Part shown: piece after piece, positions 1 through 64,000 of the stretch
Layout of the letters: every line of letters starts with the position of its first letter
Position numbering within the stretch: the stretch's first letter is position 1
Assembly: GCF_008124625.1 (NCBI RefSeq)
Contig: NZ_VNHM01000007.1
Coordinates: forward strand, 1 to 64,000
Origin: Desulfallas thermosapovorans DSM 6562
GTDB taxonomy: Bacteria > Bacillota > Desulfotomaculia > Desulfotomaculales > Desulfallaceae
Reading direction: 5' to 3'
DNA: 64,000 nt
Made by a program: the position numbers and the translations under genes
Notes under the pieces: generated by a model
Database searches by the model: none
Seen by the model: the letters and a program-made list of their open reading frames with translations, nothing else
Told to the model about the DNA's origin: nothing

Positions 1-201
1 AATCTTAGTCATTAAAACAGGATGATACGGTGGTTGACCTTTTATCCCTTTCTCGTATACCTTGTGGATAACCGTTAGATCCAAGTGGTCAACAAGATCA
101 CTGATAAAATAAACAAGATGTTCCTTGGGTAACCAATCCTGTGGCGCGGGCGGAAATAAATATATTTGATTTGGGTTGTATGGCTTATATCCTTTGATCA
201 T
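1..201 (-). mobile_element. IS1182-type transposase, N-terminal 67 residues
   Basis: An open frame starts at ATG 201-199 and runs off the left edge. It begins MIKGYKPYNPNQIYLFPP, followed by a WLPKEHLVYFISD stretch and a PPYHPVLMTK stretch. These are the typical N-terminus of IS1182-family (DUF772/DDE) transposases, recognised from memory of the family. It reads away from the broken fliP gene. The element's end should lie near position 285, where FliP similarity stops; I could not define the terminal inverted repeat. Family call is good; the catalytic part lies outside the window. Confidence 0.8.
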
Positions 202-249
202 AATATTGTATATTTCGACAACTTGTACCAATTGCCCTGCTAATAGTAT

Positions 250-705
250 CTAATTTTCCTTGATTATGTTAATACTCAGACAGGCTGCTATAGCCTGCTC
301 CTGGGATATTTCACCGGCCAAATAAGGTTTAACTGCCTGGTCATTAATCTGGCTTGCCACCGGGGCCATGATAAAAACAGTCAGAAAAAGAGCCAGCCCG
401 ATGATTACCTGGTTGGGCGGGGTTTGCTGGGTGCCCACGGCACTGCGCAGCAAAGACAAAACCACAATAATGCGGGTAAAACTGGTGGTCATTAATAAAA
501 TTGCCGGCACCAGGGAAAGCAGAGTCAACATAAGCAATATTTTAATGCTGTTGACCACCTGAACCGGATCATCGGTGGGCTGTACGTTCAAATCTATCCC
601 CGGAAGCGGCTGGGCATATGACGAGTTAACTTTATATGAAAAACTAAATAGTAAAGACCAAAACGCAATTAATAATATGTATTTACATCCTCTTGATTGT
701 ATCAA
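250..705 (-). pseudogene. fliP: FliP, export gate protein, 3' truncated by insertion element
   Basis: FliP forms the membrane export gate of the flagellar type III secretion system with FliQ and FliR. The frame starts at TTG 705-703, overlapping the fliO stop. It has a signal peptide (residues about 8-31), the first membrane segments (about 52-75 and 98-117) and the family stretch ISQEQA. Similarity then stops and the frame ends in unrelated residues after 151 aa; FliP is usually about 220-260 aa. The missing part holds the last membrane helices and the conserved REFMxxQT region. An IS1182-type transposase gene lies immediately beyond. Unless the element excises, this copy should not function. 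Confidence 0.8.
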
Positions 706-1073
706 TGCCTGTTCCCGCCTTGCTTGGTACCAAATAGGTTGATGTTATTAACCAGCTGATTAATAGCAGGCCACTGTGGCGAAGCAATATCAATTTCCGC
801 AGGTAATTCATCCAGTTCCTTGACCAGAACCACGCACCCCTCCTGGTGGGCAAAAAGCAAATATTTACCCCCCACCTGCACCAGGGAGAGACCGCACTTT
901 GGCCCCATGGACACCTGTTCCAAAACCCGCATCCTTTTCCCGTGGTTAAATCCCCAGGGAGATTTAGCCCGGCCAAAGCCAAACCGGATAGCCAGGTAAG
1001 CCAGACCACAGGTAAGCGGCAATAAAATAATGATTTCCACCAGGGCAAATAACATTTCCCTATCCACTGGCAT
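702..1073 (-). CDS. fliO: flagellar biosynthetic protein FliO
   Basis: This small membrane protein helps assemble the FliP/FliR export gate. One transmembrane segment lies at about residues 9-31, followed by the basic FliO domain with RMRVLEQVSMGPKCGLSLVQVGGKYLL (core residues GP, SLV and GGK). At 123 aa it fits the family. It overlaps fliN by 14 bp and its stop overlaps the TTG start of fliP, so it is translationally coupled inside the fli operon. FliO proteins diverge strongly; the call rests on both sequence pattern and position. Confidence 0.85.
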   Translation of the reverse strand: MPVDREMLFALVEIIILLPLTCGLAYLAIRFGFGRAKSPWGFNHGKRMRVLEQVSMGPKCGLSLVQVGGKYLLFAHQEGCVVLVKELDELPAEIDIASPQWPAINQLVNNINLFGTKQGGNRH

Positions 1074-1452
1074 TTACATCCCTTTCTTCGGAGGAGGGCA
1101 GTTTAATATCATTCACCCGGTCCACCCTCACCCCCAGGTTATTACCGATGATAATAACCTCACCCCGGGCAAAATTCTGCCCGTTCACTTTTAGATCGAC
1201 AGTGTCACCGGCAGCCTTTTCCAGCTCAATTACGGTATCTTCCTTCATGTTTAAAATATCCCGTACCGTCATATTTGCCTGTCCCAATTCGGCACAAATT
1301 TCAACCGCAACATCACCGATAAAATCAATGGGCAACCGGGAGTGCAGTAGCCCGGGCTCGACCCGCAGCGGAGGAAAATTCACCTTTTTCACCGTTGTCT
1401 TACCACTATTGAAGCTGCCCAGGAACTCATCCAATTCACGCTGTGAAAGCAC
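1060..1452 (-). CDS. fliN: flagellar motor switch protein FliN with a FliM-like N-terminal motif
   Basis: FliN builds the C-ring and takes part in export docking and switching. The 130-aa product has a SpoA domain at about residues 42-120 with the conserved VAVEICAELGQANMTVRDIL and NGQNFARGEVIIIGNNLGVRV regions (key residues G, D, G, R). The GTG start follows a GAGGGGTG ribosome site. The N-terminus MLSQRELDEFLGSFN resembles the CheY-P-binding EIDALL motif normally found at the start of FliM or FliY. There is no FliM gene between this gene and fliL, where it commonly sits. FliY is the alternative name, but the CheC-like middle domain is absent. Confidence 0.88.
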   Translation of the reverse strand: MLSQRELDEFLGSFNSGKTTVKKVNFPPLRVEPGLLHSRLPIDFIGDVAVEICAELGQANMTVRDILNMKEDTVIELEKAAGDTVDLKVNGQNFARGEVIIIGNNLGVRVDRVNDIKLPSSEERDVNASG

Positions 1453-1528
1453 TTTGCCACACCCCTCAAAATTTTCATGTGTCAGTCAAACCCAAAGCTG
1501 CCCATATTTGTCACAATAACTTTTATGT

Positions 1529-2047
1529 TTACTGAACAATAAACTGAGTAAAGATAATCCTTTGCACAGCATCCTCTGTTCCAAGACGCTCATTAACGGC
1601 TTTAATCAGCTCCTGCTTTAATTTTTCGGTGGCTTCGGGAGGTTTGATATCACCGGCAGATTTTTTACGCAGGGTAAATTGTATGGCTTCAATAATATGG
1701 GGTTTTTTGCTCTCAACCAGTTCCGCCACCTTTTTGTCCGCATTGTATTCGATGACGATACTGGCTTTAAGGAAATGGCCGCCGGCGCCCCCCGACAGGT
1801 TAACCACCATATCGCCCAAATCCATGGCCGCCAGTGGGATATTCTGGCCGGCCTTTTCATTGGCCACAGCTTCTTTATTGTCCGGGTCAAGGAATTTAAA
1901 ATAGCCGATGACCATGCCTGCCCCCACCAAAAACACCGCCAGCATCATAAAGAACATAGCCAGCAGGTTACCGCGCCCCGGGTTATCAACGGCAGGAGCC
2001 TTATTTTTATTTTTTTTATCTTCCTTTTTGCTTTTTCTCAGTGCCAT
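1529..2047 (-). CDS. fliL: flagellar basal body-associated protein FliL
   Basis: FliL rings the stator units and supports torque at the base of the flagellum. The 172-aa protein has a Lys-rich cytoplasmic start, one membrane segment at about residues 28-50, and the periplasmic FliL domain with DMVVNLSG and HFLKASIVIEY and a C-terminal FTQFIVQ, which is the usual FliL ending. It lies downstream of flgE and upstream of fliN. No oddity apart from the absence of fliM after it. Confidence 0.92.
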   Translation of the reverse strand: MALRKSKKEDKKNKNKAPAVDNPGRGNLLAMFFMMLAVFLVGAGMVIGYFKFLDPDNKEAVANEKAGQNIPLAAMDLGDMVVNLSGGAGGHFLKASIVIEYNADKKVAELVESKKPHIIEAIQFTLRKKSAGDIKPPEATEKLKQELIKAVNERLGTEDAVQRIIFTQFIVQ

Positions 2048-2157
2048 TTTTCACTCATCCTAACTTTGTGGTCACTGTTGGCCAGTGCTATAATAATCAT
2101 TATTATATTATAAACAGTATGTACTTAATAAGCAACATTATCCAATAAATTTATGCC

Positions 2158-2199
2158 CTGGATTGAACCGGCGCGCCCGGGGCGCACGGGTTCAATCCA
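2158..2199. repeat. long GC-rich inverted repeat between flgE and fliL
   Basis: Arms TGGATTGAACC and GGTTCAATCCA pair perfectly around an 18-nt GC-rich centre that can itself fold (GCGC and GCCC/GGGC elements). There is no T-run on either strand, so it is not a classical terminator. It sits in the 215-bp gap between flgE and fliL and could slow or end transcription or stabilise the mRNA. Confidence 0.6.
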
Positions 2200-2262
2200 A
2201 ATATGTGAAAACTAACATAACCTCCTTGTCCAATGGATAAACGCAAAAGCAAATTGTTAACG

Positions 2263-4059
2263 CTAGCGCTTCAGGTTTAATAGCTCTTCCAACATGGTAT
2301 CGGATACCGTGATGATGCGGGAATTGGCCTGGTAGCCCCGCTGGGTGGTGATCATATTGGAAAACTCATCGGTTAGTTCCACGTTGGACATTTCCAGATA
2401 GCCCGATTCGATGGTGCCGTAACCGTTACTGCCGGCAACGCCACCTACTCCTGGGCCGCTACTGGCGCTCTCTTTGAATAGATTATTTTGATACCTTTCC
2501 AGTCCGTCCTGGTTATTAAAGGTAAACAGGGAAATTTTTGCTGCGTCCGCACCACCGGCAAACATAATCGGCACGTTATTGTTATCCGTACCCGATATTA
2601 TACCGTCGCTTTGAATGGTAAGGTCGGCAACGGGGATGTTAATTATACTGAGGGCAGCGCCGGGATTATAACCGCTTATAGTTACCGATGCATTGAGATC
2701 AGGATCACCGGAGGTTGTTTCGAACCCATTACATACAATCTCCAGTGCGGTGTCTGATTCGTATTTTTCATCGTAACCGTTGTACACAGTTGTTAAAGCC
2801 AACCTTGTAATATCATTATCATCGGTATACTTGTACGCCATTACCCCTGATTTTTCCTGGTAAACATTGATCTGATTGATTACTTGATCCAAAGTCAAAG
2901 CCTCGGAGGATGAAAGGTCTATTTCAACTGGAGCGGCAACTTTGGTTCCATCCGCCAGCACACCCTGGAGCTGTATGGATTTTTTGGGGGTTGAGATGGT
3001 CATACTTTGCCCTGCAAGGTCGGTTTCAATATCAGTGCCGTTGTAGCTGATATTTGCAATTTTCATATTTTGAAGACTTTGCACCCCACTAATTACATTA
3101 TTAATTGCCGCTTTAAAACCATCCGTATCAGAAACCCCGCTAATATTTACTATTATTGTTTTTGTATTGGTGTTAACTTTGCTGTCTCCGCTAGTTGTAA
3201 ACTCTATTGTATAGCCATCCAATTTTGTTCCGTCGCCGGCAGTTGTAATGGTAACTTCTTTACTAGGGTCACCTTCATTTGCCGTTCCCGATGCCCGGGA
3301 AGTGGATATGTTAAGCTCCAATGTTGCTAGTTCAGCGTTATCAAGCGTACCCGTTACGTTAAAGTTAACATCCACTCCGTTTAAACTTGGTTCAAGGTCA
3401 ATTGCATCGTTAATTGCTTTCTTTATATCCTCTTGATCGCTAGCAGTTTGAATCCCAACAGTAATTATCTTATCAGTACTATTAACTGTGCTTAAGTCGG
3501 TGCTAGTATCAAACTCTATAGTATAACCGTTCAATTTTGTGCCATCACCTATAGACTCTATTGTAATATTTTTATTATTAACCGCATAAGTTCCACCCGT
3601 TGCCTTAGCAATAATTACAGCATCAGGGTCCGTTACGCTAACTTCCTTTTTCGCCTTATTCCAGGTTTCCCCCACCAGTGTATAGCCACTGGAGTTAACG
3701 ATATCACCGCTGCGGGTCAGATAAAAGACACCTTCCCGGGTGTAATACTCAATATCACCATCGACAACTTTAAAAAAACCGCTGCCGGAAATACCAAGGT
3801 CTAGTGTCCGGCCGGTGGGTTGCAATGCCCCGGGGGTCATGTAAGTATTTATGCTGGCAAGGGTGGTACCGATCCCCCTCTGGGCCGGATTGGTCTTAAG
3901 GCTACCTTGTTTTACTGTTTGGTACATAACGTCCTGAAAGTTGGCCCGGCTGGCCTTATAGCCGTTTGTATTGACGTTGGATATATTGTTACCGATGACG
4001 TCCATGCGCGTCTGGTGGGTTTTCATACCCAATATACCGGAATATAATGAACTAATCAT
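2263..4059 (-). CDS. flgE: flagellar hook protein FlgE with a long, internally repeated middle
   Basis: FlgE polymerises outside the cell as the hook. The N-terminal rod motif (SLYSGILGMKTHQTRMDVIGNNISNVNTNGYKA, core GNNISNVNTNGYK) and the C-terminal FSNMITTQRGYQANSRIITVSDTMLEELLNLKR region are classic. At 598 aa it is longer than many FlgE proteins. The extra length is in residues about 165-350, where two related units start GDGTKLNGYTIEF and GDGTKLDGYTIEF and end KKAINDAI and KAAINNVI. The length may reflect a species-specific surface domain. Start is at ATG 4059; gene order flgD-TIGR02530-flgG-flgE supports the call. Confidence 0.92.
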   Translation of the reverse strand: MISSLYSGILGMKTHQTRMDVIGNNISNVNTNGYKASRANFQDVMYQTVKQGSLKTNPAQRGIGTTLASINTYMTPGALQPTGRTLDLGISGSGFFKVVDGDIEYYTREGVFYLTRSGDIVNSSGYTLVGETWNKAKKEVSVTDPDAVIIAKATGGTYAVNNKNITIESIGDGTKLNGYTIEFDTSTDLSTVNSTDKIITVGIQTASDQEDIKKAINDAIDLEPSLNGVDVNFNVTGTLDNAELATLELNISTSRASGTANEGDPSKEVTITTAGDGTKLDGYTIEFTTSGDSKVNTNTKTIIVNISGVSDTDGFKAAINNVISGVQSLQNMKIANISYNGTDIETDLAGQSMTISTPKKSIQLQGVLADGTKVAAPVEIDLSSSEALTLDQVINQINVYQEKSGVMAYKYTDDNDITRLALTTVYNGYDEKYESDTALEIVCNGFETTSGDPDLNASVTISGYNPGAALSIINIPVADLTIQSDGIISGTDNNNVPIMFAGGADAAKISLFTFNNQDGLERYQNNLFKESASSGPGVGGVAGSNGYGTIESGYLEMSNVELTDEFSNMITTQRGYQANSRIITVSDTMLEELLNLKR

Positions 4060-4111
4060 TTATATGGCCTCCCGTTATTTTAACAAACATATAATTCCTG
4101 GTGGCAATATT

Positions 4112-4873
4112 TTACCGCTTGAGTTCAATAATTGACTGCAATATTTCGTCAGCGGTGGTGAAAACCTTGGTGCTGGCCTGGTAGCCCCGCTGGGTTTCGA
4201 TGAGATTGGCCATTTCCTGAGCCATATCAGTATTGGAGTTCTCCAAGTACCCGGATTTGATAACTCCGAAAGACTCTTCCCCGGGTGTGCCTTCTATATA
4301 TTCCCCGGATATATCATTGGCCAGGTATAAATTGTTGCCGATTTTCGTCAAGCCATTTACATTGGGAAAGTTATACAAAACTATTTGGCCGAAATCTTCC
4401 CTGTTGCCCTCCGAGTCCAGGGCATATACCTCACCATTTTCATCAATTATAATATCTTCCACAGTATATTCCTCAGGGATACCCCCGACACCCTCCAACA
4501 ATAAACCGGAGGCATTAACGATATTGCCCTCGTTGTTAATAAAGAATGAACCATCTCGGGTAAACATCAACCGGTCGGATTCTTCATCGCGCACGGCAAA
4601 GAACCCGTTACCGCTGATGGCCAGGTCCAGGGGCCTGCCGGTGAACATTGTGATCCCCTGGGAAAAGTTGTTCGACACGTCAGATACCGACAGGCCGGTG
4701 CCTATCTGGCAGGAATCGTTGGCTCCCATGGTCACATACATAGTATCCTTGAAATTGGCCCTTCCCGCCTTGAACCCGGTGGTGCTGGAATTGGCTATGT
4801 TATTGCCCACCACGTCCAGGCGCACCTGGTAGTTGCGCATACCTGATAGGCCCAAATACATAGAACGAATCAC
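4112..4873 (-). CDS. flgG: flagellar basal body rod/hook protein, FlgG type
   Basis: This 253-aa rod/hook-family protein begins MIRSMYLGLSGMRNYQVRLDVVGNNIAN (core GNNIANSSTTGFKA). It carries the FlgG/FlgE middle motif GRPLDLAISGNGFF and ends with MANLIETQRGYQASTKVFTTADEILQSIIELKR. The size is that of FlgG, or of the short FlgE-like proteins of Firmicutes. Next to the longer hook gene it most likely forms the distal rod or a hook-associated layer. Assignment to FlgG rather than FlgF or a short FlgE is inference from length and the C-terminal motif. Confidence 0.82.
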   Translation of the reverse strand: MIRSMYLGLSGMRNYQVRLDVVGNNIANSSTTGFKAGRANFKDTMYVTMGANDSCQIGTGLSVSDVSNNFSQGITMFTGRPLDLAISGNGFFAVRDEESDRLMFTRDGSFFINNEGNIVNASGLLLEGVGGIPEEYTVEDIIIDENGEVYALDSEGNREDFGQIVLYNFPNVNGLTKIGNNLYLANDISGEYIEGTPGEESFGVIKSGYLENSNTDMAQEMANLIETQRGYQASTKVFTTADEILQSIIELKR

Positions 4874-4968
4874 GTTCCAACCTCCTTGGTGAATTTAAAG
4901 GCTATAAATATTTACCTGGCCGCTTCGGTCGTTCGGCGGCCTGCAGCCCCCTCCACAAGGTCCGGCTG

Positions 4969-5367
4969 CTATTTTATAATGACGGCACTGTCGATATTGG
5001 TAAAAATATGCTCCCGCATATCATTTTCATCCATGGCGGATATTACCGTACGGTTTTTAACACTCACTATCAGTGCCGTGTCACCATGGATCACCAGTGA
5101 ATTGCTGGCACCTTTGGCCTGTGCTTTATTTACAGCGTGATTGATTTTTTCCCAGTCTTGCCGGCCAAGAACAATATTTCTTTCCGCCAGCCTGCGTTGG
5201 GCATGGACAGAAACTTTAATTTTGCTGTCCCCGGCCAGTTCCCGGGACAATATTTCCTGGAAAGCCGTGCTTTCCTTGATAGACTGATTTTTTTGGCCAG
5301 CTGGTGTGTTGCCGGCGGGTTTATTTATGATTGGTTCCGGCAAAATGTGCAAGCCTTTTATTTCCAT
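4969..5367 (-). CDS. TIGR02530-type flagellar operon protein
   Basis: The 132-aa product matches the small conserved protein found after flgD in Firmicutes flagellar operons (TIGR02530). Visible hallmarks are HAQRRLAERNIVL at about residues 54-66, WEKINHAVNKAQAKGASNSLV, and the closing TNIDSAVII. Its exact function is not known to me; position between flgD and the hook genes suggests a role in hook assembly. It has no signal peptide or membrane segment. Confidence 0.85.
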   Translation of the reverse strand: MEIKGLHILPEPIINKPAGNTPAGQKNQSIKESTAFQEILSRELAGDSKIKVSVHAQRRLAERNIVLGRQDWEKINHAVNKAQAKGASNSLVIHGDTALIVSVKNRTVISAMDENDMREHIFTNIDSAVIIK

Positions 5368-5406
5368 GGCATTTCACCTACTTCGATACCGGCTTATAAG
5401 CCCAAA

Positions 5407-6141
5407 TTATTCTTGTGCAGGGGCATCCGCATCGCCAGGTGGTTCGCGGTTTTCCGTTTCTTTCTCTCCGGTATCCACCGGTTCAGGTTCCCGGGGCTCC
5501 GGGGCTGTTTCTTTGCTTACACCGTGAATTTCTTTTATTTCATCTATCCTGTATGCGGCACCATTTACCCAAACAGCAACCTCACCATTTTGCATGATAA
5601 TTTTTTCCACTATGCCCTCTACCTTTGATGCACCGCTTTGGACCACAACACCGTGCCCCACCAGTGACAAATAATCAATAATGTTGTAACTGGCACCGCC
5701 GGTCACGCTTAAAATCTGTTCCAGGGTGTAATGTTTAGCGTCGGGATCCTCCTGCAAGTAAAACCTTGGTTTACCATCGCTCATGACAACCCCGCCAACT
5801 ACACCGGCCACAACTTCATTATTGTCGTTGAGAAAAACCTGCTCGCCGATTAATTCAAAGTAACGGGCCATCTCATATTTGCCGGCCAGGTTGTCCATGC
5901 TGCGGCCGACATTGAACATCTGTTCCATGGTGGCCATTTGGGTCAACTGGGCCACAAAGGCGGAACTGTCCTGGGGCTCCAGCGGGTTCTGGTATTTCAA
6001 CTGGGCCACCAGTATTTTTAGAAATGCCTCGGGGTCGGCAAGGGAATTTGTGCCGCCGGACGGTTTATTTTTTTCGGGTAAATAGTAATTGTTATTATTA
6101 TTGTTTACAGCTTCGGGCATATCATCCACCTCCTCACCCAA
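5407..6141 (-). CDS. flgD: flagellar hook assembly scaffold FlgD
   Basis: FlgD caps the growing hook and lets FlgE subunits assemble. The N-terminal signature FLKILVAQLKYQNPLEPQDSSAFVAQLTQMATMEQM (core QLKYQNPLEP) lies at about residues 40-75, followed by a Tudor-like part at 100-200. At 244 aa it is longer than the roughly 140-aa Bacillus form: residues 205-244 are a Glu/Pro-rich low-complexity tail. It lies between fliK and the TIGR02530 gene. Confidence 0.93.
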   Translation of the reverse strand: MGEEVDDMPEAVNNNNNNYYLPEKNKPSGGTNSLADPEAFLKILVAQLKYQNPLEPQDSSAFVAQLTQMATMEQMFNVGRSMDNLAGKYEMARYFELIGEQVFLNDNNEVVAGVVGGVVMSDGKPRFYLQEDPDAKHYTLEQILSVTGGASYNIIDYLSLVGHGVVVQSGASKVEGIVEKIIMQNGEVAVWVNGAAYRIDEIKEIHGVSKETAPEPREPEPVDTGEKETENREPPGDADAPAQE

Positions 6142-6163
6142 AATTTAAAAACAGCCAAATTGA

Positions 6164-7759
6164 TCAGGCAAAATAGTTAAGGCGGTTTATACTGCCTGCC
6201 TGTGTTGTTTCGGTGCCGGCAGCGGTGTTTGTTTCCCCGGTTTTGTCAGGCATGTTTACAATATGGCCAGGCCGCTTTTTAAATTGCTGTCCGTGGTTTT
6301 CCTGCTGTCCCCAACGGTTACCGTCATCTCCCGCGGATACCGTGGCACTTTGCAGGTTTAAATGATAACCGGCCAGGGCTTCGCGCAATTGATGTATGGA
6401 GTTTTCAATGGCCTGCCTGGCCTGTTCAGTGGCGGCATGAAAATGAGTGGTGATATTTCCATCCTGATAGGTTAATTTAATGTTTACCTCGCCCAAACTG
6501 GCCGGGTGTAATTGCAGCCGGATTTGGGTCTGCCCCTGCCCATGATGGAGCACATGCCCCCGCACAGCCTCAGCCAGTTGTGCAAATAATGGCGTATCAG
6601 TATTCCTCAAAAAAGATATGGCTTCATGACCCGCTGCTCTGGTGGTACTGGCATTGGCCAACGTCAAGTTTGCGCCCACCTGTGCCACGTCCGGTTGCTG
6701 GTGGCCAGTGCTACCATCCCGGGATACTTCCCCTGGCAAAGCACCGGGTAAATTTGTACCGTTAACATTTATCACCGGCCTGTTAAATGGCATGCCGGCG
6801 TATAAATTAACTTTAACCGCTTGTTTTTCGGCACCCGGCCGCCCGTATGCCGTATCACTTTCAGGTAATGCATTTGATACTGAAGTTTCGGTATTAATTT
6901 TTTTAGCTGCATCCAGCGCATTGATAGTATTTTTATCGTGTTGCAGTATATTGCTTTGGGTTTCCTGCCAGCCCTTTGGATTAGATGCATTGTCATCTCT
7001 TTGCATCATCATACTTTGCCCCTGGTTTTCCACACCTGTGCCACTACCGGGTATTGCCGTCTTACCACTGGTTTTAATGGCCATTAACAAGCGCAATAAT
7101 TGCTCGGGTGATAAATCGTCATTGTTTATCATGGCAGCAAGATTGGCTATCTTTGGCAAGTTTACACCGGTGTCATTTGATGCCGTGTTTGTAGCGGCTT
7201 GATTAAATCCATTGCTGTCACTGGCCTGTAAACGCAACTGGTCCAGCAGTTCCGTAATTTCCGGGGCTGCATTACCGGAAACGGAACCGGCCGGGTGGCC
7301 AATAAACCGGTTAGCCGGTGAATAATCACCCAACGCCAATGCCTGCAGCAACTCCACCGTTTTTGATGTAATAGCCTGGTGGGCGGCCAACTGCTCCAAA
7401 CCACTGCTATTGACAGACTGCAATTGCCAGTGGCCCAGCAAGTCCCGGGATCCGGGAGTAATGTTATAAGGAAATGCCTGGCCGGGCTGTTCTAATTGTG
7501 TATTGTGCAAAAGCTGTTCCAAATATCCTATTAGCAAGGTCTGGTGTGATTTTTCAATTACTGACTTATCGTCATTCTCCGTAGCCAACCCTGCATCTTT
7601 CCGGTTATTATTACCCGCCTGGTTTTTACCAACGTGGCCTGCATCTACTGCCAAAAGCTTTAGCATGTGCCCAAAACCATCACCGGCACCCGTACCAGTA
7701 GTTGACGACTGCGATGAAGGCTCGCCATTGCCACCGTAATTAGCCGGCACAACCGGCAT
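6164..7759 (-). CDS. fliK: flagellar hook-length control protein FliK
   Basis: FliK measures the hook and switches export from hook to filament proteins. The C-terminal FliK domain is clear: QIRLQLHPASLGEVNIKLTY (core LHPxxLGEVxV), then HFHAATEQARQAIENSIHQLREAL. The remainder, some 350-400 residues, is Asn/Gln/Gly/Thr-rich linker, normal for this ruler protein. Start is uncertain. The frame is open to 7822, ATG at 7759 begins MPVVPANYGG, but the strong AGGGGGTG site lies about 28 nt upstream of it, so a rare ATT start or a TTG start upstream is possible. Confidence 0.88.
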   Translation of the reverse strand: MPVVPANYGGNGEPSSQSSTTGTGAGDGFGHMLKLLAVDAGHVGKNQAGNNNRKDAGLATENDDKSVIEKSHQTLLIGYLEQLLHNTQLEQPGQAFPYNITPGSRDLLGHWQLQSVNSSGLEQLAAHQAITSKTVELLQALALGDYSPANRFIGHPAGSVSGNAAPEITELLDQLRLQASDSNGFNQAATNTASNDTGVNLPKIANLAAMINNDDLSPEQLLRLLMAIKTSGKTAIPGSGTGVENQGQSMMMQRDDNASNPKGWQETQSNILQHDKNTINALDAAKKINTETSVSNALPESDTAYGRPGAEKQAVKVNLYAGMPFNRPVINVNGTNLPGALPGEVSRDGSTGHQQPDVAQVGANLTLANASTTRAAGHEAISFLRNTDTPLFAQLAEAVRGHVLHHGQGQTQIRLQLHPASLGEVNIKLTYQDGNITTHFHAATEQARQAIENSIHQLREALAGYHLNLQSATVSAGDDGNRWGQQENHGQQFKKRPGHIVNMPDKTGETNTAAGTETTQAGSINRLNYFA

Positions 7760-7917
7760 TGAAATATTTTCAATAATTATTCCTGAACACCCCCTTTTCT
7801 GAATAAAAGTATACGTATACAATATTAAACCGCTATTACCACCACCTTTGTCCGATATTCATGTTCCCGGTTAATAAAGAAAGATTTGTATTTTAACTGT
7901 TTCTTACAGACTGGTGT

Positions 7918-8349
7918 TCATTTAACCCGGCGTATAAATTGTTGAATGGCTATTTCATCGTTTTCCTTTTGCACACAGGCGAGAAGCTGCCGGTTGTAGC
8001 AGTGCAACTGGTTCTCCTTGAGCCTGGCCACCACGGATTTATCCTGCATGGCTTTGATTAATTTTTTACGGGATTCTTCCAGCTTCTGGCTGGTATTGTG
8101 CAGCGCAATCTCCCGTTTTTGCACCTCGTCGGACATGTAGTTGCAATAGGCCTGCATGTTGATTAAATCAAACTGGTCCATGACCCGGCAGCCCTGGACG
8201 GCCCTGGCCAGTTTTTCCCTGGCTTCTTGCAGCACCGCATATTTTTGCTGGTATTCCCGCAGAACGCGGGCCTGTTCCTGTGCGGCCATTTCCTCACAGG
8301 ATTCCCTGTGCTTTAATACCGGTTCCAGGCGGAACTGGAATTTTTTCAT
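7918..8349 (-). CDS. fliJ: flagellar export protein FliJ
   Basis: FliJ is the coiled-coil stalk of the export ATPase, analogous to the gamma subunit of F-ATPase. The 143-aa protein starts MKKFQFRLEPVLKHRE, the usual FliJ opening, and is predicted helical and charged along its whole length. It begins 7 bp after the fliI stop, so the two are coupled. No unusual features. Confidence 0.9.
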   Translation of the reverse strand: MKKFQFRLEPVLKHRESCEEMAAQEQARVLREYQQKYAVLQEAREKLARAVQGCRVMDQFDLINMQAYCNYMSDEVQKREIALHNTSQKLEESRKKLIKAMQDKSVVARLKENQLHCYNRQLLACVQKENDEIAIQQFIRRVK

Positions 8350-8356
8350 GTGTTGC

Positions 8357-9673
8357 TCACTTCCTCAAGAACATCAAATCCTGTATGGTTTTATTGAAAT
8401 CTGATTTTTCGTTGACGTCCTGGCATAAAAACTGGTTAATTTTGGGGTAAAACTTTATAGCTTCATCTATTGCCTTATTGGATCCCCTGGCATAAGCCCC
8501 TACGTTAATTAAGTCCTCGGACTTTTTGTAGGTAGCCAAAAGATTTCGCAACCGGGCCGCCAGTTGCTTGTGCTCAGAACCGGCCAGGTCATTCATCAAC
8601 CTGCTTACGCTTTGGAGCACATCAATGGCGGGATAGTGATTACGGGCCGCAAGTTCCCGGGAAAGCACAATATGGCCGTCCAAAATCCCTCTCACCGCAT
8701 CAGCGACGGGTTCATTCATATCGTCCGCTTCCACCAGTACGGTATAAAAGGCAGTAATGGTACCCCGCCTGGCGGTACCGGAACGTTCCAGCAACTTGGG
8801 CAGCAGGCTGAATACCGAGGGGGTATACCCCCTGGTGGCTGGAGGCTCCCCGATGGCCAGGCCCACTTCCCGCTGGGCCATGGCAAAGCGGGTGACGGAA
8901 TCCATGAACAGCAACACATCCTGGCCCCGGTCACGGAAATACTCGGCAATGGCGCTGGCCACAAAGGCACCCTTTAATCTCACCAGAGCAGGCTGGTCCG
9001 AGGTGGCGGCCACCACCACGGAACGGGCCAATCCTTCGTGGCCTAAATCATTCTCGATAAATTCCAGCACTTCGCGCCCGCGCTCACCTATTAGTGCTAT
9101 TACATTCAAATCCGCGCTGCAAAACCTGGCCATCATACCCAGCAAAGTGCTCTTACCCACCCCGCTGCCGGCGAAAATGCCGATACGCTGCCCTTTGCCG
9201 CAGGTCAATAGCGCATCAATTGCACGAACACCAGTGGTAAAAATCTCATTGATACGCTTTCTTTCCAGCGGGTCCGGCGGAGCGTTGTTAACTGTAAAAT
9301 TTTGCTGAACATTTATGCCGCCACCGTTCATAGGCCTGCCCAGGCCATCCAGCACCTTGCCCAAAAGCTCATCACCCACCTTTACGGTCAGTGACTCCCC
9401 CCTGGGTACCACCAGACAACCCGGGTATAATCCCCGTAATTCACCAAGCGGCATTAATATGGAGGAATCCTCCTGAAAACCCACCACTTCCGCCATTACA
9501 GGTTCACTTTCACCGGGCACGATAATATCACAAACCTCACCCACCCCGGCTGTAACGCCCTTAACCTCCACAGTCAGGCCAATAACCTTGGTAACTTTAC
9601 CTGTGGACCGCACTAATTTCACTTGCTGAACCTTTTGCCGCCATCTCTGTATTTCCCTGATATATTCCTGCAT
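8357..9673 (-). CDS. fliI: flagellum-specific ATPase FliI
   Basis: FliI is the ATPase that unloads substrates and powers flagellar type III export. Walker A GIFAGSGVGKST, a Walker B region DVLLFMDSVTRFAMAQREVGLA and the YTPSVFSLLPKLLERSG loop are complete. I prefer ATG 9673-9671 (MQEYIREIQRW, 438 aa, normal length), because AAGGA lies about 11 nt upstream; a GTG at 9694 is an alternative that would overlap fliH. FliH before it and FliJ after it form its complex. Confidence 0.96.
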   Translation of the reverse strand: MQEYIREIQRWRQKVQQVKLVRSTGKVTKVIGLTVEVKGVTAGVGEVCDIIVPGESEPVMAEVVGFQEDSSILMPLGELRGLYPGCLVVPRGESLTVKVGDELLGKVLDGLGRPMNGGGINVQQNFTVNNAPPDPLERKRINEIFTTGVRAIDALLTCGKGQRIGIFAGSGVGKSTLLGMMARFCSADLNVIALIGERGREVLEFIENDLGHEGLARSVVVAATSDQPALVRLKGAFVASAIAEYFRDRGQDVLLFMDSVTRFAMAQREVGLAIGEPPATRGYTPSVFSLLPKLLERSGTARRGTITAFYTVLVEADDMNEPVADAVRGILDGHIVLSRELAARNHYPAIDVLQSVSRLMNDLAGSEHKQLAARLRNLLATYKKSEDLINVGAYARGSNKAIDEAIKFYPKINQFLCQDVNEKSDFNKTIQDLMFLRK

Positions 9674-9677
9674 TGTA

Positions 9678-10475
9678 CTATTCAGATCCTTCACTTAATG
9701 CAGCCAGCAGGGCTTGCCATCTGGTGGATAGCTTGGCGTCCACCTTACCATAATCAGTTTCCACAACACAGCCGCCCGGCTCCACCTCGTCACTGGCCAT
9801 GATGTGCAATTCAGCCCGGGGGGGTAAATGTCCCAATAAATGGTCACGTTGCTGTTCGCAAATTTCTTTATCCCGGGGATGAACCCATAAAACCACATAA
9901 GAGCGGTTAGCCACCAATTGCAAGCACTCGTGAACAATATCCAGCACTGCATCCGCACTGGCCCGCAGCTCCCGGTTCAAAATTTTTTCAGCAATTTCCA
10001 GCGCCAGGGAACGCACCTCATCCTTTAACCCGGCCAGCATCTCCCGGCGAGCTTCCTCAGCCAACGCCAGCACTGCTCTGGCCTGTTTTTTTATGGATGC
10101 CGCCTCCTGCATAGCGGCATCCATGCCCTCTTTGTAACCCTTGTCCCGGCCTTCCCGAGCCGCATCAGCTTTTATTTTTTCCGCCTCTGAGGTAGCCTGC
10201 CGGCAGGCACCAGCAATAATCTCGCCGGCCTCCTTTCGAGCATTTTCAATAATAGCTTCGGCTTCCTGCCTGGCCTCGGACAATAATTGCCGGATTGCTG
10301 CATCCGTTTCTTTTGCTTTTTTATCAGATTCAGCGATCTGCTCCTTATTTTTTTCAAGCGGAGGGCTTTGCTTTTTTTTGAGTAAAAAGGTATGCCTTAT
10401 ATCCAGAGAATGCCGGTGCATCAAATCACCCAGCACCATTTCTTCATTACGGATTATTTTATGTAATAATGGCAT
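9678..10475 (-). CDS. fliH: flagellar assembly protein FliH
   Basis: FliH is the stator-like regulator of FliI. The protein is about 265 aa, with a long charged coiled coil (about residues 45-120, rich in Glu/Lys/Ala) and a C-terminal FliH/YscL domain containing LALEIAEKILNREL and EPGGCVVETDYGKVDAKLSTRW. ATG 10475 follows GGTGGAGAGG; a GTG at 10484 is also possible. It overlaps the end of fliG, indicating coupling. Confidence 0.92.
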   Translation of the reverse strand: MPLLHKIIRNEEMVLGDLMHRHSLDIRHTFLLKKKQSPPLEKNKEQIAESDKKAKETDAAIRQLLSEARQEAEAIIENARKEAGEIIAGACRQATSEAEKIKADAAREGRDKGYKEGMDAAMQEAASIKKQARAVLALAEEARREMLAGLKDEVRSLALEIAEKILNRELRASADAVLDIVHECLQLVANRSYVVLWVHPRDKEICEQQRDHLLGHLPPRAELHIMASDEVEPGGCVVETDYGKVDAKLSTRWQALLAALSEGSE

Positions 10476-11472
10476 CCTCTCCACCTCGCGCTATGATAAT
10501 TTCACCGCTTTCATCCAGTCTTCTGATAATCTGCACAATCCTTTGCTGTGATTCTTCCACATCCCGCAGGCGAACCGGTCCCATGTATTTAATTTCATCA
10601 CGCAGCATATCGGAAGCACGCTTGGACATATTTTTAAATACCCGCTCCTGAACATCCTCGTTGCTGGCCCGCATAGCCCTGGCCAAATCCTTGGGATCCA
10701 CTTCCCTCAACACTCGCTGAATGGAGGAATCAGGTAGTTTGACAATATCCTCAAACACAAACAACAGTTTGCGTATTTCCTCGGTTAATTCGGGGTCGGT
10801 AATCTCCAGTTCTTCCAGTATTGTTTTTTCGGTACCCCGGTCAACCCGGTTGATAATATCCACCAGCGCCTTTATGCCGCTCAAACTCTGCTCGCTTTGT
10901 TCCACCATTGATAATTTTCGCTCCAGGATGCTCTCAACTTCGCGCATCATTTCCGGCGAAACACGGTCGGTTATAGCAATACGGCGGGCGATATCGCTTT
11001 GCTGTTCGGGACTTAAGGCGGACAGAATCAAGGCCGCCTGTTCACTGTGCAGGTGGGTTAATATCAAAGCGATCACCTGGGGGTGTTCATCGCGAATAAA
11101 CGAAAGTAAATGTTTGGGATCTGTTTTGCGCAGCGTGCTAAAGGGCCTGTTTTTAATGGTTCTTTGTACCTTTTCCAGTATTTCCAGTGCTTTGGAATCA
11201 CCGAGGGCCTTTTGGAGCATTTCTTTGGCATATTCGGGCCCACCCACCATTAAAAACTCCCGTGCTTGCAGCATCTGAGCAAACTCTTCCAGCACTTCCT
11301 CCTGCACCTCTCTGGGCACGGTATTCATCATGGATATTTGCTGGGTAATTTTTTCAATATCCTCTTGATGAAAGTTCTTTTTCAATATAGCAGCGGACAA
11401 ATCCGAGCCCAGGGAAATCAATAATATGGCAGTTTTCTGTAATCCGTTAAGCTTTGCCGCAGAACCAGACAT
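10459..11472 (-). CDS. fliG: flagellar motor switch protein FliG
   Basis: FliG is the C-ring protein that contacts the stator to generate torque. The 337-aa length is standard. The N-terminal KTAILLISLGSDLSAAILK, the middle ALILSALSPEQQSDIARRIA and the C-terminal torque helix with conserved charged residues (LREVDPKDLARAMRAS, RASDMLRDEIKYMGPVRLRDVEESQQ) are all intact. It lies 6 bp after fliF and overlaps fliH. Confidence 0.97.
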   Translation of the reverse strand: MSGSAAKLNGLQKTAILLISLGSDLSAAILKKNFHQEDIEKITQQISMMNTVPREVQEEVLEEFAQMLQAREFLMVGGPEYAKEMLQKALGDSKALEILEKVQRTIKNRPFSTLRKTDPKHLLSFIRDEHPQVIALILTHLHSEQAALILSALSPEQQSDIARRIAITDRVSPEMMREVESILERKLSMVEQSEQSLSGIKALVDIINRVDRGTEKTILEELEITDPELTEEIRKLLFVFEDIVKLPDSSIQRVLREVDPKDLARAMRASNEDVQERVFKNMSKRASDMLRDEIKYMGPVRLRDVEESQQRIVQIIRRLDESGEIIIARGGEDAIIT

Positions 11473-11478
11473 AAGAGC

Positions 11479-13011
11479 TTACTCCTTCAACCAGACTTTG
11501 ATAATTTCCGTAACATCACCGGGTCTTTCCTTGGCAATTTCCCTGATTCGGGTACGGTATCCCGGTTTAGGTTCTTCAATGATAAGCTGTTCCTGTTCTT
11601 CGGCTGTAGCGGCCGCCTGAAGTCGTGCCAGTTCCTCGGCTTCCTGCTCCGCCAGCGCTTCTTCACGCAGTCGCGCCCTTCTCCTTAGCAACAGGATCAC
11701 AGCCAGTAAAATGGCTAATAAAGCCAGAGCGATACCCGCTGCAATGATTAAATCCCGCTGGTCTAAAGCCGGGGCCAAAGCTGCCGGCTCATCAAAACCG
11801 GGTAAAACATCTTCATGAAAACTTGCGCTGGTTACGGTTATTTGATCCCCCCGGGCGGCGTCATATCCAACCGCGGCGGCCAGGGTCTGCTGCAGTGAAT
11901 TCAGGTTTTCCTCAGTATATTCACCATCCACTGTGACCGAAACCGACAGGCGGCGAATGGCTCCCGGTGCCTTGACCAAAGTTTGCTGAGTGGTATCCAC
12001 CTGGTAATTGGTGGTGGTTTGCTCCCGGTTATAATTGGACTCGTTCCCCAGGTCCGCAACGGGCAATTGCTCGCCCGGCAATTCGTTATCACCCGGCACA
12101 CCTGCCGCCGCACCACCGGCTCCCTCTTCATTGACCCTCTGCTCGCTGAGCACGGCTCCGGGCCCGTACTCCGTGCGAACTGTTTCCTGGTGATCGAAAT
12201 CCAATTCAGCAGAAACCATGGCCACAGCTTTGCCCGGCCCCAGAATACGGTTAAGCATCTGCTGCAGCCGGGTCTCGGTTTCCTGCTCAAATTTTCTTCT
12301 TAACTCAAAATTTTTCAGAGCCACGGTAGCCGATAATTCTTCACCGTCTGACAATCCAGCGTTTAGCACATTACCCTGATCGTCGATGATATGTATGTTT
12401 TCCGGCACCAACCCTTGTACACTACCCATCACCAGGCTTTGGATGCCCTGCACCTGGTTTGGTTCCAGCCTGGTATAAGGCTTTAACTTAAGGGCTATGG
12501 AAGCCGATGGAATAACCTCCGAATCCAGAAAAACACTTTCCCTGGGCAGAACCAGGTGGACTCTGGCCTGTTCCACTTCAGACAACTGTACAATGGTACG
12601 GCGCAATTCTTCCTGTAAGGCCCTTTGATAACCCACATGCTGCTCAAATTCCGTGATACCGAATTTACTTTCATCAAATAGTTCAAATCCAGCCCCATTA
12701 TTGTATAACGCACCTGCACTGGCCATCTGGATGCGCAGCTTGTACACCTGCTCCGCCGGGACTTCAATTGTTTTACCGTTATTAGTCAAACGATACGGTG
12801 TCTGGGTGCTGTCCAGCTCTTCCATTATCCTGGCGGCATCCTGTGGTTCAAGCTCAGAAAACAAAGGTGCGTAATTGGGGCGCAGCAGTAACGAACCAAG
12901 CACGGCAACGGTAACCAGGATAACTGCGCAACCCGCTGTAAACATTATTTTTTGCTGTCGTCCCAGTCCTTGCCACCATTGCCGTATTTTCAGTATTAAA
13001 CCGCTATTCAT
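11479..13011 (-). CDS. fliF: flagellar M-ring protein FliF
   Basis: FliF forms the MS-ring in the membrane, the base on which the flagellum is built. The 510-aa protein has a membrane segment at about residues 24-46 and a second at about 430-452, ring-building domains with DEVxPxARVHLVLPRES-like text (ARVHLVLPRESVF), and a C-terminal cytoplasmic tail that ends EITEIIKVWLKE-like and binds FliG (seen here as DVTEIIKVWLKE). Order flgB-flgC-fliE-fliF is conserved. Confidence 0.97.
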   Translation of the reverse strand: MNSGLILKIRQWWQGLGRQQKIMFTAGCAVILVTVAVLGSLLLRPNYAPLFSELEPQDAARIMEELDSTQTPYRLTNNGKTIEVPAEQVYKLRIQMASAGALYNNGAGFELFDESKFGITEFEQHVGYQRALQEELRRTIVQLSEVEQARVHLVLPRESVFLDSEVIPSASIALKLKPYTRLEPNQVQGIQSLVMGSVQGLVPENIHIIDDQGNVLNAGLSDGEELSATVALKNFELRRKFEQETETRLQQMLNRILGPGKAVAMVSAELDFDHQETVRTEYGPGAVLSEQRVNEEGAGGAAAGVPGDNELPGEQLPVADLGNESNYNREQTTTNYQVDTTQQTLVKAPGAIRRLSVSVTVDGEYTEENLNSLQQTLAAAVGYDAARGDQITVTSASFHEDVLPGFDEPAALAPALDQRDLIIAAGIALALLAILLAVILLLRRRARLREEALAEQEAEELARLQAAATAEEQEQLIIEEPKPGYRTRIREIAKERPGDVTEIIKVWLKE

Positions 13012-13041
13012 CCGACCACGCCTTCGAATCCATGATAATTA

Positions 13042-13347
13042 CTAAATCTGCATCCTTGCCAATTCCTGATAAGCTTCAATTACCTTGTTACGCACCTCGA
13101 CCGCCAACTGCATGGTAAGCTTTGCTTCTTCCATGGCGATCATCACTGTATGGAGATCCTGAACCTCACCGGTTAAAAAATTTTTTATCGTTTGTTCGGA
13201 GTTAAGCTGTTTTTCATTTAAGTTTTGCATCGCTCTGTCGAATACTTCTCTAAAGGAATCTTTTTGTATTTCACCGGCCGACCGGTCAGTCAACGGATTC
13301 AAAACCGGTGCAGGTGAAACGACAGGTAGAACTTTCATTTGTTTCAT
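13042..13347 (-). CDS. fliE: flagellar hook-basal body complex protein FliE
   Basis: FliE joins the MS-ring to the rod. At 101 aa it has normal length and carries the diagnostic C-terminal half: FLTGEVQDLHTVMIAMEEAKLTMQLAVEVRNKVIEAYQELARMQI (core DLHTVMIAMEEA and AYQELARMQ). It lies between flgC and fliF. Confidence 0.95.
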   Translation of the reverse strand: MKQMKVLPVVSPAPVLNPLTDRSAGEIQKDSFREVFDRAMQNLNEKQLNSEQTIKNFLTGEVQDLHTVMIAMEEAKLTMQLAVEVRNKVIEAYQELARMQI

Positions 13348-13378
13348 CCTTTTTCTTTATCATAATAACAAGCAATAA

Positions 13379-13825
13379 TTAGCGACCCATATCCAACGCG
13401 GCAACAGCCATACTTTTGGCGGCTTCCAATACAGTGACATTGGACTGGTAGGCCCTGGTGGCTGATATCAAGTTAACCATTTCATTAAGAATGTTAATAT
13501 TGGGGTAAGCCACATAACCGGTTTGCGGGTCGGCATCCGGGTGACCAGGGTCGTAAATTAAAGTGGGTTCACTGTCCACGTGCACCAATTGGGAAACTTG
13601 CACACCCTTCCCCGGTGCCTGGACGGTACTTTTTTGCCTGGCTCCGGTTTGCTGGCGCAATATTTCGTTAAAAACCGGAACTTGCCTGCGGTAAGGCTGG
13701 TTGGCAGGGTCCCCGGGAGTGCCGCTGCTGTTAATATTGGCTACATTATTGGCTATCAGATCGGACCAGAACCGGTTTGCCGCCATACCCGATGCGCTGA
13801 TACCGAAGCTTTCAAATAGCGCCAC
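13379..13825 (-). CDS. flgC: flagellar basal-body rod protein FlgC
   Basis: FlgC is a proximal rod subunit. The 148-aa product starts MALFESFGISASGMAANRFWSDLIANNVANINS (core ANNVANINS) and ends NEMVNLISATRAYQSNVTVLEAAKSMAVAALDMGR, both typical. It follows flgB by 6 bp. Confidence 0.96.
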   Translation of the reverse strand: MALFESFGISASGMAANRFWSDLIANNVANINSSGTPGDPANQPYRRQVPVFNEILRQQTGARQKSTVQAPGKGVQVSQLVHVDSEPTLIYDPGHPDADPQTGYVAYPNINILNEMVNLISATRAYQSNVTVLEAAKSMAVAALDMGR

Positions 13826-13831
13826 GGTTAT

Positions 13832-14236
13832 CTACCTCCCTTTAATTACATAGCTCATGGTATTGGCCCGGTCACTGCGCACCCGCGTCGCCAGTCTGTA
13901 TAACAGGGTATTGCTGACCAGGTTAACCATTTCTTCATCGATATCTACGTTATTACCGCTGGCCTTCATGGCAGTGCTTTTTTCCAGAACAACCTCAGGT
14001 ACCAGGTTGTCAAGACCGCTCGGCCCCGCTGCAATATGTCGCACGTTGGTGGTACGCATAGCAAAACTTCCGCTGCCCAGCGCTTCCCTCAAATGTTGCT
14101 GAAAATTAACCCGGGATTTTTTAAAGCCGGGCGTGTTTACATTGGCAACATTGTTGGCAATAACTTTCTGGCGCAGCGTACAGGCATCCATTTGTTTTGC
14201 CAGTATGGTTGAAATCGTGTCACGAAAAAATTCCAC
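13832..14236 (-). CDS. flgB: flagellar basal-body rod protein FlgB
   Basis: FlgB is a proximal rod subunit and the first gene of the large fla operon. At 134 aa it has the rod motif RQKVIANNVANVNTPGFKKSRVNFQ (core ANNVANVNTPGFK) and the C-terminal VDIDEEMVNLVSNTLLYRLATR. The start is GTG (MEFFRD), with a GGGGG ribosome site about 8 nt upstream. The promoter should lie in the 14.24-14.58 kb gap. Confidence 0.95.
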   Translation of the reverse strand: MEFFRDTISTILAKQMDACTLRQKVIANNVANVNTPGFKKSRVNFQQHLREALGSGSFAMRTTNVRHIAAGPSGLDNLVPEVVLEKSTAMKASGNNVDIDEEMVNLVSNTLLYRLATRVRSDRANTMSYVIKGR

Positions 14237-14584
14237 TATGTAACCCCCAGGAAGCTTCTAAAATTATTCTTCATAGTATACTATTTCAACATTATTATAT
14301 TTTTTCCTCCAAGTAAGATAAGGTTGCAACTAAATCTGCTAAAAAATTAATAAAAAAGCAAGAAAATTTTAATAATTTCTTCTTTCCTGTAGAGCATTAC
14401 TTTACTTGTAATAAATAGTAAATATTAGCATATTCAACCTTAAAAATAACGCTGGGTAATTTACATCCCCTGCAGGTGCCGCGTTAGCGGCATGGACGTC
14501 TGAATAACAAATAAAAATTTACCGTTATCTTGGCGAATTATATCAGACTATGGAAAGTCATGCTATGATACAAAGGTCCCAAAT
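14237..14584. other. A+T-rich gap upstream of the flgB operon
   Basis: About 350 bp without a gene between the flgB operon and the terminator of the fliD operon. It should carry the flgB promoter. On the minus strand I see TATAAT- and TATACT-like boxes near 14.28-14.31 kb but no well-spaced -35 box, and no sigma-28 motif. I claim no specific promoter. Confidence 0.4.
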
Positions 14585-14623
14585 TAAAAAGAAAAAAGGT
14601 ATTGCCGGTACCAGCAATACCTT
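14585..14623 (-). terminator. rho-independent terminator after flaG
   Basis: On the minus strand AAGGTATTGC pairs perfectly with GCAATACCTT around an 8-nt loop, followed by a T-rich run TTTTTTCTTTTT. It lies 13 bp after the flaG stop and closes the fliD-fliS-fliT-flaG unit. Confidence 0.92.
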
Positions 14624-14635
14624 GCACCCTAAAGA

Positions 14636-15007
14636 TTAAATCAACTCATCAACAATAATACCCAGCACCCTTTTAAAGTAGGCCACCATATCCAGCACCT
14701 TTTCCGGCGGTATTTCTCGAATCACCGTATCATCCTCCACATTAATCACTTTGACCATTATTTCGCCGCTTTTTTCATGAAGTTCAAAACGCAATCCGGT
14801 GGTATAAGAATCCATGGTATCATTCAACTGGCTTATGGCTTCTTCCAAATCACCTTGCCCAAAACGCGTCCCGCCATGCACCTTCTTTTCCCACGACAGG
14901 CCCTCAGAGGCAAGCCTTAAACCATCCTGTTGCCTTTCACTGGCCGGCGGTGTTTTATATGTATTAATATTGTTTATAACACCGGCGTCAGCACCGGTTA
15001 TCCTCAT
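14636..15007 (-). CDS. flaG: flagellar protein FlaG
   Basis: FlaG-family proteins affect filament length and often accompany fliD. The conserved C-terminal half (LRFELHEKSGEIMVKVINVE, then DDTVIREIPPEKVLDMVAYFKRVLG) is clear. I chose ATG 15007 (MRITGADAG, 123 aa), since GGGAGGTGA lies 6 nt upstream; the longer frame to 15061 has no such site. It is the last gene before the terminator. Confidence 0.9.
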   Translation of the reverse strand: MRITGADAGVINNINTYKTPPASERQQDGLRLASEGLSWEKKVHGGTRFGQGDLEEAISQLNDTMDSYTTGLRFELHEKSGEIMVKVINVEDDTVIREIPPEKVLDMVAYFKRVLGIIVDELI

Positions 15008-15032
15008 ATATCTCACCTCCCACCGGTTATGG

Positions 15033-15479
15033 CTATTTTTTTTTGTCGATAAAATAACCATACCTGGATGCTGTTTTTTTTCGATATATATTTTCCGCTT
15101 GCCTGGCCACCCTCACGGCACTTGCATTCTTTGTCAAATCCCGGTACCTTTGCTGGATAATGGTGTGTATTTGCCGGTCCATTTCCCGGGCCTTTGTTAA
15201 ACATGCATTAATTTCACCGGTTATTTGCTGCCTTGCACCGGGTTGCACGCCCTCCGGCCTGATATCCCCGGGGGAAAATGGAATCCCACACTTTGCCAAT
15301 CGGACATCCAAATCATTCACCCGGTCAATAACATCCTGCCTGCACTCAAGCAAATCGTTAAATCTTTGCATGTCTTCGTCGCCCAGGGCATTTAGCATCG
15401 ATTCCGTAAGGGCACAAAATTGCCCTAACAGTTCAAGCTTTTGATCAAGCATACCCGCTATTAAATCATCACTGTTCAA
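15033..15479 (-). CDS. FliT/FlgN-like flagellar chaperone candidate
   Basis: A 148-aa, all-helical, charged protein located directly after fliS, where Firmicutes carry FliT, the export chaperone for the cap protein FliD. It has heptad-like helices at about 10-60 (LDQKLELLGQFCALTES) and 85-125. I recognise no diagnostic motif, so the role is inferred from position, size and helix content. A FlgN-like chaperone is the alternative. Confidence 0.6.
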   Translation of the reverse strand: MNSDDLIAGMLDQKLELLGQFCALTESMLNALGDEDMQRFNDLLECRQDVIDRVNDLDVRLAKCGIPFSPGDIRPEGVQPGARQQITGEINACLTKAREMDRQIHTIIQQRYRDLTKNASAVRVARQAENIYRKKTASRYGYFIDKKK

Positions 15480-15485
15480 TTTTAA

Positions 15486-15863
15486 TTACCTGCCTCTGGC
15501 CCTGTCCATGGCTTCTTTCCAGGTATCCCGCAATTCCTCGGCCAGCCCCACCACATCCGCCAGCATGGCGGTATCTTTTTTAATATTGGCCTGCATTAGA
15601 TGCCGAATAATAAAATCGTACAGGCGATCCAGGTTGGCGGATATTTCAATATCTTTGTTCAGGGTGGCCTGGAGGTGAATATAAATCTCCTGGGCTTTGA
15701 TCAGGGTCTCATGGGCTTTTTGCATATTGTTTTCTTGGATATGCATGATGCCCTGGCGAATATAGCGCACCCCGGCGCTGTACAGCATATGGGTCAATTC
15801 TTCGGGTGTAGCGCTGGTCACCGAATTTTGCTGGTACTTTTGATACGGGTTACTTAACGCCAT
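15486..15863 (-). CDS. fliS: flagellin export chaperone FliS
   Basis: FliS binds newly made flagellin and keeps it unfolded for export. At 125 aa it has the family start NPYQKYQQNSVTSATPEELTHMLYSAGVRYIRQG (core Y..N.V.TA.PEELT..LY.G), although the usual LYDGA is LYSAG here. The C-terminal WKEAM follows. It lies between fliD and the FliT-like gene; in some Firmicutes FliS also interacts with FliW. Confidence 0.95.
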   Translation of the reverse strand: MALSNPYQKYQQNSVTSATPEELTHMLYSAGVRYIRQGIMHIQENNMQKAHETLIKAQEIYIHLQATLNKDIEISANLDRLYDFIIRHLMQANIKKDTAMLADVVGLAEELRDTWKEAMDRARGR

Positions 15864-15888
15864 TTTTTACACCTCCAAACAACGATGT

Positions 15889-17469
15889 TTAATAACCACC
15901 CATGCCAAACTGCTGCATTAGCCACATGCTCTGGGAATTCAACTGTTGAATAGCCCGTTCCATGGCTGTAAACTGGCGCCAGTAGCGGTCCTCCAACTGC
16001 TGCAGGCGCTTTTCGGTGGTTTCAATTCTATCGTCGATATCACTGATTTCCCCCCCAATGACACTTTCATCCACCAGTTTGAAATCACTTGCATTACCCG
16101 CCTTTTCCATCAAACGGTTGATGCCGTAATTAACGTTATCATAGAGCCGCCTGGCAATGCCCAATTCATTATCAGAGACGTCCCCTTCACCGGCGCCCTT
16201 GGTGAATAAATCGATAATTCCCTGGGGATCCTTTTCAATGGCTTTGCGCAATTGATCCTCGTTAATTTCAAGTTTGGCCGACATGTAATCCGCTGTGGTG
16301 TTAATACCAATCTTGGCCAGGTTATCGGTTTTTACTAGCTTGCCGCCCTCCATATATCCCCCGGAAACCCCGGACACCACGGAGGAGATGGTGGTGCGCA
16401 ATCTGTTGTATATGTCGGATAATATGCTATCATAACGCAGCAGGCCGCTGCGGGCCTTTTCAGTCCATTTTTCAATTTGGTCATCGGTGAGCTGTTCCCG
16501 CTTTTCATCGGTCAGGGGCGGGTAATCGGGATAGCGCTTTTCATAAAGCTTGTTGGATATTGTTTCCATTAGGGCATTGTATTGGTTTACAAAGTCCACG
16601 ATGGTGTTAAAAACGGCTTCAGTATCGCTGGCCACCGTGATGGTACTGGTGGCACCATCACCTGCTTTAAGTTCCAGGGTTATGCCGTTGACCGTCACGG
16701 TGTTGGAGGAACTCTCAATACCTATTACATCGCCGAAATCAAACTTGGCGTCTGTGCCCTTTGCTTCTGCATCTGTCAGAAGGTCCAATTTTAATAAACT
16801 GTCTCCATTATCATTAGAGGACAAAAAATTATACTCATCATTTTTCACCAGTATTTTTTGTTCAGCGCCAACGGATTCGGTGCTTAAAAAAAAGCGGTTT
16901 AAATCGGCATCATAACTGGCTTTAATGCCCAGGTCGGCATTGTTTATCCAGGCCACAACCTCAAAAATTGTGTTGGTTTCCGTGTTAAAGGTAAAGGTTT
17001 CGGATTTCTCTTTTCCCCCTTTAAACCCCGTCAAAGTAAATGAAATCTTTTCCGGCGCGTCATCGTCCCAGAACTGCTGGGCCAGTGTCTTGATGTTTCC
17101 CTCTTCATCCCTTATACCGGCCAGTTCACCTTGACTTCCCTTGAATACACCTGTGGCCAAATTGTGCACTTTTACGGTATAACTGCCAGGGTGGGCACTG
17201 TTATTGGCTTTGGCCGTAACCGCGCCTTCATTGGAGGAAGCGGCACTTTTGGTCATAAATGTACCCTGCAGCCTCATATTAAAGGCTGTATCCCTGAAAG
17301 TGCGTAGCGAAGTGTTAATTTCCCGGTAAAACTCTTGCTTCCACTCTAATATCTGCCTCTCCTGCTGTAATTTTTGCAGGGGTATTTTATGGGCACGCAT
17401 CAGGTCTTTCATAATAGAATCGGTATCAATACCTGAGGCCAGGCCGCCGATGCGCAGGCTGGTAATCAC
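15889..17469 (-). CDS. fliD: flagellar filament cap protein FliD
   Basis: FliD (HAP2) caps the filament and folds incoming flagellin. The 526-aa protein opens SLRIGGLASGIDTDSIMKDLM (core GLASGIDTDSIV), has a middle flagellin-hook IN segment with VTVNGITLELKAGD, and a C-terminal coiled coil DIDDRIETTEKRLQQLEDRYWRQFTAMERAIQQLNSQ. The start is GTG 17469. A perfect sigma-28-type promoter lies 41 bp upstream. Confidence 0.95.
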   Translation of the reverse strand: MITSLRIGGLASGIDTDSIMKDLMRAHKIPLQKLQQERQILEWKQEFYREINTSLRTFRDTAFNMRLQGTFMTKSAASSNEGAVTAKANNSAHPGSYTVKVHNLATGVFKGSQGELAGIRDEEGNIKTLAQQFWDDDAPEKISFTLTGFKGGKEKSETFTFNTETNTIFEVVAWINNADLGIKASYDADLNRFFLSTESVGAEQKILVKNDEYNFLSSNDNGDSLLKLDLLTDAEAKGTDAKFDFGDVIGIESSSNTVTVNGITLELKAGDGATSTITVASDTEAVFNTIVDFVNQYNALMETISNKLYEKRYPDYPPLTDEKREQLTDDQIEKWTEKARSGLLRYDSILSDIYNRLRTTISSVVSGVSGGYMEGGKLVKTDNLAKIGINTTADYMSAKLEINEDQLRKAIEKDPQGIIDLFTKGAGEGDVSDNELGIARRLYDNVNYGINRLMEKAGNASDFKLVDESVIGGEISDIDDRIETTEKRLQQLEDRYWRQFTAMERAIQQLNSQSMWLMQQFGMGGY

Positions 17470-17509
17470 TGGATATCACTGCCTTTCATGCATCTTACCT
17501 TTGAATTAT

Positions 17510-17536
17510 TTATCGGCTGTTTTACAGCAAACTTTA
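17510..17536 (-). promoter_or_regulatory. sigma-28 (SigD)-type promoter of the fliD operon
   Basis: On the minus strand TAAA, then exactly 15 nt, then GCCGATAA: a full match to the sigma-28/SigD consensus. It lies 41 bp upstream of the fliD start, so fliD-fliS-fliT-flaG should be late, FlgM-controlled genes. Confidence 0.9.
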
Positions 17537-17705
17537 CAGTGCCTGGATCTCTAAAATTTCAATACAGTCAATTGTTCCCACGCGCCCTGCAGGTATAATA
17601 AGGTAAATCACAGCCTTATAGGGTACATAATGAGCATTACTCTTATGAAGAATTAAATAAGGATAGTGGAAATTATAATTTCATATTTTACCGGTAAAGA
17701 AAATA

Positions 17706-18580
17706 TACTGGAAAAGTTTTTACAAAAACGGGAGCTTTACCAAAGCAGCCCAGACTATCTATAAGACCCAATCCGCCCTGACTCATCAAATAAAAGCTTT
17801 GGAAAAAGAATTAGATTGCCTTCTTTTCGAAAGAATCGGAAAGCGTAAAATAAGACTTACCGAAGCAGGTGTGAAATTTTTTGCCTTTTCAGAGGAAATA
17901 ATCAAAAAGTATAATCTATTGCTTGATGATTTAAATGAGTTAAAAGGATTAAAAAAAGGACAGTTAAAAGTAGCTGCCCCATTTACCACTTTGTATCACG
18001 TTTTGCCTGTTCCTTTAGAAAAATATTTAAGACTATTTCCACTGGTTGAATTAACAATATTAGACCGGTCTCAGCAAAATGTAATCGAACTTGTTAAAAA
18101 AGGGGAAGTTGATTTTGGCTTTCTCCTGAATTCAATGGTTCCCCCAGAGCTAGATTTTCAACCTTGGAAACAAGTCGAAGTTGTTCTGCTAGTGCCCAAG
18201 AATCATCCCTTAACTGCAAAAAAAATGTGAAAATCGAGGATATCGTAGAATACCCGCTAATATTGCCGCCGCGGGATAGCGGTTTAAACTATCGCAAAGA
18301 ATTGGATAAACTGTTTGTTCGGAAGGGGTTGGTATACAGGGTTATTATGGAGTCGTCCAACGTAGAATTGAGTTCCCTCTATAGTGAAATGGGGCTGGGA
18401 ATTTCATTTGCCTCAATTGTTCAGGAGCTGCCAGTAATGAAAAAGAGAAAGCTTGCTTTTATCCCGTTAAAGCAATATTTTAAGCCAAATTACCTTGGCA
18501 TAGTGACGAGAAAAAATACAATCTTGCCATTCTATAAAAAAGCATTTATCAATATGCTTATCCCAGATATTGCAAAATAG
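17706..18580 (+). pseudogene. LysR-family regulator, frameshifted and without a start
   Basis: The winged-helix region NGSFTKAAQTIYKTQSALTHQIKALEKEL is unmistakably LysR. It is followed by a ligand-binding domain (GQLKVAAPFTTLYHVLP, then LILPPRDSGLNYRKELDKLF). The N-terminal frame has no start and is preceded by a stop. A run of eight A at 18218-18225 shifts the frame: the first part ends at TGA 18228-18230, while the rest (VKIEDIVEYPLILP...) continues one frame over to 18580. It lies opposite to the flagellar genes, has lower GC, and looks like a decayed acquisition. The target genes are unknown. Confidence 0.85.
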
Positions 18581-18717
18581 TACTCAAAGACAATTCAGCC
18601 ATGTTCTACAAACGAAGTATATTGATGTATCTTCAAACCGTCCCTCGGCTTTTGCGGCTTGTGCTTTAGCCCGGCAATCTTCCTCAGGGTTGTACCGGCA
18701 AATAAGCTAATTAAAAA

Positions 18718-18891
18718 TCAGTAATAATTGTCATGCTGCATCAAAAGCCACAGGACACTTTTCGCCTGCCGATTGGCATGAACCAACATGGCCATGGTGA
18801 CCTGTTGGAGAATGCTGTACCTTGCCAGTGCCATTATTTCTCTGGCCATGTCCGCATCCCTGATCCTGGACTCTGCGGCTATCAGGTTTTC
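18718..18891 (-). pseudogene. flagellin C-terminal fragment
   Basis: About 57 residues, ENLIAAESRIRDADMAREIM and on to the end, match the C-terminal D0/D1 part of the intact flagellin at 33105-33971 almost residue for residue. It is joined at its 5' side to an unrelated repeated segment (18892-18960), so it is a recombination remnant with no flagellin N-terminus. It ends HDNYY like the intact copy, and its 3' flank is also shared with that copy. Confidence 0.9.
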
Positions 18892-18960
18892 GGGTTCCGC
18901 CCGCCATTTCTTGAAATTGGGTAACACGCTAAACTGCATTAATTCAATATCCTTGGCACT
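18892..18960 (-). repeat. short coding repeat, shared with 37.2 kb
   Basis: On the minus strand this reads AKDIELMQFSVLPNFKKWRAE; the same segment, as AKALEIMQFSVLPNFKKWQAE, occurs at about 37215-37280, upstream of another flagellin copy. Conservation at the protein level shows it was part of a gene before the duplication. I do not recognise the parent protein. Confidence 0.6.
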
Positions 18961-18974
18961 ATGGCCATTTATTA

Positions 18975-19364
18975 TTAGTTTTTCAGTTCCTTCTTTAGTT
19001 CCAGTACAGTATCCAGCGTTAGCCCGGTTATTTTGCTTACAATTTCAACATTTAGTCCTTCCATTAGTGCTGCCCTGGCTGTTTCAACTTTGCCTTCAAA
19101 TTTACCTTCAGCTATTCCTTTTGCTATTCCTTCGGCTATTCCTTCAGCTCTTCCCTCAGCCTTTCCTTCTATCTTTCCTTGCAACAATGCCTGTTTCCTC
19201 ATTTCATCCAGCGTACGTTCAATGTTGGTGATCATTTTTTCCACCTCCAGCAGTTCGGTTTCATCCAGCACGCGGTCTATTTCATTTTGCAGCGGTTCCG
19301 GCAGTTTGCGTTTGATTACGTTCCGCAGCCATACTATTATCTGGCGAAATTGTTACGGGTCCAT
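18975..19364 (-). pseudogene. Rpn-family subtype A nuclease, C-terminal fragment
   Basis: It matches the last 130 residues of the intact copy at 26509-27531 (VLDETELLEVEKMITNIERT and then LNVEIVSKITGLTLDTVLELKKEL). The first visible codons read MDP-stop-QFRQ, where the intact gene has MDPEQFRQ, so it is also interrupted by a nonsense codon. The PD-(D/E)XK half is missing. The Ala/Glu/Gly/Lys/Ile repeat tract (GKAEGRAEGIAEG and more) is longer here than in the intact copy. It directly abuts a subtype B fragment, in the same order as the intact pair. Confidence 0.85.
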
Positions 19365-19367
19365 TTC

Positions 19368-20033
19368 TTAGTTTCTTGTTCCCAGTACAACCGCTTGCGC
19401 TTCTTCAATCGTTCCGGTGGTATAGATGTTGTTTATTATCCGGTTTAGCTCGTCCAGGCTGGAAATGCCTCTCACCTGCCGCTGTAGTTCCTGTGCTGCC
19501 AGGCCAAACCTGACTTCAAGGTATTTGCAAATGGCTTCTGCTTTACCCTCTGCTTTACCCTCTGCTTTACCCTCTGCTTTGGCACCTGCTCTTTCTTCTT
19601 TAACCCATTCCTGGAAGATAGGTGATTCCATGACGGTTTCCCTCCTTATCATTGAAAGTACCAGTTTCTCCGGGAACCTGCCGCCTGCCATTATGGCCAT
19701 TACCGCCAGCAGGTCCAGTTGCAGTGATTCGTCTTCCACTTCCTGCACTACATTCACGCATTCCTTTAGTACCTGCTCCGGTGTCTCCTGTTCGTTTTCA
19801 CCTTTCATCAAGGGCAGCAGGGGGTACAGTCCTACCAGTTTTGCCGTTATCACCGGCTGCCTGCGCTGTTCCCACACTCTAATTACTTCGTAGGCGTATT
19901 CAAGTGTTCCTTTGTCCCATGTATCCCGCAGCCGGTGCAGGCCGTTGTCATTTTCACGGTAGAAGAATATTACCACTTGCCGTATGGATGGTATGCCCTT
20001 TCCTTCCGTCAAGGTGGCTAAGATATCCGGTAT
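19368..20033 (-). pseudogene. Rpn-family subtype B nuclease, 5'-truncated
   Basis: Residues from ATLTEGKGIPSIRQVVIFFY to the end match the intact copy at 27730-28665 at high identity. The first 86 residues, which hold the predicted active site, are missing; the 5' break is next to an IS110-type transposase remnant on the other strand. The C-terminal repeat has four 12-bp units (KAEG type), more than its intact relative. An open frame of 226 codons survives, with a non-homologous start MFKGAIPD. Confidence 0.85.
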
Positions 20034-20040
20034 TGCTCCT

Positions 20041-20340
20041 TTGAACAAGAGTTCCGGTAAAAGCTTGCGACAAACCAGTAACCGGTACGGTAACCGCAGA
20101 TTAAACTATGCGTTTTATATACTGGCTTTAAACCACATTCAGGTGGATAAGAACAAAAACCCCAGGAACCCGGTAATGTACCAGTATTACCTGAAGAAGC
20201 AGCAGAAGGGCCGGAGCAGGAAGCAGGCTATGGTTTACGTGATGCGCAGGCTGGTTAATATTGCCTATAGCATGATGAAGCATAAAACCGAATACAGGCC
20301 GCCTGTTCAATTACAAAAAGCCAAGGGAGAGGCCAGTTAG
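20041..20340 (+). mobile_element. IS110-family transposase, C-terminal remnant
   Basis: About 98 residues beginning NKSSGKSLRQTSNRYGNRRLNYAFY match the C-terminal helix-hairpin-helix region of IS110/IS116-type transposases (GNRRLN motif, then RKQAMVYVMRRLVNIAYSMM). The catalytic DEDD domain is missing. It lies where the 5' end of the subtype B nuclease copy was lost, so the element probably mediated that deletion. Confidence 0.75.
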
Positions 20341-20379
20341 GGCTTCTCCCAGAGCAAGAGTTATATGCCTTTCAAAACC

Positions 20380-20629
20380 ATGCCTAAAACGCGGAAGAAT
20401 GCCCTTATTTGCGGTTTGATTAGTTGGCTAAGGGGAAATATACTGAATATAGCTAACAACGATTGTAAAGCCTTTAAAAGCGCCGTACGCAGTTTTCTGT
20501 GGTTGCCAACAGGCGGTGCTGATGTTCTTGCTAGCAGTAAGAGCAGGCCATACGAAAGTGTCAATGTTATTGCTCAAGTGAGGCAGTTTGTCCTCGTGTT
20601 ACCCCGTTTATCTTGATTATACTACATTC
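20380..20629. repeat. spacer repeat copy 1 (yjfB 3' end plus spacer)
   Basis: About 250 bp nearly identical to 30660-30883 and 34990-35250. It contains TTTGCGGTTTGATTAG, AACGATTGTAAAGCCTTTAA and a decayed yjfB 3' end (ATTGCTCAAGTGAGGCAGTT). In the intact arrangement at 35 kb it lies between yjfB and the subtype C nuclease gene. Its presence here marks a deleted unit of a tandem array. Confidence 0.75.
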
Positions 20630-21312
20630 TTAACGGGTTATAGCATTATCTATGATAGCCTCGGCATCATCCAGCGATGCGGCGGTATAAATCCGGTTGA
20701 TAATCCTGTCTAAGGCTTCCAATTTGCTGATGAACCTTACCTTTCTTTGCAGCCCTCGTGAAGCTTCACCAAATCTTACATCAAGAAACATGCAGATGGC
20801 ATCGGCCCTGCCCTTAACCTCACCTTTGGCTATACCCCTGGCCTCACCTTCGGCCATGCCTTCAGCTCTGCCCTCGGCCCTTGCGCCGGCCAGCATGGAG
20901 ATTTCGTCCCTGACAGCCTTTTCCCTGAGCTCGTATAACCTGCGCTCTTTCTTGTCCTTTAAGAAGATCTGCTCTATGGTCAAAGCTTTGCGAATTCCCG
21001 GGTTGCCCATGGCGATTGCCTCCATTTCTTCACCCTGGATATTGTTAAAGTAAAGCAGCCATTCCTCCAGGTCGTTTTGCGGCTTGCGCTTTTGACCGGT
21101 AATCTTCTTTAGTTCCAGGAAATGAATTTCCAGATCGTCGTTTAATAACTCGCCTGTTTGGTCTTCCCTGATGTGAAATGTGTAGATGTTAATTCTTGCC
21201 CCGGCGGTGGTTTAAGCACTGCGTTTAGAAAGCTCATGAGTGCATCCTTGCCCTCTTCAGAGCCGAATATCCTTTTGAACAGGTAATCGTTGGTGCGGTT
21301 GATGCGTTTCAT
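20630..21312 (-). pseudogene. Rpn-family subtype C nuclease with internal deletion
   Basis: It has the same start (MKRINRTNDYLFKRIFGSEEG) and end (SLDDAEAIIDNA) as the intact copy at 34044-34958. About 280 bp are missing between QELTS (residue 43) and YTFHIRED, and the junction shifts the frame. The lost segment includes the predicted active-site residues D64, E78 and Q80. Reading frame from 21025 to 20630 remains open. Repeat tract here is GRAEGMAEGEARGIAKGEVKGRAD. Confidence 0.88.
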
Positions 21313-21710
21313 CTCCACCAAAACAGCGCCCCTTTCGGCAGCAGGTTTCCTTGCCCTTATTATACCAGATTCAAAAGAATGGCTAAATATAGAATAACTA
21401 TGAGCGCGCTAGAATGCCCTTATTTGCGGTTTGATTAGTTAGCTAAGGGGGGAGTACCTAAAGACGATTGCAAGGCCTTTAGAAATGATGTACGCATTTT
21501 CAGTAGTTATCAAATTGGATACAAAAAGCAATTTAGTATGAGAATGTTTTAATCCGGGCATTCTTGTTCTGAGCCCTATCCTTTAGTTCGTTAATGTGTT
21601 ACCCAAATGAGGGACTGTCCCCTTTAGAAAGTTTTTGGGGAATGGCGCAAGCTAGGCCCGAAAACTTCCTCGAGCATAAAAAGCATAAACTAAATTCAAA
21701 TAATCACTTA
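21313..21710. other. gene-free gap of duplicated sequence
   Basis: 21313-21510 repeats the upstream flank of the subtype C nuclease (also at 30.56-30.7 and 34.96-35.1 kb). 21520-21690 repeats with small changes at 37615-37775; that repeat includes TGTTACCCAAATGAGGGACT and GGCGCAAGCTAGGCCCGAAAAC. A short plus-strand frame in it (YPNEGLSPLESFWGMAQARP) may be the remnant of a transposase or other gene, but I do not recognise it. Confidence 0.55.
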
Positions 21711-23147
21711 TTAACCTTGTCCAAGTTTCTCTTCTATTTCACCAATAATTTGTTCTACCTCATGTTCCTGCATAATTCTATTAACCCAAACTCGTGACAT
21801 TGCTCTCCATAACTCATTTCCACCGACTATCACCTTATCCGCGACATGCTTTATCCAGTCATGATGACTGGATAAAGTAATTGCATGTTCAGCATTATTT
21901 ACTAATTGAGAATGTGAACGATTAATTATTGCTGCAATGTCAGGCCATCCAATCTCTTTTAATGAGTTAAATATCACCCTCTCGGGAGCATCATCTCCGG
22001 GCAATAATAAACACCCTGGCGCTGGGTCCTGGTCACCATCTAAAATTACTATTGTTCGTTTTTTAAATCTACCCTGAGAAACCATTGTTCCCAACGATTT
22101 GCCAACAGAAGCGGAACCATAAGGAACTATGGATATTCTTGGCAGTAAATCTACGTTGAATTTAGCTATTATTTCTTCCAATAAAATCTTAGAAATGTCA
22201 TCCTCAACATATATGTCTAATTCCGGGTAATTACCTTCGTCAATTTTTGATAAAGCAAAATCAACACTTATACCATCGACTACTTTTTTACCATTTGTAT
22301 CATTAAAAATATAAACTCTGGAGGCAAAAGGCAGCTCTTCAAGTATGTATGGGGAATGAGTTGTAATTATCAATTGTATCTTCTTATTTCTAGAAATATT
22401 AGCTAAATCCCTAATTAATCTTCTTTGTGCCCTTGGGTGCAACGATGTTTCTATTTCGTCTATAAGAACTAAGCTATAAGGAGCTATGTCCAATGAAATT
22501 AAGTTTGCAATAGTAGATTCTCCCGCGCCTTGATGAAACCCTGAATAATTATAACCACTCACAGATACAACCGGCACTTGACGGGTAGAGTCTAAATTAG
22601 TAGTAGATAACTTCGCCGTTTCATAGGTTTTCCCAATTATTGTTGAAAAACGGCCTTTTTGTTCATCGGTAAAGAGCTCAGATTCTGATTCCTGTACATT
22701 TCTTTTAGCGAGCCTTAAATAACCTGGTTTTGCATATATTGGTTGAATCCTCTTTAAATCTAAAAATTCCACCTTTCTTTCTCGTCTGTTTTCATTTCCT
22801 CTCCATCTCGTTGTAGGTTTTCTGATTGAAACAATTTTTGAACTGTTACCCTCCCTAACGGAAGATTTAATTTCAATACCTGTGAGTTCTTCCCAAGCCG
22901 TATCGGGGAAGAAATGCGAAGCAAATAAAGTTTTAACTGGGTCTTTATATATAGATGCAGCTGCTTGTATAATGGTACTCTTTCCAACACCGTTTTCCCC
23001 AACAAGAGCAACTATTGGAAATTTAAACTTAACTCTCTCACCAGCCCATCCTCTTATCCCTTTAATCTCGATCCATTCTAAATGTTTTGGAAAATCACCT
23101 CTTTCCCAAGAGTTTTCTAGTTTTCTCATCTCTCTGCTCAATTCCAT
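21711..23147 (-). CDS. OLD-family-like ATP-dependent nuclease (ABC-type ATPase plus TOPRIM)
   Basis: A 478-aa protein. An N-terminal ABC/SMC-type ATPase has Walker A VGENGVGKST (about residues 38-47), an ABC signature-like GAGESTIANL, Walker B LVLIDEIETSLHPRAQRRL and a switch His in TTHSPY. A C-terminal TOPRIM-like part has IYVEDDISKILLEEI and the acidic DGDQD motif. This order is that of OLD nucleases, which act against phage in several systems. There is no GajB-type helicase or other partner next to it. ATG 23147 follows a GGGGGG site. Its lower GC than the flagellar genes suggests acquisition. Function in defence is inference. Confidence 0.82.
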   Translation of the reverse strand: MELSREMRKLENSWERGDFPKHLEWIEIKGIRGWAGERVKFKFPIVALVGENGVGKSTIIQAAASIYKDPVKTLFASHFFPDTAWEELTGIEIKSSVREGNSSKIVSIRKPTTRWRGNENRRERKVEFLDLKRIQPIYAKPGYLRLAKRNVQESESELFTDEQKGRFSTIIGKTYETAKLSTTNLDSTRQVPVVSVSGYNYSGFHQGAGESTIANLISLDIAPYSLVLIDEIETSLHPRAQRRLIRDLANISRNKKIQLIITTHSPYILEELPFASRVYIFNDTNGKKVVDGISVDFALSKIDEGNYPELDIYVEDDISKILLEEIIAKFNVDLLPRISIVPYGSASVGKSLGTMVSQGRFKKRTIVILDGDQDPAPGCLLLPGDDAPERVIFNSLKEIGWPDIAAIINRSHSQLVNNAEHAITLSSHHDWIKHVADKVIVGGNELWRAMSRVWVNRIMQEHEVEQIIGEIEEKLGQG

Positions 23148-23262
23148 ATTTTTCCCCCCAAAAATATAACCATTAAATTGGTACAATTAAATTTAATTAG
23201 TCAACATATTTCCTTTTTGTACACGCAGTTAAAGTGATAGTGCGTTCTGTTAATTAATCAAC

Positions 23263-23646
23263 TTAAAAAGAATCAATTTCAAAAGGTTCGACCCCGACTA
23301 CGTTTATCCACCCGGTGCCATTGGCCGAAGTGCGGATTTCCACCGTAATCCTGCACTCCATGCCGATCAGGTCTGTTAGGTCAACCTCCTCACCTTCGTC
23401 AATGGGTCCCATAAGCGCGTCAGTGACTTGCCCCAGTTGAGTATGGGAGGCAAGGTAGAAAAAGTACCTCTGAACAATGGTCCGTCCATCATCCAAGATA
23501 AAAGTTATATAAACAACATCCCGCACTCCCCGGTTTGTCACCTCGCCCTCATTCAGTTTAACGGAGTGAATTTTAGCACGGTACACACCTGGCGCAAGCC
23601 CTCTGGTAAATCGCGGCATTTTTCTGGCTTTGATGGCTTTTATCAT
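23263..23646 (-). CDS. small acidic protein, DUF669-like pattern
   Basis: A 127-aa protein with GLAPGVYRAKIHSVKLNEGE, VYITFILDDGRTIVQRYFF and EEVDLTDLIGMECRITVEI. This P-G-x-Y-x-A-x-I ... dG ... LiG arrangement recalls DUF669-type proteins encoded by phages and integrative elements near recombination genes. No catalytic residues are visible. Its position near the RadC-like gene and the broken integrase fits a mobile-element origin. The family call is tentative; a plain hypothetical protein is the alternative. Confidence 0.55.
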   Translation of the reverse strand: MIKAIKARKMPRFTRGLAPGVYRAKIHSVKLNEGEVTNRGVRDVVYITFILDDGRTIVQRYFFYLASHTQLGQVTDALMGPIDEGEEVDLTDLIGMECRITVEIRTSANGTGWINVVGVEPFEIDSF

Positions 23647-24236
23647 GTCGCCTTCCCCCTTCGTTAAAATTTTTAAATGGGTTTTTAAAGATTTCCCAAT
23701 TCCGCCAGTGGCAAAATTTTACCGCCTAAACCCAAAACTGTCGAACCGCTTCCTGGCCCATTTTAGGCTGGCCACTTTTTTTGGTATTTTCTTCAAGGGG
23801 TTTGGGGAAGGACGTAGTCGCTAAAATTTATTTCAGAATTCTCTGTTTAATCAGACAGTTTTTTTATTTCTTGGTTTCAGACTTTTACGGCCTTTTTCGT
23901 TAAATTAGTGCTGTTTTCTTGGTTGTGCCCCCAAAAATGCCCCTGACTGGGTTGTATGTATTCGTAAATCCATCGAATTTGTTATAAAAAATTTTTATTG
24001 CGCTGCACGTTTGGCAAAATTTCTTTTTCCCGAATTGTTCCTTTCCTGGCTGGCCCTTTTAATTATCAGTCAATTAACTTCATTTCCCCTTTCCTGTAAC
24101 GACGGCAACCTTGGGGGCACTATTTTCCCTTCCAGGGCTTTTTGGGCGCGGTTTTTTTTGCGCCTTGATTGCCCTGAAACTTAGCAGGAAGGCTGCAAAA
24201 AAAAGGGGATCTCACCCCAATTTATTTCAGCTTTAT
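23647..24236. other. gap without recognisable gene
   Basis: About 590 bp, T-rich on the plus strand, with many short stops in all frames. I see no tRNA, no clear repeat shared with the rest of the window and no transposase similarity. It may be decayed mobile-element sequence. Confidence 0.4.
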
Positions 24237-24374
24237 TTATTTGTATTCACCGGGCAGGCGGTCCCACAGCTCTGAGAAGTCCACCCCTGATGCACTGGCA
24301 ACCCGGTCCACCGCCTCAACTGTACTCGTTTCTTCGGCAATGAGCAAAATGATTTTGGTTATTAGTAGCAGCCA
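24237..24374 (-). CDS. small hypothetical ORF
   Basis: A short minus-strand frame reads LLLITKIILLIAEETSTVEAVDRVASASGVDFSELWDRLPGEYK before TAA at 24239. It looks protein-like (hydrophobic start, then an amphipathic helical part), but there is no good ATG or ribosome site; a TTG inside ILLIAEE is the best candidate. It could be the 3' end of a truncated gene. Confidence 0.3.
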   Translation of the reverse strand, partial: WLLLITKIILLIAEETSTVEAVDRVASASGVDFSELWDRLPGEYK

Positions 24375-24422
24375 GTTTATGTGTTTTCACCGTCCTTTTG
24401 CGTTTTTTTGTTACTGCCGGTA

Positions 24423-24893
24423 TTATTGGTCCTGCCCCATCAGGCCGCGTTCTTTAAGGGAAACATATTTACCATTACTTCCTATTACCAGGTGGTCCAG
24501 TACCTGGATACCCAGGATTTCACCTGCCTTAACCAGGCGTTCTGTTATTTCTATGTCCTGGCGGCTGGGCTCTGGATCGCCGCTTGGGTGGTTGTGGTAC
24601 AGGATTACGGCTGCGGCGTTGGCGATTATGGCAGCTTTGAAAAGTTCCCTTGGATGTACTACCGTTTGGGACAGGGTGCCGATGCTTACTGCGTGCAGGG
24701 CCGTGGGCTGGTGCCTGGTATCAAGGCACGCAATCCAGAATTGTTCACGGTCTGCGTCTTCAATGAAGTTTCTGACTAAATCCGCTGCATCACCGGGTGA
24801 CTTGACACTGCGGGTCTGGTACAGCATGCTGCTTTCTCTAACAAGCTTCAGTGTGACGATATCAACCCGTTTGGCAGGTGTTTTGTTTTTCAT
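24423..24893 (-). CDS. RadC-like JAMM/MPN domain protein
   Basis: A 156-aa protein with the RadC C-terminal MPN domain. The metal motif HNHPSGDPEPSRQD at about residues 100-113 gives HxH...D, and the upstream Glu and the VIGxxxYxSLxERG-like end (VIGSNGKYVSLKERGLM) are present. The N-terminal helix-hairpin-helix part of full RadC is missing. Such short RadC-like proteins are common on phages and integrative elements and should be named RadC-domain proteins rather than housekeeping RadC. ATG 24893 has an AGGAGAAAG site. Confidence 0.85.
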   Translation of the reverse strand: MKNKTPAKRVDIVTLKLVRESSMLYQTRSVKSPGDAADLVRNFIEDADREQFWIACLDTRHQPTALHAVSIGTLSQTVVHPRELFKAAIIANAAAVILYHNHPSGDPEPSRQDIEITERLVKAGEILGIQVLDHLVIGSNGKYVSLKERGLMGQDQ

Positions 24894-24922
24894 TTACTCT
24901 TTCTCCTTTCATGAAAAACAGT

Positions 24923-24963
24923 AAAAAGCCCCAGACACCAATTTTCGTGGGTCCAGGGCTTTT
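24923..24963 (-). terminator. terminator after the 25-kb hypothetical gene
   Basis: AAAAGCCC and GGGCTTTT flank a partly paired hairpin (CCAGACACC and GGGTCCAGG); with A/T runs on both sides it can end transcription in either direction. It begins within the stop of the gene at 24962-25357 and precedes the RadC-like gene. Confidence 0.8.
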
Positions 24964-25357
24964 AGTATGATTCAAGGTCCAGTGCCGCTGCTGCTTTTTC
25001 GTCCAGCACGTTTGCCGGGCAGAATACAGACAGCGCGTATTCGTTGTTTATTACTACAACCATGACGTGGGTTTTCTCTCCACCGATTTCCAGTGTATCA
25101 GCCCATTCCGGTGGGGCTCCAAGTAGACCGCCATCTTTTGGATTCAGGCCAATCTCTGCCAGATCACGGACATTGTCACCGGCCTCCAGGACAACTATCG
25201 GGCCAACGTCCTTTAGACTGAAGTTGCCCAAATCATCTCCACCCAGGTTTTGAAAGACTTCTTTTAGCTGCTTTTCAACTTCGTCTATTAGTTCCGGGTT
25301 TAAGGCACCGGCTTTTCGTAGCAATGATATATCAGCCATGGTTTTGATTACGCGCAT
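24962..25357 (-). CDS. hypothetical acidic protein
   Basis: A 131-aa protein with no family I recognise. It is helical at residues 1-40 (ALNPELIDEVEKQLKEVFQNL) and then strand-rich, with a VVLEAGDNVRDLAEIGL segment and HVMVVVINNEYALSVFCP. It has no signal peptide or membrane segment. ATG 25357 follows AAAGGAATG. Position between a RadC-like gene and an integrase suggests it belongs to the same mobile element. Confidence 0.6.
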   Translation of the reverse strand: MRVIKTMADISLLRKAGALNPELIDEVEKQLKEVFQNLGGDDLGNFSLKDVGPIVVLEAGDNVRDLAEIGLNPKDGGLLGAPPEWADTLEIGGEKTHVMVVVINNEYALSVFCPANVLDEKAAAALDLESY

Positions 25358-25465
25358 CAAATCATTCCTTTCCTGAACGTTTTAGTAAGGTTAATCCTAC
25401 AGGATCATAAAAAGAATATATGTTTGTGATTTGTTTTGTTGCGTTTTTTCACTTTTGGTGCCATG

Positions 25466-26385
25466 CTAGAGTAATGCTATGGCAGCTGCTTTATCCCGCC
25501 GGCTGGTGGAGACGTAGAATTTGGCCGTGGTTTCAACTACGGCATGACCGGCTAATTTGGCTACGGTGGAAAGGGGAACGCCCTTTTGAACCAGTTTTGT
25601 GCAGAAGGTGTGGCGGAATTTGTGGGGGTGCAGGTGGATGCCCAGCTGTTTGGAGATTTGTTTAAGCAGGGTGTTTATGGCGTCCCGGTGTAGTTTTTCG
25701 GAGCGCTGGCTGACCAGGAGGTATTCGCTTTTGGCGAATTTGCTCGTAGCTCTTTCGCCCCGGAGGTAGGCTTTGATTTTTTCGGCCAGTTCTTGTTTTA
25801 ATGGTATTTCCCGCAGTTTGTTGCCTTTACCGCGTACCAGCAGGGTGTTTAGCACAAAGTCGATGTCTTTGATGCGGATGTTTACCAGTTCGCTGACCCT
25901 GACCCCGGTGTACAGCAGCAGGTGGATGATCAGCTGGTTCCTTTGCGACATTTGGGCGGGATTGTTGGCCAGGGCCAGCAGGTTGTTTAGGTCCTGCTCG
26001 TTTAGTACGGAAACTTCTTTTTCCGAGCCTGCGGCAATCTTAATGCGGTCTTTTTTGGGTTCCACTATTTTGTGATTATCAGGTATGATGCCCCGGTCCT
26101 GCAGGTACTGGGCAAAGCAGCTGAGGGAGTTGACGGCTTTGTTTACTGTGGCGGGTTTGAAGCCCTGGAAGACCAGGTCTGAGAAGAAGGATGTGGCATC
26201 AGCACGGCTAGTTTCGCTCAGTGGTTTTTGGTTCAGGTGGTGAAGGAATTTCTCTATGTCACTCAGGTATGGTCACTCAGGTATGACTGGATTGTCCTGG
26301 TGGCTTTACCGTCGTCGATGAGTGATTGTTCGTAGGCTTTCAGGATTTCCTGTTGTTCTTCTGTTAGGGGACCGCTTGTGGGCAA
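25466..26385 (-). pseudogene. tyrosine recombinase (XerC/D type), frameshifted by a 14-bp duplication
   Basis: The catalytic domain (25466-26065) is complete: Arg in TGVRVSEL, Lys in RGKGNKLREIP, HPHKFRHTF (HxxR), LAGHA (His) and Tyr in KFYVSTS. The SAM-like N-terminal domain is also present (EEQQEILKAYEQSLIDDGKATRTIQSYLSD, then IEKFLHHLNQK), but the two parts lie in different frames. The cause is a 14-bp exact tandem duplication at 26258-26285. A TTG start at 26385 with an AAGGAG site fits a product of about 300 aa if one unit is removed. No attachment sites identified. Confidence 0.88.
26258..26285. repeat. 14-bp perfect tandem duplication inside the integrase gene
   Basis: GTCACTCAGGTATG occurs twice in direct succession (26258-26271 and 26272-26285). 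Removing one copy restores a continuous integrase frame; the extra copy adds 14 bp (shift of two) and creates stops. It is either a recent slippage mutation or a reversible switch. Confidence 0.9.
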
Positions 26386-26408
26386 TTGGCATCAGCTCCT
26401 TTGATGCA

Positions 26409-26447
26409 AAAAAGGGCCAGTCACCAATTGTTTCGGTGACCGGCCCA
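26409..26447 (-). terminator. terminator of rpnA, twin of the one at 27.7 kb
   Basis: GGGCCAGTCACC and GGTGACCGGCCC form a stem with one mismatch around a 9-nt loop; on the minus strand it is followed by CCCTTTTTT. It lies about 60 bp beyond the subtype A nuclease stop and is a near-identical copy of 27667-27708. Confidence 0.85.
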
Positions 26448-26508
26448 TTGAGAAGGTTTTACTAATTTTCTCAGTACCCGTTTTATTGTAGGTAAGGGTC
26501 ATTTATTA

Positions 26509-27531
26509 TTAGTTTTCCAGTTCCTTCTTTAATTCCAGCACAGTTTCCAGCGTTAGCCCGGTTATTTTGCTTACAATTTCAACATTTAGTCCTTCCATCA
26601 GTGCCGCCCTGGCTGTTTCAACTTTACCTTCAAGTTTACCTTCAAGTTTACCTTCAACTTTGCCTTTCATTCGGCCTTTTTCCATACCCCTTGCTTCAGC
26701 TGCCTTTTGCATCTCATCCAGCGTACGCTCAATGTTGGTGATCATTTTTTCCACCTCCAGCAGTTCGGTTTCATCCAGCACGCGGTCTATTTCATTTTGC
26801 AGCGGTTTTGGCAGTTTACGTTTGATTACGTTACGCAGCCATACTATTATCTGGCGAAATTGTTCCGGGTCCATTTCTTTCATTACGCCGGCCAGTTTTT
26901 TGAGCCGGTCTACCAGTTCACTGGGGTCAACGGTCTGATCCAGGTAGAACACGCTTGACACCATGTTGGCGGCCCGGTGCAGGTCTTCCTCGCTGTAGCG
27001 TACAACGTCGAACAGGATGTATGTGAAGTCCAGCAGGTTGCCGGGGAAATGCTCTTGCCCTGACTGGTAATCCCTGAAGCTCCTGCAGGCCGTCCAGCCC
27101 CTTTTGCCGTTGTACAGCACAGCGGGGACAATGGGCGGCAGCCTGAAGTTCTTCCGTTTACGCTCTTTTTCGGGTGTGTTTTTGTACACGTCCCGCCATA
27201 TCTCAACCATGTATTGCAGTAATCTAAATGGCATGGTATGGTCCACGGTGGATTGCAGTTCCAGGAGCACGTAGAAGATTACTTCGGTACCGCCCAGCCG
27301 CGTCCTGTACACGATGTCTGCTTCTTTGTCGCTGAAGTCCTGCTGTACATAAGTTTTATTAACCAGCGTCAGGTCGTCCTCTTTTATTTCCCGCACCCAG
27401 CCTTCCAGTACGAAGGTCTGCAGCAGTTCCAAAAAGGTTCTCTTGTTGTTTAGCAGCTGTCTGTATCCCTTGTCGTGCGGGTGGTGGGGTGGTACTGTTT
27501 CCAATTCAGTTCGGTCTGACAATTTGTTCAC
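26509..27531 (-). CDS. Rpn-family (recombination-promoting nuclease) protein, subtype A, intact
   Basis: A 340-aa member of the Rpn/YhgA-type PD-(D/E)XK family (often named putative transposase). Family knowledge: E. coli Rpn proteins promote RecA-independent recombination in vivo. Seen here: N-terminal HDKGYRQLLNNKRTFLELLQTF, active-site residues D72 (KEADIVYR) and E91-x-Q93 (LLELQSTVD), then MPFRLLQYMVEIWRD. A C-terminal repeat tract (GKVEGKLEGKLEGKVE) precedes a leucine-rich tail ending LELKKELEN. It lies downstream of subtype B with its own terminator. A truncated copy is at 18975-19364. Confidence 0.88.
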   Translation of the reverse strand: MNKLSDRTELETVPPHHPHDKGYRQLLNNKRTFLELLQTFVLEGWVREIKEDDLTLVNKTYVQQDFSDKEADIVYRTRLGGTEVIFYVLLELQSTVDHTMPFRLLQYMVEIWRDVYKNTPEKERKRKNFRLPPIVPAVLYNGKRGWTACRSFRDYQSGQEHFPGNLLDFTYILFDVVRYSEEDLHRAANMVSSVFYLDQTVDPSELVDRLKKLAGVMKEMDPEQFRQIIVWLRNVIKRKLPKPLQNEIDRVLDETELLEVEKMITNIERTLDEMQKAAEARGMEKGRMKGKVEGKLEGKLEGKVETARAALMEGLNVEIVSKITGLTLETVLELKKELEN

Positions 27532-27666
27532 TTCCCTTGTTGGTATTAATTATATCATGCCGGCAGCCAGGGTGACAGGGTGTTATGTTTTGGCTGTTTT
27601 AATTCTAAACCGGGTCATTTCATTCCTACATTTCCCGGCATTTTGATTTCTCCTTACAATAATGCA

Positions 27667-27708
27667 AAAAAGGGCCAGTCACCAATTGTTTCGGTGACCG
27701 GCCCTTTG
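27667..27708 (-). terminator. terminator of rpnB
   Basis: It has the same stem (GGGCCAGTCACC / GGTGACCGGCCC) and T-run on the minus strand as the hairpin at 26409-26447, about 20 bp after the subtype B stop. Two near-identical terminators after neighbouring paralogous genes could themselves serve as recombination sites. Confidence 0.85.
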
Positions 27709-27729
27709 AGTAGGTTCTATTTATTCTCT

Positions 27730-28665
27730 TTAGTTTCTTGTTCCCAGCACAACCGCTCGGGCTTCTTCAACCGTTCCGGTGGTGTATATGTTGTTTATTA
27801 TCCGGTTTAGTTCGTCCAGGCTGGAAATGTTTCTCACCTGCCGCTGCAGTTCCGCTGATGCCGGGCCAAACCTGACTTCAAGGTATTTGCAGATGGCTTC
27901 TACTTTACCCTCAGCTTTACCCTCTGCTTTACCTTTTATCCTGCCCCTGGCCTCACCCCTGGCCTCAGCCTCCGCTCTTTCTTCTTTAACCCATTCCTGG
28001 AAGATAGGCGATTCCATTACCATTTCCCTCCTTATCATTGACAGTACCAGTTTCTCCGGGAACCTGCCGCCAGCCATTATGGCCATTACCGCCAGCAGGT
28101 CCAGTTGCAGTGATTTGTCTTCCACTTCCTGCACTACGCTCATGCATTCTTTTAGGGCCTGTTCCGGTGTCTCTTGTTCGTTTTCACCTTTCATCAGGGG
28201 CAGCAGGGGGTAGAGCCCTACCAGTTTCGCCGTTATCACCGGCTGCCTGCGCTGTTCCCACACTCTGATTACTTCGTAGGCGTATTCCAGTATTCCCTTG
28301 TCCCATGTGTCCCGTAACCGGTGCAGGCCGTTGTCGTTTTCATGGTAGAAGAATATTACCACTTGCCGTATGGATGGTAGGCCCTTTCCTTCCGTCAGGG
28401 TGGCCTCCCAGATATCACTCCGGTAGCGCAGCATCCTGGCCGGCAGGGCGTTATCACGATAGCCCATCGGTTCTAAGTTTAGCAGGTACGGTCCATTGGG
28501 ATCGTTTATTTTCAGGATACTGTCCAGTCTGGATTCTTTCTTGGGGGTGTAGCTGGTCTTGAAGTTCGTTACCCATTCTTCTCGGCAGCCTGGTTGAATG
28601 TATCTGGCCCAGTCTGCCGGTCTTAGTTCGATGAGTTTCTTTACCGGTATGTCGATCTTGGGCAT
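27730..28665 (-). CDS. Rpn-like nuclease-family protein, subtype B, intact
   Basis: A 311-aa protein related to the Rpn/PD-(D/E)XK group. The probable active site is D48 (SRLDSILKI) and E65 (YLLNLEPMGYRD); the residue two after Glu is Met instead of the usual Gln or Lys, so activity is uncertain. Then come LPARMLRYRSDIWEATL, an Ala/Glu/Gly/Lys/Arg repeat tract (about residues 232-255), and a DUF4351-like tail (ICKYLEVRFGPAS...). It starts at ATG 28665 and lies upstream of subtype A. A 5'-truncated relative is at 19368-20033. Confidence 0.8.
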   Translation of the reverse strand: MPKIDIPVKKLIELRPADWARYIQPGCREEWVTNFKTSYTPKKESRLDSILKINDPNGPYLLNLEPMGYRDNALPARMLRYRSDIWEATLTEGKGLPSIRQVVIFFYHENDNGLHRLRDTWDKGILEYAYEVIRVWEQRRQPVITAKLVGLYPLLPLMKGENEQETPEQALKECMSVVQEVEDKSLQLDLLAVMAIMAGGRFPEKLVLSMIRREMVMESPIFQEWVKEERAEAEARGEARGRIKGKAEGKAEGKVEAICKYLEVRFGPASAELQRQVRNISSLDELNRIINNIYTTGTVEEARAVVLGTRN

Positions 28666-29039
28666 CTTGCCTTCCGTTCACCCTTCCTAATTTATATTTT
28701 ACCATATTGCCACCTGTTTTCTGAGTACCGGCTTATTATTCCTGCTTTATTAGTTCTTTCTTTCCTTTCGGCCAGGCACAAAGAAGCCAGCCTGACCTGT
28801 TTTATTTAGGTCAAGCCGGCCCCGGTATCCATCTCACTGCCTAATATCAATTAGGCAGCGAATTTACGGTTGTGTTTTTGGGAATCTTTTCTTGTAGGGC
28901 ATGGACATTTCCAATGCGCTGTTTATTCGGTTAAATTTATGCAGTAAGTTGATCAGTTTTTTGCAGTGAGCTGTAGTTTTTTTTAGGTTTTTTTATGCAG
29001 GGGTTCGGACGCCCCCTTTTACAGCCATAAAAATAGAAA
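28666..29039. other. gap with two hairpins
   Basis: There is no gene in about 370 bp. A perfect 9-bp stem CTGCCTAAT/ATTAGGCAG with a 4-nt loop lies at 28837-28858, and a weaker one (GACCT/AGGTC) near 28811-28833. The T-rich stretch at 28978-28998 follows. This may be the promoter and leader region of rpnB or remnant sequence between two recombined blocks. Confidence 0.4.
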
Positions 29040-29581
29040 GTATCGAAACGTGCCTGCACCGGCCCCCAGTGTACCGGGGCTCATATTGCTAAACTGTATG
29101 TACATTCCCTGGCCGGCATTGGCCCCCAGCTGAAGCCAAAGCCCCTTGCCCACGCCAGAGTCACAGCTGCCATCCAGGAGCTTCCTGGTGTTGAATTCCG
29201 TCCTGTTGGATATTCCTCCTATTTCTTCAATCAGCTGGTCAATTTCTTGCTGGATGGCTCTTCTGTCGGCATCGCTTAATGTTCCGTTGTGCCCTGTATC
29301 ACCAGTTCCCTGATGCGCTGAATCATGGCGTGGGTCTCGTTTAAAGCACCCTCGGCGGTCTGGATCATGGAGATACCATCCTGGGCATTACGGCTGGCCT
29401 GCCGCAGGCCCCTGATTTGTGCCCGTATCCTTTCGCTGATGGCAAGGCCAGCGGGGTCGTCTGCAGCCCGGTTTATTCTGAGGCCAGAATAAAGCCTTTC
29501 TATGGCTCTGGTGACCATATTGCCGGCTATGACCATGTTTCTGTATGCGGTCAGCGCGGCAATGTTGTGATTGATTATCAT
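29040..29581 (-). pseudogene. flagellin copy, frameshifted and 3' truncated
   Basis: The N-terminal D0/D1 ([21 protein letters not shown], then [25 protein letters not shown]) is nearly identical to the intact copy at 33105-33971. A single C is missing at about 29295 (GIQG-type codons), shifting the frame at IRELVIQG; the coding match then continues to about 29050 (GAGAG) and stops, so the central and C-terminal parts are absent. It lies directly downstream of a subtype C nuclease copy, as at 33-35 kb. Confidence 0.9.
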
Positions 29582-29653
29582 GGCTGAAGTCCCTCTTGGA
29601 AGTAGGTTTACACAGCTTTCACTTTACGTTAATAGTTATACGATATCACTGTT

Positions 29654-30557
29654 TTACTTTGTGGCGTTATCTATGATGGCCTCGGCATCATCCAGCGATG
29701 CGGCGGTATAAATCCGGTTGATAATTCTGTCCAAAATCTCTAATTTGCTGATGTACCTTACCTTTCTTTGTAACCCTTGTGAAGCTTCGCCAAACCTTAC
29801 ATCAAGAAACATGCAGATGGCATCGGCCCTGCCCTTAACCTCACCTTTGGCTATACCCCTGGCCTCACCTTCGGCCATGCCCTCGGCCCTTGCGCCGGCC
29901 AGCATGGAAATTTCGTCCCTGACAGCCTTTTCCCTGAGCTCGTATAGCCTGCGCTCTTTCTTGTCCTTCAAGAAGATCTGCTCTATGGTCAAAGCTTTGC
30001 GAATTCCCGGGTTGCCCATGGCGATTTCCTCCATTTCTTCACCCTGAATGTTGTTAAAGTATAGCAGCCATTCCTCCAGGTCATTTTGCGGCTTGCGCTT
30101 CAGCCCGGCAATCTTTCTCAGTTCCAGGAAATGAATTTCCAGGTCGTCGTTCAATAACTCGCCTGTTTGGTCTTCCCTGATGTGAAAAGTGTAGTGGTAT
30201 TTACCGGCATCTGCAAACCAGTTGAAACCGAGTATGTTGATGGTGATGGTCTTTCTGAGGTGGATAAAGTCTTCGCCGCTGCCCAGTTGGCCGTAGTAAA
30301 GACCCGCCCAGTAGAACAGGGTCCTTTTGTCGATATTGTATTTGTTTACTACCTGTACTTCTATGTTTACTAATGCTCCGGTAGCTGTTTTGGCCAGGAT
30401 GTCAAGCCTGGCGGCTTTATCCAGCAGGTATTTGGGGTCCAGCTCCCGGTCCAGTAACTCCACCGATGTTAATTCCTGTCCCGGCGGTGGTTTCAGCGCC
30501 CTCTTCGGAGCCGAATATCCTTTTGAACAGGTAATCGTTGGTACGGTTGATGCGTTT
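29654..30557 (-). pseudogene. Rpn-family subtype C nuclease, 5' deletion
   Basis: It matches the intact copy at 34044-34958 at very high identity from ELTSVELLDREL to the end. Near the 5' end about 43 bp (KDALISFLNAVLK region) are deleted, shifting the frame after FGSEEG, and the start codon context reads IKRINRTND without ATG. An in-frame ATG still allows a 269-aa product (29654-30463) that keeps the D, E and Q active-site residues, so partial function cannot be excluded. Confidence 0.85.
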
Positions 30558-30559
30558 TA

Positions 30560-30883
30560 TTACCACCAAAACAGCGCCCCCTTCGGCAACAGGTTTCCTT
30601 GCCCTTATTATACCAGATTCAAAAGGATGGCTAAATATAGAATAACTATCAACGCGCAAGAATGCCCTTATTTGCACTTTAATTAGCCAGCTAAGGGAAA
30701 CATAGCTGAATATAACTAAAAACGATTATAGGGCCTTTAAAAGTGTCGTACGCGGTTTTCTGTGGCTGCCAAAACAGGCGGTGCTATTATTGCTAGCAAT
30801 AAAGGCAAGCTATATGAAGGTGACCCAATTTAGGCAGTTTGTACTCGTGTTACCCCCCGTTTATAGTTATATTACATTCCTAA
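30560..30883. repeat. spacer repeat copy 2
   Basis: This is the same upstream flank and yjfB 3'-end remnant as at 20380-20629 and 34959-35250, including ATACCAGATTCAAAAG and TAAAAACGATTATAGGGC. It separates two subtype C nuclease copies, which is expected if a unit of a tandem array lost its flagellin gene. Confidence 0.75.
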
Positions 30884-31185
30884 CGGGTTATGGCATTATC
30901 TATGATAGCTTCAGCATCATCCAGTGATGCGGCAGTATAAATCTGGTTGATAATTCTGTCCAAGACTCATAATTTGCTGATGGACCTTACCTTTCTTTGT
31001 AACCCTTGTGAAGCTTCACCAAATCCAACATCAAGAAATTATACAGATGGCATCGGCTCTACCCTCTGCTTTACCTTCAGCTCTCCCTTCAGCCCTTGCA
31101 CCGGCCAGCATAGAGATTTCGTCCCTGACAGCTTTTTCCCTGGGCTCGTATAGCCTGCGCTCTTTTTTGTTCTTTTTACTGGTTT
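30884..31185 (-). pseudogene. Rpn-family subtype C nuclease, C-terminal fragment
   Basis: The last 90-100 codons of a subtype C gene (DAEAIIDNAIT, LQRKVRSISKL, then the AEGRAEGKAEG tract and ARAKD-type sequence), with several frameshifts. The 5' side stops abruptly at the end of the DUF2920 gene, so the breakpoint lies near 31180. Confidence 0.8.
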
Positions 31186-32124
31186 CTATCTCCTCTTTAA
31201 AACAGGTAGGGAGCTAGCATAATCGAATAAATAATTGTAATATTTAGTTTCTATTCTACGGTTGGAAACTGATAGTGTATGTTTACGTCTAAATCTAATA
31301 TTATAATTATTAATTAAGTAATCGAACATCAATAAAAAATCTGCATCAAGCCCATGAGTATTGGATTTAAAAATTTTATTATCAATATTTTCAGATGTTA
31401 TTTCATGCAAAAAACATCGCTTAAGTGGTAAGCAAAAATTTCTTTTATCTTTTAAAGAAATTAAATTATCGTTATCACCATGAAAAGAGTGTATAATACA
31501 TTGGTTTTTAAAATTTTTATATAAAATTGGCAAGTATAGTATTTCAAAATCTTTTATAAAATATTTAGCAAAGTAATCAAAAACAAAAATACTTCCATTA
31601 ACGCGTAGATATCTTTTGGATTTTAAATAAACAGGGAACAACCATGCTGAATTATCAACAATTAACGAAAATAGACCTGGAGCGAAAGCATTACATAAAT
31701 ATGCTAAATATGCACCATGCGAATGCCCATAAGCTATAACTTTACCAGCGTCAAATGTTAAGTTATTATCTTTAATAATTTCCACAATAAGCGTAACAGC
31801 CGTAATATTATCAAGTGCTTGCATTATGCCCATATCATTAAAGTTTTCAGGTGTCTCCTGCAGGTGATCATATTGCATAAACTCCCACCCAAAATAATCG
31901 CATTGTATGGTAATCACATTATACTTGTCGGCAAAAACTGAACGCATTTTTTTGTAAACATTTGAGTTAGCATGGGCACCAAAACCAGGAATAAAAAGTA
32001 AAAGTCCCGTCTCTTGATTAACCCCTTTATCTGGTTCGGAAAAGTATATATTCAATTTTCTTGATGACATATTGTTATATATGTTTGGATGTCCATCTAT
32101 AGTCATTTCATAGTTTTTTGACAT
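31186..32124 (-). CDS. DUF2920 family protein, alpha/beta-hydrolase-like
   Basis: A 312-aa protein with the DUF2920 pattern: RKLNIYFSEPDKGVNQETGLLLFIPGFGAHANSNVYKKMR, then ADKYNVITIQCDYFGWEFMQ. It has a nucleophile elbow GHSHG at about residue 133 and a late His in SNTHGLDADF, as in alpha/beta hydrolases. Members of this family occur in the flagellin glycosylation island of Campylobacter, so a role in flagellin modification is plausible here, between flagellin copies. It is markedly A+T-rich compared with the flagellar genes. The start is ATG 32124. The substrate is unknown. Confidence 0.85.
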   Translation of the reverse strand: MSKNYEMTIDGHPNIYNNMSSRKLNIYFSEPDKGVNQETGLLLFIPGFGAHANSNVYKKMRSVFADKYNVITIQCDYFGWEFMQYDHLQETPENFNDMGIMQALDNITAVTLIVEIIKDNNLTFDAGKVIAYGHSHGAYLAYLCNAFAPGLFSLIVDNSAWLFPVYLKSKRYLRVNGSIFVFDYFAKYFIKDFEILYLPILYKNFKNQCIIHSFHGDNDNLISLKDKRNFCLPLKRCFLHEITSENIDNKIFKSNTHGLDADFLLMFDYLINNYNIRFRRKHTLSVSNRRIETKYYNYLFDYASSLPVLKRR

Positions 32125-32274
32125 CTTTTCTCACTTTCCTGTTAAGTCATTCCTGTAAATTTTATTTAACATCGCTTCTTTGGCCATGTCAGCATCCTTG
32201 TCCTGCCTCCCTTATTGGAAATAAATTTAAGAAATGTCAATTTATTATACATGACTGTCCCGATGTTTAAGTGC

Positions 32275-32715
32275 TCACTTATAATAGCGTTTGATAACTA
32301 GATTATAAACTTCATCAATAAGTCTATAAACCCACTTTAAGTCAGAGTTATTTTTTACTGTTGCCTGGCACTTCCAGTTTCCAGGCGGTAAGCCCGGTGG
32401 TTTTAATAATACACGTAATCTAGATTCATCAGTTAATTGAGGATAATCTTCACCATGTATTGTTATGTAGACACAGTCATTCCGAGGGTCGGGTTCAATT
32501 TAAAAAAATATTATCCTTTTGTCAAAACCGTAGTTAATATACCAGCTACCAGTGGCACGATTTAGTTGTGGATATTTTTTCTTGACGTAGTTTGTTATAT
32601 TTTCTAGTAGAAATGCGGTCTTATTTGACAGATTAATTCGTAGCACATTAAAATTTGCATCATCAGTATCAAAATTGATCCCACCTGGCCTTGACATTCC
32701 AACAACTTCCTCCAA
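32275..32715 (-). pseudogene. hypothetical protein split by an in-frame TAA
   Basis: A 71-codon frame ending YGFDKRIIFF runs into TAA at 32502-32500 and continues in the same frame for 74 more codons (IEPDPRNDCVYITIHGEDYP, then GNWKCQATVKNNSDLKWVYRLIDEVYNLVIK) to TGA at 32277. The second half is clearly coding in character. It looks like one 146-codon gene inactivated by a nonsense mutation. I do not recognise the family. Confidence 0.65.
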
Positions 32716-33104
32716 TTATCCCTACTAATGTTTTTCTTCAATTAATCTTCCTAAGTTAAAAAAACTACCTACAAAAAATGTATTAAACCGGGTTTCAAGA
32801 AATCAATCTTTTATCGAATATATTGTCATTGCTGGAAACAGTGGAAAATCTGGTATGCGTCAATAATAATCTTCTGCGACCAGACAAAGCCCTTTTTTAT
32901 AGCCAGTTTTTTTAGTACGTACACCAGTAAACGGGTATGTAATGAGCCTTAAACATCGATTTTTACCAAGCATAGTGTTTCATGCAGTTCCCGCCAGCGT
33001 AGTTTATTACCTTATTAAGCGGATTACATAAAGGTGTCATGCAGGAGAAATCCCGGGTAGAACCAATGCTGCGGGGTTATACCGGCAAATAAGCCCATAT
33101 AATA
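32716..33104. other. gap downstream of the intact flagellin copy
   Basis: About 390 A+T-rich bp without a gene. The last 40 bp (TACCGGCAAATAAG, ATCAGTAATAATTGTCATGC) repeat at 18691-18735, the 3' flank of the flagellin fragment there, so the flagellin duplication extends past the stop. No terminator with a clear T-run is visible. Confidence 0.45.
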
Positions 33105-33971
33105 TCAGTAATAATTGTCATGCTGCTTCAAAAGCCACAGGACGCTTTTCGCTTGCTGGTTGGCCTGAACCAACATGGCCATGGCCACCTGCTGGAGTAT
33201 GCTGTACTTGACCAGCGCCATTATCTCCCTGGCCATGTCCGCATCCCTGATCCTGGACTCGGCGGCGATCAGGTTTTCGGCGGTGGTATCCAGGTTGTTG
33301 ATGGTGTGCTCAAGGCGGTTTATGTAAGCACCCATCCTGCCCCGCTCCCGGGAAACGTCCCCGAGGGCCTGATCGACAACGGCTATGTTGTCGTCATAGG
33401 AGTTGGCTAGTATATTGACTCCGCTTAGGGCGAAACCAGTGCCTGCACCGGCACCCAATGTATCAGCTCTCATATTGCTAAACTGTATGTACATTCCCTG
33501 CCCGGCATTGGCCCCTATCTGAAGCCAAAGCCCCTTGCCCGCGCCGGAGTCACAGCTGCCGTCCAGGAGCTTCCTGGTGTTGAATTCCGTCCTGTTCGAT
33601 ATTCCCCCGATTTCTTCAATCAGCTGGTCGATTTCTTGCTGGATAGCTCTTCTGTCGGCATCGCTTAATGTTCCGTTGTGCCCCTGTATTACCAGTTCCC
33701 TGATGCGCTGAATCATGGCGTGGGTTTCGTTTAAAGCACCCTCGGCGGTTTGGATCATGGAGATACCATCCTGGGCATTGCGGCTGGCCTGTCGCAGGCC
33801 CCTGATTTGTGCCCGCATCCTTTCGCTGATGGCAAGGCCAGCGGGGTCGTCCGCGGCCCGGTTTATTCTGAGGCCTGAAGAAAGCCTTTCTATGGCTCTG
33901 GTGACCATGTTGCCGGCTATGATCATGTTTCTATAAGCGGTCAGCGCGGCAATGTTATGGTTTATTATCAT
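33105..33971 (-). CDS. flagellin, short form, intact
   Basis: A 288-aa flagellin with a complete N-terminal D0/D1 ([43 protein letters not shown]), a short variable centre (residues about 165-195, with SFNM-like text replaced by FSNMRADTLGAGAGTGF) and the C-terminal RIRDADMAREIMALVKYSILQQVAMAMLVQANQQAKSVLWLL. A GAGGG ribosome site lies 9 nt before ATG. No sigma-28 motif is visible upstream; the gene follows a subtype C nuclease gene by 72 bp. It may be expressed by read-through or serve as a donor copy. Confidence 0.95.
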   Translation of the reverse strand: MIINHNIAALTAYRNMIIAGNMVTRAIERLSSGLRINRAADDPAGLAISERMRAQIRGLRQASRNAQDGISMIQTAEGALNETHAMIQRIRELVIQGHNGTLSDADRRAIQQEIDQLIEEIGGISNRTEFNTRKLLDGSCDSGAGKGLWLQIGANAGQGMYIQFSNMRADTLGAGAGTGFALSGVNILANSYDDNIAVVDQALGDVSRERGRMGAYINRLEHTINNLDTTAENLIAAESRIRDADMAREIMALVKYSILQQVAMAMLVQANQQAKSVLWLLKQHDNYY

Positions 33972-34043
33972 GGCTGAAGTCCCTCTTGGAAGTAGCTGTA
34001 CGCAGCTTTCACTTTACGTTAATAGTTATACGATATCACTGTT

Positions 34044-34958
34044 TTACTTTGTGGCGTTATCTATGATGGCCTCGGCATCATCCAGCGATGCGGCGGTATA
34101 AATCCGGTTGATAATTCTGTCCAAAATCTCTAATTTGCTGATGTACCTTACCTTTCTTTGTAACCCTTGTGAAGCTTCGCCAAACCTTACATCAAGAAAC
34201 ATGCAGATGGCATCAGCCCTGCCCTCTGCTTTACCTTCAGCTCTGCCTTCGGCCCTTGCGCCGGCCAGCATGGATATTTCGTCCCTGACAGCCTTTTCCC
34301 TGAGCTCGTATAGCCTGCGCTCTTTCTTGTCCTTCAAGAAGATCTGCTCTATGGTCAAAGCTTTGCGAATTCCCGGGTTGCCCATGGCGATTTCCTCCAT
34401 TTCTTCACCCTGAATGTTGTTAAAGTATAGCAGCCATTCTTCCAGGTCATTTTGCGGCTTGCGCTTCAGCCCGGCAATCTTCCTCAGTTCCAGGAAATGA
34501 ATTTCCAGGTCGTCGTTCAATAACTCGCCTGTTTGGTCTTCCCTAATGTGAAAAGTGTAGTGGTATTTACCGGCATCTTCAAACCAGTTGAAACCAAGTA
34601 TGTTGATGGTGATAGTCTTCCTGAGATAGATAAAGTCTTCGCCGCTGCCCAGTTGGCCGTAGTAAAGACCCGCCCAGTAGAACAGGGTCCTTTTGTCGAT
34701 ATTGTATTTGTTTACTACCTGTACTTCTATGTTTACTAATGCTCCGGTAGCTGTTTTGGCCAGGATGTCAAGCCTGGCGGCTTTATCCAGCAGGTATTTG
34801 GGGTCCAGCTCCCGGTCCAGTAACTCCACCGATGTTAATTCCTGTCCCGGCGGTGGTTTCAGCACTGCGTTTAGAAAACTTATGAGTGCATCTTTGCCTT
34901 CTTCGGAGCCGAATATCCTTTTGAACAGGTAATCGTTGGTCCGGTTGATGCGTTTCAT
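34044..34958 (-). CDS. Rpn-family nuclease, subtype C, intact
   Basis: A 304-aa Rpn-type PD-(D/E)XK protein. The N-terminal TNDYLFKRIFGSEEGKDALISFLN is typical. The active-site set is D64 (ARLDILAKT), E78 and Q80 (NIEVQVV), then YNIDKRTLFYWAGLYYGQL. A short repeat tract GRAEGKAEGRAD at about 240 leads into a DUF4351-like tail (ICMFLDVRFGEASQGLQRKVR). It lies between yjfB and a flagellin gene, and the same trio recurs in decayed form at 20.4-21.3 and 29.0-31.2 kb. Family role: recombination-promoting nuclease; its action here is not known. Confidence 0.9.
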   Translation of the reverse strand: MKRINRTNDYLFKRIFGSEEGKDALISFLNAVLKPPPGQELTSVELLDRELDPKYLLDKAARLDILAKTATGALVNIEVQVVNKYNIDKRTLFYWAGLYYGQLGSGEDFIYLRKTITINILGFNWFEDAGKYHYTFHIREDQTGELLNDDLEIHFLELRKIAGLKRKPQNDLEEWLLYFNNIQGEEMEEIAMGNPGIRKALTIEQIFLKDKKERRLYELREKAVRDEISMLAGARAEGRAEGKAEGRADAICMFLDVRFGEASQGLQRKVRYISKLEILDRIINRIYTAASLDDAEAIIDNATK

Positions 34959-35210
34959 CTTCCCAAAACAACGCCCCTTTCGGCAGCAGGTTTCCTTGCC
35001 CTTATTATACCAGATTCAAAAGGATGGCTAAATATAGAATAACTATAAACGCGCAAGAATACCCTTATTTGCGGTTTGATTAGCTGGCTAAAGGGAAATA
35101 TAGCTGAATATAGCTAACAACGATTGTAAAGCCTTTAAAAGCGCCGTACGCGGTTTTCTGTGGTTGCCAAAACAGGCGGTGCTGATATTCTTGTTAGCAA
35201 TAAGGGCAGG
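34959..35210. repeat. spacer repeat copy 3, intact context
   Basis: The spacer between yjfB and the subtype C nuclease. It shares long stretches with 20380-20629, 21313-21510 and 30560-30883. It must contain the nuclease promoter if that gene is separately transcribed; I see no strong sigma-A match. Confidence 0.7.
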
Positions 35211-35414
35211 CTATACGAATATATCGATATTATTGCCCAGGTGAGGCAGTTTCACCTGGGTTACGGTATGCCCTTCGTTCACTTTATCCAGCATCTGGTT
35301 CACCAGACTGCCGCCTTTTTCCGCCGCGTCCATGGCTTTCCTCAGCATGGCAATACCCGCGTCCTGCTTCAGCTGGACCTGGTTCATGATTATTGATAGC
35401 GCGGCTATGTCCAC
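35211..35414 (-). CDS. YjfB-like putative motility protein
   Basis: A 67-aa protein starting at GTG with MDIAALSIIMNQVQLKQDAGIAMLRKAMDAA and ending HLGNNIDIFV, the typical pattern of the YjfB family, whose Bacillus member belongs to the SigD (motility) regulon. Its biochemical role is unknown. Decayed 3' ends of this gene lie in the other spacer repeats, so it belongs to the duplicated flagellin-nuclease unit. Confidence 0.82.
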   Translation of the reverse strand: MDIAALSIIMNQVQLKQDAGIAMLRKAMDAAEKGGSLVNQMLDKVNEGHTVTQVKLPHLGNNIDIFV

Positions 35415-35473
35415 TCGTGTCGCCTCCGTTCCCGTCGGTTGTTATGTACTACTGTGTTTTGTGAGCATGAGCA

Positions 35474-35707
35474 TTACTGGCAGTCCATCCAGCATACCCT
35501 GGTTTGCTCGTCAAGTGCAATTATTTCCTGCTGCAGTACTTGCAGCCTGGCATTGAACTCCCGGGCCATATCCCGGCTTATGCAGCTATCCCTGGCGTAC
35601 GTGGCCAAGGACCGCATTTCCTGCAGCTTGGCTTCGATTTCTTCCAAGGCTTTCGCTCTGTATTTGACCCATTCCAGCTGCTGCCGAAGGTAATCTTCGT
35701 TTGTCAT
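35474..35707 (-). CDS. small coiled-coil protein, possibly flagellar chaperone
   Basis: A 77-aa, wholly helical, charged protein (YLRQQLEWVKYRAKALEEIEAKLQEM and on). It has no membrane segment. Position just upstream of yjfB and among flagellin genes suggests a flagellar chaperone or regulator, but no family motif is visible. ATG at 35707. Confidence 0.55.
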   Translation of the reverse strand: MTNEDYLRQQLEWVKYRAKALEEIEAKLQEMRSLATYARDSCISRDMAREFNARLQVLQQEIIALDEQTRVCWMDCQ

Positions 35708-35743
35708 TATCTGTTTATCACTCCAACGTGATCCTGTTTTAAA

Positions 35744-36181
35744 CTATTCCGACCACTGGCCGATGCTTAGAATATCGGTAATAAGGACGCAGTCAGATTT
35801 ATCGTATCCACCTTCAATGAAGCCTATTTTAAGTGTCATAGGATAATCTTCACCATCTTTGACAGTATCAAATACCTGTTTAGCCATGGGGTTGTCTTTG
35901 GACAGGAATCCGGCTAGATTGGTAAGGGTCCCATCTGTTTCGTAAATCATAAACGAATAATAGTTTTCTCTTCCATCCCTAAACTCATAGTTATAGTAAT
36001 CGCTTAGTTTGACTAATACGTGAAATTCAGTGGGGGTTTCCACCCTTAGCGCTTTAAATTCGGCAAAACTCATTTCGTTCTCAGGTGCGGTTAGTGCTTC
36101 GCTTTCATTGCCGGCACCACAGCCGGTAAACAGCAACGTTGACAATAAAATAAGAGTTATTATACTAACTGCTTTTCTCAT
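35744..36181 (-). CDS. lipoprotein of unknown function
   Basis: A 145-aa protein with a lipoprotein signal peptide: positively charged MRKA, a hydrophobic stretch to residue 18 and the lipobox LFTGC with Cys at about 21. The mature part has DYYNYEFRDGRENYYSFMIY and an acidic C-terminus. It should be anchored on the outer face of the membrane. The 72-bp gap to the next flagellin copy has no obvious terminator. Family not recognised. Confidence 0.72.
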   Translation of the reverse strand: MRKAVSIITLILLSTLLFTGCGAGNESEALTAPENEMSFAEFKALRVETPTEFHVLVKLSDYYNYEFRDGRENYYSFMIYETDGTLTNLAGFLSKDNPMAKQVFDTVKDGEDYPMTLKIGFIEGGYDKSDCVLITDILSIGQWSE

Positions 36182-36231
36182 AATTTAAGCTCCTTTGCTG
36201 TTATGCTGTAATAAGTTGATTGTTTTATACA

Positions 36232-37099
36232 TCAAGGGCCATTGTCATGCTGCATCAAAAGCCACAGGACACTTTTCGCCTGCTGATTGGCCTGAACTAA
36301 CATGGCCATGGCGACCTGTTGGAGAATGCTGTACTTTGCCAGCGCCATCATTTCTCTGGCCATGTCCGCATCCCTGATCCTGGACTCGGCGGCAATCAGG
36401 TTTTCGACGGTGGTGTCCATGTTATTGATGGTGTGCTCAAGGCGGTTTATGTAAGCACCCATCCTACCTCTCTCGCGGGAAACGTCCGCAAGGGCCTGAT
36501 CGACAACGGCCATGTTGTCATCATAGGAGTTAGCCAGTATATTGACCCCACTTAAGGCGAAATCCGGGTCTGCACCGGCCCCCAAAATGTCGGCGCTCAT
36601 ATTGCTAAATTGTATGTACATTCCCTGCCCGGCATTGGCTCCCAGTTGAAGCCAAAGCCCCTTGCCCGCGCCGGTGCCACAGCTACCGTCCAGGAGCTTC
36701 CTGGTGTTGAATTCTGTTCTGTTGGATATTCCCCCGATTTCCTCGATTAGCTGGTCAATTTCTTGCTGAATAGTTCTTCTGTCGGCATCGCTTAATGTTC
36801 CGTTATGCCCCTGTATCACAAGTTCCCTGATACGCTGAATCATGGCGTGGGTCTCGTTAAAAGCACCCTCGGCGGTTTGGATCATGGAGATACCATCCTG
36901 GACATTACGGCTGGCCTGCTGCAGGCCTCTGATCTGTGCCCGCATCCTCTCGCTGATGGCCAGTCAGGCGGGATCGTCTAAAGCACGGTTTATTCTGAGG
37001 CCCGAAGATAGTCTTTCTATGGCTCAGGTGACCATGTTGCCGGCTATGGCTATGTTTCTGTAAAGCGGTCTGCGCGGCAATGTTGTGGTTGATTATCAT
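36232..37099 (-). pseudogene. flagellin copy with one frameshift and two nonsense codons
   Basis: The full-length relative of 33105-33971. One inserted base after IAAQTA shifts the frame. Two in-frame stops follow, in VT-stop-AIERL (Arg codon to TGA) and DPA-stop-LAISERM (Gly codon to TGA). From MRAQIRGLQQASRNVQDG to the end (36945-36232) the frame is intact and encodes 237 residues including RIRDADMAREMMALAKYSILQQ. The central segment differs from the intact copy (NMSADILGAGADPDFALSG), which is what a donor cassette would need. No subtype C nuclease lies upstream of this copy. Confidence 0.9.
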
Positions 37100-37174
37100 A
37101 GCTGAAGTCCCTCTTGGAAATAGGTTACACAGCTTTCACTTTACGTTTAATAAACTTATACAATATCAATGGTT

Positions 37175-37324
37175 ATAGATACTATGTGCGGCAAAGCACT
37201 GGTTCAGCTCTGCCTGCCACTTCTTGAAGTTGGGTAACACGCTAAACTGCATTATTTCTAAAGCTTTAGCACTATCCCCATGTTCACAGGCTAACGTAAC
37301 CAAATCAAAAGAGTTACGGGGGGC
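37175..37324 (-). pseudogene. gene remnant carrying the 18.9-kb coding repeat
   Basis: After the TAA of the next ORF the same frame continues NSFDLVTLACEHGDSAKALEIM and then QFSVLPNFKKWQAEL. The last part is the coding repeat seen at 18892-18960. It may be the 3' half of one gene with 37325-37519, split by a nonsense codon. No family recognised. Confidence 0.5.
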
Positions 37325-37519
37325 TTAATCTATGAGTGATATTTGATTGGTTGGAAGGTTTTTCATTAGTGACTGGAGAAATAGTTCAGCCCGGTAATAC
37401 CCATCTACCATATTATGCGGCGTGATTATCCCGTTTTCAAAGTTATCCTCGTTTATCTTGGACTTGGCGTGTTCCAGTTCCTCCAGACAGGTTTCCAGTA
37501 GTTCAATTATCCGACTCAT
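37325..37519 (-). CDS. small hypothetical protein
   Basis: 64 residues, MSRIIELLETCLEELEHAKS and on, mostly helical and acidic, followed by TAA. The downstream sequence in the same frame is also coding in character (see 37175-37324), so this may be a truncated gene of about 110-115 codons. It is located just upstream of a broken flagellin gene. Function unknown. Confidence 0.5.
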   Translation of the reverse strand: MSRIIELLETCLEELEHAKSKINEDNFENGIITPHNMVDGYYRAELFLQSLMKNLPTNQISLID

Positions 37520-38051
37520 TATGTTAATATGCTAGTCCACTATATATTCTTCATTTCAACAAAGATAATAGACTACAAGAGTATTTAGATGCCATGTTTA
37601 TGTCTATTTAGATGAAAAAGCAATTTAGCATGCTAATGTTTTAATCCGGGCATTCTTCTTCTAAGCCCTACCCTTTAGCTCGCTAATGTGTTACCCAAAT
37701 GAGGGACTGTCCCTTTTAGGAAGTTTTTGGGAATGGCGCAAGCCAGGCCCGAAAACTTTCTCGAGCACTAAACAGTCTACCGCAAGAACTGTCCCTGGCC
37801 GTTATCATGAGGGCAACCTTTTTTAGAGAACCTGGAATACCGCCGGGTTTTCATGTTTACCCACAAGAGCTGGTGGCTAGTCTTTGGCTGCTGAAAAGGG
37901 CATTTAGCTAAACCTATATCAACACAAAAATGGCAGACTTACTTTAGAGTAAACCGGTACCTACATAGCCCATCATTTAGGTGGGCTTTCCGGTACTTTG
38001 ATAAAATAACCCCCGCCATTAGCGGAAGTGCCTAACTTGTTGACAACCTTA
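37520..38051. other. gene-free gap with a 160-bp repeat
   Basis: 37615-37775 repeats 21520-21690 (TTTAATCCGGGCATTCTT, GTGTTACCCAAATGAGGGACT, GGAATGGCGCAAGC). The rest is A+T-rich and shows no gene. The repeat lies at the outer edge of each duplicated block, so it may mark the ends of an ancestral element. Confidence 0.5.
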
Positions 38052-38100
38052 TTTGTCGTTCATTGATAACCGCTATTGTCGGTTATCAATGAACGACAAA
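38052..38100. repeat. perfect 21-bp inverted repeat
   Basis: The left arm is at 38052-38072 and the right arm at 38080-38100, with a 7-nt loop CTATTGT. Core TTGTCGTTCATTGATAACCG pairs without mismatch. There is no T-run, so it is not a standard terminator. It lies 42 bp beyond the end of the RES-domain gene. It could be a palindromic insertion-element remnant, a protein site or a strong mRNA 3' structure. Confidence 0.9.
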
Positions 38101-38141
38101 CAATGAGGTCTTCTACAGTTTTGCATAAATGGTCATCTCCT

Positions 38142-38861
38142 TTATTTGCATTTATTACTATTTACACAAAACTTTTTACATTCTCTACATTCACAGTACT
38201 TACATTCAAAACAAACAAGATCCACATTACTCGTTGCAAACAGACACACATTATACCCGCCTTCACATGCTGCACTGCTATACTTTACACCATCAAAACC
38301 TTTGCCTTTAATATATTTTGCTAAAAACTGAGTAGGCATGTATTCTTTTTCATCATCACCGGCCTGAATAGGTTTCGAAAATCCTTTATCGACTACCAAT
38401 CTGAAACTATTAGGTTTTTCCCTTTCAGTCTCTCTATCGCAACAAAAGTCTAAAATTCGAAGGTTTACCTTGGGCCTGAATACTCCTATACAAAATCGTT
38501 CACCTTTTTTGATTTTTGTTTCGCTAATTGCTGTGTGCTTATCGTTACTTAGGTACAGGTATACTACCCCTTTGGGATTTAACCTTCCTGCCTTTGTTAG
38601 TTTGGGATCCGGGGCAAAATTCTCCCCATTCGCGCCAACACACCACCTGGCAATTCTTACAAACCTGTCCTGTTCACTTATCATAGCTGTGCCTATGTCA
38701 AGTAAAAAGCAATTTAGAAATATATTATTATTTACAAAATGGGAATCGGGATCAAGACCATGAGTTTTAATATACTCAGCAAACTCACTATACTTTTCGC
38801 GAGTATGTTTATCGTTGGTTACATAAGCTTTGCCACATAGGCTTGAGTTTCTATAATTCAT
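38142..38861 (-). CDS. RES-domain protein with a Cys-rich tail
   Basis: The RES fold is indicated by VRIARW, AGRLNPKGVVYLYLSND (Arg), TAISETKIKKGE (Glu), LRILDFCCD, and GFDGVKYSSAACEGGYNVCLFA (Ser). RES proteins in toxin-antitoxin pairs degrade NAD+; that is family knowledge. Here there is no antitoxin (Xre/MbcA type) gene on either side, and the C-terminal 28 residues are unusually rich in cysteine (CFECKYCECRECKKFC), suggesting a metal site. ATG 38861 follows GGGGGTC, giving 239 aa. An orphan RES enzyme of other function is the alternative to a toxin. Confidence 0.8.
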   Translation of the reverse strand: MNYRNSSLCGKAYVTNDKHTREKYSEFAEYIKTHGLDPDSHFVNNNIFLNCFLLDIGTAMISEQDRFVRIARWCVGANGENFAPDPKLTKAGRLNPKGVVYLYLSNDKHTAISETKIKKGERFCIGVFRPKVNLRILDFCCDRETEREKPNSFRLVVDKGFSKPIQAGDDEKEYMPTQFLAKYIKGKGFDGVKYSSAACEGGYNVCLFATSNVDLVCFECKYCECRECKKFCVNSNKCK

Positions 38862-38949
38862 ATTAATGACCCCCAAACTAAAAGCCTGTTCTTATATACC
38901 GGACATATAAAACCTTTTTATTTCAGCTTTCTTTTTATTTCAGCTTTGT

Positions 38950-38973
38950 AAAAAGAGGCCTTAGGGCCCCTTT
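38950..38973 (-). terminator. terminator of the long flagellin gene
   Basis: On the minus strand AAAGGGGCC, a CTAA loop and GGCCTCTTT form a short stem (one mismatch) followed by TTTT. It lies 20 bp after the stop of the flagellin gene at 38994, and a related hairpin follows the next flagellin gene. Confidence 0.75.
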
Positions 38974-38993
38974 GTTGTTGTCTTTGACAGCAA

Positions 38994-40964
38994 TTACCGC
39001 AGGAGCTGCAGCACGCCCTGGGGCATCTGGTTAGCCTGGGCCAGCATGGCCTGGGCGCTCTGGGAGAGGATGTTCATCTTGGTGAATTCCATCATTTCCC
39101 TGGCCATGTCCACATCGCGGATGCGGGACTCGGCGGCGGTCAGGTTCTCGGTCGATGTGCCCAGGTTGTTGATAATGTGTTCTAAACGGTTTTGGTAAGC
39201 TCCTAATCTTGAGCATTCAGATGTAATCTTACGTATTGCATTATCTATCTTAACAATGGCCTCATTTGCCGTTTCGGAAGATTCCACTGTAACATCGTCA
39301 ATTCCCAAATTAGCTGTGGAGGCATCAGATATAGTGATTAAAAATGACTGACCTGCATTGCTACCCACCTGGATATTGACTACTTTGCCGGGATCCTGGA
39401 CCATTTCCTCAATAGTGCCGTAGATATTTTCAATTACTGCATTAGTGCCGTTGATTTTTGGTATAAATAACGAGTTAATGGCGTTCCCGGCGATTATTTC
39501 AATATCACCAGCCGCAGCGTGAGTTAAAACCAGTTTATCATTCTCGTACGAAGCTGTTATTCCTGCACCGGCTGTAAGTAATTTATCGTTGATCTCCGCA
39601 AGTAAACCGGCTTGATTATAATCTCCTGGAGTCAAGTTTATGGACTTTAACATACCATCTACTGTAAGAATCAAGGAATCATTCTGCCCGGCTGTGACTA
39701 TTAAACCAGCCGAAAGATCTACACTACCTGTGATTTTTGTTTCGGTATAAGTGCCTTCACCTTCTATCATATTTGAGGAATCTATACCATCTACACCAAA
39801 ATTCCTGTCAGGGTTCATCCTGGCAAATAAAGTTTCCTTTGCGTTACCTCCAAAATTACCTATGGCTTGGGGCCCTATTATGCCTTTTTTAATAAACTCG
39901 ATAACTCTTCTGGGGTCATCAGGATCCCCGTGTACTCCCCATATCCTTGTATATACCGGCGCACCCGCTTTATTAGCAGCGTCATCAAGGGCAGCGGCTA
40001 AGGGAGATTTTGATGCGTCACCCGTTGTGATCGTTGAATATGTTCCGGGTGCCAGTTTCAAACTGTAATCTACGCCATCAGCGGTGAATGTTAAAGTATC
40101 GTTAACACCCTCTTCAATTGTTACTGAGGGATATACATCCGTCCAACCAAAGGCATATAAATCCGTAATATCTCCCAATACTTTGTTGATAAACAAGGAT
40201 GTAACAGCGTTTCCGGCAATATCACTTATTGTATGGTTACCAGCTTCATTAACAGTTAAAACCAGTTTACTATTCTGGTAAGAGGCTGTCACCCCTGAAT
40301 TTATGGAACTAAGCTTGCTGTTAATCTCCGTAAGCAAGTTTGTAAGTGTATATGTGCCAGCATCTAAAGTTATGGACATTCCAACTCCGTCAACTTTAAA
40401 GGTTAGTGTATCGTTTACATCTTTTGTGATGGTCAATCCCCCGGAGAGGTCGGCATTTCCCGACACAGAGGCACTTGCGGCAGGTGTTATTTCCTTGGAT
40501 CCCACAATGATTGATCGGGTAATAGTCGAAAAACCGGAAAGTGAGCCATCCAGCAATGTTATGGAGTTGAAATGGGTATTGTTAGCAATATTGTTTATTT
40601 CCTTTTTTATTTCATCAATCTCCAACTGGATTTTTTCAATATCTTGCTTAGACAAGATCCCATTTGCAGCTTGTACGGCCAATTGGCGCAGCCTATGCAG
40701 AGGCGGTTCTAATATATTGTTTAAACCGCCCTCTGCGGTTTGAATAAGTGAGATTCCATCCTGGACATTCCTTTGTGCCCGATCCAGTCCCCTAATTTGG
40801 GCTCTCATCTTTTGGGAAATAGCTAAGCCGGCGGCATCGTCAGCGGCCTTATTAATACGCAATCCGCTGGACAGTTTTTCTATTGTTTTCACTACCTTTG
40901 TGGTAGCAAGGTTTTTATTTCTGTATGTATTAATGGCCGGAATATTATGCATTAAAGCTAACAT
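38994..40964 (-). CDS. long flagellin with FliD-like IN repeats in the variable region
   Basis: A 656-aa flagellin. The N-terminal (SSGLRINKAADDAAGLAISQKMRAQIRGLDRAQRNVQDG) and C-terminal (RIRDVDMAREMMEFTKMNILSQSAQAMLAQANQMPQGVLQLLR) domains are intact. The 430-residue centre holds three related modules with NDTLTFKVDG or NDSLILTVDG followed by LTEINSKL / LAEINDKL and ITASYENDKLVLT, the flagellin hook IN pattern. I chose ATG 40964 (MLALMHNIP), with AAGGA 9 nt upstream, over GTG 40982. No sigma-28 motif visible. It may be a minor or alternative filament protein. Confidence 0.92.
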   Translation of the reverse strand: MLALMHNIPAINTYRNKNLATTKVVKTIEKLSSGLRINKAADDAAGLAISQKMRAQIRGLDRAQRNVQDGISLIQTAEGGLNNILEPPLHRLRQLAVQAANGILSKQDIEKIQLEIDEIKKEINNIANNTHFNSITLLDGSLSGFSTITRSIIVGSKEITPAASASVSGNADLSGGLTITKDVNDTLTFKVDGVGMSITLDAGTYTLTNLLTEINSKLSSINSGVTASYQNSKLVLTVNEAGNHTISDIAGNAVTSLFINKVLGDITDLYAFGWTDVYPSVTIEEGVNDTLTFTADGVDYSLKLAPGTYSTITTGDASKSPLAAALDDAANKAGAPVYTRIWGVHGDPDDPRRVIEFIKKGIIGPQAIGNFGGNAKETLFARMNPDRNFGVDGIDSSNMIEGEGTYTETKITGSVDLSAGLIVTAGQNDSLILTVDGMLKSINLTPGDYNQAGLLAEINDKLLTAGAGITASYENDKLVLTHAAAGDIEIIAGNAINSLFIPKINGTNAVIENIYGTIEEMVQDPGKVVNIQVGSNAGQSFLITISDASTANLGIDDVTVESSETANEAIVKIDNAIRKITSECSRLGAYQNRLEHIINNLGTSTENLTAAESRIRDVDMAREMMEFTKMNILSQSAQAMLAQANQMPQGVLQLLR

Positions 40965-41054
40965 GATAATCGTCCTTAACACTATGATATTGATTTACGA
41001 CATAATATAATTTCCTAATTGTGTCACTGTCCTAATTTGTAGAATTAGATATAG

Positions 41055-41090
41055 GTAAAAGAGGCCCCAGGACGTGCCTGAGACCCCTTT
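41055..41090 (-). terminator. terminator of the intron-containing flagellin gene
   Basis: On the minus strand AAAGGGGTCTCAGG pairs with CCTGGGGCCTCTTT (two mismatches) and is followed by TTTTACC. It lies 20 bp after the flagellin stop at 41111. Confidence 0.75.
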
Positions 41091-41110
41091 GTTGTTGTGT
41101 TTGACAGCAA

Positions 41111-41224
41111 TTACCGCAGGAGCTGGAGTACGCCCTGGGGCTGCTGGTTGGCCTGGGCCAGCATGGCCTGGGCAGCCTGGGAGAGGATGTTCATCTTGGT
41201 GAATTCCATCATTTCTTTGGCCAT
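41111..41224 (-). CDS. hag: flagellin exon 2 (C-terminal 37 codons)
   Basis: MAKEMMEFTKMNILSQAAQA and on to QGVLQLLR is the conserved flagellin C-terminus. It is in the same phase as the end of exon 1 once the intron is removed: RIRDVD joined to MAKEMMEF reproduces the uninterrupted motif of the neighbouring flagellin (RIRDVDMAREMMEF). Without splicing it would be reached only by an unrelated frame (41111-41518) that reads through the intron, and that frame should not be taken as a real protein. Confidence 0.88.
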   Translation of the reverse strand: MAKEMMEFTKMNILSQAAQAMLAQANQQPQGVLQLLR

Positions 41225-41586
41225 CGTCGCCACAACAGGTTTCCCTGTTGACCAGACTATATCTTCACCCGCAGCGCTCTTACGAGCCTGTGCGGGGCCG
41301 GGCACTTCGAGCGCTTTTTTGCGCGCCCTACGGGCTTCATCACCGTACCGCTTGGGGCGGCCGCAGGTGGTATGCCCTAGTCGTTGAACCTTCCCCAGCC
41401 TTTCGGCACAGGGGCTTGGCTGCTGATTGCCCAATCCCTTCATTTTTTCGACCTTCACGTCTGCCGTTTCCGGCTGCGTTGTGGTATGAAGGGCTCTCAG
41501 GGTTTTCCAGCAATTCACCCAGTGGTACTCCTGACCGTTACCAGCCAGGACGACTGTGCCCTGGCAGCTTAAGCTGCTTTGGCATA
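41225..41586 (-). ncRNA. group I self-splicing intron in the flagellin gene
   Basis: On the minus strand the four conserved core elements appear in the right order: P, AATTGCTGGAAAACCCT (41515-41499); Q, AATCAGCAGCCAAGC (41428-41414); R, GTTCAACGACTAG (41389-41377); S, AGATATAGTC (41264-41255). GACTA of R pairs with TAGTC of S as P7. A P9 hairpin AACAGG-GAAA-CCTGTT lies at 41249-41234. With the boundaries given (exon 1 ends in GAU, intron ends in G) the length is 362 nt. The boundaries are uncertain by up to 15 nt because the flanks are similar; exon ...CAGCU pairing with GGCUG gives an alternative P1. There is no homing endonuclease gene inside. Confidence 0.92.
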
Positions 41587-42939
41587 ATCAACGTCGCGGA
41601 TGCGGGATTCGGAAGCTGAAAGGTTTTCAGAAGCAGTACCAAGGTTATTAATGGTGTGCTCCAATCGGTTTTGATATGCACCAAGTTTGGAGCGTTCGGC
41701 AGAAACCCTCTCAATAGCATTATTTATAGTTGTAATAGCTGTGTTGGCCGCAGCCTGGCTGCTTACATCAACTCCCGCAACAGCAACAGCTTGGCTGGCA
41801 AAACTGCCATCATTATTAAAGGTAGCAGCTGATGATGCTTGTTGGGTTACTGCCTGAGTGGCGGTACCTGAAGTCAAATCGCCTAAACTAGTTGAAGATA
41901 TTAGCATTGTACGACCGGTTGCTGCATCACCAATAGTAACACTAGTCATATCAGCATATACAGTTACTGCAGAACCAATGTTTGTATCACCGCTATCTTT
42001 AAGTTGGATTGAATCATTTCGAGCATTTAATTGGTAGGTTGCGCTTTGCCCCACAGCGTTGCTGGCATCATCAGTAAATGTAATTGTTGTTCCTTTGTAA
42101 GTTACTGTACTGCTACCTGAACCACCTGTAACAGTTATTCCAGCCCAACTCGTTCCTCCATCAGTAGAATACTCAACTGCAGTTACTTGGTTGCTGGAAA
42201 CCCCTGTAACTTTAAATATGACTGTTTCATTACGATCACCAGTATAAGTTCCAGAAATATCAGCACCTCCAGTTACTGTATCAGAAATCTCTGAGGTGCT
42301 AGCAGCATTGTGGGTTACAGCTATAGTATACGTTTGAGCACTAAGTCCCCTACCAAGACCTTCATTACTAAATGCACTTGCTGTTAAACCGGTAGCACCA
42401 GCAACAAAAGCTCCAAGCTGGTTCTGTGCGGAAGCTACCCCCAACGTATAAGCATCCATGGCATTAACAGAGAGCGTTATCTCTTGGCCCTGATTTGCTC
42501 CTATATGGTACGTAGCATTTAAGCCCCCACCAAGCAGGTTTTTAGTGTTAAACTCTGTTGTATTAGAGATTCTGGTTATTTCTTTTGCAAGCTGGTCAAC
42601 TTCTTTCTGGATCTCATTTCTATCAGTTTGAGTAGCGGTATCGTTAGCTGCTTGAACAGCTAGTTCACGCATACGTTGCAGTATGCTGTGAGTTTCATTT
42701 AATGCACCTTCAGCAGTCTGTATCATAGAAATAGCATCCTGCGCGTTTCTAGCTGCCTGATCCAAGCCCCGGATCTGACCGCGCATCTTCTCGCTGATGG
42801 CCAGGCCAGCGGCGTCGTCCCCGGCCCGGTTGATGCGCAGGCCCGAGGACAGCTTCTCCAGCGACTTTGCGCCGATGGCGTTGTTGTTGCTCAACTGACG
42901 ATACGTGTTCAGCGCAGCAATGTTGTGGTTAATAATCAT
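41569..42939 (-). CDS. hag: major flagellin, exon 1 (intron-interrupted gene)
   Basis: Filament subunit. N-terminal D0/D1 is complete ([59 protein letters not shown]). Next comes a Ser/Thr-rich variable centre (about 175-385), then DAIERVSAERSKLGAYQNRLEHTINNLGTASENLSASESRIRDVD (here NAIERV). The unspliced frame runs five codons into the intron (YAKAA) and stops at 41571-41569, lacking the last 37 residues needed for filament assembly. Splicing restores about 490 residues. It is the flagellin with the best promoter (sigma-28-like) and a CsrA-type leader, downstream of fliW-csrA, so it is the probable main gene. Confidence 0.93.
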   Translation of the reverse strand: MIINHNIAALNTYRQLSNNNAIGAKSLEKLSSGLRINRAGDDAAGLAISEKMRGQIRGLDQAARNAQDAISMIQTAEGALNETHSILQRMRELAVQAANDTATQTDRNEIQKEVDQLAKEITRISNTTEFNTKNLLGGGLNATYHIGANQGQEITLSVNAMDAYTLGVASAQNQLGAFVAGATGLTASAFSNEGLGRGLSAQTYTIAVTHNAASTSEISDTVTGGADISGTYTGDRNETVIFKVTGVSSNQVTAVEYSTDGGTSWAGITVTGGSGSSTVTYKGTTITFTDDASNAVGQSATYQLNARNDSIQLKDSGDTNIGSAVTVYADMTSVTIGDAATGRTMLISSTSLGDLTSGTATQAVTQQASSAATFNNDGSFASQAVAVAGVDVSSQAAANTAITTINNAIERVSAERSKLGAYQNRLEHTINNLGTASENLSASESRIRDVDYAKAA

Positions 42940-42944
42940 TATTT

Positions 42945-42979
42945 ACATTCCTCCCTGAATGTTTTTACTGCATCCATGC
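42945..42979 (-). promoter_or_regulatory. probable CsrA-binding hairpins in the flagellin leader
   Basis: In the mRNA, ACATTC and GAATGT pair around AGGGAG, so the ribosome site is held in a hairpin loop (42945-42962). Immediately upstream GCATGGATGC folds into a short stem presenting GGA in its loop (42970-42979). Two GGA-loop hairpins, one over the Shine-Dalgarno sequence, is the arrangement by which CsrA represses flagellin translation in Bacillus. csrA and fliW lie directly upstream. Confidence 0.75.
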
Positions 42980-43040
42980 AAAATTTTTAATATCCTCGGG
43001 TGGCCACCACTGGGATATTTGGAAACCTTCCTATCCCTAA

Positions 43041-43067
43041 TATTCGTCAATTAAACCATAAACTTTA
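43041..43067 (-). promoter_or_regulatory. sigma-28-type promoter of the flagellin gene
   Basis: On the minus strand TAAA, 15 nt and GACGAATA, five of eight matches to the -10 consensus GCCGATAA. It shares the leading TAAAGTTTAT with the flgM promoter at 47614-47640. It starts at the last codons of csrA and lies about 100 bp upstream of the flagellin start. Confidence 0.65.
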
Positions 43068-43307
43068 GCCCTTTTTCCCCTGCCCGGCAAAAAAATCTTT
43101 CAGCAACTCCACCACGTTACCGTCACTGGCCACGGCGGTGGTATTTTCCTCCCGCACCGCTTGGTACAGCTCGCTGCGCAGGATGGTTACACACCTGGGA
43201 GCCTCGATTCCTATCTTGACGATATCGTCTTTGATCTCCAGAACTGCAATTTTGATATCATCCCCCAGCATAATCCCCTGGTTCTTTTTGCGGGAGAGCA
43301 CCAGCAT
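43065..43307 (-). CDS. csrA: translational regulator CsrA
   Basis: A small RNA-binding protein that represses flagellin translation and is antagonised by FliW. The 80-aa protein starts MLVLSRKKNQGIMLGDDIKIAVLEI, with the expected GIEAPRCVTILRSELYQAV (core IGIxAPxxVxVxRxE). It follows fliW by 1 bp. The last 20 residues form a longer tail than in E. coli. Confidence 0.96.
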   Translation of the reverse strand: MLVLSRKKNQGIMLGDDIKIAVLEIKDDIVKIGIEAPRCVTILRSELYQAVREENTTAVASDGNVVELLKDFFAGQGKKG

Positions 43308-43308
43308 A

Positions 43309-43839
43309 TCAGACTCCCCCTTTGCCGGACACCTTTTTAGCAGCGGGGGGTATGTTTTTTTCGGCTACCCCGGCTGTTTTACCGGAACTGCCTTTAGCCT
43401 CCGGGGTGGGCACTTCCCGGAAGAGCCGGTGTTTGGTGGTGTATGGAGAGCCGCTTAAAATAACCTGCCTGCCTTTATGCAGCCGGGTGTTGATGACAAT
43501 GGGGGCCAGCAGGTTGGCGGTGGTGGCGGCGGGGTTGCCGGGGGGCACGGTGACGGTGGCCAACACCAGTGCCTCGGCGGGTTCTTTGATGCCCAGCTCT
43601 TTGGCGATATGATCGGGCACGTCACAGGAATAGCCTTTAAAGTAAACAAAGGGGTCAATTACCAAAAGGGCCACGGCGGGCTCGTCCACGGCTTGCAGCC
43701 ACCGGATGTTTTCATTGCCTTCCACGGGAAGTATAAAAAAACGCCGCAGCTGTTCAAAGCCGGGAATACCTTTGGGGAAGGCAATAATTTTGCCCTCGTC
43801 TATTTCCACCGTACCGAAACGGGTGGTTTGCACTTTCAT
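43309..43839 (-). CDS. fliW: flagellar assembly factor FliW, with extra C-terminal tail
   Basis: FliW binds either flagellin or CsrA and so links flagellin level to its translation. The core (TRFGTVEIDEGKIIAFPKGIPGFEQLRRFFIL, DPFVYFKGYSCDVPD, TVTVPPGNPAATTANLLAPIVINTRLHKGRQVIL) is complete in the first 145 residues. The last 30 or so residues are Gly/Lys/Ala/Pro-rich and absent from many FliW proteins. Translationally coupled to csrA. Confidence 0.96.
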   Translation of the reverse strand: MKVQTTRFGTVEIDEGKIIAFPKGIPGFEQLRRFFILPVEGNENIRWLQAVDEPAVALLVIDPFVYFKGYSCDVPDHIAKELGIKEPAEALVLATVTVPPGNPAATTANLLAPIVINTRLHKGRQVILSGSPYTTKHRLFREVPTPEAKGSSGKTAGVAEKNIPPAAKKVSGKGGV

Positions 43840-43872
43840 AGCTGTATCTCCTCTGTAAAAGGTAAAATTTTA

Positions 43873-43891
43873 GGTGACCCTTTGGGTCACC
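43873..43891 (-). terminator. hairpin upstream of fliW, possible attenuator
   Basis: GGTGACCC and GGGTCACC form a perfect 8-bp stem with a 3-nt loop; on the minus strand a TAAAATTTTA stretch follows rather than a clean T-run. It could partly end the flgM-flgL transcript before fliW, or stabilise it. Confidence 0.4.
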
Positions 43892-43922
43892 CTGGTTGGT
43901 ATGTTTTATTTTGTTAGCATGT

Positions 43923-44222
43923 TCAGATATATACATCTACAAACATGCCAAGGGATTGATATGCAGGCGGCGCGCCGCCAGGCGTCGACGGTTCGGGTTC
44001 CACAGTTGGACGCATGTGTTCACTGAAATTATCCGCCGCCGCTCCTTTGGCGGGTTCGTTTAAAGGCGGGTGCAACTCTTGCCCCGCTTTTTTCCGGCCC
44101 TGCAGCGGGTCAAAGGGAATATGGTTATCCTGACCGGGTTTGTTCCGGGAAGGGTCCACCTGGCGTATTTTTATCGCGTCTTCCATCAGTTGGGATTGTA
44201 ACCCTCCGGCACCGATTTTCAT
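43923..44222 (-). CDS. small hypothetical protein between flgL and fliW
   Basis: A 99-aa, Pro/Gly-rich, basic protein starting MKIGAGGLQSQLMEDAIKIRQ and ending SLGMFVDVYI. Bacillus has a DUF6470 protein at this place; this one is shorter and I see no clear similarity, so it may be a different small flagellar-operon protein. Most of the chain looks disordered. No function assigned. Confidence 0.6.
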   Translation of the reverse strand: MKIGAGGLQSQLMEDAIKIRQVDPSRNKPGQDNHIPFDPLQGRKKAGQELHPPLNEPAKGAAADNFSEHMRPTVEPEPSTPGGAPPAYQSLGMFVDVYI

Positions 44223-44268
44223 CGATTACACCTCCCCGCAGGAAAATTGTTCTTGTACTTATAATAAT

Positions 44269-45228
44269 TTATCTTAAAAAATGAAGCAAGGATATTTGCA
44301 AAATCTGGGACGCCGACGCCAGGGAAGACTGGTAAACCAGTCTTTGCTGGGCCAAATCCACGGATACCCTGGCCATATCGGCATCCTCCAGGTTACTGAT
44401 CACCTGGGTAAGCCTGAGCTCCTGGTCCTGCAATTGATCCCGCACAGACTCAAAGTGGTTGGTACGGGCACCCACCTGCACCCGGTAGCGCAGAATGTGG
44501 TCGTGCTGGGCTTCCAGCTCGCCTATGGATTGTTGGAGGCCTTCTTCATCGTCGTCCATTAACCGGTCCCTTAAATCAATTAGTGTTTTAAACACACCAC
44601 CGGTTACTGTTCCTTTAGGTGGGTCTGAATCGTCATACTCCACTTGGCCAAATAACCCCGAAGCGGAATCAGTTACTGAAACTGAAGGAATGTTGATGGG
44701 GTAATCAGTCTGATCCAATATTTCCCTGGAAACATTTTCAAGATTGCCATGGTAAGTGATGGTTATTTTGTTGTCAGCATTTCTCTCAAACTTAAAGGGC
44801 GGGTCACTGTTCCTTGTACCCGCAAATATATACACCCCGCCCACAACGGTGTTGGCGATGTCTTTCATTTCATCTATTAATTTATCAATTTGCTCAGCTA
44901 CGGCCTTCCTGTCGTCATCGTCTAATGTATCGTTGGCGGCCTGGAGGGCATAATCCTTGGCTTTTTTAATAATGTTGCCCGCCGTGTCCAGGGCGGTGTC
45001 AGCACCGTACAGGTAACTGAGGCCGTCCTGGATATTGCGCATATATTGCTTGTTCATTTCCACGTTGGACCGTACATTAAGCAACTGGCTGGTGGCGGTG
45101 GGGTCATCGCTGAGCCGGATTATTTTTTTGGTGGTGGATATCATTTCCTGGTACCGGGCCATCCTCTGCATGCCGTCCTGGATATAGTTCTGGGTATGCC
45201 GGGTGATCATCCCGCTGGTTATGCGCAT
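44269..45228 (-). CDS. flgL: flagellar hook-associated protein FlgL
   Basis: FlgL (HAP3) joins the hook to the filament. The 319-aa protein is flagellin-like at both ends: MRITSGMITRHTQNYIQDGMQRMARYQEMISTTKKI and the C-terminal EDADMARVSVDLAQQRLVYQSSLASASQILQISLLHFL. A central GVYIFAGT motif is also typical. It lies directly downstream of flgK. Confidence 0.95.
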   Translation of the reverse strand: MRITSGMITRHTQNYIQDGMQRMARYQEMISTTKKIIRLSDDPTATSQLLNVRSNVEMNKQYMRNIQDGLSYLYGADTALDTAGNIIKKAKDYALQAANDTLDDDDRKAVAEQIDKLIDEMKDIANTVVGGVYIFAGTRNSDPPFKFERNADNKITITYHGNLENVSREILDQTDYPINIPSVSVTDSASGLFGQVEYDDSDPPKGTVTGGVFKTLIDLRDRLMDDDEEGLQQSIGELEAQHDHILRYRVQVGARTNHFESVRDQLQDQELRLTQVISNLEDADMARVSVDLAQQRLVYQSSLASASQILQISLLHFLR

Positions 45229-45249
45229 TTTATCATCCCCCCTGCCGTA

Positions 45250-46728
45250 TTATGCCGTCCGGTTGATCAGGTGATCCAGCAGCTCATCCAGTGTGGTGAG
45301 CACCCGGGCTGAAGCCTGGTAGCCGTACTGGTATTGAATCATCATGGTCAGTTCTTCGTCCAGATTGACCCCCTGGGCGGAATCCCGCACCGACTGGATT
45401 TGCTGGTTGACGGCGTACTGGTTTTCCGTCATGTCGGTGGCCGTACTGGAATTGGTGCCTATGTCCGAAAGTATAGCATTAAAATACTCGGACAGGGTGG
45501 CACCGCGCAGGTCGACACCGGCAATGCTTCCATCCATACCTATGTTGTAAAGCCGGGCTACATCCAGGGCTTTTTCACCGTCAATAAGGGTGGGATCGGC
45601 CATGATTTTTGGGTTGACTCTGAATTCATTTGCCCCTCCCAGACTACCCGCAAAAAAATTATTAACAGCCGAGCCCTCTATAAACGGTTCCTGCTCTTTA
45701 ATAATTAGCTTCAGGGCTTTTGATAATACTTCCAAATTTTCCTGGTACTCCTGCACTTTGCCCCTGGCCATTTCCAAAGCTAAAATACTGCTTCTGGGCG
45801 GCGCATTATCCGCGTAATCCTCCAGGGCAAATGTGGCAGAGCCTGTAATGGATTTCACCGTTAGCTCAATAACATCATTTTCAGCTTTAGTATCGCCTTT
45901 ATCATTGTACTGCAACGTTACCACAGGATAATCAGCATCTTTTTTCCGGAAGTCAACCTCGTGACCAAAAATCTTTAATTCTATATCCCCGGTATCGTTT
46001 TTATTAATCACTTCCAGGGGCACGTATTCCGCCAGCTTGTCCAGCAGCAAGTCCCGCTTGTCCAGCAAATCGTTGGGCTGGTTACCGTAGGCGTAAACTC
46101 TCTTAATACCTTCGGTCAGGTCGCGCACCTGTTTCAACATGTAATTTACCGTATCCACCTGATCCTGAAGCTGGCCACCGTCGATTATCTTGTTGCCGCT
46201 GCCGTCGTCTTTTAGCCTGACGATGTTTTGGTTGAGATTTTCCAGTTGCGCGTATGATTCCCGCATCAAGTTGGCCAGTTCATCCCCCAGCTCGGCAACG
46301 GCAGCTTTGCACCCCGGATCCTCGGGGGTGTTGTTCAAATCGTGCCAGGCCCGGAAGAACTTTGTTATGGCGTCCCCGATACCCTGGGTAAGGGGTTCGG
46401 GAAAAACTGATTCAATACGGGCAAACACCTGCTCCTGGGTGGCCCAGTAACTATGGGCGGAGGTGCTGGTACGTACCTGGGCGTCCAGGTAATCATTTCG
46501 AATCCGCCTGATTAAGCTAATTTCCACTCCGGTGCCCAGCTGGCCCACGGTCAATTCATTTAAGGGCACGGGCATTGTGTAGGGGTCGGAAGCCGTGTGC
46601 ACGGCCTGCTGGCGGGAGTAACCGGGCGTGTTGGCGTTAGCTATGTTGTGCCCGGTGGTTTCCAGGGAAATCTGGTGGGCCTGGAGCGCCCGCCGGGTAA
46701 TTTCGATGCCGGAAAATGTTCCGGGCAT
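45250..46728 (-). CDS. flgK: flagellar hook-associated protein FlgK
   Basis: FlgK (HAP1) is the first hook-filament junction protein. The N-terminal GIEITRRALQAHQISLETTGHNIANANTPGYSRQQA (core GHNIANANTPGYSRQ) and the C-terminal DEELTMMIQYQYGYQASARVLTTLDELLDHLINR are clear. ATG 46728 (492 aa) has GAGG 9 nt upstream; a start at 46743 would add five residues. It lies between flgN and flgL. Confidence 0.95.
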   Translation of the reverse strand: MPGTFSGIEITRRALQAHQISLETTGHNIANANTPGYSRQQAVHTASDPYTMPVPLNELTVGQLGTGVEISLIRRIRNDYLDAQVRTSTSAHSYWATQEQVFARIESVFPEPLTQGIGDAITKFFRAWHDLNNTPEDPGCKAAVAELGDELANLMRESYAQLENLNQNIVRLKDDGSGNKIIDGGQLQDQVDTVNYMLKQVRDLTEGIKRVYAYGNQPNDLLDKRDLLLDKLAEYVPLEVINKNDTGDIELKIFGHEVDFRKKDADYPVVTLQYNDKGDTKAENDVIELTVKSITGSATFALEDYADNAPPRSSILALEMARGKVQEYQENLEVLSKALKLIIKEQEPFIEGSAVNNFFAGSLGGANEFRVNPKIMADPTLIDGEKALDVARLYNIGMDGSIAGVDLRGATLSEYFNAILSDIGTNSSTATDMTENQYAVNQQIQSVRDSAQGVNLDEELTMMIQYQYGYQASARVLTTLDELLDHLINRTA

Positions 46729-46768
46729 AGGGCAAAACCTCACTTTATCGTTTATGTAGGGTATTTTA

Positions 46769-47266
46769 CTACACAGATTTATTTAATGTGTTAAGCGACC
46801 GGCCGGAATCCTGCACCTGGCCGCTGTTGCTATAGGTGGCTCCGCCGGTACGCCGGAATATGTTCAAAATGGTGGCGTTCACCCGCAGGGCATTGTGGGT
46901 GAGCAGTTTATTGGTACCGGCAAGCTGCCGCAATTCTTCCAGGCGCAGACGCATATCCCGGCGCAAGGCGGAAAGCCGGGCCGGCAATTCCCCCGGCGCG
47001 CTGGGGGCCATATCCTTCAGCGGCGCGCCGGGGGGAAGGGCCAGGGCGCCGGCCAGCCGGGCCTGCAGTGCCTCCCGTTCTTCTTCCAATTGCCGCATGG
47101 GGCCGTTTAACTGTTCCAGTTCGTCAACAGCCCGGGTCAATATTGTTATGTCATTGCGGCGCAGCGCGTCATTCTGCCGGCGGGCAGCCGCCAGCATTTG
47201 CCCGGCCAGCTCGTGCTGGCGACTCAGCACTTTTTCCAATTGTGAAAAAAGGTTCTCCCTTGCCAT
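46769..47266 (-). CDS. flgN: flagellar chaperone FlgN
   Basis: FlgN is the export chaperone for FlgK and FlgL, which follow it. The 165-aa, all-helical protein has SQLEKVLSRQHELAGQMLAAARRQNDALRRND and a C-terminal HNALRVNATILNIFRRTGG, matching FlgN. ATG 47266 follows GGAGAAAA; the longer frame to 47482 overlaps flgM in another frame and is not used. Confidence 0.85.
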   Translation of the reverse strand: MARENLFSQLEKVLSRQHELAGQMLAAARRQNDALRRNDITILTRAVDELEQLNGPMRQLEEEREALQARLAGALALPPGAPLKDMAPSAPGELPARLSALRRDMRLRLEELRQLAGTNKLLTHNALRVNATILNIFRRTGGATYSNSGQVQDSGRSLNTLNKSV

Positions 47267-47277
47267 GGGTTTTCTCC

Positions 47278-47577
47278 TTATACTTTGGTATCCAGGCGAG
47301 CTTCCCGCAGGATACCTTCGGCTATTTTTTCCGCTGAAGGCGCATAGGTGCCGTTTTGGATGCGTTCCTTGATTTCCTTCACCCGGTGGTGGCGCACGTC
47401 GGGCAGTTGTTTTAAAGCGGCCCGGTAAGTTTGCAGCTCCCGGCCCGCCGGGGAAATCTCGGCCCGGTCCTGTTTGGCACATGTTTTACCGGCGCGGGTG
47501 TTTTTATTATTTTCGCTTTGCGATTTGTAGAGGTTTATTACACCGGGATTACCGGGGGTTACGCGCATTGCTTTCAC
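47278..47577 (-). CDS. flgM: anti-sigma-28 factor FlgM
   Basis: FlgM binds sigma-28 until the hook-basal body is complete and it is exported. The 99-aa protein has DRAEISPAGRELQTYRAALKQLPDVRHHRVKEIKERIQNGTY and PSAEKIAEGIL, the typical C-terminal sigma-binding helices. The start is GTG 47577 or ATG 47568. The sigma-28-type promoter just upstream makes an autoregulatory loop. Confidence 0.93.
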   Translation of the reverse strand: MKAMRVTPGNPGVINLYKSQSENNKNTRAGKTCAKQDRAEISPAGRELQTYRAALKQLPDVRHHRVKEIKERIQNGTYAPSAEKIAEGILREARLDTKV

Positions 47578-47613
47578 CCGCCTTCTGGGGTAGTTAATGA
47601 TTCTTATTTATAT

Positions 47614-47640
47614 TATTCGGCATTAGAAAAATAAACTTTA
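47614..47640 (-). promoter_or_regulatory. sigma-28-type promoter of the flgM operon
   Basis: On the minus strand TAAA, exactly 15 nt, then GCCGAATA; six of eight positions match the -10 consensus GCCGATAA. It lies 37 bp upstream of the first possible flgM start and should drive flgM-flgN-flgK-flgL-fliW-csrA. Confidence 0.85.
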
Positions 47641-47685
47641 GAGGACGCCATGGGTTTTTGCCAAGGTTTGAAACCGGGCTTCGGT

Positions 47686-47724
47686 GCCGGGTGTTGAAAA
47701 ATGGTACATCTTTCAATACCCGGC
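47686..47724. repeat. intergenic palindrome, family with GGTGTTGAAAG motif
   Basis: Arms GCCGGGTGTTGAAA and TTTCAATACCCGGC pair with one G-T mismatch around an 11-nt loop. Related palindromes with the same GGGTGTT / AACACCC core occur at 61794-61833, and single motifs at about 60731 and 63377. It lies beyond the cheB stop but has no T-run on the minus strand. Confidence 0.75.
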
Positions 47725-47739
47725 AACGGTGATAGCTGG

Positions 47740-49056
47740 TTAGACCAAACGGGTTATTTCCGCGGCAATGTTTTGCAGGGGCAGTATTTTTTCGGCGGCG
47801 CCCAGGTCGGCGGCGGCTTTGGGCATGCCGTAGACCACGCTGGTGCTTTCGTCCTGGGCGATGGTATACCCGCCCTGTTGTTTAATGGCCAGCATGCCCC
47901 GGGCACCGTCCCGGCCCATGCCGGTGAGCAGCACGCCCAGGGTGCGCCCGCCCGCCACCTGGGCCGCCGAGCTCATCACCCCGTCCACCGAGGGGCGGAA
48001 CCCGCCGGGGGGCACGGGTTTGTCCCCCTTGTCCAGGTGCACCGTGAGCCGGCCCGCAATTTTGCGGAAAGTAAGGTCGTATCCCGCCGGGGCCACCAGC
48101 ACCAGGCCGGGGGCCACCCGGTCGCCCTGCTGGGCATGTTTTACCGCCAGCTTGCACTTGCGGTCCAGGTGTTCGGCCATGGGGCCGCTAAAGCCCTTTG
48201 GTATGTGCTGGACAACCACAATACCGCAGGGCAGATCACCGGGCAGGGCGGGCAAAAGGGTCTGCAGTGCCGCCGGGCCGCCGGTGGATGAGCCGATGAC
48301 CACCAGTTCGGTTTGACCCGGCAATTTCGCTTTGGATAAGGGCGTAACGGGAGCGGCGGGCACCCGTGCTGGAACCGGTAGGGGTGATTTAACCGGAAGG
48401 GTGCTGGCAGCTGCTCCGGCACGCCCGGGGGCACCCTGCGAACGGGTGGCAACGGGTTTGCCGGCCGGAGACACAGCCACTGTCCCGGCGGCAGGCCCGG
48501 CAGTACCGGTGGACGGGGCAGCCCCGGGTTTGACCGCCGGTTCCGCGGCGCCGGCAGCAGGGGTAGCGGCTGGTTTGCCGGGCGCCCCCGGGGTTATGGG
48601 TAAAGGAGCGGGTGCGGCGGGCCGCGGCCCGGCGGGCACCGCCGGGCATTTTTTCGGGGATACCCGGCTGGCCACCCTGATTTTGCGGGCCAGTTCCGCC
48701 ACCATCTGTTCCGTACCGCCGGCTTTTTGCGGTTTGGGTACAAAGTCCACCGCCCCTGCAGCCAGCGCCTCCATGGTCACCCGGGCACCTTTGGTGGTGA
48801 GACCGCTGAGCATAACCACCGGCACGGGACATTCCTTCATCAACCGGGATACCGTTTGCACCCCGTTTAAACCGGGCATTTCCACGTCCATGGTCACCAC
48901 ATCGGGACGCAACGCCCGGACCTTTTTAATGGCCTCCTCACCGCCGGCAGCCGTGTCAATGACCTTGATGCCGGCCCGGGTCTCCAATAAACGGCTGATG
49001 ATCCGGCGCATCAGCGCCGAATCATCCACCACCAGTACATTAATTGATCGCGGCAT
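47740..49056 (-). CDS. cheB: chemotaxis protein-glutamate methylesterase CheB
   Basis: CheB demethylates and deamidates receptors when phosphorylated by CheA. The N-terminal receiver domain has VVDDSALMRR (acidic DD), phospho-Asp in DVVTMDVEMPGLNG and Lys in FVPKP. The C-terminal CheB domain has Ser in GSSTGGP, His in VVQHIPKGF and Asp in GMGRDGARG. The linker of about 140 residues is unusually long and rich in Ala, Pro and Gly. ATG 49056 with GGAGG upstream overlaps the cheA 3' end by 17 bp. 438 aa. Confidence 0.96.
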   Translation of the reverse strand: MPRSINVLVVDDSALMRRIISRLLETRAGIKVIDTAAGGEEAIKKVRALRPDVVTMDVEMPGLNGVQTVSRLMKECPVPVVMLSGLTTKGARVTMEALAAGAVDFVPKPQKAGGTEQMVAELARKIRVASRVSPKKCPAVPAGPRPAAPAPLPITPGAPGKPAATPAAGAAEPAVKPGAAPSTGTAGPAAGTVAVSPAGKPVATRSQGAPGRAGAAASTLPVKSPLPVPARVPAAPVTPLSKAKLPGQTELVVIGSSTGGPAALQTLLPALPGDLPCGIVVVQHIPKGFSGPMAEHLDRKCKLAVKHAQQGDRVAPGLVLVAPAGYDLTFRKIAGRLTVHLDKGDKPVPPGGFRPSVDGVMSSAAQVAGGRTLGVLLTGMGRDGARGMLAIKQQGGYTIAQDESTSVVYGMPKAAADLGAAEKILPLQNIAAEITRLV

Positions 49057-51265
49057 AGGCAAAGGCCTCCTCGGAGCTTGCGCTGCGCACCAGACTCCGC
49101 ACGTCAACAATCAGGGAAACCTTTCCGTCGCCCAAAATAGCTGCACCGGAAAGTCCCTCCACCTGGCCCAGGTAGGAGCCCAGGGATTTGATGACTATTT
49201 CCTGCTCGCCGATTAACCTGTCCACCACAACGCCCAGCTTGCGGTCGCCGGAACCCACAATCACCACATAGATCTTTTCGCCGTCCTCATGCCCGGCACC
49301 GTTCCAGAGAATATCTTCCAGGCGTTTCAGCGGGTAAACCTGCCCGCGCACCACGATTACCTCGGCATTGCGAATGTTTTTTATGTCCGTCCGTTTCATT
49401 TTAAGTGTTTCCACCACGTAGGTCAGCGGGAAGGCGTAAGTCATATCTCCGTGTTCCACCATAAGCGCCCTGATAATGGCCAGGGTAAGGGGCAGTTTGA
49501 TGGTAAAAACAGTACCCTGGCCTGGAGCTGTCTTATATTCCACGGTGCCGTTGATGTTTTCTATTTGGGTGCGCACAATATCCATGCCTACGCCCCGGCC
49601 CGAAATATCACTGATTTTTTCATCCTCCACGGTGGAAAAGCCGGGCAGGAAGATCAGGTCCAGGGCTTCCCGCTCGCTCATGCGCGCGGCCTGTTCCTTA
49701 CTGACCAGCCCTTTGCGCAGCGCTTTGTCCTTTAATTTTTGGGCATCGATACCCCGGCCGTCGTCCTCAACAGTGATCACGATATGTCCTTCCGAGTAGG
49801 ATGCCTTGAGCAGCAATTTGCCCCGAGACGGTTTGCCCACTCGCTGCCGTTCCTCCGGGGGTTCGATGCCGTGGTCGATGGAATTCCTGAGCAGGTGTAT
49901 CAGCGGGTCGCCGATCACCTCGATGACATTGCGGTCCAGCTCTGTTTCCTTGCCTTCAATAATAAACTCTATATCCCGGCCCAATTTGTGAGCGATATCC
50001 CGCACCATGCGGGGAAAGCGGTTGAATACCTGGGCTACGGGAAGCATCCGGGCCTTCATAATTTCGTCCTGCAAATCCGTGGTCACCTGGCCCAGGTGAT
50101 TGGAAATTTCCAGTATATCGTCCACCATTTCGTCCGAGCCATGATTGTTTTCAAATATTTCCACAAACCGTTCCAGGCGAGTGCGATCAATAACCAGCTC
50201 ACCCACCAGGTTCATCAAAGTATCCAGTTTTTCCACGTCCACTCGCACGGTTTTTATGGTTTTCTTCTCGAGCTTGCCGGTTTGGGAGTTTTTCTCGTTA
50301 TGATCAGCCTTAAGGGGAGCGTTTCCCGCGACGGTTTCAGCGGCGGTGACCGGCGTTTGTTTTTGCATTGCCGGTTGCCCCGGTTCCGGCGCGCCGCCGG
50401 GGTAACCCTCCTGGTCAGGTTTGTCATCCAACTCAATCATTTTAATATCAACGTCCCTGATTTCCGCCACCGAAAGGGCCAGGTTTTTCACCTGGTCCAT
50501 ATCGGACTGGGTGACGATAATCAGGTCGATATTGTCCTCAAAATGCCCGGTTTGCAGTTCCTCGGCGGGCGGGTTGGTTTTAATTATTTCGCCCGCCTGC
50601 TCCAGGGTTTCAAACAGCAAAAAAGCACGCACTTCCTTCATCTGGCAGTCGGGTTCAATGCTGATATGCAGGCCATAGGCACGATACCCGCGCATATCGG
50701 CTTCCCGGATAACATCTCCCGTAGCATCATCTATTTCCATATCAAACTGCGTTGCCGGGGGCCTACCCGCCGGCGCAGGCGCTGCATTGGCCCCATTACC
50801 GCCGGAACTATCGTTATCCAAATTGTCCTGCGATGTTGTATCAAAAACTGCACTGGCGTCGCCCCTGGCGGAAACTCCGTTACTGTTACCACCGCTGATT
50901 TGTTTGATTTTGTTTAATACCGCGTCGATATCGGTATTTTTTACACCGTCCCCCACGATTTCTTCTTTTAACGCCGTCAGCGTGTCCATGGCCTCAAAGA
51001 GCACATCCACCAGTTCCTCGTTGACAGACAACCGGTTACTGCGGATTTTATCAAACAAACTTTCTATCTCGTGGGTTAAATTAGTCATTTTATCGTAACC
51101 CATAATGGCCGATGAACCTTTAATGGTGTGGGCGGCCCGGAAAATCTCCTGGATTACTTCGGGTGTGACCTGTTGCTGTTCCAGTAGAAGAATGTTATCA
51201 TTGATAATTTGTAATTTTTCTTCTAATTCCTCCTGGAAAATAGCAATTTCTGCATCGCTGAACAA
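49040..51265 (-). CDS. cheA: chemotaxis histidine kinase CheA
   Basis: CheA phosphorylates CheB and CheY in response to receptors. The 741-aa protein has the P1 Hpt domain with His in FRAAHTIKGSSAIMGY, the P2 region at about 195-275, and P3 dimerisation with LMNLVGELVIDRTRLE. The P4 ATPase has LLRNSIDHGIEPPEER, DDGRGID and ISGRGVGMDIV boxes. The P5 CheW-like regulatory domain runs to the end. It is complete and follows cheW. Confidence 0.97.
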   Translation of the reverse strand: MFSDAEIAIFQEELEEKLQIINDNILLLEQQQVTPEVIQEIFRAAHTIKGSSAIMGYDKMTNLTHEIESLFDKIRSNRLSVNEELVDVLFEAMDTLTALKEEIVGDGVKNTDIDAVLNKIKQISGGNSNGVSARGDASAVFDTTSQDNLDNDSSGGNGANAAPAPAGRPPATQFDMEIDDATGDVIREADMRGYRAYGLHISIEPDCQMKEVRAFLLFETLEQAGEIIKTNPPAEELQTGHFEDNIDLIIVTQSDMDQVKNLALSVAEIRDVDIKMIELDDKPDQEGYPGGAPEPGQPAMQKQTPVTAAETVAGNAPLKADHNEKNSQTGKLEKKTIKTVRVDVEKLDTLMNLVGELVIDRTRLERFVEIFENNHGSDEMVDDILEISNHLGQVTTDLQDEIMKARMLPVAQVFNRFPRMVRDIAHKLGRDIEFIIEGKETELDRNVIEVIGDPLIHLLRNSIDHGIEPPEERQRVGKPSRGKLLLKASYSEGHIVITVEDDGRGIDAQKLKDKALRKGLVSKEQAARMSEREALDLIFLPGFSTVEDEKISDISGRGVGMDIVRTQIENINGTVEYKTAPGQGTVFTIKLPLTLAIIRALMVEHGDMTYAFPLTYVVETLKMKRTDIKNIRNAEVIVVRGQVYPLKRLEDILWNGAGHEDGEKIYVVIVGSGDRKLGVVVDRLIGEQEIVIKSLGSYLGQVEGLSGAAILGDGKVSLIVDVRSLVRSASSEEAFAYAAIN

Positions 51266-51292
51266 AATATCACCTCCCGTAACGTAAAGTGT

Positions 51293-51778
51293 CTAAGCCA
51301 ATTTTTCCATTTCCTTAAGTTCCAACAGATCCCTTTCCGGTAACAATTTATTCAAGTCCACCAGTATAACCAGGTTGTCACCCTCTAAAATAATGCCCTG
51401 AATGTATTGCTGGCTGTATGCAATGGCAGCCGGGGCCGGCTTGATCATATCGGGGCTGACCTTTTGCACTTCATATACAGCGTCTACAATCAAACCAAAT
51501 TTATTGTGGGCGGTCTCCACCACTATCATCCTGCTATTGCCGGTTTTTTCTCCAATCCCGGTACCGAATAGCACATGCAGGTTAAGGGCGGGTACCACCT
51601 GCCCCCGGATGTTGATTACACCCTCAACATATTCCGGCGCCTGGGGGATGGGGGTGATTTTTTCCAGCCGTATAATTTCAAAAACAGAAGCTATATCAAT
51701 GCCGAAGGATTGGCCGGCTATGGAAAACACCACTATTTGCAAATCAGTTGCAAAACTGGTTTCAGCGTTCATTTTCAC
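51293..51778 (-). CDS. cheW: chemotaxis coupling protein CheW
   Basis: CheW links receptors to CheA. The 161-aa protein has a single CheW domain with FSIAGQSFGIDIASVFEIIRLEKITPIPQAPEYVEGVINIRGQVVPALNL (core GVINLRGxVVPVxDL) and KFGLIVDAVYEVQ. It is located between motA and cheA. Confidence 0.95.
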   Translation of the reverse strand: MKMNAETSFATDLQIVVFSIAGQSFGIDIASVFEIIRLEKITPIPQAPEYVEGVINIRGQVVPALNLHVLFGTGIGEKTGNSRMIVVETAHNKFGLIVDAVYEVQKVSPDMIKPAPAAIAYSQQYIQGIILEGDNLVILVDLNKLLPERDLLELKEMEKLA

Positions 51779-51825
51779 GCCTCCCTATGTTTTAACAGTT
51801 GTTTTACCATGCTTATATATGTGTT

Positions 51826-52617
51826 TTATTCCTCCTCCGCAGCCTCATCCTCATCACCCTTTTTATTACGGGCTGACGGTTTCAGGTAAGCCACCAGCCT
51901 TTCCCTGATCAGTATGGGGTTGTAGCCGGCCTGCAAGGAAATAATACCTTCCATCATCAGTTCTTTTAATAAAATTTCCTTTTTGCTAATATTTGACAGT
52001 TTTGCCGCCAGGGGCAGCCACAACACGTTGGCACTGCCCACGCCGTACAGGGTGGCCATAAAGGCAACGGCAATGGCCGGACCCAGGCTGTCCGGGTCGC
52101 TCATGTTGCCCAGCACGTGTACCAACCCCATCACCGTACCGATGATGCCCATGGTGGGCGCGTAACCGCCAGCCACTTCAAAAATGCTGCTGCCGACACC
52201 GTGGCGCTCTTCTATGGCATATATTTCAACTTCAAGAATTTTTTTTACCAGTTCCGGGTCGGTACCGTCGATAACCAGCTGCAATCCTTTTCTCAAGTAA
52301 GGGTCGTTTATTTCCGGCAGCCGGTTTTCCAGGTAAAGCAAACCTTCCCTCCTGGCTTCTTCAGCCATGGCCACAATTTCCTCAATGGTTCTGGTGGGGT
52401 CATATGGTTTGTTGAACATGGCCAGTTTAATCAACTGGGGCAGGGCTTTGAAGTCCCCCGGAGAAAAGCTGAACATGGTGGCCCCGATGGTACCGCCGAA
52501 CACAATCAGCGCCGCGCTGGGTTGCACCAGGGCTCCGATATGCCCCCCTTCCAGGGTAAATCCCACCAGCAGTGCCCCCAATCCTAAAATAAAGCCTAAT
52601 ATAGTTGCGAGATCCAT
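51826..52617 (-). CDS. motA: flagellar motor stator protein MotA
   Basis: MotA and MotB form the proton (or sodium) channel of the motor. The 263-aa protein has four membrane segments (about 3-22, 33-52, 148-170, 180-200), the GGTIGATMFSFSPGDF and ARREGLLYLENRLPEINDPYLRKGL regions, and APTMGIIGTVMGLVHVLGNM. The typical charged residues of the cytoplasmic loop are present (R, E). It lies after motB on the transcript, the reverse of the usual motA-motB order. Confidence 0.95.
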   Translation of the reverse strand: MDLATILGFILGLGALLVGFTLEGGHIGALVQPSAALIVFGGTIGATMFSFSPGDFKALPQLIKLAMFNKPYDPTRTIEEIVAMAEEARREGLLYLENRLPEINDPYLRKGLQLVIDGTDPELVKKILEVEIYAIEERHGVGSSIFEVAGGYAPTMGIIGTVMGLVHVLGNMSDPDSLGPAIAVAFMATLYGVGSANVLWLPLAAKLSNISKKEILLKELMMEGIISLQAGYNPILIRERLVAYLKPSARNKKGDEDEAAEEE

Positions 52618-52667
52618 ACTTTACCTTCCTTTGCCAGGTTATCAGTTAAAAAAACAACTAAATATGC

Positions 52668-53477
52668 TTATTCGGTACTGTGCTGCTCCTCAGGTAGTGT
52701 GTTCACCATGCCCGGCTCGGCGCCGGCAAATTCACTGCTTAGAATGACAAGGTCGACCCGGCGGTTCAACTGGCGGTTTTCCGGGTTGCTGTTGGGCATC
52801 CGGGGACGGTATTCACCATAGGCCGAAGCTGACAGTTTTCGCGGCTCGAAACCGTGAACACGGATGAATTCCTGCACCACATTGGTGGCCCTTGCCGCTG
52901 AAAGTTCCCAGTTTGAGGGAAACTGGGCGGTATTGATGGGTAAATCATCGGTATGCCCCTCCACGCGAATATAATTGGGGGTGGCCGCCAGTATTGGCGC
53001 CACTTTGCTTAATATTTCCCGGGCTTGTCCGGTCAGTTGGGAAGAACCCAGGTCAAACAACACCTCATTTTGAAAACTTAGCACTACGCCCCTTTCCTCA
53101 CTGGTTACCGAAACCCTGGCTTCCAGCCCGTTTTGTTTGATATATTCTTCCAGTTGACTTTTTATATCAATCAACTGAAGGTTTTCCAATTGTGTTTCTG
53201 TACCCTGTTCATCCATTTCCCTGATTATGTCCGCCATTTGCTCCGGCGGGGCGCCCGGAATTATTTCCGGCCCCGGGCTGTCCAAAACCATTCCACCGGC
53301 TCCAAAAACCGCGGCCAGAGATTCGGCCAGGGTTTCGAATTTAGCGGCGTCAAGTTTACTGAGCGTGTACATGACAATAAAAAAAATAAGCAGCAAAGTA
53401 ATCATGTCGGCATAGGTGATTAGCCAGCGTTCAAGGCCGGCCCCGTGCCCTTTTTTGGGCCTGCGTCTTCTTACCAA
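52668..53477 (-). CDS. motB: flagellar motor stator protein MotB
   Basis: The 269-aa protein has a short basic cytoplasmic start, one membrane helix at about 18-41 with the ion-binding Asp in WLITYADMITLLLIFFIVMY, and a C-terminal OmpA-type peptidoglycan-binding domain with VEGHTDDLPINTAQFPSNWELSAARATNVVQ. It is complete. It lies upstream of motA by 50 bp. Confidence 0.96.
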   Translation of the reverse strand: MVRRRRPKKGHGAGLERWLITYADMITLLLIFFIVMYTLSKLDAAKFETLAESLAAVFGAGGMVLDSPGPEIIPGAPPEQMADIIREMDEQGTETQLENLQLIDIKSQLEEYIKQNGLEARVSVTSEERGVVLSFQNEVLFDLGSSQLTGQAREILSKVAPILAATPNYIRVEGHTDDLPINTAQFPSNWELSAARATNVVQEFIRVHGFEPRKLSASAYGEYRPRMPNSNPENRQLNRRVDLVILSSEFAGAEPGMVNTLPEEQHSTE

Positions 53478-53567
53478 CTACTTCAGCTCCCAAAACAAAT
53501 ATGATGATAAAAAACTCTCGCCATCAATTTCCTGCATTATCCACTATATTACGCGCTTCTTTCCAGG

Positions 53568-55049
53568 TTAATGCAGTACAATGTCACCTTCACTATTAAT
53601 TCTGGCCAGCAGCATATTGACATCCCGGGTAACTTTATATATGCGGTGGCCAATTTGTAAAACTGTGCCGGTATACGCACGCCGGGCTTTAATCGTACAC
53701 CCGGTTTCGGTACGGGCCAGCGTGGTTACACCCATGGGACCGCCTATTTCACCTGCATTGATACCGTTTAAGGCATACATTTGCCCACCCCGGAACACCC
53801 CTTTGATTGTTATGGCACCCTGGCAGTTCAACTGGGAATTAAAAGCCCCCTGGCCAGTTATTTTAATGTCGCCGGTGGCTTCAATTTGCGAACTGGTAAC
53901 GCTGTTGGCGATAACATGGGCGGGTTCACCGCTCAGAGAATCCAAATATGCCAGCGCCTTGGCGATGCTTTTTTGCACCCCGTCCAGATTATGCAACGCC
54001 AGGGCATTGAAACCGGATACTTTTTTCAAATCCACCAGGACATCCTTCAGTTCCTGGGGAGCATTCTGTTCCCGCTTGCCGATTAATTCACGCAGGTGGC
54101 GCACCTGGCCGCCCAAATGGGCAAATTTTTTGTCCAGCAATGTCATGACCACCTGGCCAAATTGGATATTCCTTCTTGTTTGCTGCAATCTTATATACGC
54201 CTGTTTGGCTGTTTTGTTCAGGAGGTTGATGGTTTTTGCTATTTCCTGAAGCTCTTTTTTAGCAGCACCCAGCGAAGCGGTTTTACCGCCAACCTGTATG
54301 CGGCTGGCTGTAATCACCTTCATAACCTGCAGGTTTTTTTGGACTTTGACTTCAGCCCGGGATATAAATCCCAGCACTTGCAAATTGCCCTGCACATCCA
54401 CAATCATATTTTCCATAACATTGCCGGTTACAATGACATCGCCGTTAAAGCGCAGGTTTCCTGATTTAATATCCACATCACCTTCGTGCTGGTAGACCGC
54501 ATCTACACTAACGATAATATTACCGCCTCTTTTTTGTACCCTGGGGCGACCGTTAATTGCACTGGATACCGTCATACCGTCCTTGGAAAGAACGGCACCT
54601 TTTCCCGCCTGTAATCTTAGTTCCATCACCTTACGGGGGGTAATGACCTGCCCGGTTACTGTTTGACCGTTTTCCCCCTTTTCTGCGGGGTGATAAACGG
54701 CCAGCACGGTTCCCGCGTTTACCGACGGCACATCGAATACCTCCCTGAAGTCCACATTTTGTTCATCCTGTTTATTTGCCCTGGGTGTCTGGGAGGTGAA
54801 AAGGTATTGCACGTAGCCGTCCCGGCCTTCCCGGGGTGGTGTTCCGTTGGCGATCAAATATGTGCCTTCAGCCGGGTTGTTGATTAAATGTTCCAGTACC
54901 CGCTTGTCTAAACCATGCTTAACTTCCTTTTCCTGCAGCATGTCATAAATTAGTTTTTCATTTACCAATTGAGGCTCTCGAACAGTAAAAAAAGCTTTCA
55001 TTTTATCATCGGTTATGATGAGAATGACACCGTTGCCAACATCACTCAA
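53568..55049 (-). CDS. FapA family (DUF342) protein
   Basis: A 493-aa protein of the DUF342/FapA family: an N-terminal YLIANGTPPREGRDGYVQYLF segment, and a beta-helical middle with repeated VDIKSGNLRFNGDVIVTGNV-type turns. A coiled-coil insert follows at about 260-345 (KKELQEIAKTINLLNKTAKQAYI), then a C-terminal beta-helix. Some Vibrio members affect polar flagellar or cell polarity functions; others are of unknown role. Start TTG 55049 follows GGGGTGA. As first gene of the mot-che cluster it may be co-transcribed with it. Confidence 0.82.
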   Translation of the reverse strand: MSDVGNGVILIITDDKMKAFFTVREPQLVNEKLIYDMLQEKEVKHGLDKRVLEHLINNPAEGTYLIANGTPPREGRDGYVQYLFTSQTPRANKQDEQNVDFREVFDVPSVNAGTVLAVYHPAEKGENGQTVTGQVITPRKVMELRLQAGKGAVLSKDGMTVSSAINGRPRVQKRGGNIIVSVDAVYQHEGDVDIKSGNLRFNGDVIVTGNVMENMIVDVQGNLQVLGFISRAEVKVQKNLQVMKVITASRIQVGGKTASLGAAKKELQEIAKTINLLNKTAKQAYIRLQQTRRNIQFGQVVMTLLDKKFAHLGGQVRHLRELIGKREQNAPQELKDVLVDLKKVSGFNALALHNLDGVQKSIAKALAYLDSLSGEPAHVIANSVTSSQIEATGDIKITGQGAFNSQLNCQGAITIKGVFRGGQMYALNGINAGEIGGPMGVTTLARTETGCTIKARRAYTGTVLQIGHRIYKVTRDVNMLLARINSEGDIVLH

Positions 55050-55542
55050 AAAATCACCCCGTTTTATTTAATCAAGCAAATGTTGAACAAATACTTATGC
55101 TACCACCATATTAGTAAAATTTTCAACAAATAGTGCAAAATCTCCTGCCCCGGCTTTAATATATTAACTCTTATTAAAAATATCGACCAAAATGGCTTCG
55201 GGCTTTAACTCTTTAAAGGAACTATTGTAATAATGGTAAATTAGTCTGGTATTCATGGAATCGGGCGATAATGCTCGCACAGCGCCCGGTCGGTCCGGTG
55301 GCCCGGGTGATTGCTCCGGAGCTTGAAAGATACCTTGGGCGCGTTGCATCTCATGTTATTATTAAAGCGACAGTCTTCGATAAAACATTTGACCCGGCTC
55401 ATATAAGTACCTTCCTTTTCTAAGATTTAGACATAGTGATAATCGTTAATATTACCCAAAGAATCTTTCTTATTCTAATGTTTACAGGACCATTTTGACC
55501 ATAAAATATCCTAACCGCAGCTCAAACCAAATATTATATGTA
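55050..55542. other. gene-free gap between the che and comB units
   Basis: About 490 bp between divergent transcripts. A short minus-strand frame (55164-55349) has no ribosome site and an odd composition, so I do not call it. Nothing matches a known riboswitch that I recognise. It should hold the promoter for the fapA operon. Confidence 0.4.
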
Positions 55543-55572
55543 TTACACGGACCGGTCCAGTGCTCTTATAAT
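55543..55572 (+). promoter_or_regulatory. sigma-A-type promoter candidate for comB
   Basis: TTACAC, 18 nt, TATAAT. The spacer holds the perfect palindrome GGACCGGTCC (55549-55558), a possible regulator site. It lies about 87 bp upstream of the comB start. Confidence 0.55.
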
Positions 55573-55658
55573 TTATTTGTTTGTAGTGACGGGCATGCCT
55601 GGTAAAAACAACAGGCTTTTTTTAACAAAATTACCTTGTGAAGAAAGGATGGGGCATT

Positions 55659-56417
55659 TTGCAAATTAAATTGATACCCGTTGCCGCTGTTTGCGATCCC
55701 AAGGCTTTGCTGGGAACCACCGCGGTTGTATTCGATGTACTGCGGGCTACCAGTACCATTGTCACCGCGCTGGCTGCAGGTTACCGGCGGGTATACCCGG
55801 TGGCCCAAGCAAGTGCCGCAGTGGCACTGGCCCGCCGGCATGGTTTTGTGCTATCGGGTGAGCGGGGTGGAGAAAAAATAGAGGGGTTTCCCCACGGCAA
55901 CTCCCCGCTGGAGTTTGCCGGCGGCCCCGGAACCGGCAGTTCCGTGCTGGTAATCACCACATCCAACGGCACGGGGGCCATTCGCCGGGCTGCTTCCGCC
56001 AGCCCGGTTTTAATCGGCTCTTTGCTTAACGCCCGGGCGGTGGCCCGGGCCGCCCTGGAACAGGGGCAGGATATCAGCTTGGTGTGTGCAGGTACTGGGG
56101 GCTTATTTTCACTGGAGGACATCCTGGGAGCCGGGTTCGTTTTACTGGAGATATTGCAGCAGCTAAACCCGGGCGGCGGAGAAGGAAAGTCACCGGAGGG
56201 CCCGGCAATGGACGACCTGGCAATAACCGCCTGTGGGCTGGCTCGTTTATATCATAATGACCCGCTGGCGGGGCTATATGCCGGGCAACATGGTCAAAGG
56301 TTGTTGAAGCTTGGCCGGGAGGAAGATTTGCGCTGGTGCGCCGGGTTAAACCGTTTTGATATTGCACCGGTTTTTACAGGGGAATATATTACTTTGGTGC
56401 CGGACAATAATGGTTAA
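55659..56417 (+). CDS. comB: 2-phosphosulfolactate phosphatase ComB
   Basis: ComB removes phosphate from 2-phosphosulfolactate, a step of sulfolactate and coenzyme M synthesis in organisms that make them. The conserved VVFDVLRATSTIVTALAAGYRRVYPV, LSGERGGEKIEGFPHGNSPLE and ITTSNGTGAI motifs are present; the first holds the catalytic Asp region. I prefer the TTG start at 55659 (QIKLIPVAAV) with AAAGGA nine nt before it; a GTG at 55638 lacks a ribosome site. About 252 aa. It stands alone on the plus strand; other pathway genes are not in the window. Confidence 0.9.
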   Translation: MQIKLIPVAAVCDPKALLGTTAVVFDVLRATSTIVTALAAGYRRVYPVAQASAAVALARRHGFVLSGERGGEKIEGFPHGNSPLEFAGGPGTGSSVLVITTSNGTGAIRRAASASPVLIGSLLNARAVARAALEQGQDISLVCAGTGGLFSLEDILGAGFVLLEILQQLNPGGGEGKSPEGPAMDDLAITACGLARLYHNDPLAGLYAGQHGQRLLKLGREEDLRWCAGLNRFDIAPVFTGEYITLVPDNNG

Positions 56418-56437
56418 TACCGGTCATGGCCCGGCCA

Positions 56438-56537
56438 GGTGAACTCGTTCAGCTAAACCTGAACACCGGGGCTTCAGATGGGGATTCTACCCCACCTGAA
56501 GTAATAATAGGAACTCCCACCTAATAGAAGTGGAAGT
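56438..56537. repeat. cluster of three short stem-loops
   Basis: Between comB and the SIR2 gene: GGTG...TTCAG / CTGAA...CACC (56438-56467), CTTCAG-TGGGG / CCCCA-CTGAAG (56472-56501, nearly perfect), and ACTCCCAC / GTGGAAGT (56513-56537). This could be a terminator region shared by converging genes, a structured RNA or the decayed end of an IS200/IS605-type element. I cannot decide from sequence alone. Confidence 0.45.
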
Positions 56538-56617
56538 CATGGAATTTGAGAAATGTAGGAACGCCCGCCCGTACTGTTTGCCAACCGCCTCACTTGTTAA
56601 CTGCCATTATATGGCAG

Positions 56618-57727
56618 TTAGGTGTGCACAGGGTGATACAGGGGCATTGAGACTGGTGCGGGGGCATTTGGGCTGCCGGTAGTGGTCAGTATTTCCTGCA
56701 CCAGGGACCGGTCCATCAAAAAATCAGCAAAGGATAGTTTTATAAAGCGCACGTGATTGCTTAAAGCCAGGTAATTATACTTTAAAGTTCTGGATTTACT
56801 GTTATTCACAACGATTACCTGCTGGTGGGGAGATAAACTTTTCTTGAACAATGCTTTAAAATGCACGTCGGCATCCGGAAACGAGTAGCCCACGAACACC
56901 ACCTTGCGACACGACCGGATTTCCCGCATAGCCTCGCCGAGAATTTGTGATATAACGGGGTGGGAGATTTTCTTTATATGTGACGGCGGAATAATAAGGG
57001 TCTCAAATTCCGAGGCGTCCACGGGGCATCTATACTTGTTCGAAACGCAACGTCCTTCGCCGGTATGCCCGGCATAAAGGTTTATTTTGGTGTCCCGGGG
57101 GGTCAGTAAAACCTGTTTGCAACAATGGCAGTATTTCCAGTTTAAGCTACCGTGGCCCTTTAATATTTTCATGGCGGCAGGGCTGATGCGGTTGGGCGGG
57201 CGCTTCTCTTCATTCAGATCGTAGTTCATCAGGTGGATACCGTAATCTATATTAACCGCGCCGCCGGGGCACAGGGAACTGTAAGCGTCTTCCAAAAGGG
57301 TGTCATAGTTTAAAGTAAGTATGGCGATGTTGGGATTGTACCGGAAAACAGCCTCCCAGAAGGAGCGGTATGTTGTTCCCTGCCGGTGTGATTTTTCGCT
57401 GATCACGTAATGGATCAGTTTAATGAGCCCTTCTTTGATAACCCGAATCCGGGCATGAGAGTACCGGGCGCTCAAGTGTTCGTCCTGGCTGATAAAATAA
57501 TCCAAAAAGCCGAACACGGTTTCCAGCGTGGGGTATATTTTAGCCCGCGCGTCCCAGGCAAAGTTTTCCGCTATGAATTCGGTAACGATTTGACCGGTGG
57601 GAGATTGTTGGATGTCCGGAAACTCATTGGACATGATTATCGGCAGTATATCAGCCTGCAGGGGAGCCCCGTCGGCATAAGAGGCTCCGGCACCGAAAAC
57701 AAACACCACATCCCGGCCTATTTGCAT
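56618..57727 (-). CDS. SIR2-like domain protein, stand-alone
   Basis: A 369-aa protein with a SIR2-type NAD-binding fold: VFVFGAGASYADGAP (GAGAS motif), ILTLNYDTLLEDAY (Asn-Tyr-Asp), LKGHGSLNWKYC (catalytic His) and FVGYSFPDADVHFK. CHCC at about 201-204 may form part of a metal site. Many prokaryotic SIR2-like proteins deplete NAD+ as phage defence effectors, but partners such as a HerA helicase, Argonaute or TIR protein are not adjacent, so this is only a candidate. ATG 57727 follows GAGGGTG. The gene lies alone near a tRNA gene, a usual place for acquired islands. Confidence 0.82.
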   Translation of the reverse strand: MQIGRDVVFVFGAGASYADGAPLQADILPIIMSNEFPDIQQSPTGQIVTEFIAENFAWDARAKIYPTLETVFGFLDYFISQDEHLSARYSHARIRVIKEGLIKLIHYVISEKSHRQGTTYRSFWEAVFRYNPNIAILTLNYDTLLEDAYSSLCPGGAVNIDYGIHLMNYDLNEEKRPPNRISPAAMKILKGHGSLNWKYCHCCKQVLLTPRDTKINLYAGHTGEGRCVSNKYRCPVDASEFETLIIPPSHIKKISHPVISQILGEAMREIRSCRKVVFVGYSFPDADVHFKALFKKSLSPHQQVIVVNNSKSRTLKYNYLALSNHVRFIKLSFADFLMDRSLVQEILTTTGSPNAPAPVSMPLYHPVHT

Positions 57728-57994
57728 CAAAAAATCACCCTCAGTGATTGTTTTGGAACCCAGGGGGGTTAAAATAACGTTGTTGCTTTTTTACAGTTGT
57801 TATTATTTATACTTGCACAATACTTATACATCATTAACATCCTGCCGTTTAGCCCGGTATCCCAGTTGTGTCCTCTACCCGGCCTGGGCTTTCGCCCGGC
57901 CTCACAGCGGACAGCAGTGTCCATGATAATTAGGATAAGTGGTGCCCATGATAGTTTAACCAGTGAAGCGACATAATTTTTTACCACCACTGTA

Positions 57995-58023
57995 TTGCAT
58001 GTGTCAAAAAAATGTGCTATACT
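57995..58023 (+). promoter_or_regulatory. sigma-A promoter of the tRNA gene
   Basis: TTGCAT, 17 nt, TATACT, followed by the tRNA start 18 bp after the -10 box. Both boxes and spacing match the housekeeping promoter well. Confidence 0.85.
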
Positions 58024-58040
58024 TACTTTTGTCAGCAAAT

Positions 58041-58115
58041 GGGGCTATAGCTCAGCGGGAGAGCGCTTGACTCACATTCAAGAGGTCGCTGGTTCGAAAC
58101 CAGTTAGCCCCACCA
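58041..58115 (+). tRNA. tRNA-Val(CAC)
   Basis: A full cloverleaf of 75 nt including encoded CCA: acceptor GGGGCTA/TAGCCCC, D arm GCTC...GAGC, anticodon stem CTTGA/TCAAG with loop CTCACAT (anticodon CAC, valine), and T arm GCTGG-TTCGAAA-CCAGT. The promoter upstream and terminator downstream indicate a single-gene unit. Confidence 0.96.
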
Positions 58116-58116
58116 G

Positions 58117-58155
58117 AAAGACCAGCGGGAAGCATTGCTCCCGCTGGTCTTTTTA
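58117..58155 (+). terminator. terminator after tRNA-Val
   Basis: AGACCAGCGGGA pairs with TCCCGCTGGTCT around a short loop, followed by TTTTT: a strong rho-independent terminator on the plus strand directly behind the tRNA. Confidence 0.95.
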
Positions 58156-58291
58156 TCTGCTGCCGGTTATTTTTCTTTCCTTATTTTGGGCCTAAGCTGA
58201 TCTTTGTTCATGTAAAAAGTAGATTTTCTGTATTTTCCCGCTTATAATATTAATTTAATATATATTATTCTTTTAGTAAAGGAGTTTTTTT

Positions 58292-59398
58292 ATGTCAGGA
58301 TCTTCGGAAGTTTATTTTACTGATTTGCGCACCAGCAGCAAGGAAAACCTGTTCAACAAACTAGCCAAGCTATGCAGCAGGGTGGGCTTGAAGGAAATAA
58401 TCCAGCCTAAAGAATTGGTGGCCCTTAAGGTTCACTTCGGTGAAAGGGGCAACCTGGCATACATACGCCCACAATTTGTGCGTCAGATTGTTGATAAGGT
58501 CAGGGAATATGGCGGCAAACCGTTTCTCACCGATGCCAATACTTTATATGTGGGTTCCAGGGCCAATGCGGTTGACCACCTGGAGACCGCCATTCAAAAC
58601 GGGTTTGATTATGCGGTGGTTAACGCGCCGCTGATCATTGCCGATGGTTTGAACGGAAAAGATTATGTTAATGTGCCCATTGCAGGTAAGCATTTCAAAG
58701 AAGTCAAAATAGGCAGCGCAGCCTACCATGCGGGGGCCATTATATCCATAACCCATTTCAAAGGCCATGAGTTAACCGGTTTTGGCGGTACGTTGAAGAA
58801 TTTGGGCATGGGGCTGGGCTGCCGCAGCGGCAAACAAATGATGCATTCGGATGTTCTGCCCCGGATTACCGCCGAAAAATGCCTGGCCTGCGGGTTGTGC
58901 GCCAGGTGGTGTCCCGCCACCGCCATCAATATCGAAGAGCACGCCGCCATTGACGAGAATGTGTGCTGGGGTTGCGGTGAGTGCACTGTCACCTGCCCCC
59001 ACGGGGCAATTAAAATAAGTTGGAAAACCCAGCCCAACAACGTGCAGGAAAAGATTGTGGAATATACCATGGGTGTTTTAAAGAACAAAGAGCACAAAGC
59101 CGTACATTTCACCTTTATTATGAATGTTTCCCCGGAATGTGACTGCTGCACTTATAATGACGCCCCGGTGGTGCGGGATATAGGCATTGCAGCCTCACGG
59201 GACCCCGTGGCCCTGGATCAAGCCTGTATAGATCTGGTCAACAGTGAGGTGGCGCTCAGCGGCTCCCGCCTGGGGGATAATATTCATACCGGAGACAAGT
59301 TCGGCTCACTGCATAAAGGGATAGACTGGTCTGTACAGCTGGCTTACGGTGAGGAGATGGGTCTGGGCACCAGAAAGTACCGGTTGATAAAAGTTTAA
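58292..59398 (+). CDS. DUF362 protein with two 4Fe-4S clusters
   Basis: A 368-aa protein with a DUF362 domain (LVALKVHFGERGNLAYIRP, ITHFKGHELTGFGGTLKNLGMGLG, then CCTYND), interrupted by a bacterial ferredoxin-like pair: CLACGLCARWCP and CWGCGECTVTCP. This arrangement is common in anaerobes and is usually annotated as a 4Fe-4S-binding protein. Its substrate is unknown. AAAGGAG before ATG 58292. A bidirectional terminator follows. Confidence 0.88.
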   Translation: MSGSSEVYFTDLRTSSKENLFNKLAKLCSRVGLKEIIQPKELVALKVHFGERGNLAYIRPQFVRQIVDKVREYGGKPFLTDANTLYVGSRANAVDHLETAIQNGFDYAVVNAPLIIADGLNGKDYVNVPIAGKHFKEVKIGSAAYHAGAIISITHFKGHELTGFGGTLKNLGMGLGCRSGKQMMHSDVLPRITAEKCLACGLCARWCPATAINIEEHAAIDENVCWGCGECTVTCPHGAIKISWKTQPNNVQEKIVEYTMGVLKNKEHKAVHFTFIMNVSPECDCCTYNDAPVVRDIGIAASRDPVALDQACIDLVNSEVALSGSRLGDNIHTGDKFGSLHKGIDWSVQLAYGEEMGLGTRKYRLIKV

Positions 59399-59424
59399 AA
59401 AAACCGCCCGTAAGCGGTTTTTTT
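59397..59424. terminator. bidirectional terminator between converging genes
   Basis: AAACCGC and GCGGTTT form a stem with A-run before and T-run after, so it works on both strands. It separates the DUF362 gene from the LysM-SleB gene. Confidence 0.9.
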
Positions 59425-59442
59425 GAACTTTTATCTTTTAAT

Positions 59443-60261
59443 TTAATAGGAAAATGTGAACGCATCCAAAACAGTGCTTACCGGGCGCGATTGCAAGTAT
59501 CTGTTGGGTACCCAGGACTCAAAAAAGTACAGGGCGCCATTGGTGGGATCCCAGCCGTTCAGCGCATCCATGGCGGCCTTTTTGCCGGATTCGCTGGCCG
59601 GTTTGTTGATCCAACCGTTAAGTACCGGTTCAAACTGGTACTTTCCACCATCATCGACCTGATATACGACTCCCGGTATGGAGTTGGGGAACAACGGGCT
59701 GTCCACACGATTCAGTACTACGGCACCAACGGCCACCTGGGTGACATAGGATTCGGAATCCGCCTCGGCAGTAATGATCCGGGCCAGCAGGTCGAAATCC
59801 CCGCTGCTCAGGCGCCCGCCGCGGCTTACGTTATAGTAGTTATTTTGGGTGCTTGTCCCGGGTGAAACATTGCCTGAACCATTTTTATACCGGGGTATGT
59901 ATAAAATTTGCCCCGGGTAAATCATATCGCTTTTCAACTGGTTGATGGATTTAATACCACTGGCACTAACACCAAATTTTTTACCGATTAAATAAAGGGT
60001 GTCTCCGCTTTGGACCGTATACCGGGCAGGGATGTTTAACTGCTGGCCGGTGTATATGGCGTCGGACCACAAATTGTTGTTATAGCGCAGGGCAAACTGG
60101 CTCACATTGTACCAATTGCTGATTTTGTAAATACTGTCACCTTTGCTTACCGTATGTACCTGGGCTACACCAATGGCCGGAAACACCAGCAGCAATACCG
60201 GAAGCAATAAAAAACAAATTGGCTTTCTCTTTATTATGGTTATGCTAAAGTTTTCACCCAT
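59443..60261 (-). CDS. LysM-SleB cell wall hydrolase (spore cortex-lytic type)
   Basis: A 272-aa exported protein: signal peptide (about 12-33), two LysM domains (HTVSKGDSIYKISNWYNVS and YTVQSGDTLYLIGKKFGVS), and a hydrolase-2/SleB domain (LLARIITAEADSESYVTQVAVGAVVLNRVDSPLFPNSI). The Glu in TAEA is the likely catalytic residue. LysM domains bind peptidoglycan. The protein suggests a spore-former or general wall turnover. A full-length SleB-type order. Confidence 0.9.
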   Translation of the reverse strand: MGENFSITIIKRKPICFLLLPVLLLVFPAIGVAQVHTVSKGDSIYKISNWYNVSQFALRYNNNLWSDAIYTGQQLNIPARYTVQSGDTLYLIGKKFGVSASGIKSINQLKSDMIYPGQILYIPRYKNGSGNVSPGTSTQNNYYNVSRGGRLSSGDFDLLARIITAEADSESYVTQVAVGAVVLNRVDSPLFPNSIPGVVYQVDDGGKYQFEPVLNGWINKPASESGKKAAMDALNGWDPTNGALYFFESWVPNRYLQSRPVSTVLDAFTFSY

Positions 60262-60353
60262 AAGCCTGTAACCTTACCTCCTTGTCCAAGTTGTCGGTTC
60301 TAATTATATAATCCTACCGTTAACTGGCCAAGGAGTAAATTTTGGCATACGGG

Positions 60354-60695
60354 TCAATTTAATTTTTTGGCCCGCTCCTTGTACATTTTTTCATTAATAT
60401 GGTCCACTAAAAACATGGTGGAAAAAACGTGATAAATCCTGTTAATTACGCTTTCCAGCGCCCCATCCATTGTACTCAGGGACTCCTCAATCACCGGGCG
60501 AAAACCAAAACGGTTTTCCAGTAATTGCATAAACGATTCGATGATTTTCTCCCGGGTTGTTTCATCACCAACTTCAGACCAGGGCATATAGAAATTGTCG
60601 ATTTGATTATTGGTGCAACGCTGTACTTCATCCCTAAACATAACCTTGAATTGCTCAAAGGTTGGCCGTTTTTTACTAAAGCTTACCATACTCAA
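60354..60695 (-). CDS. hypothetical helical protein
   Basis: A 113-aa protein with FEQFKVMFRDEVQRCTNNQ at the start and FSTMFLVDHINEKMYKERAKKLN at the end, mainly helical with no membrane segment. I do not recognise the family. It lies alone between the SleB-type gene and sdpI and has its own start at 60695 (or MVSFSK, two residues in). Confidence 0.6.
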   Translation of the reverse strand: MSMVSFSKKRPTFEQFKVMFRDEVQRCTNNQIDNFYMPWSEVGDETTREKIIESFMQLLENRFGFRPVIEESLSTMDGALESVINRIYHVFSTMFLVDHINEKMYKERAKKLN

Positions 60696-60754
60696 CCACC
60701 TTATCCTTATATTTGATTATTTTTGTGCCAGGTGTTGAAAGTGGCATCAAGATC

Positions 60755-61447
60755 TTAGTTATTCAAATTTCTGTACAGCAAATAGGAATAGATAACCGGT
60801 ACCACAACAGCCACACTCAAGGGACCGAAAAGCAATACCGCCGCCGTTTTCCCTCCAAAGATTGATCCCACAACTCCCATCAGACCGGCAATCACCCACA
60901 ACGGAGCCGCCATGCGGTGGGTCTTGCGCCAGACAACCTCGCTGGCCAGAGTCCAGGGCAATTTAATACCAACAAAATAGTTATGATGTATTTTACCCAT
61001 TAAGTTGCCGATTACTATTATCAGCAGCGATACCCCAAGGGGAACCAGGCGTTCCACGGATACATTATAACCCAAAGCTGCCAGAACTGTAACCACATAA
61101 AGACCGGTGAAGAAACACACCATCATCAGTTTAAAAACCTGGTACGTCTTAGCGAATTTTATATAATTTTGGCGCCGGGGGTCAATGCGCGGCATTACCA
61201 GCATCAGTAAATAGATGCCGGCATTTAACAGCGGCAGGCCAAAGGCACCCCAGAAGCGTGAGGAATAACCGTCCACCTCCCCATGTATGTTCCAGTGGGA
61301 AGGGACCTGGTCCGGCAAATAGGGGTAAACCAGTATGCCGGCCACCATGGAGGCCAAAATCATTAGCAGGGCAGGCCAATCACTGCGCATTTGTTGCCCC
61401 ACCGTTAAGGTTACCGCATCTTCATGCTTATTTGCCAATATGCTCAC
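60755..61447 (-). CDS. SdpI-family membrane protein
   Basis: A 230-aa membrane protein with DUF1648-type PYLPDQVPSHWNIHGEVDGYSSR after the first helix, and SdpI signature GNLMGKIHHNYFVGIKLPWTLASEVVWRKTHRMAAP. Six helices are visible. In Bacillus SdpI gives immunity to the SdpC toxin and holds the repressor SdpR at the membrane. No sdpC is found nearby, so here it may serve general envelope stress control. Confidence 0.87.
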   Translation of the reverse strand: MSILANKHEDAVTLTVGQQMRSDWPALLMILASMVAGILVYPYLPDQVPSHWNIHGEVDGYSSRFWGAFGLPLLNAGIYLLMLVMPRIDPRRQNYIKFAKTYQVFKLMMVCFFTGLYVVTVLAALGYNVSVERLVPLGVSLLIIVIGNLMGKIHHNYFVGIKLPWTLASEVVWRKTHRMAAPLWVIAGLMGVVGSIFGGKTAAVLLFGPLSVAVVVPVIYSYLLYRNLNN

Positions 61448-61715
61448 CTCTTTCTTTGTTGTTAATGATATCCGTAAACCAGGCCAGCAAGTCCTGAAAC
61501 ACTGAGGTGTTCAGGGTATAGTAAATGTACTGGCCTTTTCTTTCGTCCTGCACCAAATCCGCCTGTTTAAGCACGTTTAAATGGTGGGATAAACTGGGTT
61601 TGGAGATATTAAAGTGGTTGGAAATTTCCCCCGCAGTCATATCCCCCTGGCGCAACATTTTAAGTATTTTGCGCCTGGTGGGATCGGAAAGCGCCTTGAA
61701 CAGGTCGTCAAGCAT
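61428..61715 (-). CDS. ArsR-type repressor, SdpR-like
   Basis: A 95-aa winged-helix regulator: LFKALSDPTRRKILKMLRQGDMTAGEISNHFNISKPSLSHHLNVLKQADLVQDERKGQYIYYTLN. There are no metal-binding cysteines, as in SdpR autorepressors. It overlaps sdpI by 20 bp (coupled), and a palindromic operator covers its promoter. Confidence 0.9.
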   Translation of the reverse strand: MLDDLFKALSDPTRRKILKMLRQGDMTAGEISNHFNISKPSLSHHLNVLKQADLVQDERKGQYIYYTLNTSVFQDLLAWFTDIINNKERGEHIGK

Positions 61716-61737
61716 CGAATCACCAGCTCGTTGTTAG

Positions 61738-61768
61738 ATATTTAGATAAATTTCTAAATATATTATAG
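61738..61768 (-). promoter_or_regulatory. operator and promoter of sdpR-sdpI
   Basis: The near-perfect palindrome ATATTTAGA-N6-TCTAAATAT (61738-61761) overlaps a -10-like TATAAT (61763-61768, minus strand). The -35 (TTTCTT, 17 nt upstream) is weak. Binding of the repressor here would shut off its own operon. Confidence 0.7.
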
Positions 61769-61790
61769 CAGAGCTGTGCTTAAAAAGAAA

Positions 61791-61836
61791 GGCACCGGGT
61801 GTTAAAAAGTTGTATAATCTTTCAACACCCGGTACC
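61791..61836. repeat. intergenic palindrome, same family as 47.7 kb
   Basis: ACCGGGTGTT (61794-61803) and AACACCCGGT (61824-61833) form a perfect 10-bp stem around 20 nt. Both core and surrounding text (CTTTCAACACCCGG) recur at 47686-47724 and 63377-63389. Confidence 0.75.
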
Positions 61837-61841
61837 AAAGT

Positions 61842-61897
61842 GGTAGCATTAAAATGGTAGCACTAAAGTGGTGGCACCAAACCGGTGGCACCAAAGC
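61842..61897. repeat. four 14-bp tandem repeats
   Basis: Four direct units: GGTAGCATTAAAAT, GGTAGCACTAAAGT, GGTGGCACCAAACC and GGTGGCACCAAAGC, with a partial fifth before them. They lie between the palindrome and apgM. No coding role is visible. Confidence 0.8.
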
Positions 61898-61983
61898 AAA
61901 CGTCGCCAAAACAAAGGGTAGATAACAATGCAAGTGCCGCCTGTGTAAGTGGCATCAACGCGGTGAAACCAAAACAGTGTCAC

Positions 61984-63195
61984 TTATGCTAAACCAAGGA
62001 ATTTGCGTATTAGCGAGGGGCCATCGGGCACCATGATACCGGTGGCAGAAGCGTCCAACTCGCTGTATGTTTTACCCGCCGTACCGGTAACAACTTTGGA
62101 ATCCGCCAGTACATAAGGCACGGGCTCGGCGGTATGAGTGCGAATGCTCAGAGGAGTCGGGTGGTCCGGCAGCACCATGATCCGGTAACCGGGAAAGCCG
62201 GTTAAACCCTCCTGCAACGGGCCCAGCACCTGGCGATCGATTTCTTCAATGGCCCGCACTTTAGTTTCGGTGTCTCCCTGGTGCCCGGCTTCGTCTGGTG
62301 CTTCAATGTGCAGGTAAACAAAATCAGCCCCGTCACGCAGCGCAGACAGCACAGCTTCGGCTTTCCCTTTAAAGTTGGTATGGATATTGCCTGTGGCACC
62401 GGGTACTTTGATCACCTGCAGGCCGGCGCAAATACCGATCCCCATAATCAGGTCCACGGCAGAAATAACGGCTCCATCCAGGTGGTACATGTCCTTAAAC
62501 AACGGTAGCTGCGGCTTTTTACCCTGACCCCAGAGCCATATCGAATTGGCCGGGCGCAGCCCCCTGTCCACCCTGGACCGGTTTACCGGGTGTTCCTTTA
62601 ATAAGACATAGCTTTGTTTCATCATTTCCAGCAACATATCCGCACCTGCACCGCCGGGCAGGTAATCCCCCACGACACGGCCGGAAATATCATGCGGCGG
62701 CGTCAAGTCAGTTTTTTCCGGGCCGTTTTGCCATACCATCAAGTGCCTGTAGCTGATGCCGGGGTAAAAACATTTATCACCGGTGCCCAGCTTTAATTGC
62801 ACGGTTTCAATTAATTCTCGGGCTTCCTCACTGGTGATTTCACCGGCGCTATAATCAACCATTTGTTTATCGTGGTAGGCCGGTTCGCCGGACAGGGTTA
62901 CCAGGTTGCAGCGAAAAGCCACATCCGTATCAGCCAGCTTCACGCCCATACTTACAGCTTCCAGGGGCGAGCGACCGGTATAATACTTTTCCGGCGCGTA
63001 ACCCATTACCGACAGGTTAGCCACGTCACTGCCCGGTGCAAACCCGTCCGGTACGGTTTTCACCAGCCCCGTTTCCCCCCGGGCAGCCAATGCATCCATA
63101 TGAGGGGTCCTGGCATACTGCAGCGGTGTTTGGCCGCCCAGTTCGGGACGGGGATAATCCGCCATTCCGTCACCTAAAATTATGATATATTTCAT
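61984..63195 (-). CDS. apgM: cofactor-independent phosphoglycerate mutase, ApgM type
   Basis: This enzyme interconverts 2- and 3-phosphoglycerate in glycolysis. The 403-aa protein starts MKYIIILGDGMADYP (metal Asp) and has GSDVANLSVMGY with the catalytic Ser, HIEAPDEAGHQGD, and the late metal residues in LPDHPTPLSIRTHTAEPVP. This is the archaeal-type ApgM found in many anaerobes. It lies between lysC and sdpR. Confidence 0.93.
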   Translation of the reverse strand: MKYIIILGDGMADYPRPELGGQTPLQYARTPHMDALAARGETGLVKTVPDGFAPGSDVANLSVMGYAPEKYYTGRSPLEAVSMGVKLADTDVAFRCNLVTLSGEPAYHDKQMVDYSAGEITSEEARELIETVQLKLGTGDKCFYPGISYRHLMVWQNGPEKTDLTPPHDISGRVVGDYLPGGAGADMLLEMMKQSYVLLKEHPVNRSRVDRGLRPANSIWLWGQGKKPQLPLFKDMYHLDGAVISAVDLIMGIGICAGLQVIKVPGATGNIHTNFKGKAEAVLSALRDGADFVYLHIEAPDEAGHQGDTETKVRAIEEIDRQVLGPLQEGLTGFPGYRIMVLPDHPTPLSIRTHTAEPVPYVLADSKVVTGTAGKTYSELDASATGIMVPDGPSLIRKFLGLA

Positions 63196-63457
63196 TATGT
63201 ACCTGGTTCATAAGTGGATAAAATCCAAGCCGAGTCGGATTTTATTGCATTCAGCTCTCCCTTTCGACCAGGATTTCGCCCCTTTCGGAATTGATTTACC
63301 TGCGGTGAAAAGCAGATACTTCAAACAAGGGAGGCCTTAACTCCAGTTGAAAGCCTGAAAGAATTTCTTTCAGACTTTCAACACCCGGCACCAAAGCATG
63401 CTCTGGCACCAGTGGTTCGCGTAGCTCTGCGCGGCGATGCCGGCGCCCGAGTAACGA
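63196..63457. other. gap between lysC and apgM with a long hairpin
   Basis: About 260 bp without a gene. At 63347-63381, TTGAAAG-C-CTGAAAG pairs with CTTTCAG-A-CTTTCAA around 5 nt, a 14-bp stem with one internal mismatch. It is followed by CAACACCCGGCACC, the motif of the other intergenic palindromes. There is no T-run on the minus strand. Confidence 0.6.
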
Positions 63458-64000
63458 TTAGTTGGCTTTATCCAACCCAAATTTACTGTGCAGTATTTTT
63501 ACCGCTTTCTCGGCGTCGCTGTTTTTGACGATACAGGATATTTTTATGTCCGAGGTGGAAATCATTTCAATATTGATATCTACGTCTGCCAAAGCCCCGA
63601 ACATCATGGCGGCTACGCCGGGGTTGCTGTTCATGCCGGCACCCACCACCGAAACCATGGCCACGTCGGCGTCGTGGGTATAGCCCTGGGCACCCACCAC
63701 TTTAATGATTTCTTCAATGGTCTCCAGTGACCTGCGCAGATCGTCCTGGGCCACGGTGAAGGATATGTCATTTATGCCGTCGCGCATGGAACTTTGCACA
63801 ATCATATCCACGCTGATATTGTTATCGGCCAGCTTCTTAAATACCATATAGGCAATGCCCGGCTGGTCGGGTACACCGAAAATGCCCAGCTTGGCAACAT
63901 TTTTGGTATATGTAACACCGGTAATAACCATACTTTTTTCCATATCGGTTTCCTCCTTTACAATGGTGCCCGGGTGATCATTGAAACTGCACCGGACATG
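63458..64000 (-). CDS. lysC: aspartate kinase, C-terminal part, runs off the window
   Basis: The frame is open to the right edge, so only the last 180 residues are seen. The sequence SFNDHPGTIVKEE, then MVITGVTYTKNVAKLGIFGVPDQPGIAYMVF and VVGAGMNSNPGVAAMMFGAL is the tandem ACT regulatory region of aspartate kinase, which binds lysine or threonine. The ATG at 63943 with a good ribosome site (AAAGGAGGAAACC) might also make a separate beta subunit, as in Bacillus. The catalytic part is outside. Confidence 0.9.
   Translation of the reverse strand, partial: HVRCSFNDHPGTIVKEETDMEKSMVITGVTYTKNVAKLGIFGVPDQPGIAYMVFKKLADNNISVDMIVQSSMRDGINDISFTVAQDDLRRSLETIEEIIKVVGAQGYTHDADVAMVSVVGAGMNSNPGVAAMMFGALADVDINIEMISTSDIKISCIVKNSDAEKAVKILHSKFGLDKAN

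Follow-up and report, generated by a model that had tools for sequence, protein, structure and literature searches.

A flagellin group I intron in Desulfallas thermosapovorans and a putative ssrA-like degron in its P1 arm

How a group I intron can survive in a protein-coding gene of a bacterium, where the RNA is read before the ribozyme is complete, is an old puzzle. It is raised afresh by a flagellin gene of Desulfallas thermosapovorans, which lies on the minus strand of the window, the whole stretch of 64,000 nucleotides analysed here (coordinates are those of the window unless a locus is named). An earlier note made from the letters alone had placed a group I intron in this gene at 41225-41586 and proposed a search with the covariance model Intron_gpI. 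In that search (cmscan), RF00028 matches positions 41596-41233 of the minus strand over the full model (1-253), with a score of 71.6 bits and an E-value of 3.5e-16, where the cut-off is 50 bits; the whole genome of 2.96 Mb has no other RF00028 match with E <= 0.001.

The gene adjoins csrA (43065-43307) and fliW (43309-43839), with flgL-like and flgK genes farther on. Exon 1 (41587-42939, minus) ends in RIRDVD, its last codon being GAU, and matches Flagellin_N over 1-136 of 139 profile positions and Flagellin_C over 2-54 of 86; exon 2 (41111-41224, minus) encodes 37 amino acids, MAKEMMEF...VLQLLR followed by a stop, and matches Flagellin_C over 51-86 of 86. The intron between them (41225-41586, minus, 362 nucleotides) interrupts the conserved 3' end of the gene, as had been noticed, and a complete protein from this gene would need splicing; the two exons together cover Flagellin_C. 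Joining GAU to AUG by script restores a flagellin of 488 amino acids that ends RIRDVDMAKEMMEF...VLQLLR. The 5' splice site had been left among three candidates, of which the one after GAU is supported: a U(-1).G pair is invariant at this site in all 52 aligned introns of the same insertion site, and a G (the terminal omega-G) directly precedes AUG in all 52 rows. The alternatives UAU|41583 (GAUUAU|GCC) and GCU|41571 were ruled out: in the conserved P1, GAU|U is paired with AGUC, and neither position has such a U.G pair. Open reading frames of at least 60 amino acids in the intron (41111-41518, minus, and 41248-41619, plus) gave no endonuclease match in Pfam, the sole match being Flagellin_C of exon 2, so that neither the list of open reading frames nor Pfam reveals the internal endonuclease that marks a mobile intron; here, too, the earlier reading was right. 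The frame of exon 2 is open across most of the intron core, giving an open reading frame of 135 amino acids from a GTG (41111-41518).

Is such an intron a rarity? The earlier note had taken such introns to be rare in bacterial protein genes and this one to be a second lineage after Geobacillus, or a relative. Searches with RF00028 in samples of three classes of Bacillota gave another picture: in the window's class, 9 of 113 genomes carry flagellin introns, two of them at two sites in one gene; such introns are present in at least 44 of 398 genomes sampled from the class to which an Anoxybacillus belongs, the Bacilli, both sites being occupied in 12 (47 of 398 if the separately tallied G146, the centre of that sample, G155 and G159, all of which hold flagellin introns, are added); and in at least 7 of 391 sampled from the class to which a Clostridium belongs (8 of 391 with the intron-bearing centre genome G123, also tallied separately). 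In Bacillota, group I introns of flagellin genes are no rarity; the earlier finding is true as written, but of a widespread kind. A pattern scan returned flagellin introns only, an outcome partly by design, since the pattern was derived from them, and weak RF00028 matches in G010 and G001 were rejected as flagellin introns on reading of the loci. There are two main insertion sites, sometimes both used in the same gene: site 1, RIRDVD|MAKEMM, which is that of the window, and site 2, about 30 codons downstream near MLA|QANQQPQ (this classification covers the RF00028 rows with a locus, all but 22 of 267). Four introns (L045 at 4837, L050 at 7797, L064 at 927 on the minus strand and L067 at 4610) lie at a third, N-terminal site, RGLE.A..NAQDG|; three of their tails, RLEMPL, KLEMPL and RLVMPL, end in MPL and one is a single K, and none has Ala-Ala.

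The fold was examined in an alignment of 52 introns of site 1, in which 41 pairs in P1, P2, P3, P4, P7 and P9 were counted. Standard pairs are formed in 99.3% of the cells of these pairs, and both sides have changed in 13 of the 41; the covariation score is 0.236 as against 0.110 in shuffles, none of 500 shuffles being as high on any of five measures, and pairing falls to 25-43% when one strand is slid. P1 (41552-41589) pairs exon GAU and U41586 (41589-41586) with AGUC (41555-41552), U(-1).G included, and is extended by 41584-41581 with 41560-41557; it has eight pairs, 99.3% paired, three of them changed on both sides. The P2 hairpin (41529-41550) has a GUAA loop and nine pairs, with 99.1% of cells paired. 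The P9 hairpin, capped by GAAA, was confirmed at 41250-41233 (seven pairs, six changed on both sides, 99.7% paired), as was P7, the G-binding helix, whose strands GACTA (41382-41378) and TAGTC (41259-41255) form five pairs that are invariant in the 52 rows. P3 is paired in 98.1% of cells and P4 and P7 in 100%; P4 and P7 are nearly invariant and add little covariation, so that P7 supports the fold by conservation only. Some 50 nucleotides that separate the first (5') strand of P7 from the second (3') strand of P3 appear foldable; it is after P7 that an intron of subgroup IA would have its extra stems, P7.1 and P7.2. By the sequence tests run, namely P3, P4, P7, the splice-site pair and the RF00028 score, this is a group I intron, and the interruption of the D. 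thermosapovorans flagellin gene by an RNA intron of the self-splicing type is confirmed to that extent.

What happens to a ribosome that runs into it? Read in the frame of exon 1, site-1 introns give five or six codons and then a stop. In the window, this read-through tail is Y-A-K-A-A-stop (41569-41586, minus), its Ala-Ala end having escaped the earlier note, and the two alanine codons and the stop lie inside the predicted apical hairpin of P1, GCAGC-UUAA-GCUGC (41564-41577, minus), with the stop in its loop. Ala-Ala-stop ends 51 of 54 distinct site-1 introns, the rest having Ala-Ser (two) or Val-Ala (one). The tails are YALAA (13), YAEAA (10), YDLAAA (7), YDLAA (4), YAKAA (3, including that of the window), YAFAA (3), YALAS, YDSAA and YDLIAA (2 each) and eight singletons. 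Alanine was not required by the rule that collected these introns; it required TATAGTC downstream and missed at least three introns (L063, L068 and L072), the tails of which are YALAA. The tyrosine and the second residue can be put down to P1, the pairing of which fixes them.

The ends of these tails recall the tmRNA (ssrA) tag. The tag of D. thermosapovorans is ANKENYALAA, and the genome has clpX. Tag and intron tail share C-terminal Ala-Ala, by which the degron is recognized here; the window tail YAKAA has four of the five residues of the end of the host tag, YALAA, with K for L, and YALAA itself is the commonest site-1 tail, found exactly in 13 of the 54. The third-last residue deserves caution: it is Lys in the window, not Leu, and is frequently Glu elsewhere, 12 of the 54 tails ending in EAA, and either replacement of Leu could weaken recognition of the degron. 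Degradation is reported to be most efficient with ALAA-ended tags that have a long enough lead (PMC8512704). By analogy, we consider it probable that the tail is a built-in ssrA-like degron which clears the truncated flagellin made from unspliced message, and that a spare C-terminus found at site 2 (see below) solves the same problem. Unlike tmRNA tagging, the intron tail would be read in cis up to a normal stop codon and with no tagging RNA, and this is not trans-translation.

An outline of the proposed process is as follows. The intron would excise itself after GAU and before AUG, as its anatomy indicates, to give the RIRDVDMAKEMMEF flagellin. Since bacterial ribosomes follow RNA polymerase, they would have to enter the intron, and early ribosomes would arrive at the 5' splice site while the 3' half of the ribozyme is still to be transcribed, and would read on. 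The stop in the P1 loop, five codons in, would keep them off the ribozyme core at the price of a truncated flagellin ending in YAKAA, which is presumed to be harmful. The tail would then act as Ala-Ala of the tmRNA tag does, delivering the truncated flagellin to ClpXP. At site 2, most hosts would have adopted a different solution, a spare flagellin C-terminus in the P1 arm. If this is true, the old puzzle would have a direct and simple answer within P1, in the form of a degron or of a spare C-terminus.

At site 2, 66 of 76 distinct tails encode a complete flagellin C-terminus, for example QSNQMPQGVLQLLR followed by a stop, within the P1 arm (in one of the 66, L061, the sequence is probably that of a site-1 gene's ordinary 3' exon). 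Nine end in Ala (EVLAA three times, EVPAA, EAPAA, EGLAA, FEQIAA, FEQVA and QLLVA) and one ends in Lys, EVLAK instead of EVLAA, in a pseudogene fragment. The predicted product of an unspliced site-2 message is a full flagellin or an Ala-ended one, bar that one pseudogene. With a spare C-terminus in the P1 arm, spliced and unspliced messages would both encode the full protein. Over 63 distinct sequences of the spare C-terminus, first, second and third codon positions show 0.289, 0.127 and 0.524 differences per site, a pattern as for a protein under constraint. The reading of the second intron of G013 as a decaying remnant was rejected, as the same spare C-terminus is present in about 65 other introns of site 2. 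To our knowledge, neither the read-through tail nor the spare C-terminus has been described before; a search of the open-access literature found no intron-encoded degron, which is weak evidence of absence. The pseudogene tail belongs to L016 (G061), where a duplicated 3' fragment, still holding the site-2 intron, lies downstream of an intact flagellin gene.

Could Ala-Ala simply be a by-product of RNA structure, with no role at the protein level, as the apical P1 hairpin calls for codons rich in GC and for a stop in frame at which ribosomes halt? Both alanine codons indeed sit on the 5' strand of the apical P1 stem, forming one of its strands in most site-1 introns, and part of their conservation follows from this position: their six nucleotide positions are paired in 0.93, 0.98, 0.91, 0.67, 0.61 and 0.07 of the site-1 folds. 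Moreover, an in-frame stop near the 5' splice site of a group I intron is an accepted means of keeping ribosomes off the core, according to the accessible part of PMC3984707; this account shares with ours the stop just inside the intron, and that part of it concerns ribosome stalling and folding and does not mention the peptide. The stop codon itself is in the P1 loop in nearly all of the 54 folds, its first two bases being paired in 0% and 4%. However, pairing does not explain the codons fully. The last alanine codon is GCT in 22 introns, GCA in 14, GCG in 10 and GCC in 6 (TCA in 2), with TAA as the stop in 50 and TAG in 4, and among 31 distinct five-codon tails the diversity of the two alanine codons is 0.61 and 0.75 at third positions and 0-0.06 at first and second positions. 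The last alanine codon is predicted to be unpaired in 18 of the 54 introns, and in 18 of 18 its GC, and with it alanine, is kept. In these folds, third-position variation and alanine in unpaired codons exceed what base pairing explains. Furthermore, LAA, IAA, YAA, VAA, QAA, CAA and LVA recur in the host frame, and rarely in other frames, across unrelated cellular and viral genes. The by-product explanation is unlikely on this evidence.

The recurrence was counted in introns outside flagellin genes. The cellular set consists of 245 hits less 108 in flagellin, 70 without a long upstream open reading frame or with a long tail, and 13 with endonuclease-like open reading frames. Tails ending in [AVIL]A occur in the host frame in 11 of 54 and in the other two frames in 0 of 108 (11/67 and 0/134 with the 13 kept); Ala-Ala ends number 5/54 in the host frame and 0/108 in the others, exact LAA being found once in the 54. 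Examples are WALVA and WALIA in dnaE and LAA, YAA, QAA and VAA in phage-type genes. There are counter-cases, such as nrdE-type genes with mostly GGSR, QueF with LCQ and another reductase family with APTGK in five of six, and the majority of non-flagellin introns have no [AVIL]A ending. For viruses, the criterion was fixed before any viral data were seen, though after the cellular result. Among the matches listed, set 1 (67 of the first 80 loci) gives [AVIL]A in 9 of 28 as against 2 of 56 in control frames (p 6e-4), five being exactly LAA; homologous sites are present here, the 28 rows falling into 25 clusters, and its endonuclease filter was post hoc. Set 2, a replicate made up of 34 of 40 further loci and 10 of the 80, gives 6/24 against 0/48 (p 9e-4) among the matches listed. 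Pooled and with no filter, the viral figure, likewise for the matches listed, is 15 of 56 in the host frame against 2 of 112 in control frames (p 1.3e-6), with Ala-Ala in 8/56 against 0/112; three introns clipped at the 5' end by the locus border were excluded. In the 80 viral loci, all four open reading frames of at least 100 codons that end in LAA are intron read-throughs, again among the matches listed. The viral contigs L307 and L389 hold four group I introns apiece in about 2 kb.

Such ends are thus found in roughly a quarter of the viral cases and a fifth of the cellular ones, but at flagellin site 1 in almost every intron. We lean, somewhat less firmly than for the window intron, towards the wider proposal that group I introns in protein genes of bacteria and phages commonly have in the P1 arm an ssrA-like degron, read in frame with the exon before it and ending in [AVIL]A (typically LAA), by which the product of translating unspliced RNA is destroyed; it would be nearly universal at flagellin site 1, and the spare C-terminus would replace it at site 2.

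Another possibility is a regulatory switch, in which temperature- or GTP-dependent splicing sets the level of flagellin. Flagellin genes of Geobacillus stearothermophilus and of thermophilic Bacillus reportedly contain group I introns (Hayakawa and Ishizuka 2009, 2012). The Geobacillus loci found here (L025, L073 and L075) are of site 2 with the spare C-terminus, unlike the site-1 intron of the window. The flagellin introns of thermophilic Bacillus are described as IA2 introns with temperature-dependent activity (PMC4853749), which speaks for a switch. On the other hand, most unspliced site-2 messages keep the full C-terminus, which would weaken a switch there; reports of temperature-controlled splicing have to be read with this in mind, as an unspliced site-2 message would often still yield full flagellin. 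In addition, the window has three other flagellin genes (38994-40982, 33105-33971 and 36232-36945), which are free of introns and have Flagellin_C uninterrupted in Pfam. Given these genes, a functional filament, for which the earlier note took splicing to be required, may not depend on it. A switch as the explanation is decidedly improbable. Alternative C-termini have a parallel in Clostridium tetani, in which an alternatively splicing group II intron in a surface-protein gene provides them; the likeness is to site 2, and the ribozyme is of another class.

The history of the intron leads to the last alternative. The relatives G094, G069, G054 and G013 of Desulfotomaculia have an intron at the same site 1 that is 89-95% identical to that of the window, with the tail YAKAA or YAEAA; G094 and G013, unlike the window gene, have a second intron within the same flagellin gene. 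With the intron of G094, which belongs to another family, that of the window shares 94.7% identity, and with the intron of G013, which is of the same genus as the window, only 89.0%, whereas the flanking exon stretches of the window and G094 are 69-75% identical; in the intron tree the window and G094 are sisters (100/92), with G013 outside. Since intron identity exceeds exon identity with G094 and the intron tree agrees, transfer of the intron between lineages without an endonuclease is suggested. This close kinship would suit a neutral, recently spread parasite that merely inherited its tail and has had too little time to change, a reading that is highly improbable given that the tails differ by synonymous codons and most of the intron sequence has diverged (mean column identity 77% across the site-1 alignment), yet Ala-Ala is kept in 51 of 54.

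Several further observations were made on the way. The Flagellin_N match of the flagellin open reading frame at 36232-36945 begins at profile position 50, and this frame may therefore lack its N-terminal start. A near-identical pair of open reading frames (29654-30463 and 34044-34958), which we take to be Rpn/PD-(D/E)XK-like, flanks flagellin genes. L005 (G009:C60:128293-128528) retains, along with the flagellin exon, only a 3' part of a site-2 intron and seems to be a remnant. L011, L012, L015 and L017 are short group I introns that lie downstream of an rpoD-like gene, probably in a tRNA gene, and in two relatives a dnaE-like gene holds group I introns (L018, L019 and L021), the last of which is followed by an open reading frame that looks endonuclease-like by eye.
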